This document shows, piece by piece, positions 1 to 31,043 of a DNA stretch of 31,043 nucleotides (positions within the stretch are counted from its first letter, which is position 1; the number at the start of each line of letters is the position of its first letter). The notes under the pieces are model-generated. The model did not search any database. It saw nothing but the letters and a program-made list of their open reading frames with translations, and was not told the DNA's origin. The position numbers were made by a program, and so were the translations under genes. Source of the stretch: Candidatus Micrarchaeum sp. (GTDB lineage: Archaea; SpSt-1190; DYHY01); NCBI GenBank assembly GCA_020723935.1, contig DYHY01000014.1, forward strand, positions 1 through 31,043. The letters are read 5' to 3'.

Positions 1-75
1 TTCCCGAGAGAGTCTACCACTTCATCCCCCTCCGGGGATGTATAATTCCCGAGTGAGTCTACCACTTCATCCCCC
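1..75. repeat. 45-bp tandem duplication covering the 3' end of the aIF5B gene
   Basis: Bases 1-30 and 46-75 are the same 30-mer with one mismatch (base 9 a, base 54 t), at an offset of 45 bp. The right copy contains the last codons and stop of aIF5B (GMKW-stop, stop at 59-61). The left copy lies beyond the stop and, because 45 is a multiple of three, spells GMKW-stop again in the same frame. Between the copies, 23-29 and 34-40 form a perfect 7-bp hairpin with a 4-base loop. The window begins inside the left copy, so further units upstream cannot be excluded. Confidence 0.8.
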
Positions 76-1822
76 AGGCGGGCTCCTTTTTCCTCATCAT
101 CGCCGCGAACTCAGTTAGGACGGAGAGCTCGTCCTCGGCGATGAACTTCCTCTGCTCCATGAGCTTGCGGAAGGCCTCCTCGGGGACGACGGCGTATATC
201 ACGTCCTGCTCGAAGAGGTTCCTACTCACGACCGCGCCCTCGATGGACACCGCGCACCTCTTCCCCTTCTCGGCCTTCTCGACGGACTTGCCGTCCACCT
301 GGATGTCCGAGAGGGTCCCGACGAAGTTGCCGTCCTTCTTGAGCAGGCGCACGCCCTTCTTGAGGATCCCGCCCTCGACCTCGATCCCCACGACCGCCGG
401 CTTGCTCTGGCGGAAGACGTATCCCAGGAGGACGGAGAACCTGCAGCCGCGCGCGATCTCGGCGAGCTCGCGCTTCTTCCTCTCCTCGGTCCGCTCCTTC
501 ACGAAGGCAAGGTAGTCCTCGATTATCTTGTATACCACCTCGTTTCTGATTATCGGGACGTTCCTGTCCTCCGCGATCTTGGCCACCTCCGAATCGACCG
601 CGACGTTGAAGCCCAGGATCACGCCCATGAACTCGTCGCTCTTCGCGATCTCCTCGGCCTCGACTATGTCCTTCCTGCTGACGGCGCCTATCGAGTACGA
701 CTTGACTGGGATCTTGGCCTCGCGCATGAGCGCGCCCATGGCCTCCAGGGACCCCAAGGAATCGGCCTTGATGACGACGCCCGCCTTCTCCGTCCTGATG
801 TCGACTGCCTCCAGCTGCCTCGCTATTTCCTCGTAGGCCCCCTCCTCGCCCGAGAGGAGCGAGCCCGCCAGGACCTCGTCGCACCCGGAGGCGACTATCT
901 TCACCGCCGAGGCCGCGACGACCTCGCGCACGTTGTCGAAGCTCTCCTTGGGATCGCGTATCTCGTCCATTGCCTTGGGCCTGAGGAGCGCGCGCACCTT
1001 GATCTCAACCGGGCCGTTTATCCCGCCGACGAACACCCTGTCCCCGACGCGCAGCGTTCCGTCGTATATCACGGCGTCCATCCCCGTGGAGAGGCCCGTC
1101 TCGCGCTTGACCTCCAGGACCGTCCCCTTCGCGGGGCTCTCCGGCGAGATCTCAAGGCTCTTCGAGAGGAACTTCTGGGAGAGGCCCGCGAGTATCGCGA
1201 GGAGGTCAGGTATCCCCTCGTGGGTCCTCGCGCTCACGGGGACGATCGCGACGGTCTTCGTGAAATCCGAGACCCGGTCGTACCTTTCCGAGTCCAGACC
1301 CTCCTTCCCGAGGGACCCGACGAGCTCGTAGATCTTCTGGTCGAGGGAGAAGAGGGAGTCCTTCCCTGCCTTGCGCGAGTTTCCTATGAACGAGCCGGCT
1401 TCCGACCTCCAGCCGGACACGGTGTCTATCTTGTTCGCGGCTATTATGAACGGCGTCTTGTTGTGCTTGAGGATTTTGAGCGATTCCCAAGTCTGGGGCT
1501 GGAAGCCCTGGCTCACGTCGACGACGAGGACGGCGAGGTCCGCGAGCTCCCCCCCGCGCTTCCGAAGGTTGAGGAAAGCCTTGTGGCCGGGGGTGTCCAG
1601 GACAAGGAGGCCTGGGATGACTATCTCCATTTTGAGGAGCGCGAGTATCTCCGAACAGTGCTCCCTGATGTAGCGCGCCGGGATCTCGCTTGCCCCTATC
1701 ATCTGCGTTATCCCGCCGACCTCGCGCGTGAGGACGGAGGAATGCCTTATCGCGTCCAGGATCGAGGTCTTGCCGTGGTCGACGTGCCCGAGGAACGTTA
1801 CAATGGGGGAGCGGATGACCAT
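59..1822 (-). CDS. infB: Translation initiation factor aIF5B (IF-2 family GTPase)
   Basis: GTPase that promotes ribosomal subunit joining and initiator-tRNA placement late in translation initiation. The 587 residues are typical of the short archaeal form. The G domain is at the N-terminus: G1 GHVDHGKT at residues 12-19, the switch I threonine in GGITQ near 39, G3 DTPGH at 76-80, G4 NKID at 130-133, and G5 in VSARTHEG near residue 195. Domains II-IV follow, with the IF-2 signatures VIKADSLGSLEA and GFNVAVDSE. No intein is present. The ATG at 1822 is used because the G1 motif follows almost at once. It diverges from the cytidylyltransferase gene across 46 bp. In many archaea this gene follows NDK in the L7Ae-S28e-L24e cluster; here that cluster lies about 6 kb away on the same strand. 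Confidence 0.96.
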   Translation of the reverse strand: MVIRSPIVTFLGHVDHGKTSILDAIRHSSVLTREVGGITQMIGASEIPARYIREHCSEILALLKMEIVIPGLLVLDTPGHKAFLNLRKRGGELADLAVLVVDVSQGFQPQTWESLKILKHNKTPFIIAANKIDTVSGWRSEAGSFIGNSRKAGKDSLFSLDQKIYELVGSLGKEGLDSERYDRVSDFTKTVAIVPVSARTHEGIPDLLAILAGLSQKFLSKSLEISPESPAKGTVLEVKRETGLSTGMDAVIYDGTLRVGDRVFVGGINGPVEIKVRALLRPKAMDEIRDPKESFDNVREVVAASAVKIVASGCDEVLAGSLLSGEEGAYEEIARQLEAVDIRTEKAGVVIKADSLGSLEAMGALMREAKIPVKSYSIGAVSRKDIVEAEEIAKSDEFMGVILGFNVAVDSEVAKIAEDRNVPIIRNEVVYKIIEDYLAFVKERTEERKKRELAEIARGCRFSVLLGYVFRQSKPAVVGIEVEGGILKKGVRLLKKDGNFVGTLSDIQVDGKSVEKAEKGKRCAVSIEGAVVSRNLFEQDVIYAVVPEEAFRKLMEQRKFIAEDELSVLTEFAAMMRKKEPAWGMKW

Positions 1823-1839
1823 GGCGATCGGAAGAAGAT

Positions 1840-1847
1840 GTTAAAAA
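1840..1847. promoter_or_regulatory. TATA-like box between divergent aIF5B and cytidylyltransferase genes
   Basis: GTTAAAAA is the clearest AT-rich box in the 46-bp gap. It lies about 25 nt before the GTG at 1869 and about 22 nt before the aIF5B ATG at 1822, so it may serve either or both genes. A second A/T run at 1853-1860 could instead be the aIF5B box. The fit is poorer than for the other shared boxes in this window. Confidence 0.4.
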
Positions 1848-1868
1848 CGGCCTTTTTTTAACCTTCCT

Positions 1869-2294
1869 GTGGCGCGCAGGACGAGGCGGGTGATGGTCGC
1901 CGGCACTTTCGAGATCCTCCATCACGGGCACCTCGCGCTCTTCAGGAAGGCGGCGAAGCTGGGCGACCTCTTCGTCGTCGTCTCGCGTGACGCGAACGCC
2001 GAGAAAGCGAAGAGGAGGAGGATCATAGTCCCGGAAAAGCGGAGGCTCGAGGTCGTCTCCTGCGTCCGCTACGTGAAGCAGGCGGTCCTCGGCGGGAAGG
2101 GCAGCATCCTTGAAGGCGTCCGCAAGGTGATGCCCAACATCATCTACCTAGGGCCCGACCAGATGCCCCCCGCGAAGCTCAAGAAAGTCCTCGCCTACGC
2201 GGGCCTCCGGAGGATCCGCGTCCTCCAGCTGGGACGCAGGATTTCCGGCTGGAAGGCGGGGAAGCTTCTTCGGAAGATCCTGAAAACGCCATAA
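1869..2294 (+). CDS. Cytidylyltransferase-fold nucleotidyltransferase, probably archaeal FAD synthase-like
   Basis: The 141-residue protein is a single nucleotidyltransferase domain. The signature GTFEILHHGH occupies residues 12-21, with the two catalytic histidines in HxGH (H18, H21). A GPDQ stretch follows mid-protein, and a basic end carries a weak RISGWKAG match to the second nucleotide-binding motif. Archaeal members of this small TagD/RibL-like family transfer AMP or CMP; RibL makes FAD from FMN and ATP using CTP/ATP-type chemistry. Substrate cannot be assigned from sequence, so FAD synthase is the best guess and glycerol-phosphate cytidylyltransferase is the alternative. The start is a GTG at 1869, with an in-frame ATG at 1893 directly before the motif strand. 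A T-rich run (2343-2349) after the stop may end the transcript. Confidence 0.75.
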   Translation: MARRTRRVMVAGTFEILHHGHLALFRKAAKLGDLFVVVSRDANAEKAKRRRIIVPEKRRLEVVSCVRYVKQAVLGGKGSILEGVRKVMPNIIYLGPDQMPPAKLKKVLAYAGLRRIRVLQLGRRISGWKAGKLLRKILKTP

Positions 2295-2371
2295 AAAAGC
2301 CATTTCCATTCGGAAAAGGGACGGAAGTTAACAGTGATGACCTCTTTTTCCACCAATTATCAACTTTCCAG

Positions 2372-2425
2372 TTTACTTTATCTAAACTCAACGTATTAGT
2401 AGTTTGCAAGGGAGGGGGAGGGGGG
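2372..2425 (+). promoter_or_regulatory. Promoter region and strong Shine-Dalgarno of the PHP-domain gene
   Basis: The 134-bp gap 2295-2428 holds no gene. An AT-rich TATA-like stretch (TTTACTTTATC, 2372-2382) is followed about 30 nt later by a purine run, 2410-2425, containing GGAGG at 2411-2415 and 2417-2421. The second lies 7 nt before the ATG at 2429. This is the most obvious leader-plus-ribosome-binding-site arrangement in the window, which is otherwise mostly leaderless. Confidence 0.6.
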
Positions 2426-2428
2426 ATA

Positions 2429-3937
2429 ATGGCCGAAAACGTCCAAGAGTCTGGCGAACGTCGTGTCGGACTTCGTCAGAGAGCGAAGCGCGTCAGGAAC
2501 ATGCTCGAGACAATCTCCGACACCTCCATCACCCTTCCGAATCTCAAGGAGCCAACCACATACGCCTTCTGGTATGCGACTGCCGACGACCCTGAGGCGA
2601 TAATCTACGACTGGCTGGATGAGGAATCCGCCGCCGGGAAGAACGGCGCGGTGATGGCTCTGCACACCCACACCGCGCACGGCAGGGGCCCCTCAGAGGC
2701 CGGGTATGAGCTATCGGTCGCAAAGTACGGCACGGGGAGCGACGGGGCTGCCAGCCTTGACGAGATGCTCATCGCGGCCTCGCAGAAAACTGACATCAAT
2801 ATCTACGCGGTCACGGACCACGCGACCCTCAGGGATCCTAGGACGACCGATCGCCTGGCTGACAACTACCGCCTGCCCTACGGCGTGGGCCTCGGCGAGG
2901 GCGCCGTCAGGCGCGCGAGGGAGCTCAAGAGCCAAGGGAGGCTCCGCAAGGATTTCCACGTCGTCAAGGGCGCGGAGCTGGACATCGGCCAGAATGACAA
3001 GAACGGGATCCACATTGTCGTCCTCAACCTCAAATACGGGGACCTCAATCCCCTCTTCAAGCGCGTCCTCAGGCAGGAACTGGACCTGCGCCACTACCCG
3101 GCGATCGTCCACGAGGGTTTCTGCAATAAGATCAACAAGGTCGCCGAGGCGGAGGGCGTCGGGTCGGTGGTGAGATACTTGCAATCCCTCCCGGACGTCT
3201 TCGTGATCGCCCCGCACTACAGGACCCCGATAACGGGCGCAGGGGGCGAGGTGAGCCTCCTGGCAGACGTCGAAGAGGCCGCGAACGGCGAGGCGCTAGC
3301 GCTCTACACCCTTCCGCAGGATTTCATGAATGAGAATGGCTTTAACGTCGCCACGCCCGCAGCCCTCTACGTCCTTGCAATGCCGCTCCTCGACAGGGAG
3401 AGGTCCAGGAACGGCAAGGGGCCCGAGAGGAGCCAGATCTACGCCTCAGACACCCACTCTCCCGTGACGTCGAATTTCTATCTCACGGTCGACACCGCCT
3501 TCAGGCCCGAGGAGCTGGAGGCCCTCGCCGACATGGAGGACCCCTCCGGCTACGTCGCGCGCAAGCTCAAGGCCGACGCCAAGGACGGGGCCCTCATCGG
3601 CGGCCTGAACCCCAATTACTGGGACCCGCAGGAAGGGGACATCAGGAGGGGCGAGATGGGCGAGATGGCCATGCTTTATTTCCAGCAACACACCGGCCAG
3701 ACCGTCGAAGAGTGGGGGCGTGTCGTCCTGCCGGTCGCAAAGCCGATAGGCAGGCTCCTCTCGGGCGCAAGGCACCTCTACCAGGAATTGATCCGCCCCT
3801 CGCGCTACGGCGAGCGCGCCGAGAGCATCGCGGAGCGGATAGGGGAGGACCTCGGGATAAACGGATCAAGGCACGCGTGCCTGCGCGCGCCGGAAAAGAC
3901 GCTCTCCTATGCGAAGGCGGCGCCCTCCGGCAGATAG
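2429..3937 (+). CDS. PHP-domain metal-dependent phosphoesterase, large form
   Basis: The 502-residue protein carries the metal-ligand signatures of the PHP (polymerase and histidinol phosphatase) superfamily in the right order: HTH at 79-81, TDH at 129-131, GAE at 181-183, a histidine at 195, APH at 261-263 and SDTH at 340-343. These residues normally bind a di- or trinuclear metal centre that hydrolyses phosphoesters. The family includes histidinol phosphatase, nucleotide phosphatases and polymerase exonuclease domains; the substrate here is unknown. About 75 residues precede the core and 150 follow it, both without a recognised domain. No signal peptide or membrane segment is visible, so it should be cytosolic. 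The ATG at 2429 has a strong Shine-Dalgarno. It is followed by a separately promoted winged-helix gene on the same strand. Confidence 0.75.
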   Translation: MAENVQESGERRVGLRQRAKRVRNMLETISDTSITLPNLKEPTTYAFWYATADDPEAIIYDWLDEESAAGKNGAVMALHTHTAHGRGPSEAGYELSVAKYGTGSDGAASLDEMLIAASQKTDINIYAVTDHATLRDPRTTDRLADNYRLPYGVGLGEGAVRRARELKSQGRLRKDFHVVKGAELDIGQNDKNGIHIVVLNLKYGDLNPLFKRVLRQELDLRHYPAIVHEGFCNKINKVAEAEGVGSVVRYLQSLPDVFVIAPHYRTPITGAGGEVSLLADVEEAANGEALALYTLPQDFMNENGFNVATPAALYVLAMPLLDRERSRNGKGPERSQIYASDTHSPVTSNFYLTVDTAFRPEELEALADMEDPSGYVARKLKADAKDGALIGGLNPNYWDPQEGDIRRGEMGEMAMLYFQQHTGQTVEEWGRVVLPVAKPIGRLLSGARHLYQELIRPSRYGERAESIAERIGEDLGINGSRHACLRAPEKTLSYAKAAPSGR

Positions 3938-3944
3938 TTTAAAA
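3938..3944 (+). promoter_or_regulatory. TATA box of the winged-helix gene (leaderless)
   Basis: TTTAAAA, directly after the stop of the PHP gene, is centred 28 nt before the ATG at 3969. This predicts a transcript beginning at or next to the start codon. Confidence 0.65.
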
Positions 3945-3968
3945 GCGGCCCGCTGACCCCTGTATGCG

Positions 3969-4838
3969 ATGACTTTTGACACGGTTCCCGGGAGCCATTC
4001 GACCAAGAGCTTCATCATCGAGACGCTCTCCACGGAGTGGCCCCTCTCCTGCAGGAAGATCTACAACCGCCTCTCCCACACCCACAACCTCAACATCACC
4101 TACCAGGCCGTGCACAAGGCGGTCCTCCAGATGCTTGAGCAAGGCATCCTCACCAAGGCGGGCCGGGACTACTCCCTGAACCTGGACTGGGTGAACAAGC
4201 TCGGGCGCTTCAGCAAGGACGTTGAGGACGCGTACCTCGGGGCGAGGCATGCCTTCCCGCAGCTCAAAGGGGACGTCGCCCAGATGGATTTCGACAAGGG
4301 CTACGACGCGGTCAAATACCTCCTCGAGACCTTCATGGCTGGGAGGTTCATCAACCTCAATTCCGAGAAGATAGCGATCGTCGCCAAGGTCCAGCACATG
4401 TGGAACCCCTTCGTCCTCGTGCCGATGGACTTCGGCAAGATGAAGGAAATGGCCTTCAAGATAGACGCCAGGATCGCCTGCCGAGGCGACACGCAGCTGG
4501 ACCGCGTCATGGCGCGCTTCTACGGCGTCTTCAACGTGAAGACGGCGATGGGGGTGGAGGGCCCGGACACCCCCGAGATCATCGTCATCGGGGACACCGT
4601 CATCCAGATCTTCAACCCGCCCGAGATGAGGAAGAAGATAGCGGACCTCTACGAGAAGACGAAGAGCCTGCTTTCGCTCGAAATAGTCAAGACGTTCTCG
4701 GACGTCGCCTTCAAGGAGATGAAGGTCACGGTGCTCATCAACCGGAACCCCGTGGCGGCGAAGACGATCCGCGACGAGGTCAACTCGAAGTTTCTGGCGC
4801 CCAAGAAGCCGGCCAAGGGGAAGGCCGCCCGCAGGTGA
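3969..4838 (+). CDS. Winged-helix DNA-binding protein of unknown specificity
   Basis: The 289-residue protein has an N-terminal winged-helix fold at about residues 12-75: helices around FIIETLS and CRKIYNRLS, a recognition helix in NITYQAVHKAVLQMLEQG, then a wing GILTKAGRDYSL. Archaeal TrmB/ArsR/MarR-like regulators have this layout. The middle and C-terminal part (about 80-270) is an unrecognised alpha/beta domain, possibly ligand-binding. The last 15 residues are Lys/Ala/Pro-rich. An ATG at 3964 is out of frame, so 3969 is chosen. It converges with the membrane glycosyltransferase with only 5 bp between stop codons. It may regulate the neighbouring PHP gene, but nothing in the sequence proves that. 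Confidence 0.7.
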   Translation: MTFDTVPGSHSTKSFIIETLSTEWPLSCRKIYNRLSHTHNLNITYQAVHKAVLQMLEQGILTKAGRDYSLNLDWVNKLGRFSKDVEDAYLGARHAFPQLKGDVAQMDFDKGYDAVKYLLETFMAGRFINLNSEKIAIVAKVQHMWNPFVLVPMDFGKMKEMAFKIDARIACRGDTQLDRVMARFYGVFNVKTAMGVEGPDTPEIIVIGDTVIQIFNPPEMRKKIADLYEKTKSLLSLEIVKTFSDVAFKEMKVTVLINRNPVAAKTIRDEVNSKFLAPKKPAKGKAARR

Positions 4839-4843
4839 TTTTC

Positions 4844-6361
4844 TCAGGCGCCGGCCGGATTAGTGTTCCAGAAGACCGCGAACTCCCTCTGCCCGTCCGC
4901 CTGCGCCTCCGAAAAGATTTCCCGAAAGGCCGGGTCGGCCGAAACGGCATCCATGTATCGCCGCGCCCCTATCCCTTTCCAGGTCTCCTCCGGCCAGATG
5001 CGCGCGAAGAGGAGGATTCCCGCTCCGCTTGCCGGGGCTGTGTCAAGGGAAAGGGCTCCTGAGGCCGACTCGTGCACGAGGACGACTGCCCCCCGCTGCT
5101 TCGCGCGCGGCCCGTAGGCTTCCAGCGATCCAAGGCCGACTATCGCCGGGCTCCTGCCGTCGAAGGCGGAGTTCTTCGACATGTAGCCGCCGACCCGCGC
5201 GTCGGTCGCGAAGCGCGAGACGTCCCAGCCGATCTCCTCGCGCTTGTATTCCGCCGTCCCGAGCAGGCAGTATGCCGCGAGGACCGGGGCCGCGAACCTA
5301 CCGGAGGCGGCCTCCATTAGGAGGAGCACGAAGGCGGGGAGGATGACGAGGAAATGCGCGGCGTCCGGGAGGGAGAACGGGACAAAGACTATCAGCGCCG
5401 CCTGCGCGAGGAACAGGAAGGCGAGGGCGCCCTTGCCCCTGGCGAGCGCGAGCGCCAGGTCGGCCGCTAGGAGGGCGCTCGATGCGAGGAAGAAGGGCGC
5501 GGAGATGCCCGGGAGCCTGGCCGCGGCCCCCTCAAAGAGGAAGACGGGGGCGCCCGCATCGTACGGATGGCTGTCCTCCAGGTGCGGGATCGAGAAGAAG
5601 TTCCTGTACGCGAGGATCTCCCTCGCGTTCCACGCGGCGTATTCCCCGACCGGGAGCATGAGCCTGCCAGCCATCTCGTCCCAGCGGGAGACGGCGGGAA
5701 CCGCCGCGAGGATGCCGCCGGAGGCGAGCAATACCGCCGAGAAGAGCGCGCAATCCCGGGCGGAGGGCCGCCACCGGCCGAAAACGAATTCCGCCGCGAG
5801 GAACGGGACGAGGAAATAGAGGAAGACGAGCTTGAAATACGCCGCAAAGCCTGCGACGAGGAACGCCAGCCACCTCCCCCGCGCGCGCAGCGCCTCCCAG
5901 AGGAAGAGGAACGCCGCGATGAAGAGGAGGGTGTAGACCTCGTGGAAGGCCGTCCCCCTGCTGGAATCGAAGACGAAGGCGGGGAGGAAAGCGAAGAGGG
6001 CCGCCCCCGCCTTCGCGATGCGGCCGGAAAACCTCCTGCGCAGGAACGCGTAGAAGACCGCGCACGAGAACGCCGCGACCGCGGCGACGAAGAGCCTGTT
6101 CCCGGCGATGAACCCTATCCCTAGCGGCCCGTAGAGCTCCCTGGCGAGGAATATGAAATAGAAGTAGGGCTGGGCGGTGTAGGCGTTGAGCGGCGGCGAG
6201 GGGCCCAGGAGGACGCCATCGTAATCCTGGGCGTAGAAGATCTCCGCGAGGTGGAAGCGCCTGGTCGAATCGTAGTTCTGGGCACGCAGGAGGAAGGCGC
6301 ATCCGACGAGGGCGAGGACGAAGACGACCTCAAGGAGCCAAGCCTTCCTGCTTCTCGGCAC
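4844..6361 (-). CDS. Multi-pass membrane glycosyltransferase-like protein (GT-C, PMT/ArnT type)
   Basis: The 505-residue protein has a first membrane helix at about 9-26, followed by an extracytoplasmic loop with an acidic motif (AEIFYAQDYDG, 39-49). About nine further hydrophobic segments follow to residue 370, then a soluble C-terminal domain of about 130 residues. This is the architecture of GT-C glycosyltransferases that take sugars from polyprenyl-phosphate donors on the outer face of the membrane. Acceptor and sugar are unknown. The start is a GTG at 6361, 23 bp after the stop of a second protein of the same type, so the two are probably cotranscribed. Tandem GT-C genes suggest decoration of surface proteins or lipids. 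Confidence 0.7.
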   Translation of the reverse strand: MPRSRKAWLLEVVFVLALVGCAFLLRAQNYDSTRRFHLAEIFYAQDYDGVLLGPSPPLNAYTAQPYFYFIFLARELYGPLGIGFIAGNRLFVAAVAAFSCAVFYAFLRRRFSGRIAKAGAALFAFLPAFVFDSSRGTAFHEVYTLLFIAAFLFLWEALRARGRWLAFLVAGFAAYFKLVFLYFLVPFLAAEFVFGRWRPSARDCALFSAVLLASGGILAAVPAVSRWDEMAGRLMLPVGEYAAWNAREILAYRNFFSIPHLEDSHPYDAGAPVFLFEGAAARLPGISAPFFLASSALLAADLALALARGKGALAFLFLAQAALIVFVPFSLPDAAHFLVILPAFVLLLMEAASGRFAAPVLAAYCLLGTAEYKREEIGWDVSRFATDARVGGYMSKNSAFDGRSPAIVGLGSLEAYGPRAKQRGAVVLVHESASGALSLDTAPASGAGILLFARIWPEETWKGIGARRYMDAVSADPAFREIFSEAQADGQREFAVFWNTNPAGA

Positions 6362-6384
6362 GCCCGGGAAGAGCCGCCCGCGGG

Positions 6385-7866
6385 TTATATTGCTTTTCCA
6401 GTCGGAAGGAAGAGCCAGTAGTCGGCCTGCCCCGTTCCCCCCCGCATCTCGAGGGCGAGGCGCATCGAGGCGTCCTTCCTGAGGCTGTCGAAGAGCTCCT
6501 TTGCCCCGGGCCGGAAATAGACGTCCGCGTCGACGAAGATCGCTGCGCCCGCCGGGACCTTCGCGCGCCAGTCCGCCGGTATCACATCCATGTTGATCTC
6601 GTCATGGCGCTCGCTGAGATATCCGACGGAGATCGCCGGCCTGTAGACAGCGAGAGCGGTCGCCTTGGAGGGGTCCGAGAGGAAGACCTTGGCACCGGGC
6701 GCGTTCTCTGAAAGGTACACCGCCTTCTTAGCGAACTGGTTCCCCTCGTGGCCGGCGTACTCCTGCAAGTATCCCGAATGCGTCGCGACGATGAGGCCCG
6801 CAGACAGGAGGATGAGCAGCGCCGCCGGAAGGGGGGATTTCCCCCGCCCGGCCGGCGAGAAGAGCGCGAGCGCTAGGGCGGGGAGGGCCGGAAGATAATG
6901 GGCCGGGACCGCGTCGGATATCGGGAGGAACGTCAGGGCGGTCTGGAAGAGGAAAAGGGGGAGGAGGATGCCGGCGTCGCCCGAGGACAGGAAAAGGAGG
7001 ACGAACAGGAGCGCCGCGCCGGCGAAAGCGAGGACCGCATACGGGCTGACCGGGAAGCTCCTGCCCAGCGCGAAGAGGGGCGCCCTCGCGAACGCGTCCG
7101 TCTCGTGGTTCGGGGAGATGAAGAACAGGCCCTTCTCCGCGTCCGCCACCCTCGCCATGACGTGGCTGTAGATAGCGCCCGCGTCCGTGAGGATGAAATC
7201 GGGCGCCCTTCCCGCGGTCGGGAGGGCGGGGATGGCGAGGCCCGCCGCTATCAGGAGGAAGACTATTGCAAACCTCCATCTCCTCCTCGCGACGGGGAGG
7301 ACGAGGAGGAGGAAGGGGGCAAGGAAGAAGAGGAAGCTCATCTTGGCCGCCACTGCCACCCCCGCAACGATTCCGGCCGCGATTTCCGACGAAGGCCAGA
7401 GCAGGAGGAAGGCGACGACGAAGAAGAGGAGAATGGTCTCGGGCCAGGAGCCCATCCTCGCCGATAGGACGTTGAGCGGGACTGTGGAAAAGAAGAGGGC
7501 GCACAGCTTCGCTGCCCCGCCGCCGATGATCTTCCTCGCCACGAGGTAGAAGCACACGGAGGATGCGGCCGAGAACAGGACCGTCATCAGGCGCATCTGC
7601 ATCGCGGGATCCGCCGAAACCGCCGGGAGGAGGTACGCGAAGAACGCGGTGAGGAAAGGTATCACCTGCCATATGTAGAACGTCTGGTTCCTGACGACGG
7701 GCTCTCTGCCGTAGTACGCGCTGTAGAGTTCGTCCTGCATGACGGGCGGGGCGCGCCCGATGCCGGGGAGGGCCGCGGCAAGGGAGATCGCGACGAGAAG
7801 CAGGACGAAGGAAGCTTCCCGGAACGGGACGCCGCCCTTCTTTTCCCTGCGCTCCGGCCCCTTTAT
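6385..7866 (-). CDS. Multi-pass membrane glycosyltransferase-like protein with no canonical start codon
   Basis: From the nearest ATG (7740) the product is 451 residues, but that start falls inside the first periplasmic-side loop (MQDELYSAYYGRE, carrying the acidic motif typical of PMT/GT39-like enzymes). Reading upstream in the same frame, 7741-7866 encode 42 more residues: a basic stretch, then a hydrophobic helix (ASFVLLLVAISLAAALPG), then RAPPV leading into the motif. That is exactly the missing first membrane helix. No ATG, GTG or TTG exists in frame before the stop at 7903. The candidate initiator is ATA at 7864-7866, 30 nt from a TATA box. A sequencing error is the other explanation. 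About ten further hydrophobic segments and a soluble C-terminal domain of about 110 residues follow. Confidence 0.65.
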   Translation of the reverse strand: MKGPERREKKGGVPFREASFVLLLVAISLAAALPGIGRAPPVMQDELYSAYYGREPVVRNQTFYIWQVIPFLTAFFAYLLPAVSADPAMQMRLMTVLFSAASSVCFYLVARKIIGGGAAKLCALFFSTVPLNVLSARMGSWPETILLFFVVAFLLLWPSSEIAAGIVAGVAVAAKMSFLFFLAPFLLLVLPVARRRWRFAIVFLLIAAGLAIPALPTAGRAPDFILTDAGAIYSHVMARVADAEKGLFFISPNHETDAFARAPLFALGRSFPVSPYAVLAFAGAALLFVLLFLSSGDAGILLPLFLFQTALTFLPISDAVPAHYLPALPALALALFSPAGRGKSPLPAALLILLSAGLIVATHSGYLQEYAGHEGNQFAKKAVYLSENAPGAKVFLSDPSKATALAVYRPAISVGYLSERHDEINMDVIPADWRAKVPAGAAIFVDADVYFRPGAKELFDSLRKDASMRLALEMRGGTGQADYWLFLPTGKAI

Positions 7867-7891
7867 GTGCTTAGGGGACGGGCCCGGGGCC

Positions 7892-7900
7892 GAATATAAC
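7892..7900 (-). promoter_or_regulatory. TATA box of the glycosyltransferase pair
   Basis: On the minus strand GTTATATTC is centred near 7896, in the 55-bp stretch after the NDK stop. The leaderless spacing seen elsewhere in the window (27-32 nt) points to about 7866, where the in-frame ATA codon lies. Confidence 0.55.
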
Positions 7901-7921
7901 TGTTATCCGGCGGAAGGGGGC

Positions 7922-8503
7922 CTACTGCCTGAACTCAGGGAACCAGAGCGCTATCTCGGCCTTGGCTTCCTCGAGGTTCCCGGACGCATGGACGATGTTT
8001 TTCACCGCCCGCTTGTCCCTGTTTGCATAGTCCGCCGAATCGAGGGCGAAGTCGCCGCGGATGGATCCGGGAGGCGCGACGAGCGGGAGCGTGGGCCCGC
8101 AGACCCTTCTCACGTTGTCCACGGCGTGGTTCCCCGAAAGTATCATCGCGACGGAGGGCCCGGCCGAGATGTAGTCTATCAGCCATTCCTTCACCATCTT
8201 GCCTATCTTGGTGTCGTCGTCGGTCCCCAGCTCCTTGACGATGTCGAGGCCGTACTGCGCGTAGTTCTTCTTCGTCTTCTCGCCTACGCCCTTGCACCAC
8301 TCCAGGCCCCCCGCGTAGTGCCTGTCCATGAGTTCGCGCGACGCCGTGACCATCTTCATCGCCTCGATCTTCAGGCCGGTGTTCTCCATCCGCCTTATGA
8401 CCTCGCCGACGAGATGCCTTTCCACTCCGTCGGGCTTCACGATGACCAGGGTCCTCTCGATGCTGGGCGCTTCCTGCGCCGCGGCCTTGCGTTTCTCTGC
8501 CAT
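7922..8503 (-). CDS. ndk: Nucleoside diphosphate kinase
   Basis: Transfers the gamma-phosphate of ATP to nucleoside diphosphates through a phosphohistidine. Core motifs are present: TLVIVKPDGVERH (18-30), RHYAGG (61-66), SAGPSVAMILSGNHAV (113-128) and the active-site segment NIVHASG with His172. The protein is 193 residues against about 140-150 for ordinary NDKs. The excess is an N-terminal Lys/Ala-rich tail of about 15 residues and an insertion of roughly 25 residues around 70-110, in the loop before SAGP. The active-site segment reads HASG rather than the common HGSD. A TATA box 29-30 nt upstream of the ATG gives it its own leaderless promoter. In many archaea this gene follows L24e directly; here a CYTH gene intervenes. 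Confidence 0.93.
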   Translation of the reverse strand: MAEKRKAAAQEAPSIERTLVIVKPDGVERHLVGEVIRRMENTGLKIEAMKMVTASRELMDRHYAGGLEWCKGVGEKTKKNYAQYGLDIVKELGTDDDTKIGKMVKEWLIDYISAGPSVAMILSGNHAVDNVRRVCGPTLPLVAPPGSIRGDFALDSADYANRDKRAVKNIVHASGNLEEAKAEIALWFPEFRQ

Positions 8504-8529
8504 GATGGAACCTGGGCCCTCGCCGCACC

Positions 8530-8536
8530 TTTTAAG
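8530..8536 (-). promoter_or_regulatory. TATA box of ndk (leaderless)
   Basis: The minus-strand CTTAAAA at 8530-8536 lies between the CYTH stop (8538) and ndk. It is centred 29-30 nt upstream of the ATG at 8503. Confidence 0.6.
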
Positions 8537-8537
8537 A

Positions 8538-9161
8538 TTATTCCAGCCAGGAAAAGTCTATCCCGCGCGTCCCGTGCCGCCGGAAGTCGAATGCCTTGTT
8601 CGCGTTCCTCGTGACGTCCGTTATGAACTCCCGAAATTCCCTCCCGGAGAAGACGGGAAGGCCCATGGAGGCGAGCGTGCGCCTGATCCGCGCCTCGGCG
8701 GCCTTCGCCCCGCGGCCGCCAGTCATGATCTCCGCCTCGTAGTAGAACGAATGGTCCGGGACCTCCCCGAGGGAGAAGTGGATCCCCTTGTACTTGTAGG
8801 CGCGCAGGCGCCTGTAGGCGATCGATCCCCTGCGGAAGCCCAGGGATGCGACGAACTCCACCGCCTTCCTCGCCTCCCCTCTGGCAAGCGAGATGACCGT
8901 CTCGCGCCGGCCCGCCCCCGAGTCTCCCGCGAGCCGCTCCTTGAGGACGAGCTCCTCCTTCCCGTTGCTTGAGGCGCGCACCCGCACGTCGAGCCTGTCC
9001 GAGACGCCCGGGACCTTCCCGAAGGTCCTGAAGACTATTGTAACGCGCTTCTCCTTCCCGAGATACTTCCCGTTCCTAGCAAGGAACCTCCCCAGCGAGG
9101 AGAAGCCCTCCTCGGAGAGGCGGCCGCGAAGCTCCACTTCCACAGTTCTTCTCCCTGGCAT
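8538..9161 (-). CDS. CYTH-domain protein (triphosphate tunnel metalloenzyme family)
   Basis: The N-terminal strand TVEVELRGRL carries the ExE signature of CYTH enzymes. Alternating charged strands follow (DVRVRASSNGKEELVLKER, KAYKYKGIHFSLGEV-like, YYEAEIM), as expected for the closed beta tunnel that binds triphosphates and a divalent metal. Members include class IV adenylate cyclase, thiamine triphosphatase and inorganic triphosphatase; which activity applies here is not decidable. I place the start at the ATG at 9161 (207 residues) because a TATA box is centred 27-28 nt upstream. A GTG at 9173 would add four residues. It lies between L24e and ndk, splitting a cluster that is usually contiguous in archaea. 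No membrane segment is visible. Confidence 0.8.
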   Translation of the reverse strand: MPGRRTVEVELRGRLSEEGFSSLGRFLARNGKYLGKEKRVTIVFRTFGKVPGVSDRLDVRVRASSNGKEELVLKERLAGDSGAGRRETVISLARGEARKAVEFVASLGFRRGSIAYRRLRAYKYKGIHFSLGEVPDHSFYYEAEIMTGGRGAKAAEARIRRTLASMGLPVFSGREFREFITDVTRNANKAFDFRRHGTRGIDFSWLE

Positions 9162-9185
9162 GCCGCCGCGCACCTCCGCTCCCTG

Positions 9186-9191
9186 GTTTAA
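9186..9191 (-). promoter_or_regulatory. TATA box of the CYTH gene (leaderless)
   Basis: TTTAAA in the 83-bp gap after L24e is centred 27-28 nt upstream of the ATG at 9161, which decides that start over the GTG at 9173. Confidence 0.6.
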
Positions 9192-9249
9192 ATCTTATCC
9201 GCCGCGGAAGCTGCGGCGCCGCCCGGCGCGCGAGAGGGGGCGCAAGCAG

Positions 9250-9255
9250 AAAAAA
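9250..9255 (-). terminator. Oligo-T terminator after L24e
   Basis: A run of six T on the minus strand begins one or two bases after the L24e stop codon. Archaeal RNA polymerase terminates on such runs. With the CYTH promoter just downstream, it marks the probable end of the L7Ae-S28e-L24e transcript. Confidence 0.5.
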
Positions 9256-9256
9256 C

Positions 9257-9454
9257 CTACTGCTTCTTGGAGCGCTTCTTCTGCCAGTCTGCGGTCCAGC
9301 GCGTCTTCACGGGCGCGCGCTTGAGCTTGAGGGTGTTGGATTCGCACTTGCCCGAGCAGAACAAGAAGACCTCGCCGTCGCTCTTGACGTAGAGCTTGCC
9401 CGTCCCCTTGGCGACGGTCTGCCCGCAGAAGGAGCACTTGGTGAGGAGGACCAT
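9257..9454 (-). CDS. rpl24e: Ribosomal protein eL24 (L24e)
   Basis: The 65-residue large-subunit protein has the zinc-finger pattern of L24e: C7-x2-C10 in KCSFCGQ and C33-x3-C37 in FCSGKC. A basic C-terminus (TRWTADWQKKRSKKQ) follows. Length and motif order match archaeal L24e. Its ATG follows the S28e TAA directly with no spacer (TAAATG), so translation is probably coupled. It is the third gene of the L7Ae-S28e-L24e set, and an oligo-T run follows its stop. Confidence 0.95.
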   Translation of the reverse strand: MVLLTKCSFCGQTVAKGTGKLYVKSDGEVFLFCSGKCESNTLKLKRAPVKTRWTADWQKKRSKKQ

Positions 9455-9718
9455 TTAGTTGCGCCCCCCTTCCTCGCCCTTCTTCTTCTTCTTCTTCATG
9501 TCCTTCGCGTTCCTCTTCTCGGCGCGCCTCGCCTGCATGATCGTTTCCAGGAGGTGGAGCGTGTCGCCGACCCTCACGGGGCCCCTCACATTCCTAACGA
9601 GGACCTTTCCGGCTTCCTTGCCGTCCATGACCTCGCAGCGGACCTGTATGACTTCCCCGCGCACCCCGGTTCTTCCGAGGATTTCAAGGACCTTCGCCGG
9701 AGCGGCCGTTTCTGCCAT
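9455..9718 (-). CDS. rps28e: Ribosomal protein eS28 (S28e)
   Basis: Small-subunit OB-fold protein of 87 residues. The family signature GKVLVRNVRGPVRVGDTLHL (39-58) and the following LLETIMQARR are clear. The C-terminus is extended by a run of six lysines and acidic/glycine residues (KKKKKKGEEGG), beyond the roughly 70 residues of typical archaeal S28e. It lies 26 bp after L7Ae and abuts L24e, forming one operon. Confidence 0.94.
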   Translation of the reverse strand: MAETAAPAKVLEILGRTGVRGEVIQVRCEVMDGKEAGKVLVRNVRGPVRVGDTLHLLETIMQARRAEKRNAKDMKKKKKKGEEGGRN

Positions 9719-9744
9719 CTTTCAGGGGATACCTTTCTCCCTTC

Positions 9745-10131
9745 CTACTTCTTGGCGGACATAAAGTCCGCTATCTTCTTGGCGAGGTCGTCCACCAGGG
9801 CCTTGGAGTCTCCGGGCTTGATTATGCAGACCGCGGACGTGGGGACTTCTATCCCGGACGCCGCGCCCAGCTCCGCCTTGGTCGAGACGAACACGAACGG
9901 GACGCCCTTCTCCTCGCACAGGGGCGGGATGTGGGCGACCACCTCGGGGGGCTCGACGTCGAAGGCCACGACCGCGAGGAGCGCCTGGCCCCTCTCGACC
10001 ATCTTGGTCACCTCGTTCGTGCCCTTCTTGAGCTTGCCTGTAATCCTCACTTTCTCAAGGACCTCGAGGGCCTTTTCCGAAAGTTCCTTTGGCACTTCGT
10101 ATTTCGCAAACATTTGCTTTCCGGTTGCCAT
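9745..10131 (-). CDS. rpl7ae: Ribosomal protein L7Ae (eL8), kink-turn RNA-binding protein
   Basis: The 128-residue protein has the L7Ae signature KLKKGTNEVTKMVERGQALL (33-52) that contacts kink-turn RNA, and the conserved VPFVFVSTKAELG stretch near 86-98. In archaea it serves in the large ribosomal subunit, box C/D and H/ACA RNPs, and RNase P. A TATA box (10168-10175) lies 40 nt upstream of the ATG. That leaves a short leader containing GTGATG about 8 nt before the start, a plausible Shine-Dalgarno. First gene of the ribosomal set, and divergent from surE. Confidence 0.96.
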   Translation of the reverse strand: MATGKQMFAKYEVPKELSEKALEVLEKVRITGKLKKGTNEVTKMVERGQALLAVVAFDVEPPEVVAHIPPLCEEKGVPFVFVSTKAELGAASGIEVPTSAVCIIKPGDSKALVDDLAKKIADFMSAKK

Positions 10132-10167
10132 CAGTCATCACTCGTGGTTTTCCGGCCATTTCGGGCC

Positions 10168-10175
10168 TTTAAATA
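10168..10175 (-). promoter_or_regulatory. TATA box of the L7Ae-S28e-L24e operon
   Basis: The minus-strand TATTTAAA is centred 40 nt before the L7Ae ATG, predicting a leader of about 12-14 nt. Confidence 0.55.
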
Positions 10176-10257
10176 ACTACTCACGGCTCCCCGGGGCCTT
10201 GGAAAAAGGCTATATGCAACCTGGCGCGTCCACCGCCCGGGAGGATGAGCCGCCGAA

Positions 10258-11055
10258 ATGACGATACTTGTAACGAACGACGACGGCAGGAACTCGGAGG
10301 GCCTGGAGACGCTTTTCCGCGCGGCCAAGCGCGTCGACAAGGACACGGTGGCGATAGTCCCCCAGATACCGAAGAGCGGCACGGGGAAGGCCTTCACGGT
10401 ACACAAGCCCCTGCGGATAGCGAGCACCGTCGACATCGACGGCTGCGCCGCGTACGAGCTCTCCGGGACGCCCGCCGACTGCGTCATCTACGGCTCCTCG
10501 GTCTACTTCAAGGGCAGGGCTCCGAAGATGGTCGTCTCCGGAATAAACATAGGGAACAACACGACGGTGCAATCCATCCTCTCCTCCGGGACCCTCGGGG
10601 CCTGCTTCGAGGCGGGGCTCTACGACATACCTGCAATAGGCTTCTCCCAGGACGCCCCCCGGGAGTCGTGGTACGACTCCAGGCGAGCGGCCAAATCCGC
10701 CGTCTCCTGGGAGTTCGAGGATTTCTGCTTCAAGCTCATGAACCAGGTGATCGAGCGCGGCATGCCCGCGGGCGCGCACGTGCTTTCGGTGAACTTCCCA
10801 AGGAGCTTCTCGTCCCGCACGAAGGTGGTCTACTGCAAGCCGGACCTCAGGAAGTTCATAAATTTCTTCGAGAAGAGGAAGGACCCCTCCAAGCGCGAAT
10901 ACTACTGGAACAACATAAGGAACTGCCTCCCGAAGAGCAAGACGGGGGACTTCTTCAACCTGCTCAGGAAGTCGTGCGTGACGATCACGCCCCTCTCCAT
11001 AGCGTTCTCGACGGACGACATGGTGACCAAGGCCCGGGCGCTCTACGACCTCTGA
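10258..11055 (+). CDS. surE: SurE-family 5'/3'-nucleotidase
   Basis: Metal-dependent phosphatase that removes phosphate from nucleoside monophosphates. SurE signatures are present: ILVTNDDG at 3-10 (metal-binding Asp8/Asp9), the SGTG stretch at 40-43, and SGINIGNN at 94-101, followed by SSGTLGACFEAG. At 265 residues it has the usual length. The C-terminal third, rich in Lys/Asn, is poorly conserved in the family. The start at 10258 puts NDDG at the usual place. A TATA-like box (CTATATGC, 10210-10217) lies about 45 nt upstream and a GGAGG lies in the leader. It converges with gltX across 59 bp. Confidence 0.92.
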   Translation: MTILVTNDDGRNSEGLETLFRAAKRVDKDTVAIVPQIPKSGTGKAFTVHKPLRIASTVDIDGCAAYELSGTPADCVIYGSSVYFKGRAPKMVVSGINIGNNTTVQSILSSGTLGACFEAGLYDIPAIGFSQDAPRESWYDSRRAAKSAVSWEFEDFCFKLMNQVIERGMPAGAHVLSVNFPRSFSSRTKVVYCKPDLRKFINFFEKRKDPSKREYYWNNIRNCLPKSKTGDFFNLLRKSCVTITPLSIAFSTDDMVTKARALYDL

Positions 11056-11065
11056 ACCCCCGGTC

Positions 11066-11083
11066 CTCGCTTATGGGCGAACC
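11066..11083. repeat. Imperfect copy of the gltX 3' end
   Basis: Bases 11066-11083 match 11114-11131, the last codons and stop of gltX, in 16 of 18 positions at an offset of 48 bp. In frame the copy reads FAHK, as does the gene end, but the stop is changed to CGA. It may be a remnant duplication like the one at aIF5B, or chance. Confidence 0.4.
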
Positions 11084-11114
11084 CTCAGAGGAGAATTTGT
11101 TCAGGAGCGCGGGC

Positions 11115-12914
11115 TCACTTGTGGGCGAACCAGAACTCGAGGAACCCCTCGGCCTGGTCGCGCCGATCGAAGCGACAGAAGCCGAAGCGCTCGAACTGCA
11201 CAATCTCCTCACCCGATTTGGCCGCGGAATCCTTGCCGACGGATTCCGCCCTGGCCGCTACGTCCCTTGCCGCCGCCTCGGCGAAGCCCTCCGCCCAGAC
11301 GCCGTCGGGCATGAGGACCCGCGCGCGCAGGGACCCGCCCTCCGGGACGAAATGGATCGTCTTCTGCGAGTCCTCCTTTGAGAGCGAAAGCCGCCTCCCG
11401 TCGAGGGCGAACGCGCCCATGCCCTTGAGGCGCACCGGCCCCTCGCCGAATAGAGTGATGTCCTCCTTCTCCACCATCACCTTGGAGCCTGCGGGGAGGT
11501 CGTAGCTCCTCTTCCCGCGCTCGGGGAAATCGGGATGTAGCGGGGCCTCCCCGACCACCCTCTCGGAAAGCTCTAGCTCAACGGGCTCTGCTACGAAGAA
11601 ATACCTGCTCGCGAGGGGGTCAATTATCTCCCTGTTCATCCCGTAGAGGACCTCGGGCGGGACCGATATGTCTACGATGCTCATGCCGAAGGAGAGGAGG
11701 AAGCGCCTCACCGCCTCCGGCCTTATGCCGCGCCGGGCCAGGCTCTGCAGGCTCCAGGTGCGGGGATCGTCCCAGCCGATGAAGCTCCCCTTCTCTATCA
11801 TCTCCTTGGACTTGGACTTGCTTATCATCCCCTGCCCCTCCTCAAGGCGGAACTTCCCGTAGTGGAGGAAATGGGCGTGCTGCCAGCCGAAGAAGTCCCA
11901 GACTATCTCCTCGATCCAGTCCTCCTTGACGAGGTCCGCGCCCCTGAGGATGTGAGTTGAGCTTATCAGGTGGTCGTCTATGCCCCAGGAGAACTCGAGG
12001 AGCGGCCAGACGCGGTATCTTTTGCCGACCCGTGGATGCTCCTTCTCGGTTATGCGCATTATGACGTGGTCGCGCAGCGCCGGGTTCTTGTTGGCCATCC
12101 CGCTCTTCAGGCGCACGACGGCCCCCCCGGTCCGGAAAGTCCCGTCCAGCATCTTCTGCCAGCGGGAAAGGTGTTCGGTGACGGGAACGTTCCTGCACGG
12201 GCATTCGATCCCCGGCGCCTTGTACTTGGTCCTGAACTCCGTCCCGTCGCACGTGCACACGTACGCGTTCCCCGCCTCGATGAGCCTGCGCGCGTGCTCG
12301 TAGAAGAGCTCGAGCCGGTCGGACTTGTACTTCTCCTCGTGCCATGCGACGCCGAGCCACCTGAGGCTCTCGGGTATGAGCTTGTACGCCTCGGGAAGTA
12401 TGCTCTTGTGCGCGACGTCCTTTGTCCCGGTCACCGTCTTGACGCTCGTCTGCTCGGTCCCGGCCGTGTCGTCGAAGAAGAGCGTGAGCCTCCCGCCGTA
12501 CCTTTTCACGTACTCGTCGTTGAGTATCGCCATCCTCGCGTTCCCGATGTGCAATGGGCCGGAAGGATAGGGCGCCATGCGCATCCTCACTTCCGACGTG
12601 TTCCCGGGGAGGGCCGGGAGCTCCCGCTCTCCGGATGCGTCCTTCTTCCTCCTGTCCTCCATCGCCTGCTCGCGCTCCTCGGAGAAGCCGGAGAATTTTT
12701 CCGTGAGGAGTCTCTTTTGCTCCTCCGGGGCCATCGCGTTCACGCGCGCGAGCGCCTGCGCGACGAGCCCGCCGACGGATCTCATGTCGCCCTTGAGGTC
12801 GGGCCTTTCCGCGAGGACCTTCCCCATCACCGCGCCCGAGCTCGCCTTGCCGCCGAAGGATGCGGCGTTGTGCAGGGCGTGCTTGAGCACGAGGTCGGCC
12901 GGATCGTCTGGCAT
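11115..12914 (-). CDS. gltX: Glutamyl-tRNA synthetase, archaeal/eukaryotic type
   Basis: Class I aminoacyl-tRNA synthetase charging tRNA-Glu (and in many archaea tRNA-Gln, which is then amidated). The 599 residues include an N-terminal helical extension of about 105 residues. The catalytic Rossmann fold starts at RMAPYPSGPLHIGNAR (112-127), and the KMSKS-like loop is GMISKSKSKEM. The C-terminus is the beta-barrel anticodon domain typical of archaeal GluRS and GlnRS (EIVQFERFGFCRFDR). The HIGH motif reads HIGN: the last histidine is Asn (codon AAC). The ATG at 12914 lies 29-30 nt from the TATA box shared with tRNA-Ser, so the mRNA should be leaderless. Confidence 0.93.
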   Translation of the reverse strand: MPDDPADLVLKHALHNAASFGGKASSGAVMGKVLAERPDLKGDMRSVGGLVAQALARVNAMAPEEQKRLLTEKFSGFSEEREQAMEDRRKKDASGERELPALPGNTSEVRMRMAPYPSGPLHIGNARMAILNDEYVKRYGGRLTLFFDDTAGTEQTSVKTVTGTKDVAHKSILPEAYKLIPESLRWLGVAWHEEKYKSDRLELFYEHARRLIEAGNAYVCTCDGTEFRTKYKAPGIECPCRNVPVTEHLSRWQKMLDGTFRTGGAVVRLKSGMANKNPALRDHVIMRITEKEHPRVGKRYRVWPLLEFSWGIDDHLISSTHILRGADLVKEDWIEEIVWDFFGWQHAHFLHYGKFRLEEGQGMISKSKSKEMIEKGSFIGWDDPRTWSLQSLARRGIRPEAVRRFLLSFGMSIVDISVPPEVLYGMNREIIDPLASRYFFVAEPVELELSERVVGEAPLHPDFPERGKRSYDLPAGSKVMVEKEDITLFGEGPVRLKGMGAFALDGRRLSLSKEDSQKTIHFVPEGGSLRARVLMPDGVWAEGFAEAAARDVAARAESVGKDSAAKSGEEIVQFERFGFCRFDRRDQAEGFLEFWFAHK

Positions 12915-12940
12915 GTCGCCTCCGGAGCCTTCCGCATTAC

Positions 12941-12947
12941 TTATAAA
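12941..12947. promoter_or_regulatory. Palindromic TATA box shared by gltX and tRNA-Ser
   Basis: TTATAAA is almost identical on both strands (core TTATAA, centre 12943.5). It lies 28.5 nt from the first base of tRNA-Ser and 29.5 nt from the gltX ATG. No second AT-rich box exists in the 57-bp gap, so one box probably fires in both directions. Confidence 0.7.
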
Positions 12948-12971
12948 CTTTGATTTGGGAGGCTCCCCCGA

Positions 12972-13056
12972 GCCGAGGTAGCGAAGCGGTCAACGCGCCA
13001 GTCTGGAAAGCTGGTTTCCCTTCCGGGATGCATGGGTTCGAATCCCATCCTCGGCG
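12972..13056 (+). tRNA. tRNA-Ser (anticodon GGA)
   Basis: The acceptor stem GCCGAGG (12972-12978) pairs with CCTCGGC (13049-13055), with discriminator G73 at 13056. The anticodon stem CCAGT/GCTGG encloses the loop CTGGAAA with anticodon GGA, which reads UCC and UCU. A long variable arm (class II tRNA) follows. The T arm is ATGGG-TTCGAAT-CCCAT (13032-13048). The long variable arm and discriminator G both fit serine. No intron is present, and CCA is not encoded (next bases are CTC). A T-run at 13070-13073 lies shortly downstream. Confidence 0.95.
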
Positions 13057-13069
13057 CTCAAGCCCTCCC

Positions 13070-13081
13070 TTTTCGCGAAAA
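13070..13081 (+). terminator. Palindromic T-rich element after tRNA-Ser
   Basis: TTTTCGCGAAAA is a perfect 12-bp palindrome 14 nt after the tRNA. The T4 run on the plus strand is a plausible archaeal terminator. The palindrome could also be a protein-binding site. Confidence 0.35.
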
Positions 13082-13104
13082 AGAAGCCCTTGACGGGAAG
13101 AAAA

Positions 13105-13199
13105 GGGCGCGCGTCCCGCAGGACGCGCAGCAAGGAACGACCGAAGCGCGGGTGCAAGCGCGCCCGGGAGCCATCGCTGCGACTCGGCCCCGCGCGCCC
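13105..13199. other. GC-rich inverted repeats in the tRNA-Ser/deoC gap
   Basis: The 194-bp gap 13057-13250 has no credible gene. It contains a perfect 8-bp hairpin with a 4-base loop (13109-13116 with 13121-13128) and a 5-bp hairpin (13146-13150 with 13159-13163). A 9-bp long-range pairing (13105-13113 with 13191-13199) would exclude the first hairpin. It could be a structured leader or small RNA, but pairing of this kind also arises easily in GC-rich spacers. Confidence 0.3.
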
Positions 13200-13212
13200 C
13201 AAACAGAAAAAA

Positions 13213-13221
13213 TACTTTAAG
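13213..13221 (+). promoter_or_regulatory. TATA box of deoC
   Basis: TACTTTAAG, following an A-rich stretch (13205-13212), is centred about 34 nt before the ATG at 13251. This implies a leader of only a few bases. Confidence 0.5.
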
Positions 13222-13250
13222 CGCGGGGTGCCTTTTCCCGGCGGATCCCG

Positions 13251-13883
13251 ATGGCACTCCAGATAGACCTCACGCTCCTCAAGGCGGACGCGACGGAAGC
13301 GGACGTGAAAAAGACATGCTCCGCCGCGCGCGCGAAGGATTTCATCGCGGTCTGCGTCAATCCTTCGCGGGTCGCCCTCGCGAAGATTTCCCTGGCCGGC
13401 TCGGGCGTCCTCGTCTGCACCGTGATAGGCTTCCCGCTCGGAGCCGCGCCGGCGAAGGCCAAGGTCGCGGAGCTCGAGTGCGCCCTCGCCGACGGCGCCG
13501 ACGAGTTCGACGTGGTGATGAACGTCGGCCTCTTCAAGGACGGGAAGGACAACGAGGTTCTCGCCGAGCTCAAGGAGCTCGTGTCCGCAGCCAAGGGCAG
13601 GACTGTCAAGGTCATCATAGAGGCAGGCCTCCTTTCAAACGAGGAGATTGTGCGCGCGACGAGGCTCGTCGAGGGGAGCGGCGCCGCCTTCGTGAAAAGC
13701 TCGACCGGCTATCCCGGCCTCCCTCCCGCGACTCCAGAGCTGGTCCGGCTTATGAAATCGGCGGCGCCCAAGATCAAGGTCAAGGCTTCCGGCGGGGTTG
13801 GGACGAAGGCCCAGTACAATGCCCTCATCGCGGCGGGCGCCGACAGGGTCGGGACGAGCGCGGCCGCCGGCTGGTTCACCTAG
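13251..13883 (+). CDS. deoC: Deoxyribose-phosphate aldolase
   Basis: Reversibly cleaves 2-deoxyribose 5-phosphate to glyceraldehyde 3-phosphate and acetaldehyde, in deoxynucleoside breakdown. The class I aldolase residues are in place: Asp87 in DEFDVVMN, the Schiff-base Lys149 in FVKSSTGY, and Lys178 in VKASGGV. CTVIGFPLGA near 56-65 is also typical. At 210 residues it has the normal length. The ATG at 13251 lies just after a TATA box. The next gene, a small membrane-anchored protein, starts 6 bp after the stop, so the two may share a transcript despite unrelated roles. Confidence 0.94.
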   Translation: MALQIDLTLLKADATEADVKKTCSAARAKDFIAVCVNPSRVALAKISLAGSGVLVCTVIGFPLGAAPAKAKVAELECALADGADEFDVVMNVGLFKDGKDNEVLAELKELVSAAKGRTVKVIIEAGLLSNEEIVRATRLVEGSGAAFVKSSTGYPGLPPATPELVRLMKSAAPKIKVKASGGVGTKAQYNALIAAGADRVGTSAAAGWFT

Positions 13884-13889
13884 GGGAAA

Positions 13890-14294
13890 ATGGGACGATC
13901 ATCCTTCCTCGTTTCGTTCGACGTCTTCCTCCTGCTGGTCCTCGCGATCGCCCTCTTCGCGGCGACGGCCTCCCTTTCCTCCGCAAGCCGCGCATTCGAG
14001 GAGCGGCTGAGGACTTCCGCGCGCACGGACCTGCTCTACGACCTCCTCGCCGCCTGGCGCGCCGACGGCAGGATCTACACAATACTCTCTCCCGGCGGCT
14101 CGTCATTCTACGTCCCGGAGCTGTCGGCGGTGGAACGCGAGACGGGCCGCAAGATGTGCCTTTTCCTCGACGGCGTGCCGCTCTACCGCGAGCATTGCCA
14201 GCCGCTCTCCTGCGCCCACGGATTCGTCGCCGCGGGGACGGCGCTAGGAACGGTCGAATTCAGGAAGGCGGAGGTGTGCTTTTCGGCGGGATGA
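13890..14294 (+). CDS. Small N-terminally membrane-anchored protein, unknown
   Basis: The 134-residue protein begins with a short polar head followed by a hydrophobic helix at about 10-27 (VFLLLVLAIALFAAT), then a soluble domain with a few cysteines (CLF, HCQPLSCAHG). The layout resembles a pseudopilin or minor pilin: short leader, N-terminal helix running into a globular domain. However, it lacks a convincing prepilin cleavage motif. Not recognised as a known family. It starts 6 bp after deoC and its stop overlaps the next ATG (ATGA), so it is translationally coupled to a gene of similar layout. Confidence 0.6.
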   Translation: MGRSSFLVSFDVFLLLVLAIALFAATASLSSASRAFEERLRTSARTDLLYDLLAAWRADGRIYTILSPGGSSFYVPELSAVERETGRKMCLFLDGVPLYREHCQPLSCAHGFVAAGTALGTVEFRKAEVCFSAG

Positions 14295-14788
14295 CTGTCC
14301 GCAGCACGCGCAAATCCGCCCTCTCCGTCGTTTTCTTCCTCGTGTCGGCCGCGGTGCTTCTTGCCGGCATCTCCTCTGCAGTCCTCTCGAGGCAGAGTAT
14401 GTCCGCCGCGGTCCTGGAACGGGGCGAAGCCCGGCGCGTGATGCACGTTGCAAAGGACGTCGAGGAGACGTTCTGGCGGTCGGCTGCGATATCGGTGGAA
14501 TCCTGCCCATCCTGCACGGAGGAGGAAGCCCAGGCAAGGCTCCTCGCGAACCTCGCGCTCTGGCAGACGTTCTGGGCGCGCGAGGAAGGAGCGGACTTGC
14601 AAGGAACAATCCCGCTGGCGTACGTATCGTTCTCAGACGGATCCTCTGGCAGGGAGTTCTACGTCTCGGTTCCGGCGGAGATACGCGCATCCGTCGGGAA
14701 CTTGACGAGGACATACGCCATCATGAAGGCCGGAGAGGAGCGCCGCTGCCTCCTCCCCCAGGACGGAGAATGCGACTGGAATATTTAA
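14291..14788 (+). CDS. Second N-terminally anchored protein, unknown
   Basis: The 165-residue protein overlaps the previous gene by 4 bp (ATGA), and its ATG at 14291 fits that coupling. A basic head (MTVRSTRKS) precedes a hydrophobic helix at about 10-29. The soluble domain has a CPSC pair near 80 and two more cysteines near the C-terminus. A pseudopilin-like layout again, but without a recognised signature. Upstream sequence is also open in this frame, running through the deoC region, but that is an antisense-like artefact of GC-rich codon use. The stop overlaps the TATA box of the giant surface-protein gene that follows. Confidence 0.6.
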   Translation: MTVRSTRKSALSVVFFLVSAAVLLAGISSAVLSRQSMSAAVLERGEARRVMHVAKDVEETFWRSAAISVESCPSCTEEEAQARLLANLALWQTFWAREEGADLQGTIPLAYVSFSDGSSGREFYVSVPAEIRASVGNLTRTYAIMKAGEERRCLLPQDGECDWNI

Positions 14789-14791
14789 AAG
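14781..14791 (+). promoter_or_regulatory. TATA box of the giant surface-protein gene
   Basis: ATATTTAAAAG overlaps the stop codon of the previous gene and is centred 34 nt before the ATG at 14820. Confidence 0.55.
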
Positions 14792-14819
14792 CAGGATGAA
14801 CTTTTTACGATAAATCCTG

Positions 14820-17800
14820 ATGATTGGGAAAATTGTGCCAATTGCCGCCGTTTTCATTGCAATAGTTCTCCTTCCCGCCCTCGCCGCGCCCTCCTTCCCG
14901 ACGGAGAGCGAGTACGTCTGGTGCTTCGCGAGGACCGCGATGCCAGGGAAGCTTTCCGCAGACATCTCCGCGTCAGGCCTTGCGCAGGCGGACAAGAACG
15001 CGGCCGCGCTCCTCGCCCCCGCCGGATACCGCTCCCCCGCGATAGACGATCCGGCCTACGTGAAATACCTTGATGCGATCTTGCTGCTGGAGGGGGCGCA
15101 TTCATCCTGGAAGGCGGGCGTCGCGAAGGCGTCCCTGAGCGGCGACAGGTGGGCGCTCGTCTCGTCCCTGAATTCTGCGGTGGCATCCGTTGAGGGCTAC
15201 GGGGAGTCGGTAGCCGCCTCACGGCGCCTCGACGGGGCGATCCTCTCCTCGCTTGACGCCGCCGGCCTCCCGCGCCTCTCCGGGGAGCTGGGCGAATCTG
15301 AGGGGCTGACCGCCTCCGTCCTGAGGGCGCAGCTGTCGGATTCCGCGGCCCTGGATTCCCGCGCGGCGGACGCTCTCGGGCGGGTCGACGGGTTCCTCTC
15401 GTCGGCCGGGTCGTACTTCGCGCAGTTGCGCGATTTCGCCAGGGATTCCAACAGCTCGTACCTGTTCTCGAAGAACTGCACGCGCCTGGCGAACTGGTCG
15501 CTCTTCGAATGCTCTGCCGAAAGCTGGCTTGTCGTCAACATCGTGTGCGCATCGGACTTTGGCACCTGCGTGGATGCGACCGACTGTCAGGCGACGATCT
15601 CCCACAACCTCTCAAGGCTCAAGACGAGCCCGCCCAACTTCGCATCGTTCTGGTCGTCCGCGCGCGAGGTGTCCCCGCTCCCGGCGTCGTTTTCGCGCTA
15701 CAAGGCATACTCGGGATTCCTTTACAATGCGCGGGTCCTGGAGGCGAGGCTTGCCGGGGAGAAGGCCGCCCTTTCCGCCGGGCTTGACGCGCTCGCGCTG
15801 GACGCCCTCTCCGAGGAGCTTGGCGTCGTCGATCCGGATATCGTCCTAGACTTCCTTTCGTCTTCCCCTCCCTCGGCCGCGAAAGCCACTGGAAGGGCCG
15901 GCTTCCTCAACTTCTCCGCTTCGATCGCCGACGCCCAGGTGGCCTCCGCCGCCCCGTGGCGGGACGCAGAGTCCAGCTACTATTCCAGGATTTTGGGACT
16001 GAAGTCCGACATTTCCGCGCTCAAGGAAGCGCAAGACGAGATCCGCTCGACCCTTTCCCTCGCAGACGCGATAGAGGCCGGCATGGACTCGAGGCTCGCG
16101 CCGCAGAAGATCCTGGAATATTCGCGCCTCACCCGGGGGAGGCGCATCGCCGCCAAGGCGGCCGACCTCTCGCTTTCCGCCGAGGGCGACGAGATCTTCC
16201 TCGTGGCGACATCCCCGCCCTCCCGCTCCTTCCCGGAAAGCGTGCTGGGTGGCATCGCCAGGCGCGGAGAGGGGGTGTCCGTCCCGCAGGGCGCAGGGAG
16301 GTTCGAGATATTCTCGGCGCTGGAGGATCGGTATTCGGCTTCGGTGAACCTGAAGAGGCAGGAGATACTTGCCAGGCTTTCGGATCTCTCAGATTCGGAC
16401 CGGGCGAAATTCGCGGGATACGACTTCCTCGCCGGGCCCGACGGATGGGTCTCCCCCCGCACAGCCTGGGGTTTCATGTCCCTCCTGGACTCGGAATATT
16501 CCGGAATGCTTTCCCGGGCGAGGCAAGGGGATCCGTTCGTGTTCGCCCAGGCCGTCCTTGCGGCGCCCGTTGCGGCGGGGAAGCCGGCCTTCTACCGCGT
16601 TTTCGGGACGATAGCCAACGGCGGGCCGTCGGAAATAGTCTCCTCGCAGCGCATCGCCTTCCAGGCACCGGGCCTTCCCGCCGCAGGGGAAGGGAGGTTT
16701 TCCGTCGTCTGGTCGGAGGGCGGCGGGGCGCTGGATTCGCTCGCAAGCCTAGGCGGCGGGAGCGCGGAGGCGCGGGCGCGCATCGGCCCGTTCTCGTCCG
16801 TGCGCTTCGAGGCGGAAGGGGAATTCCCCTCCCCCGTCTCGTCGTCCGTCGCCTCGGATTTCGAGCGGGTCACGTCGGAGGAATATTCCCGCCAAATCTC
16901 CTCCAACATCGCCTGTTCCCCGGGGTTTTCCGGGGATATTGCGGTCCCCTTCGCCAACCGCCTCCCTTTAGATAGTCTCGTTGTCCAAGCCTCTTCGCCA
17001 GGGGGCCGCAGGGAGTTCCGCGTTTCCCCCGACGGCGCGATAACGGTAAGCGACACCTGCCAGGCCGGCCCGCATTCCCTGGACGTGTCGCTTTCCTATC
17101 CTAGGCCTGTCCTTCTTTCGTACGAGGAGACGCCCGCGGGGTATTTGGTCTTGGCGACGAACCGCCTTTCATTCCCCTTGGGCGGCCTGACTCTCGAGAT
17201 ACAGCTTCCGGAGAACGCTAGCAGGGTCTATATCGACGGGGCCAGGCTCTTCCCGCGCGCGGACTGGACGATTTCCGTGCCCCGAAGCCTCGGGCCCGGG
17301 GAGACGGAGCGCCTTGAAGTATCCTTCGAGCGCGGAGCCCGCGAGGCGTCGCCCCTTCCAGAGTGCGCTTTCTGCTGCGCCATCTCGGCCCGCTCGCTCG
17401 CGTGGCCAGAAGCGAAGGAGACGGAAGCAATGAGATACTTGCCCGAGCTCGTCTCAGCTGCATCGCTCCTTGCGGAGGACGAGCTTGCCCCCGTCTCTGC
17501 CCTCGCCTGCGCCGACGACTTTTACGGCGCACTCTCCCTTTCCAGGAAGATCGCCACCGACAGGCTGAAGCGGGACGGGGCGGCATGCGCGAACGCATCC
17601 TCTTCCGCCGTAAGCGCGAGAAGGCTCCTCGCGGTCCTCTCCGACGAGTCGGGCAAGCTAGCTGCGCTGAAAAGCAGGTTCCCCTCCTCGCCCTTCCGCC
17701 TGCCGCCCAACGTCTCGCCCGCCAAGCTGGACGTGCTGGAAGCCGAGAGGACGTGTAACGCCACCCTGATGGGCCGCGCGGAGGAGGCGCTAGCCTCCGT

Positions 17801-18383
17801 AAGGGACGAGACGAGATCGTCCCTTTCCGCCGCTGCCCGGTGGGCGTACGACTTCTTCGGCGCGAGCTATTCGGCGAACCTGTCCCTTCCCGCGAACGTG
17901 GGGGCCTCCGTCGAGGCGAAGGTCGGCGACGGATTCAGGAAGCGCGCCGAAAGCCTGGCGCAGGCGGGCGCGGGCCTTCCCGAGCCCTCCGACGAGACGA
18001 GCGAGCGGATAGTCGACGCAATCCTCGCAAACAAGGCGGACTTCTCGGCAAAAGCCCTCTCGTCGCTGGAATCGGAAGCCGGCGCGGCGGTCGCGGAAAG
18101 CTCAAGGCTGTCTTCCGGCCACCCCGAGGCGCAGTATTACTCGTCCCTGGGGAAGGAGTCGCTTTCGCAGAGGAGGCTCTTGGACGGATATTACGCCGCG
18201 CAGTATTCGCTGATACTCTCCGCCGGAAAGGCCGCCTCCGCAAGCTCGTCGCGCTCGATGGCGCTCAAGGCGCTAGCAGTGGCAATCTCCCTTGTGATGG
18301 TAGGCGCTGTCGTGTTCTACAAGGAGAGGAAGAACCGCGGCAGGCCCCCAAAAGAGGACAATTTCTTCGGCGAAGTCAGGTAG
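14820..18383 (+). CDS. Giant Ser/Ala-rich surface protein with signal peptide and C-terminal membrane anchor
   Basis: The 1187-residue protein has an N-terminal signal sequence (about 1-22, IVPIAAVFIAIVLLPALA). A very long extracellular part is rich in Ser, Ala and helix-forming stretches. The C-terminus has one membrane helix (about 1146-1166, LKALAVAISLVMVGAVVFY) followed by a short basic/acidic cytoplasmic tail. Many N-x-S/T sequons (NSS, NCT, NWS, NLS, NFS, NAS, NVS, NAT) and several paired cysteines fit an exported glycoprotein. Residues about 590-860 look beta-rich, between two helical arms. I recognise no catalytic motif and no known family. It follows two small anchored proteins and may work with them in a cell-surface structure; the two GT-C glycosyltransferases elsewhere in the window could modify it. 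Confidence 0.7.
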   Translation: MIGKIVPIAAVFIAIVLLPALAAPSFPTESEYVWCFARTAMPGKLSADISASGLAQADKNAAALLAPAGYRSPAIDDPAYVKYLDAILLLEGAHSSWKAGVAKASLSGDRWALVSSLNSAVASVEGYGESVAASRRLDGAILSSLDAAGLPRLSGELGESEGLTASVLRAQLSDSAALDSRAADALGRVDGFLSSAGSYFAQLRDFARDSNSSYLFSKNCTRLANWSLFECSAESWLVVNIVCASDFGTCVDATDCQATISHNLSRLKTSPPNFASFWSSAREVSPLPASFSRYKAYSGFLYNARVLEARLAGEKAALSAGLDALALDALSEELGVVDPDIVLDFLSSSPPSAAKATGRAGFLNFSASIADAQVASAAPWRDAESSYYSRILGLKSDISALKEAQDEIRSTLSLADAIEAGMDSRLAPQKILEYSRLTRGRRIAAKAADLSLSAEGDEIFLVATSPPSRSFPESVLGGIARRGEGVSVPQGAGRFEIFSALEDRYSASVNLKRQEILARLSDLSDSDRAKFAGYDFLAGPDGWVSPRTAWGFMSLLDSEYSGMLSRARQGDPFVFAQAVLAAPVAAGKPAFYRVFGTIANGGPSEIVSSQRIAFQAPGLPAAGEGRFSVVWSEGGGALDSLASLGGGSAEARARIGPFSSVRFEAEGEFPSPVSSSVASDFERVTSEEYSRQISSNIACSPGFSGDIAVPFANRLPLDSLVVQASSPGGRREFRVSPDGAITVSDTCQAGPHSLDVSLSYPRPVLLSYEETPAGYLVLATNRLSFPLGGLTLEIQLPENASRVYIDGARLFPRADWTISVPRSLGPGETERLEVSFERGAREASPLPECAFCCAISARSLAWPEAKETEAMRYLPELVSAASLLAEDELAPVSALACADDFYGALSLSRKIATDRLKRDGAACANASSSAVSARRLLAVLSDESGKLAALKSRFPSSPFRLPPNVSPAKLDVLEAERTCNATLMGRAEEALASVRDETRSSLSAAARWAYDFFGASYSANLSLPANVGASVEAKVGDGFRKRAESLAQAGAGLPEPSDETSERIVDAILANKADFSAKALSSLESEAGAAVAESSRLSSGHPEAQYYSSLGKESLSQRRLLDGYYAAQYSLILSAGKAASASSSRSMALKALAVAISLVMVGAVVFYKERKNRGRPPKEDNFFGEVR

Positions 18384-18386
18384 GGT

Positions 18387-18686
18387 TCAGGGCGCGGCAG
18401 CCCTGCTCGCGATTATCCTCACACCTTCTCCGTCCTGCCATGCTATCGGGTGCTCTATCGGCGTCGGGAAGACGAAGAAGTGCTTCGTGCTCGCGCCCTC
18501 GCCGGATACCGTCGAGAGGAGGAGCACGTTCCCCTGCGAGCGGATCCCTTCCAGCCTCTCGCCCGGAAGGCCCAGGCGCACTATCTTGTCTGGGTCGATG
18601 AGCTGGGGGACCTTCTGCTGAAAACTCTCCGCAGCCTTATGCTGGGCCGGCCGGCAAGGCAGCTGGATCTGGATTTGCATCCACAT
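18387..18686 (-). CDS. Small protein of unknown function with its own regulated-looking promoter
   Basis: The 99-residue soluble protein has no recognised domain. The middle (DKIVRLGLPGERLEGI, then NVLLLSTVSGEG and KHFFVFPTP) reads like a small beta-rich domain. The ATG at 18686 is supported by GGTGA about 9 nt upstream. A clear TATA box and a perfect inverted repeat sit over the expected start of transcription. These make it more credible than other frames of this size. It converges with the giant surface-protein gene, with 3 bp between stops. Confidence 0.55.
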   Translation of the reverse strand: MWMQIQIQLPCRPAQHKAAESFQQKVPQLIDPDKIVRLGLPGERLEGIRSQGNVLLLSTVSGEGASTKHFFVFPTPIEHPIAWQDGEGVRIIASRAAAP

Positions 18687-18700
18687 TTTCCTGGTTCACC

Positions 18701-18719
18701 TGTGCATAAATGTTGCACA
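18701..18719 (-). promoter_or_regulatory. Candidate operator: perfect inverted repeat at the start of transcription
   Basis: TGTGCA-N7-TGCACA (18701-18706 and 18714-18719). The expected start of transcription from the TATA box at 18726-18734 is about 18705, so a dimeric regulator bound here would block initiation. Confidence 0.5.
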
Positions 18720-18725
18720 TTTAAG

Positions 18726-18734
18726 TATTTAAAG
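18726..18734 (-). promoter_or_regulatory. TATA box of the 99-residue protein gene
   Basis: The minus-strand CTTTAAATA lies 44 nt upstream of the ATG at 18686. The implied leader is about 18 nt, and this gene has a Shine-Dalgarno-like GGTGA. Confidence 0.6.
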
Positions 18735-18780
18735 TTTCCGCCCGGGTTTTCACCGGTGAAAAAGCGCGCGGGCCGCGCAG

Positions 18781-19560
18781 TCAGAGCGTGATTTTGCCCT
18801 TCTGCCAGTCGGAGACGATGATCCGCGCCGCCTCGACGAGGTGCGGCTCGCCCCCCTTCATCAGCCTGCCGCGCCTGAGGGCGACCTCGCGTATGAGGTC
18901 CTCCTTCCTGCAGGGCGCGATCTTGAAATGCCCGAAGAGCACGGATTCCCTTCCCTCCGAATAGACCCTGTCAACCAGATCCTGGCACACTCCGACCGGA
19001 TCATCCTCCTTCTCGATGTTGAGGCTCCCCGTGAGGACGAGTTCGCGCTTGGGCGCGCGCTCGGTGATGACCCCGGGGGTGTCCGAGAGCATGATCCTTC
19101 CGAGGCGCAGCCACTGCACGGCCTTGGTGTGCCCCGCCTGCGGGGAGACGGACATCGAATGCCTGTGGGAGAGCGCGTTTATCACGCTCGACTTGCCCAC
19201 GTTCGGGCGCCCGACGACCGCGACCCTCACCTGCCTCTCGGCGGCGGTCTTCTCGACACCGGACACCGCATAGATTTTGGACAGGAGGATTTTCTTGTAC
19301 TTGCCCGGCGACTTGGCCGAGAAGGGCACCGACGGCCACTCGAGATAGGGGGTGGGGCGGTTCCCTAGGAGGTCTGCCTTGTTCGTCACGACGATGAAAC
19401 CCTTGCCGCTCCGCCTGCAGAACTCGGCGATCCGCCTGCTCACGAACGGGAAGCGGGCGTCGATGATGTACAAGACGACGTCCGCGGACCGTATGACCCG
19501 GTCCAGGATGCCCGCAGGGCCGAACTCCTTTTTGGGGGATTTGTCGTACCTTCGAGCCAT
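18781..19560 (-). CDS. Circularly permuted GTPase (YlqF/RbgA-like, ribosome assembly type)
   Basis: The G motifs occur in permuted order, which defines this family: the DARFP motif (34-38), G4 TNKAD at 59-63, G5 SAK at 81-83, G1 GRPNVGKSS at 117-125, the G2 threonine in GHTK near 145, and G3 DTPG at 160-163. A C-terminal helical domain of about 90 residues follows. Bacterial and eukaryal relatives act in large-subunit assembly; the archaeal members are presumed to do the same. The 259 residues are normal for the short form. The ATG at 19560 lies 27-28 nt from a palindromic TATA box shared with the divergent TBP gene. Confidence 0.88.
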   Translation of the reverse strand: MARRYDKSPKKEFGPAGILDRVIRSADVVLYIIDARFPFVSRRIAEFCRRSGKGFIVVTNKADLLGNRPTPYLEWPSVPFSAKSPGKYKKILLSKIYAVSGVEKTAAERQVRVAVVGRPNVGKSSVINALSHRHSMSVSPQAGHTKAVQWLRLGRIMLSDTPGVITERAPKRELVLTGSLNIEKEDDPVGVCQDLVDRVYSEGRESVLFGHFKIAPCRKEDLIREVALRRGRLMKGGEPHLVEAARIIVSDWQKGKITL

Positions 19561-19583
19561 AAAAAGGCCTATTTATATATATC

Positions 19584-19591
19584 ATTTAAAT
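19584..19591. promoter_or_regulatory. Perfectly palindromic TATA box shared by TBP and the permuted GTPase
   Basis: ATTTAAAT (centre 19587.5) lies exactly 27.5 nt from the TBP ATG (19615) and 27.5 nt from the GTPase ATG on the other strand (19560). Both transcripts would be leaderless. A second AT stretch (19571-19580) is too close to the GTPase start for the usual spacing. Confidence 0.75.
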
Positions 19592-19614
19592 ACATTTCGC
19601 CCGCCTTAAAACTT

Positions 19615-20475
19615 ATGTTGACACCCGAGGACGTGAAAATAACCCCTCAGAACATAGTAGCGTCGTGCAAGTTCAACGTCGACTTCCCACTCGAGAAAAT
19701 CGCAAAGGAGCTCGGGGCCGAATTCACTCCCGAGCAGTTCCCCGGCGCAATCTACCACATGAGCCAGGGGCACACCTTCCTCCTCTTCAAGAACGGGAAA
19801 GCCGTCCTCGCGGGCTGCAGGTCGGTAGAGCAGCTCGAGAGCGCCGCCCACGACCTGAGGCGCGACCTCAAGAAGATAGGCGTCATCATCCGCGAGTACA
19901 ACATCGAGGTTCAGAACATGGTCTTCTCCCTGGAAATGGGCGTGGACGTGGACCTGGAGAAGTTCGTGAAGAAGGTCTTGGACGCGTACTACTCTCCTGA
20001 GCTCTTCCCGGGCCTAACCTACAAGATCCACGACCCGAACGTGACGTTCCTTATCTTCTCCAGCGGCAAGTGTGTCCTCGCGGGCCTCAAGGACATCAGG
20101 GACCTTCGCAAGGCGATCGAGAAGCTCGTGACGACGGTCAACCGCTCCGGGGCCGCCCGCGACAAGGACGAGGAGACCAAGCGGCGCGAGGCGGAATCCT
20201 CAGCTGCGCAGGCGGGGAACGGGCGCCAGGAGATAAGGCTTGACCAGCCGATACCCGCGTCCATGGAATACCGTGCGATAATAGGCAAGCTCTCGGACGC
20301 CGACGAGCCGAAGGCGAAGCCCAAGGCGAAGCCGAAGGCGAAGCCCAAGTCCAAGCCCAAGGCGAAGGCCAAGCCCAAGCCCAAGGCTAAGCCGGCCGGG
20401 AAAAGCAAGGCCGCAGGCCCCAAGCGAAGGACGAAGCACAAGGCCGCGCCCAAGAAGAAAGGGAAGCGACGGTAA
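19615..20475 (+). CDS. tbp: TATA-box-binding protein with a long basic C-terminal tail
   Basis: General transcription factor that bends promoter DNA and recruits TFB. Two direct TBP repeats are present, about 9-90 and 98-175: QNIVASCKF/QNMVFSLEM, then FPGAIY/FPGLTY and LLFKNGKAVLAG/LIFSSGKCVLAG. The four DNA-kinking phenylalanines are F42, F58, F131 and F148. Archaeal TBPs normally end about there (180-200 residues). This one runs to 286. A charged linker (about 180-230) is followed by a tail of about 55 residues almost wholly Lys, Pro and Ala in KAKP-type repeats (232-286). The tail is in frame with no sign of assembly error, and the codons vary between units. It diverges from the permuted GTPase across a shared TATA box. 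Confidence 0.95.
   Translation: MLTPEDVKITPQNIVASCKFNVDFPLEKIAKELGAEFTPEQFPGAIYHMSQGHTFLLFKNGKAVLAGCRSVEQLESAAHDLRRDLKKIGVIIREYNIEVQNMVFSLEMGVDVDLEKFVKKVLDAYYSPELFPGLTYKIHDPNVTFLIFSSGKCVLAGLKDIRDLRKAIEKLVTTVNRSGAARDKDEETKRREAESSAAQAGNGRQEIRLDQPIPASMEYRAIIGKLSDADEPKAKPKAKPKAKPKSKPKAKAKPKPKAKPAGKSKAAGPKRRTKHKAAPKKKGKRR
20308..20397 (+). repeat. Low-complexity repeat encoding the KAKP tail of TBP
   Basis: Short units of the type AAGGCGAAGCCC repeat about ten times with small variations, giving Lys-Ala-Lys-Pro. Such DNA expands and contracts by slippage, so tail length may vary between strains. Confidence 0.8.
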
Positions 20476-20478
20476 AGG

Positions 20479-20485
20479 TTAAATA
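20479..20485 (+). promoter_or_regulatory. TATA box of the 82-residue protein gene (leaderless)
   Basis: TTAAATA lies just after the TBP stop and is centred 30 nt before the ATG at 20512. Confidence 0.6.
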
Positions 20486-20511
20486 CCGTCCAGCGAAGCC
20501 CGCAATCCGAC

Positions 20512-20760
20512 ATGTCAGCGACAACCAGGAAGTCATACTATCAGGGCGCATCCCCAGCCTCCGAAGCCGACGACCTTCTCGCGCAGCTTGAGGTCAAGGC
20601 GGAGGCATCCCGCGCGGCGCACGCGGTCCTCGAGAACGAGCAGGCCGAATCGCGCGTCCTTTCCGCGCCCTCCGAGGACACGGACAGCTTCTCCGGCCTG
20701 GAAAAGCGCGAGGAGCGCGTTCTCTCGGGGAAACGCCCGCCGGTATTCTCTGACTTCTAG
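20512..20760 (+). CDS. Small acidic soluble protein, unknown
   Basis: The 82-residue, charged, probably largely helical or disordered protein has no cysteine and no membrane segment. The phrases RVLSAPSED and RVLSGKRPP form a loose internal echo in the second half. Not recognised. The TATA box at leaderless distance supports it as a real gene. It converges with larB, overlapping its stop by 4 bp. Confidence 0.55.
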   Translation: MSATTRKSYYQGASPASEADDLLAQLEVKAEASRAAHAVLENEQAESRVLSAPSEDTDSFSGLEKREERVLSGKRPPVFSDF

Positions 20761-21470
20761 GGCTCCGGCGCCTGGCCGACGATCGCCGCGGCAAGGCATG
20801 CCGCCCCGAAGCCGTTGTCAATGTTCACGACCGCAAGGCCCCCCGCGCACGAGTTGAGCATCGCGAGGAGCGCCGCGAGGCCGCCGAACGAAGCGCCGTA
20901 GCCGACGCTCGTCGGCAGGCCTATAACGGGCTTCCCCGTCATCCCGGCGACGACCGACGGGAGCGCGCCGTCCATTCCGGCGGCGACTATCACCGCCGCG
21001 AAGCGAACGTCCTTCAGCTTCCCCTCGCTTGCGAGGAGCCGGTGCAGCCCCGCGACGCCCACGTCTGCGACGGTCTCCGTCGCTATCCCGAAGCCGTCCT
21101 CCAGGGTCTCCTTCGCCTCGATTAGGACTGGGAGGTCGGCCGTCCCCGCGCTCATGAGGAGGACTTTCTTCCCGCCGCGCTCTCTCGCCCTTCCGAGGAC
21201 GAGCGTACCGGACAGCTTGTTGAACCTGAGCTTCTTCCTCCCTGCCTTGCGTCCGACCGCCTTCGCCTGGGCCCCGGACGCCCTCGTCCCTATGACGACG
21301 TGGCCGGCCGACGAGAGGACGCGAAATATCTCCGCCACCTGCGCGGGGCTCTTCCCCTCGCACAGGATGCCCTCGGGCATCCCGCGCCGCTCAAGCCTCC
21401 CGGTGTCAAGCTTCGCGAAGCCTATGTCGATGAAGCCCGCCCCGCCTCCCAGCCTCCTTGCGCGTGCCAT
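20757..21470 (-). CDS. larB: LarB, pyridinium-3,5-biscarboxylic acid mononucleotide synthase
   Basis: First step of nickel-pincer nucleotide (NPN) cofactor synthesis: carboxylates and hydrolyses nicotinate adenine dinucleotide. The PurE-like fold is clear from VIVAAGMDGALPSVVAGM, GLPTSVGYGASFGG and the C-terminal VVNIDNGFGAA, all typical of LarB. At 237 residues it has normal length. It begins 4 bp after larE on the same strand, and the two are surely cotranscribed. LarC (nickel insertion) and any LarA-type racemase are not in the window. Confidence 0.92.
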   Translation of the reverse strand: MARARRLGGGAGFIDIGFAKLDTGRLERRGMPEGILCEGKSPAQVAEIFRVLSSAGHVVIGTRASGAQAKAVGRKAGRKKLRFNKLSGTLVLGRARERGGKKVLLMSAGTADLPVLIEAKETLEDGFGIATETVADVGVAGLHRLLASEGKLKDVRFAAVIVAAGMDGALPSVVAGMTGKPVIGLPTSVGYGASFGGLAALLAMLNSCAGGLAVVNIDNGFGAACLAAAIVGQAPEP

Positions 21471-21474
21471 CCTC

Positions 21475-22254
21475 CTAGCAGCTCCTGAAATCCGTGAGCG
21501 CGAGGCCCACCCGCTTGAAGCCGATTTTCAGGAACCTGCGCTCGATCGAGGGCGAGCCCGAGACTATCCTTCCCATCTTGGCGCGCGGGACGACGATCGT
21601 CGCGGAGTCGTCCGCGTTGTATCTCACGCGCAGGGGCGTGCCCTCCCCGACGAGCGCGAGGAGGTAGTCCTCCGCGCGCTCCACCATCCCGAGCCGCTCG
21701 GATGTTATCGGCGTCCCCGGGGCGAAGCGCGAGGAAAGGCAGGGCGCCGCGGGCTTGTCCCAGTTGGGGAGGCCATACTCCCGCGCTAGCCTGCGCGTCG
21801 CGGCCTTCCCGATGCCGCAGGCCGCGAGGGGGCTCACCACCCCCGCCTCTGCGACGGCCCTCATCCCGGGCCTCGCGCCCGGGTCGTCGTCGGCGTTCGT
21901 GCCGTCCAGGATCCTCATATCCCCGGCCGCCGCCCTGACGCGCGAGAAGAGCTCGTCCTTGCAGAAATAGCACCTGTCGGCGGGGTTTTTCGCGTACGTC
22001 GGGTTCTCCAGCTCCAGGCAGTCCACGACGAGGACCTTCCCGCCGATCTCGCGCGCAAGCACCCTCGCCTGTCTCAGCTCCCTTCCGGCCAACGAAGGCG
22101 AGCGGCCGACGACGAGCGCGCAGTTCCTGCGCCCCAGCGTCCGCACCGCGGCGGCCGCGACGACGGAGCTGTCGACTCCGCCCGAGAAGGCCACCGCCGC
22201 CCTGCCGATGGGCCGGATGAAAGCCTCCAGCTCCTCCTGCGCGCGCCCCGCCAT
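21475..22254 (-). CDS. larE: LarE, sulfur transferase of nickel-pincer cofactor synthesis
   Basis: Converts the two carboxylates of the LarB product to thiocarboxylates after adenylylation. The PP-loop AFSGGVDSS occupies 22-30. Three cysteines are placed as in iron-sulfur LarE proteins: C95 and C98 in DRCYFCK, and C172 in AAPCLSSRF. Enzymes with only the last cysteine sacrifice its sulfur. The three-cysteine type holds a [4Fe-4S] cluster that carries an extra sulfur, so this one probably turns over repeatedly (inference from the motif). The 259 residues are near normal. A TATA-like box around 22286-22291 lies about 34 nt upstream of the ATG. Confidence 0.92.
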   Translation of the reverse strand: MAGRAQEELEAFIRPIGRAAVAFSGGVDSSVVAAAAVRTLGRRNCALVVGRSPSLAGRELRQARVLAREIGGKVLVVDCLELENPTYAKNPADRCYFCKDELFSRVRAAAGDMRILDGTNADDDPGARPGMRAVAEAGVVSPLAACGIGKAATRRLAREYGLPNWDKPAAPCLSSRFAPGTPITSERLGMVERAEDYLLALVGEGTPLRVRYNADDSATIVVPRAKMGRIVSGSPSIERRFLKIGFKRVGLALTDFRSC

Positions 22255-22309
22255 TCCTATCCGGGGTCCAGCCCCCAGCAGCCCAATAAATCAGTTGCGC
22301 TTTTGCCCG

Positions 22310-23044
22310 CTAGAGATCGTATTTCTCGTTGAAGACGGGCTGGTCGGGGTAGATCTCTATCCCGCTCTCGCCGATGAGGAGCGGGCAGACGTTCGTCCTG
22401 TGCTTGACGCCCCTCATCTTGAGGACCTCAAAGGCGCGCTCGCGCACGTCGCCCTTCCTCACGTTGTACATCGCGAAGATGCCGTCTACAAGGTAGCTGA
22501 GGCCGAAGCGCGACTCCATGCCCCCCGCCCCGCCGACCGCGCCCTCGCTCGTGACAAGGGTCGTGCAGCCCCACTTCTTGAGCGACTGCAGCAGGTTGAT
22601 TATCCCCATTTTGCGCCGGTAGTCCTCGGAGAACAGGATCGCGAACGAGGTCAGGGAGTCTATCACGATGCGCTTAGCCCCTATCTCCTCGATGGAGTCC
22701 TGTATCACCTTCCCCTCCGTTATGAAGTTCTCTATCTCGTGGGGCGGATAGTGGAAGTAGAGGAACTTCTTCTTCGCCTCCAGGGCCGCGAAATCCATGC
22801 CGAAGAACCTCATGTGCCTGAAGACGTCGGCCTTCTCCTCCTCGAACGAGATGTAGAGGCCGCCCTCGTCGTAGAGCGTCGCGCCGTTGTAGAGGAACTG
22901 CAGGACGAGCGTGCTCTTCCCGCATCCGGCGTCCCCACTCACAAGGACCGAGCTCCTCCGCTCGAAGCCGCCCGAGAGCATGTCGTCAAGGCCAGGTATC
23001 CCGCTTTTCACGAGCTCGGCCGGATGGACTGAAGGGTCTGCCAT
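22310..23044 (-). CDS. Single-domain KaiC-like RecA-fold ATPase
   Basis: The 244-residue protein has the KaiC/RadA-type core. GIPGLDDMLSGGF (15-27) precedes Walker A GDAGCGKST (37-45). The glutamate-rich SFEEE (66-70) holds the catalytic acid, and Walker B is RIVIDSL (125-131). Archaeal genomes carry many such single-domain ATPases, often linked to motility, signalling or DNA, but few have known roles. No partner is evident next to it. The ATG at 23044 is 29 nt from a TATA box overlapping the stop of the phosphomevalonate kinase gene, so it is a separate leaderless transcript rather than the last gene of the mevalonate operon. Confidence 0.85.
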   Translation of the reverse strand: MADPSVHPAELVKSGIPGLDDMLSGGFERRSSVLVSGDAGCGKSTLVLQFLYNGATLYDEGGLYISFEEEKADVFRHMRFFGMDFAALEAKKKFLYFHYPPHEIENFITEGKVIQDSIEEIGAKRIVIDSLTSFAILFSEDYRRKMGIINLLQSLKKWGCTTLVTSEGAVGGAGGMESRFGLSYLVDGIFAMYNVRKGDVRERAFEVLKMRGVKHRTNVCPLLIGESGIEIYPDQPVFNEKYDL

Positions 23045-23068
23045 GTCGCACCCGGGATGCCGGGCCGC

Positions 23069-23077
23069 TTATTTAAC
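23069..23077 (-). promoter_or_regulatory. TATA box of the KaiC-like gene (leaderless)
   Basis: The minus-strand GTTAAATAA is centred 29 nt before the ATG at 23044 and overlaps the end of the upstream gene. Confidence 0.6.
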
Positions 23078-23984
23078 CCTTCCCCGGGAGGAGGCCCCTT
23101 CGCACGGGCTTTACAGGGAGGATGAGGAGGCCCATCCTCCTCCATTCCTGCTCCACTTTCCAGGCGTCGCCGGCGGATGCCGCGGCTGCCATGACGATGT
23201 CCCCTCCCCCCGCGCCCGGGCTCTTCGCGCAGAGGGCCCCCGAGGCGAGGGCGCGATCGACGGCCTTGCTCACGGACGGCGGGGATATCGCCGGATGGAG
23301 CTTCGCGGTGAGGCGCCACGCCTCCTGGAAAGCCTCTCCGAACCCGCTTGCGCATTTCCCCCGCCTGATGAACGATATGCACTCGCGGTTGATTGCGTCT
23401 ATCTCCGCCGCGCGCGCGGCAAAGCCGCGCCTCGCGGTCACCTTCCTCACTATCCCTGCGGTGTCGACGGGCTTTCCCGTGAACGCGAAGACGGTCTTGA
23501 GGCCTTGCGGGAAGGGCAGCGGGGAGATCCTTAGCGGCCTCCTCTTGTAGACGATGGGCCCGTAGACCGCGCAGGCGATGTCAAACCCGCTCCCAACCTT
23601 CTCCTGCGCAATGAAATGGGCCCTGCGCGCGAGCCGGAAGACGAGGCGCCTGTCCGCCGAGCCGCCCAGGAGGAACGAGACGCAGGCGACGGCGACCGCC
23701 GCCGAGGAGCCGAGGCCCGTCTTCCTCCCGCCGACGCGGAACGCCCCGTCCGCAGAGACGCGCATCGGGACATGCGACATATCGCGGCCAAGACGACCGC
23801 CGACGACCTCCCTGGCCGCCCGCGTGAACCTGCTCTCCGCGCCCCCGCCTCCCCCGGCCGCCGTCACGAAGGCGTCCACGGGGAAGACGTGCGCTATCGT
23901 CCCCTCCGAAAGTATGGAATAGCCCCCTATCCAGAGGACCTTGCCCGGCGCGCTGGAGCTAGCCCCGCACAATCCTTGGCCCAT
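23073..23984 (-). CDS. Phosphomevalonate kinase, ERG8-like GHMP kinase
   Basis: Phosphorylates 5-phosphomevalonate to 5-diphosphomevalonate. The 303-residue GHMP kinase begins APGKVLWIGGYSILSEG (12-28), a form typical of eukaryotic-type phosphomevalonate kinase. It has the ATP loop KTGLGSSAAVAVA (88-100) and the PMK-like segment KVGSGFDIACAVYG (129-142) with the putative catalytic Asp135. A C-terminal KSPGAGGGD loop follows. It overlaps the decarboxylase gene by 26 bp. Most archaea lack this enzyme and reach isopentenyl phosphate by other routes. Its presence beside a decarboxylase with intact active-site residues indicates the classical pathway. Another GHMP activity is possible but less likely given the context. 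Confidence 0.87.
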   Translation of the reverse strand: MGQGLCGASSSAPGKVLWIGGYSILSEGTIAHVFPVDAFVTAAGGGGGAESRFTRAAREVVGGRLGRDMSHVPMRVSADGAFRVGGRKTGLGSSAAVAVACVSFLLGGSADRRLVFRLARRAHFIAQEKVGSGFDIACAVYGPIVYKRRPLRISPLPFPQGLKTVFAFTGKPVDTAGIVRKVTARRGFAARAAEIDAINRECISFIRRGKCASGFGEAFQEAWRLTAKLHPAISPPSVSKAVDRALASGALCAKSPGAGGGDIVMAAAASAGDAWKVEQEWRRMGLLILPVKPVRRGLLPGKG

Positions 23985-24933
23985 CCCCCGCGCCGCACAC
24001 TAGCGCCCGCCTCACCTTCACGCCGCCCTCCTTCAAGGCCTTGATTATGCCGCCCGTCCTCCTCCTTGTGGTTATTATGTGGGGGTTGGGCCCCGCATCG
24101 AAGGTGTAGCCGCACACGGGCTCCCTGCCGTTGTTCACAAGCTCGTGTATAACGCATACAGCCTTCCTGCTCTCGTCGTTCATGTAGGAGATCGGGGGCC
24201 AGGTGTCCAGCATCACCGCGTGCATGTTGTTGCTCTCGCGCATCACGAGCGCGAACAGCGCCGGCGCGTCCCGCTCGATTATCGCCCGCCTGCATTCGGA
24301 GATCTTGGCGGCCATCCCCGCGACGCGCGCGCCGTATAGATCGCTCGTCGCGACCGTCTGGCGCATCCCGGCGCGCGAGGGCATCTTCTTCCTCGCGCCG
24401 TCCAGGACGATCGCGAGGTCCACGAGGCCCCTCCAGTGCCGGGCCGGGGCTATCTGCTCCGCATAAGAGTCCGACCCGTCCCGCCTCTTCCCGGCCCTCC
24501 ATTCGGCGAAGCCGCCGACGACGGACCTGCAGGCGGAGCCCGAGCCCTTCCTCGCGAGGACCGACAAATCCCTTCCCGAAAGCCTCAGGCCCGCCGCATC
24601 CGTCGCCGCGACGACGAGGGCCGCGAAGCCGCTTGCCGAGGAGGCAAGCCCCGCCGCCGGCGGGAAGTTGTTCCTGGAGACGATCCTTGCCTTCAGGCGC
24701 GCGATGCCCGCGCGCTCCCTTATCTCGCCTATCACGTCCGGGAACTCCCCCTTCCTGCCGTCCAGGACGAACGAATCCTCCGGAAACCCGCCGAAATCGA
24801 CAGTCGTCCTGCTCGCGAGGGTCTCGTCCAGGGTCATCGAGACGCTCCCGGCGACCGGCAGGTGCAGCCTCTCGTCGCGCTTGCCCCAGTATTTCACGAA
24901 CGCGATGTTGGGTGTCGCGACGCAGGTTGCCAT
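23959..24933 (-). CDS. mvaD: Diphosphomevalonate decarboxylase
   Basis: ATP-dependent decarboxylation of 5-diphosphomevalonate to isopentenyl diphosphate. The 324 residues carry the family hallmarks: ATPNIAFVKYWGKRDERLHL with Lys17 near 7-26, FPPAAGLASSASGFAAL (90-106), the phosphate-binding GSGSACRS (130-137) with Arg136, and YTFDAGPNP with the catalytic Asp279. Keeping both the Arg and the Asp argues for a true decarboxylase rather than the mevalonate-3-kinase relatives of Thermoplasma. The open frame continues upstream beyond 24933, but the ATG there directly precedes the conserved start and lies 2 bp after the mevalonate kinase TGA. It overlaps the next gene by 26 bp. Confidence 0.92.
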   Translation of the reverse strand: MATCVATPNIAFVKYWGKRDERLHLPVAGSVSMTLDETLASRTTVDFGGFPEDSFVLDGRKGEFPDVIGEIRERAGIARLKARIVSRNNFPPAAGLASSASGFAALVVAATDAAGLRLSGRDLSVLARKGSGSACRSVVGGFAEWRAGKRRDGSDSYAEQIAPARHWRGLVDLAIVLDGARKKMPSRAGMRQTVATSDLYGARVAGMAAKISECRRAIIERDAPALFALVMRESNNMHAVMLDTWPPISYMNDESRKAVCVIHELVNNGREPVCGYTFDAGPNPHIITTRRRTGGIIKALKEGGVKVRRALVCGAGDGPRIVRG

Positions 24934-24935
24934 GA

Positions 24936-25826
24936 TCACACTTTCCCGCCGAGGGCGACGTGCATCGCTTTTGAACCTTTCCCCGCGATCGCCGCGCCCA
25001 CCCTGCCCGTGTCCCCGCCTATTGCAAACATTATCCCGCCCCGCCCCCCACCCGAAAGCTTCGCGCCCAGCGCTCCGGCCTCCAGGGCCGCGGAGATTGC
25101 ATGGTCCAGCTTCCTGTGCGAGAGCCCGAGGGCCGAGAGGACCGCCTGGTTCTCGTTGACTAGGGCTGAGAGGCGCGCGACGTCCCCTCCGCGCAGGGAC
25201 CGCGCCATCCCGCCGACAAGCCTCCCGATCCTTGCGAAGCTCCCCTTGACGAAGCCGGGCCGTCTTCTCATCAGCTCCGGGATGTGCCTTCCTACCGTGA
25301 AGGCCGTCGGCGCCCGGATTCCCGTGTACCCGACGACGACCTTCAGGGGCTTGGCGCCGATTTTCCTCCATGCAAGGCCCCTTCCCGTCCGCCTGACGAT
25401 GTGAAAGCCCCCGAAGATGCTGCTCACGAGCTCCGCGCCGCTCGCCTTGCCGCCGTGGATCCCCGCTTGGTAGGGGAGAAGAAGGTCGAACAGCTTCCGC
25501 CCGTCCGCCCCCTGCCCGAGGACGGAGCGGGCCATCGAGACGAGGACCGCGGTGGACGAGCTCATCCCGGATTCGGGAGGGACGCCGGAGCGCACGGTTA
25601 TCCTCAGGCCCCTGCCGCCCGAAAGCCTTCTGGCAAGGTCAAGGGGGATCTCAAGCTCGGGAGCGCCGCGGGGATATGCCTCTGAGACGACCTCTACCTT
25701 TCCTCCGGAAAGCCGCCGCGCGAAAGCCCGGCAGCCCAAGCTCGTCGAAGCTATGAGCGCGGGCCTGCCGTAGACCACGGCGTGCTCGCCCGCGAAGAAG
25801 ACGTTTCCCGGAGCGTGCGCCATCAT
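24936..25826 (-). CDS. mvk: Mevalonate kinase (GHMP kinase) with altered active-site motif
   Basis: Phosphorylates mevalonate at C5. The 296-residue protein starts HAPGNVFFAGEHAVVYGRPA (4-23), the classic mevalonate kinase opening. It has the ATP loop PPESGMSSSTAV (83-94), IHGGKASGAE (123-132), GYTGIRAPT (167-175) and KLSGGGRGG (257-265). Two points are unusual. The ATP loop reads ESGMSSS rather than GAGLGSS. The position of the catalytic aspartate in the usual PSGxD motif is Glu132 (SGAE, codon GAG). The gene lies between the DUF35 gene (6-bp gap) and mvaD. The pathway context strongly suggests mevalonate as substrate. Confidence 0.87.
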   Translation of the reverse strand: MMAHAPGNVFFAGEHAVVYGRPALIASTSLGCRAFARRLSGGKVEVVSEAYPRGAPELEIPLDLARRLSGGRGLRITVRSGVPPESGMSSSTAVLVSMARSVLGQGADGRKLFDLLLPYQAGIHGGKASGAELVSSIFGGFHIVRRTGRGLAWRKIGAKPLKVVVGYTGIRAPTAFTVGRHIPELMRRRPGFVKGSFARIGRLVGGMARSLRGGDVARLSALVNENQAVLSALGLSHRKLDHAISAALEAGALGAKLSGGGRGGIMFAIGGDTGRVGAAIAGKGSKAMHVALGGKV

Positions 25827-25832
25827 CCGCGC

Positions 25833-26126
25833 TCAGCCCCCGGGAAGAAGAAGGGCCCACTTGCTCCCGTATTCTATCGGGGGGCCCCTCGTTATTATCC
25901 TGCAGACGGGAACGACCCGATCCCCTATCCTGGGCGCGGCGCCCCCCGACGGGAGGACTATTTCCGAGATTATCTTCTCCTTGCCCGGGAGCTCTATGAT
26001 CGCGATCGTCTTCCCTCCATCCCCGTCGTCCGAGCGCACGGTCGTGAACGAGAAGATCCTCCCCTCGTCCCTCGCGTCCGCCCTCTTCGCCTTCTCCGAC
26101 CTCCTCCAGGCCGCCGGAGCCCTCAT
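25833..26126 (-). CDS. DUF35 OB-fold protein lacking the zinc ribbon
   Basis: In archaea a DUF35 protein bridges acetoacetyl-CoA thiolase and HMG-CoA synthase and channels the intermediate. Here the OB-fold is clear (GRIFSFTTVRS, IAIIELPG, RIGDRVVPVCR, PPIEYGSKW). The N-terminal rubredoxin-like zinc ribbon with two CxxC pairs is absent: the only cysteine is in VPVCR. The protein is 97 residues against about 130 usually. The ATG at 26126 overlaps the thiolase TGA by 4 bp (ATGA). A longer frame upstream lies inside the thiolase gene and is not used. Order thiolase-DUF35 in one operon matches the known complex. Confidence 0.82.
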   Translation of the reverse strand: MRAPAAWRRSEKAKRADARDEGRIFSFTTVRSDDGDGGKTIAIIELPGKEKIISEIVLPSGGAAPRIGDRVVPVCRIITRGPPIEYGSKWALLLPGG

Positions 26127-27283
26127 TTCCTCCCGACCTCCCCGGAAAGTATCCCGATGACCGCGGTCGCCCCGCTCCCGCCGACGTTGTGCGTGAGCGC
26201 CGTGCGCGCCCCCTTCACCTGCCTCTTCCCGGCCCGGCCCGAAAGCTGCAGGAAGCATTCGGCGAACTGCGACACCCCCGTCGCCCCGACGGGATGGCCC
26301 TTCGCCTTGAGGCCTCCGGACGGGTTCACGGGGACGCTTCCGGAAAGGGCCGTCTCGCCGCGCTCGGTCGCTTTCGCGGCCCCGCCCCTGGGGAAGAAGC
26401 CGACGTCCTCGAGAGCCATTATCTCCGCTATCGTGAAGCAGTCGTGCACTTCAGCTAGGTCTATTCCCGAAAGCTTCGCGCCTGATTTTTCCAGCGCCAG
26501 CTTCGCCGCGGACGCGGCGGCGGGTATCCCGCATATCGTCGTCCTTGCGCACAGGCCCAGCGGTCCGGAAGCCTGCTCGCAGGCCAGGATTTCGGCGGGG
26601 TTTTCGGAAAGCCCCCTCGCAACGCCTTCCTCCGCAATGATTATCGCGGCGGCCCCGTCGGAGACGGGCGAGCAGTCCAGGACCTTGAGCGGGTCGGAGA
26701 CTGGCGGGCTCCTCATGACGTCGTCGACGGAGACAGTCCTCCTGAAATGCGCCTTGTCGTTGAGGCAGGCGTTCGAATGGTTCTTCGCGGAGACCGCGGC
26801 AAGCTGCTCCTCCGTCGTCCCGAACTCGTGCATGTGCCTCCTCGCCATGAGGGCGTAGAGGGCGGGGAAGGTCGCTCCGGTCCTCGCCTCGTCCTCGGCA
26901 AGCGAGGCCTGGGAGAGGATCCTTGAAGCCTCGTCGGGGGGGACGTCGGTCATCTTCTCCAGGCCCACAACCGCTACGACGTCGTGTTCGCCGCTCCTCA
27001 CCGAGAGGAAGGCCTGCCTGACCGCGGCGCCCCCCGACGCACACGCGGCCTCAAGGCGCACCGACGGGACGCTCCCGCTGCCTATTGCCGAGAGGACGAG
27101 GGGGCCGAGGTGCTCCTGCTCCGTGAACGCGCCCGAAGCCATAGAGGAGACGAAGAGGGAGTCTATCTTTCCCCTGAAGCCGGCGTCCTGCCACGCTTCC
27201 TTGGCTAGCTCCGCCTGGCCCGCCTCCCACCTCTCGCCGAAGCGCGAGCTCCCGGCCGCGACGACGAAGACGCGCCTAGGCAT
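26123..27283 (-). CDS. Acetyl-CoA C-acetyltransferase (archaeal thiolase)
   Basis: Condenses two acetyl-CoA to acetoacetyl-CoA, the first step of the mevalonate pathway. The 386 residues carry the thiolase catalytic set: Cys81 in EAACASGG, the EVHDCFTIAE segment near 285, GLKAKGHPVGATG near 336, and HNVGGSG near the end. The EVHDCF form is that of archaeal SCP2-type thiolases that pair with HMG-CoA synthase and DUF35. It starts 6 bp after the HMG-CoA synthase stop and overlaps the DUF35 gene by 4 bp. Confidence 0.93.
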   Translation of the reverse strand: MPRRVFVVAAGSSRFGERWEAGQAELAKEAWQDAGFRGKIDSLFVSSMASGAFTEQEHLGPLVLSAIGSGSVPSVRLEAACASGGAAVRQAFLSVRSGEHDVVAVVGLEKMTDVPPDEASRILSQASLAEDEARTGATFPALYALMARRHMHEFGTTEEQLAAVSAKNHSNACLNDKAHFRRTVSVDDVMRSPPVSDPLKVLDCSPVSDGAAAIIIAEEGVARGLSENPAEILACEQASGPLGLCARTTICGIPAAASAAKLALEKSGAKLSGIDLAEVHDCFTIAEIMALEDVGFFPRGGAAKATERGETALSGSVPVNPSGGLKAKGHPVGATGVSQFAECFLQLSGRAGKRQVKGARTALTHNVGGSGATAVIGILSGEVGRK

Positions 27284-27289
27284 GTGCCC

Positions 27290-28330
27290 TCAGAATCCTC
27301 CTTCTCCCCCGCGGGGGAGCTTGCCGCGCATCACAAGGTATCTCGCGTAATCCACGTCGGCCGGCGCGCCCTCGACCGCCCTGCCCCCACCATCCTTCCT
27401 CACAGTGATCGCGAACGCGTCGCTCCCCGCCCCGCTCCCGTAGGAGACTGCGAGGATGCGCTCGCCCCTTTTCGCGACGTCCAGGGTGCGGGAGATGCCG
27501 AGCAGCGTGTTCGCGCTGTAGACGTTCCCGATCGTGCGCACGAACAGGCCCGCCGAAAGCTTCTCGCGCGGGAAGCCGAGGGCCTCGGCCGCCTTGATCG
27601 GGAAGACGCCGTTTGGCTGGTGGAAGACGACGTGCGCGAAATCAGCCGGCTTTGAGCCGTCCGCCTCCATGAGCGCGCGCGCCGCCGAGACGACGTGCCT
27701 GAAATACGACGGGTCGCCCGTGAACCTTCCCGTGTGCGTCGGGTATTTCTCGCGCTGGGACCGCCAGAAGTCGGGCGTATCAGTGGAATGCGAGAGGACG
27801 GAGTTGATCGTCGCGATCGGGTCGCCCTTCCCGATGATCAGGGCCGCCGCCCCGCAGGCGCTCATGTATTCGAGCGCGTCCCCCGGAGCGCCCTGCGCGC
27901 AGTCCGAGCCTATCGCGATGCCCGCGTCCACCATCCCGGTCTTCGCGAGGGCGAGGCACGCGATGGCGGCGGTCGTCCCCGCCTTGCAGGCGAACTCGAG
28001 GTCCGCCGAGAAATGCCGCGGCGGGAGGCCGAGGATGCCAGCTATCATCTCGGAGGTCGGCTTCACGGCGTACGCTTTGGATTCGCTCCCGAAGAAGATC
28101 GCGCCGATCCTTCCCGCTGGTATCTCGGACCTCCCGAGGGCGAGCCTCCCCGCCTCCGCGCCCATCGTCGTGGAATCCTCGTCGGCCTGCGCGACAGCCT
28201 TGCTCTCGACGCCCATGACGGACGCGGAGGGCGCCCCCTTCCAGACGCGAGATATCTCCGCGGCCCTGATCCTGAAGCCCGGAACGTAGAACCCATGGCC
28301 GCAAATCCCTATCTCGGACATTGGCTGCAT
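27290..28330 (-). CDS. Hydroxymethylglutaryl-CoA synthase
   Basis: Joins acetoacetyl-CoA and acetyl-CoA to HMG-CoA. Numbering from the ATG at 28330 (346 residues), the catalytic triad is Glu83 in FGSESKAYAVKP, Cys115 in FACKAGT and His237 in VVFHQPNG. DEDSTTMGAEAG near 50-61 is a hallmark of the archaeal group. The start is chosen because ATG 28330 overlaps the HMG-CoA reductase stop as TGATG, a coupling arrangement; an ATG at 28321 is the alternative. A longer open frame to 28453 lies within the reductase gene and is spurious. Confidence 0.94.
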   Translation of the reverse strand: MQPMSEIGICGHGFYVPGFRIRAAEISRVWKGAPSASVMGVESKAVAQADEDSTTMGAEAGRLALGRSEIPAGRIGAIFFGSESKAYAVKPTSEMIAGILGLPPRHFSADLEFACKAGTTAAIACLALAKTGMVDAGIAIGSDCAQGAPGDALEYMSACGAAALIIGKGDPIATINSVLSHSTDTPDFWRSQREKYPTHTGRFTGDPSYFRHVVSAARALMEADGSKPADFAHVVFHQPNGVFPIKAAEALGFPREKLSAGLFVRTIGNVYSANTLLGISRTLDVAKRGERILAVSYGSGAGSDAFAITVRKDGGGRAVEGAPADVDYARYLVMRGKLPRGGEGGF

Positions 28331-29505
28331 CACGCCCTGTTCTTGCGCGCCGGGGGGCATGCCTTGCGCGCGTACAGCTTCATATGGCCCTTCTGTATCC
28401 CCTCGGTCGCGAGGACCCGCAGGGCGGCGAGGTTCTGCGCGAGGCCCACGCACGCCGCAGTTTCCGAGAGCTCCGCGGAGCTTGCAACACCCATGATCTT
28501 GAGCGCGGCCATCGCGGAGGGGTTGGCTGAGATGGATTTCCCGATAGTCGCGAGGGGCAACGGAAGGCTGGCCTCACCGTACAGGTCCCCCACATCGTCC
28601 TTCCAGTATTTCGTGAGCGGCATATACCTCCCCGAGATCGCCGCGAAGGCGTGGGCGCCTGCTTCCACCGCGCGCCAGTCGTTCCCGGTAGCGAGGGCCA
28701 CCGCGTCTATCCCGTTCATTATCCCTTTGTTGTGCGTCGCGGCGCGGAACGGGTCGTAGAGGGCGAACTCGTAGACGTCCAGGATCGCGTCGACTATCTC
28801 CTCGGCCGAGCCCTTCGCCTCGCCGTGGAAGCTTTCGAGGAGCGCCTCCTTCCTCCAGACCGCCGATGCGGTGCAGAGCCTCTCGACGGCGAGGTTGGAG
28901 ACTATCCGCGAGCGCACGCGCCCGCCGGAGATGTCTTGGACGAGGGGCGCTATCCGCTCGACCATCGAGTTCACGGAATTGGCGCCCATGGAATCGAGGA
29001 CGTCCACCAGCAGGTGGACGACGACATGGCCGTTCTCCAGGACCCGCACCTGCGCATCCTTCGCCCCGCCGCCCAGCTTCACTATCGTGCTTTCCCTGCA
29101 GTTGGCTTCGGAAAGGAGCCGGTCCTTCGCCTTCAGGAGGTCGCGGGCGGCGTTCCTCCCCGCGCCCACGACCTGGACCTGGCCTATCATGACCGAGCCC
29201 GAGCTCTTGGCCCGGAAGCCCTCCGGCAGGGCGAGCTTGGCGCCGTTGCTCGCCGCAGCTATCACGCTGCATTCCTCAATCGCCATCGGGACGAGGCGCT
29301 CCTTCCCGTTCACGACGAAGTTCGTCGCGACGCCGAGGGGGACGGGCGTGACCCCGAGGAGGTTCTCTACCATGCAGTCGGCGGCCTTGACGAACCTGTC
29401 GGGCCGAAGGAGCACCTCCTCCTCGCGCTTGGTGAGGCCCGCGCGCTTCCTGACTATCCGCAGCCTCTCCTGGAAGCTTTTCTTGTGGAAACAGGGGATT
29501 GTCAC
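28330..29505 (-). CDS. HMG-CoA reductase, class II (bacterial type)
   Basis: Reduces HMG-CoA to mevalonate. The 391 residues match the class II form: NLLGVTPVPLGVATNF (48-63), VPMAIEECSVIAAAS (72-86), DSMGANSVNSM (171-181), THNKGIMNGIDAVA (257-270) with Lys260, GNDWRA (274-279) with Asp276, and the C-terminal GIQKGHM with His374. The lysine, aspartate and histidine are spaced exactly as in the Pseudomonas mevalonii enzyme. Class I enzymes, usual in archaea, read differently around the first two motifs. The start is a GTG at 29505, placed 27 nt after a TATA box. It is the promoter-proximal gene of the seven-gene operon, so pathway flux control at this step is plausible. Confidence 0.94.
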   Translation of the reverse strand: MTIPCFHKKSFQERLRIVRKRAGLTKREEEVLLRPDRFVKAADCMVENLLGVTPVPLGVATNFVVNGKERLVPMAIEECSVIAAASNGAKLALPEGFRAKSSGSVMIGQVQVVGAGRNAARDLLKAKDRLLSEANCRESTIVKLGGGAKDAQVRVLENGHVVVHLLVDVLDSMGANSVNSMVERIAPLVQDISGGRVRSRIVSNLAVERLCTASAVWRKEALLESFHGEAKGSAEEIVDAILDVYEFALYDPFRAATHNKGIMNGIDAVALATGNDWRAVEAGAHAFAAISGRYMPLTKYWKDDVGDLYGEASLPLPLATIGKSISANPSAMAALKIMGVASSAELSETAACVGLAQNLAALRVLATEGIQKGHMKLYARKACPPARKNRA

Positions 29506-29526
29506 GGGATTGGCGCCCCGCTGAAC

Positions 29527-29536
29527 GCTATAAATG
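29527..29536 (-). promoter_or_regulatory. TATA box of the mevalonate operon (leaderless GTG start)
   Basis: The minus-strand CATTTATAGC is centred about 27 nt before the GTG at 29505. All downstream genes to phosphomevalonate kinase are spaced 6 bp or less or overlap, so this box probably drives the whole pathway. Confidence 0.65.
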
Positions 29537-29595
29537 GATTTCGGCGAAAACCAAACGAATGTTCGTCAATTGCCGTCCTATCCGGAGGTCCGGTT

Positions 29596-30636
29596 TTACT
29601 TCCCGAGGGTCGAGAAATCCGGCATTCCCGCGTTGACAGCGTCTTCCAGCTCCTTGCCGCGAAAGACAGTCGTCTCCACCGTGCCGTTGGGCTGCCTCTG
29701 GACGAGGATTGCCTCCGTCGTCGGATCGGCCGTCCACCTCTTCTGGCTCCCGCTGCGCCTGTGGTATCCGCTCAGGGGGCTCCCTTCGACCACATACGCG
29801 GCGAATGCAAGGAGATCCGCACACTCTATCTCGTCGGACGCGATGTCGGCTATCGCATTGTAGTCGGCGCCGGCCTTGCTGTTCCGGTCCCGCGCTATCA
29901 TCTCCTTGTGCAGCCACCTTAGCTGGGCGAGGCCCCCGACGAACGCCTCCTCGGCAAGCGGCGAGGAGCCGGGCCAGACGCCGGCGAGCGCCCTGTCACA
30001 CACACCCCCCCTCGTGGACACCTGCACTATCTTCTCCGGAGTCGCGAGCAGGTGCGCCTGTACCAGGACGGGCTCAAGCGTCCCTCCCTGAGCCTCTCTT
30101 CCGCCGCCGTACGCCTTGTAGATGCTCCATGCGAGCCAGAGGGGCGACGGGTACACCTTTCCGTCCTTGAAATAATAGATGGAATTGAACTTCCTTGGAG
30201 CCAGGCCCCCGGAAGTCTGCATGGTATTGTGCGTTAGGGAGATCTCCCCTTCCCAGGGGGGCTTCACCTTGTCGCTCCAGTGGGGGACCCAGTAGCCTTT
30301 ACTATTTTCCCCGGATTCCCCGGTATCGATCCCCTCGAAGATGTAGTCTCCGTAGAACGCGACGACTTTGGCTAATTTGCTGACGACATCCTCCTTCTCC
30401 TTCTCGTCCTCTTCCAAATAGACGATGCCCAGCTTCTCCCCCCTGCCCCCCCTTTCCGACGGATCAATGACGGTGGTGGGGATCCTGACGCTCAAATAGG
30501 CGTAGAAGCCTGGGAATATCTTCATGAACTCTGGGTGGTTGGGCTCGTATCTTGCCGCGCCCGCGTAGCTTGCGAGCACAAGGCTGCCCCTCCCATTGGA
30601 CACTGCTATGGCGCTTGGCGCTGCGGCCTTACCCAA
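29596..30636 (-). CDS. Protein of unknown function, 346 residues
   Basis: No recognised family. It is soluble, with mixed alpha/beta character and no signal peptide or membrane helix. Distinctive stretches are PGFYAYLSVRIP, a charged YLEEDEKEKED, a Trp-rich middle (GYWVPHW, PPWEGE, SPLWLAWSIYKAYGG) and a helical IADIASDEIECADLLAFAAY near the C-terminus. The ending PNGTVETTVFRGKELED reads like a beta hairpin plus helix. The start is a TTG at 30636 with a purine-rich GGGGAA just upstream; a GTG at 30603 is possible. A TATA-like GATAAAAAG on the minus strand (30684-30692) lies about 52 nt before the start. Codon usage resembles its neighbours, so there is no clear sign of transfer. Confidence 0.6.
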   Translation of the reverse strand: MGKAAAPSAIAVSNGRGSLVLASYAGAARYEPNHPEFMKIFPGFYAYLSVRIPTTVIDPSERGGRGEKLGIVYLEEDEKEKEDVVSKLAKVVAFYGDYIFEGIDTGESGENSKGYWVPHWSDKVKPPWEGEISLTHNTMQTSGGLAPRKFNSIYYFKDGKVYPSPLWLAWSIYKAYGGGREAQGGTLEPVLVQAHLLATPEKIVQVSTRGGVCDRALAGVWPGSSPLAEEAFVGGLAQLRWLHKEMIARDRNSKAGADYNAIADIASDEIECADLLAFAAYVVEGSPLSGYHRRSGSQKRWTADPTTEAILVQRQPNGTVETTVFRGKELEDAVNAGMPDFSTLGK

Positions 30637-30841
30637 GGTTCCCCTTTCCCCCCGAATTTCCCAAGGATTCCCTCTCGCGCCTCCTTTTTATCCTTTCCGC
30701 GGCCCGGGCACCCTTCTTGAATTTTTTCCAATAAGAGATCGGTCCTTTGGAGCCGCCGCGCGCGCCGCAGTCCCGCCGGAAGCGCCGGCGCCCCCGCGCA
30801 CGCAAGGCGCCGAGCAAAACGGGCCTTTCGCCCGGAAAATG

Positions 30842-30850
30842 TATTAAAAG
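30842..30850 (+). promoter_or_regulatory. TATA box of the pilin-like gene
   Basis: TATTAAAAG is centred 31 nt before the ATG at 30877. The remainder of the 240-bp gap (30637-30876) has no gene. It holds a 5-bp hairpin with a 5-base loop (30820-30834) and the AT-rich stretch 30720-30735. Confidence 0.55.
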
Positions 30851-30876
30851 AAGCCGTCCGCACCACGGGCGACCAG

Positions 30877-31043
30877 ATGCGACTTTCGGGGCGTTTCGGG
30901 CAGTCCGCGGTGGAACTGATGGTAGTCCTTGCGATAAGCCTGATAGCAGTCCTCATGATATTCGCCCTCTCCCAGCAGAAGATGATAGACACCCAGGCAT
31001 CCCTTTCCCTCTCCCAGGCCACATCGGCGGGGGAGAACCTGGG
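30877..31043 (+). CDS. Pilin-like protein with class III signal peptide (cut by window end)
   Basis: Only the first 55 residues are visible. The start has the archaeal class III signal peptide form: a short basic head MRLSGRFG, then QSAVEL (matching QxSxE) leading into a hydrophobic helix (MVVLAISLIAVLMIFAL). Such proteins are cleaved before the Q by an EppA/PibD-type prepilin peptidase and assemble as pilus subunits. The helix is followed by a Ser/Gln-rich stretch typical of the pilin stalk. The product continues past the window, so the head domain and any pilus operon are unseen. Confidence 0.8.
   Translation, partial: MRLSGRFGQSAVELMVVLAISLIAVLMIFALSQQKMIDTQASLSLSQATSAGENL

Follow-up and report, generated by a model that had tools for sequence, protein, structure and literature searches.

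A seven-gene archaeal operon predicted to encode the classical mevalonate pathway, with a putative Glu-type mevalonate kinase

A compact operon found in a 31,043-nucleotide stretch of archaeal DNA (hereafter, the window; contig C14 of a 1.14 Mb assembly, 91% complete) probably encodes the isoprenoid pathway that this archaeon uses, a reading to which we assign a probability of about 0.87. The classical mevalonate route is well supported from sequence, and it stands here in place of the route through AcnX, UbiD and isopentenyl phosphate kinase (IPK) that is encoded by a genome of the same family. The most novel part of the operon is a putative mevalonate kinase with glutamate at the position of the catalytic aspartate.

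Genes were named by Pfam and NCBIfam family scans, with scores compared to curated cut-offs. All seven open reading frames lie on the minus strand at positions 23073-29505, in the order HMGR, HMGS, thiolase, DUF35, MK-like, MDD, PMK (Table 1). A preliminary description of this DNA had reported the same run of genes, with neighbors overlapping or no more than 6 bp apart, and both the family assignments and the measured gaps (-1, +6, -4, +6, +2, and -26 nt in operon order) bear this out. The thiolase/DUF35 junction is an ATGA overlap, while MDD and PMK share 26 nt. Four of the seven proteins (HMGR, HMGS, thiolase, and MDD) score over the curated cut-offs; MK, PMK, and DUF35 score under them.

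Table 1. Features of the predicted mevalonate operon (window positions)
Feature	Coordinates	Strand	Basis
TATA-like box TTTATA	29529..29534	-	29 nt before HMGR GTG; sequence and spacing
HMG-CoA reductase (HMGR), class II, 391 aa, GTG start	28330..29505	-	TIGR00532; structures 6dio, 1qax
HMG-CoA synthase (HMGS), archaeal type, 346 aa	27290..28330	-	TIGR00748; 6esq_I, E 2.2e-100
Acetoacetyl-CoA thiolase, SCP2-like archaeal type, 386 aa	26123..27283	-	NF004720; 6esq_A, 7yvy
DUF35 scaffold protein (putative), 97 aa, OB fold only	25833..26126	-	PF01796 below cut-off; alignment A3; model and Foldseek
Mevalonate kinase (MK)-like GHMP kinase, 296 aa	24936..25826	-	TIGR00549; alignment; sole MK candidate in genome
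Diphosphomevalonate decarboxylase (MDD), 324 aa	23959..24933	-	TIGR01240; 4z7c, 5gmd, E 3e-69; alignment A1
Phosphomevalonate kinase (PMK), archaeal/ERG8 GHMP type, 303 aa, shortened	23073..23984	-	NF040957; residues; model; tree

The preliminary description had also placed a single leaderless promoter ahead of the operon. The GC content of the window is 64%, and AT-hexamer sites are rare; many of them stand ca. 30 nt before predicted starts. Since the TATA-like box precedes the HMGR start codon at just such a distance, a leaderless promoter is a fair inference from spacing. One such promoter probably serves HMGR, and the seven genes would then be co-transcribed. A KaiC-like gene, likewise on the minus strand, begins 28 nt after PMK and may be part of the operon transcript. 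The same contig carries genes for archaeal TBP, an IF2/aIF5B-type factor, and L7Ae, and on these grounds we rejected the possibility that the contig is a chimera.

Of the four proteins on the way to mevalonate, two are trimmed. HMGR (TIGR00532, 368.9 bits, cut-off 260) belongs to class II. Instead of the three-helix C-terminal flap, it retains about the first helix of the flap: 19 residues follow the GHM motif, versus at least 45 in nearly all other sequences with a locatable class II motif. The flap of class II HMGR has been described, and a tail limited to the first helix is as in class I enzymes (PMC10070635). HMGS (TIGR00748, 395.8 bits, cut-off 353) and thiolase (NF004720, 464.9 bits, cut-off 420) were assigned by their family scores. 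The DUF35 protein scored 19.7 bits with PF01796 (cut-off 27.1), and a search of the PDB with its sequence gave no match, so its identity is settled only by the structural model (pLDDT 78). The model matched 5m3k_B and 6esq_G in Foldseek, and its OB fold resembles chains E-G of 6ESQ (E ca. 5e-4, TMq 0.57-0.58). The entire N-terminal four-Cys zinc ribbon, which the other archaeal DUF35 proteins of alignment A3 keep, is missing; two Patescibacteria DUF35 proteins likewise lack it. DUF35 serves as the link between thiolase and HMGS in the known complex (PMC12329534, PMC6996347), and by analogy the window protein probably joins these two enzymes. When the operon is compared with the Methanothermococcus thermolithotrophicus complex (6ESQ, 6ET9), thiolase and HMGS are homologous and the DUF35 model matches the corresponding chains, while the absence of the zinc ribbon sets the window protein apart.

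MDD scored 255.4 bits with TIGR01240 (cut-off 171) and resembles the solved diphosphomevalonate decarboxylases 4z7c and 5gmd (E 3e-69). In alignment A1, Lys14, Lys18, Arg136, Ser186-Arg187, and Asp279 are present, and the Ser-Arg-x-x-Met stretch is kept. Arg136 and Asp279 had been correctly listed in the preliminary description; the third residue it named, Lys17, is a glycine, the lysines being Lys14 and Lys18. The best family of PMK is NF040957 (144.5 bits, cut-off 500). Its earlier assignment to the ERG8 type needs amending, since 'Arch_PMK' gives the best score and ERG8 comes second. At 303 aa, the protein is shorter than the median of near 369, and it keeps all 14 invariant positions of alignment A2 (19 sequences). 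The model (pLDDT 91.5) matched bacterial PMKs best in Foldseek (3k17 and 3gon, with Streptococcus pneumoniae PMK structures near the top); mevalonate kinases follow closely behind in the ranking, so the fold alone leaves the substrate unsettled.

The MK-like protein departs from its family in catalytic residues. TIGR00549 is still its best family, at 133.7-135.5 bits (cut-off 163). Glu132 occupies the position of the catalytic Asp of the (S)G-x-D motif, a residue that 85 of 92 aligned sequences keep. Likewise, Asn8 is found where most aligned sequences have Lys. Glu132 had been missed in the preliminary description. In canonical MK the partner Lys contacts the catalytic Asp, and changing this Asp to Ala or Asn in human MK drops kcat more than 40,000-fold (PMC6283576). 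Together with the score under the cut-off, the loss of both residues speaks for a reading in which the gene does not code for a mevalonate kinase, the operon is only partly functional, and mevalonate or phosphomevalonate is supplied by a host or by another enzyme; lipid uptake from hosts is possible for DPANN-type archaea (PMC8975820). We consider this reading unlikely. Glu retains the carboxylate, the gene lies between DUF35 and MDD, which is the slot of canonical MK elsewhere, and the only TIGR00549 matches in the genome are the MK-like protein itself and the operon PMK, leaving no other MK candidate. The closest relative in the tree, the MK of locus L170 (support 100), carries the same two substitutions and nevertheless scores 181 bits with TIGR00549, over the cut-off. 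The other TIGR00549 matches of the L170 genome are only its PMK and MDD; this protein is the sole MK found there, and the remaining pathway genes are present at its locus.

As the only candidate in the genome, the Glu-type protein must serve as mevalonate kinase if the pathway is functional, and it would then be a mevalonate 5-kinase. The signature of the putative Glu-type branch is APGN...GMSSST...HGGKASGxE. A second kinase of the same-family genome G001, encoded beside type 2 IPP isomerase (IDI-2), also has Glu. On balance, we favor the view that the protein represents an undescribed branch of MK, marked by the Asp-to-Glu and Lys-to-Asn changes, that in at least two archaea (those of the window genome and of the L170 genome) would be the sole mevalonate 5-kinase, and that it works here within a trimmed set that includes a DUF35 without zinc ribbon and an HMGR with a one-helix flap.

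The rest of the genome was searched for enzymes of the alternative routes. Family searches of the assembly found no match to AcnX or UbiD, the pair that marks the archaea-type (anhydromevalonate phosphate) route, and an amino-acid-kinase family search found no IPK, which marks the haloarchaea-type route; at 91% completeness, these absences are not proof. Incompleteness alone would, however, require that three genes of different function were all missed. The sole amino-acid-kinase-family gene was considered as an IPK and rejected: it scored only 33.9 bits with the IPK model NF040647 and 178.6 bits, over the cut-off of 158, with TIGR02076, and is an archaeal UMP kinase. Both PMK and MDD are encoded, the former under its score cut-off, yet with residues, fold, and tree in agreement. 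IDI-2 is encoded outside the operon (G000:C20:43486-44472; 352 bits, cut-off 281), as is a polyprenyl synthase. The preliminary description had proposed a eukaryote-like route to IPP and had named phosphomevalonate dehydratase or IPK in the genome as findings that would speak against it. Neither was found, IDI-2 is present, and the proposal gains support from the classical gene set and from the lack of AcnX, UbiD, and IPK matches.

In the proposed pathway, thiolase and HMGS, probably joined by the DUF35 protein, would convert acetyl-CoA to HMG-CoA, which class II HMGR would reduce to mevalonate. Two phosphorylations, by the MK-like enzyme and PMK, would yield 5-diphosphomevalonate, and MDD would decarboxylate it to IPP. 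IDI-2 would convert IPP to DMAPP, and the polyprenyl synthase would extend the product for lipids. The individual enzyme activities, as well as formation of the thiolase/HMGS/DUF35 complex, are predicted from homology. Could the decarboxylase and the kinases instead run a haloarchaea-type route, with phosphomevalonate decarboxylase and IPK, or a Thermoplasma-type route, with mevalonate 3-kinase? The families of all three GHMP proteins do include such enzymes, and MDD also matches the phosphomevalonate decarboxylase model NF040704 (PMD). We judge this very unlikely, as MDD scores 255 bits, over the cut-off, with TIGR01240 versus 124 with NF040704 (cut-off 475) and 33 with the mevalonate-3-kinase model, no IPK was found in the genome, and the genome has a single MDD-family gene, with a PMK gene beside it.

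A different gene set could be observed in G001. There, AcnX adjoins a UbiD-family decarboxylase and IPK adjoins UbiX, HMGR falls on the class I side of the tree, and DUF35 is in frame with HMGS. Thus, two genera of one family differ in route; the direction of the switch is inferred. AcnX over cut-off was present in none of the 7 archaeal genomes with MDD over cut-off, versus 38 of 54 others (61 archaeal genomes searched for both; Fisher p = 5.6e-4, relatedness ignored).

The preliminary description had considered it unusual for an archaeon to have all steps in one operon. This goes too far, in view both of published work, in which the classic pathway is reported from some DPANN archaea, Sulfolobales, and Asgard archaea with genes that tend to cluster (PMC11052028), and of the loci that we found. 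Of the 150 archaeal genomes searched, 12 have MDD over cut-off. The Diapherotrites MAG Meg22_1416_Bin_183 (L139) matches the window in all seven genes and in their order, and the order recurs with inserted genes in two other archaeal families (G028 and G049). In three Micrarchaeota loci (L126, L127, and L130) all seven genes lie in divergent groups that together span about 10 kb, and partial, looser clusters are seen in Woesearchaeota and Patescibacteria MAGs. The operon is, therefore, a further example of an already known kind, built from oddly trimmed enzymes. With the published systems it shares PMK and MDD, clustering, and the lack of AcnX, UbiD, and IPK; it differs in the nearly contiguous run from HMGR to PMK, in IDI-2 lying outside the cluster, and in several shortened enzymes. 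With L139, G028, and G049 it has both gene order and strand in common. In G028 and G049, unlike the window, a NUDIX-type IDI-like gene separates MDD from PMK, unrelated genes stand between DUF35 and MK, and MK has the canonical Asp; MDD and PMK of these loci are also distinct from those of the window in the trees. The Micrarchaeota loci provide the MDD and PMK closest by tree, with class II HMGR, HMGS, thiolase, and DUF35 nearby, but form no single operon, and their DUF35 keeps the zinc ribbon.

Trees were built without eukaryotic rows, and several window rows lie on long branches, which limits what the trees say about origin. MDD falls among archaea, in a set of 19 rows that are mostly Micrarchaeota (100/99). 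Its best matches in a scan of named genomes, which may not include the window genome itself, are likewise Micrarchaeota, an affinity that speaks for the gene and need not hold for its host. PMK lies on a long branch within a Micrarchaeota-type clade (100/100). HMGR sits in a group rich in DPANN sequences (90) and apart from the class II group of bacteria (99), and MK groups only with L170 (100). HMGS groups weakly with a Woesearchaeota MAG (91), and thiolase, also weakly, with the same-class genome G003 and family f16 (87). AU tests reject grouping with bacteria for MDD (p 6.6e-6) and PMK (p 7e-4), and grouping with Diapherotrites-like rows for the same two proteins (p 7e-7 and p 8e-4, respectively).

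These results bear on the earlier suggestion that the pathway may have been transferred as one block, which the trees, by splitting MDD and PMK (Micrarchaeota-type), MK (L170), and thiolase (weakly same-class), do not support. Arrival of the whole operon from a bacterium or a eukaryote is extremely improbable: mevalonate clusters are common in bacteria, with another gene order, while the AU tests reject bacterial placement for MDD and PMK, HMGR stands outside the bacterial class II group, and HMGS and thiolase are of archaeal types. Acquisition as a block from a donor among the DPANN archaea, for instance a member of the Micrarchaeota or a Diapherotrites-like archaeon, is a more serious possibility, given that the gene order equals that of L139 and, apart from insertions, that of G028 and G049, and that MDD and PMK sit in the Micrarchaeota-type clade. 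We nevertheless regard it as doubtful. MDD and PMK reject grouping with just those lineages whose gene order agrees, the genes of the Micrarchaeota loci seen are arranged differently, MK goes with L170 and thiolase weakly with a same-class genome, and several window rows have long branches. Gene order thus fits one set of lineages and the diagnostic proteins another, which points either to an old DPANN order with gene-by-gene replacement or to piecemeal assembly. Within the limits set by long branches and by trees without eukaryotic rows, the operon appears to be a mosaic and not a bacterial or eukaryotic block.

The operon adds one more archaeon to those with a compact classical mevalonate operon. 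It offers a test of which parts of DUF35 and of the HMGR flap are dispensable, and the MK-like enzyme provides a test case for how the mechanism of GHMP kinases copes with a catalytic Asp replaced by Glu. Having the classical route in one genus and the archaea-type route in another of the same family would provide a natural comparison for why archaea swap routes.

Two active-site departures were observed in the mevalonate kinase (MK)-like protein of the window: Glu occupies the catalytic Asp position and Asn the partner Lys position. Both substitutions are shared with its closest relative, encoded in archaeal locus L170. The second kinase of G001, a same-family sister genome, is encoded next to IPP isomerase (IDI-2) and likewise carries Glu, but has Thr rather than Asn at the Lys position. 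In MK-annotated kinases of family f19 (L022 and L091, genomes G025 and G086), Lys is replaced by Gln and the catalytic Asp by Gly, which, judged by sequence, is a further deviation from the canonical MK active site.

A Micrarchaeota MAG contains a tandem pair of diphosphomevalonate decarboxylase (MDD)-family genes. In the window, Pfam analysis revealed adjacent AIR-carboxylase-like and NAD-synthase-like genes, which resemble a LarB-LarE pair for the nickel-pincer cofactor. A 1187-aa ORF with strong codon periodicity had no Pfam matches. The TATA-binding protein has a long, Lys/Pro/Ala-rich C-terminal tail with PKAKPKAK... repeats that recalls histone H1-like tails and is, to our knowledge, atypical for archaeal TBP.

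Coordinates of the features discussed
Feature	Locus	Position	Strand
MK-like kinase	window	24936-25826	-
Closest MK relative	L170	7420-8445	
G001 second kinase	L118	5523-6512	
MDD-family pair	L135	9965 and 11104	+
AIR-carboxylase-like/NAD-synthase-like genes	window	20757-22254	-
1187-aa ORF	window	14820-18383	+
TATA-binding protein	window	19615-20475	+
DUF35, Patescibacteria	L146	3162-3482	
DUF35, Patescibacteria	L188	7725-8045	
DUF35-HMGS frame, G001	L270	3506-5134	-

Two Patescibacteria DUF35 proteins, whose genes adjoin those for HMG-CoA synthase (HMGS) and thiolase, lack the zinc ribbon, as does the window DUF35. In G001, one 542-aa open frame joins a DUF35 domain and HMGS in frame, possibly a natural DUF35-HMGS fusion in this sister genus.
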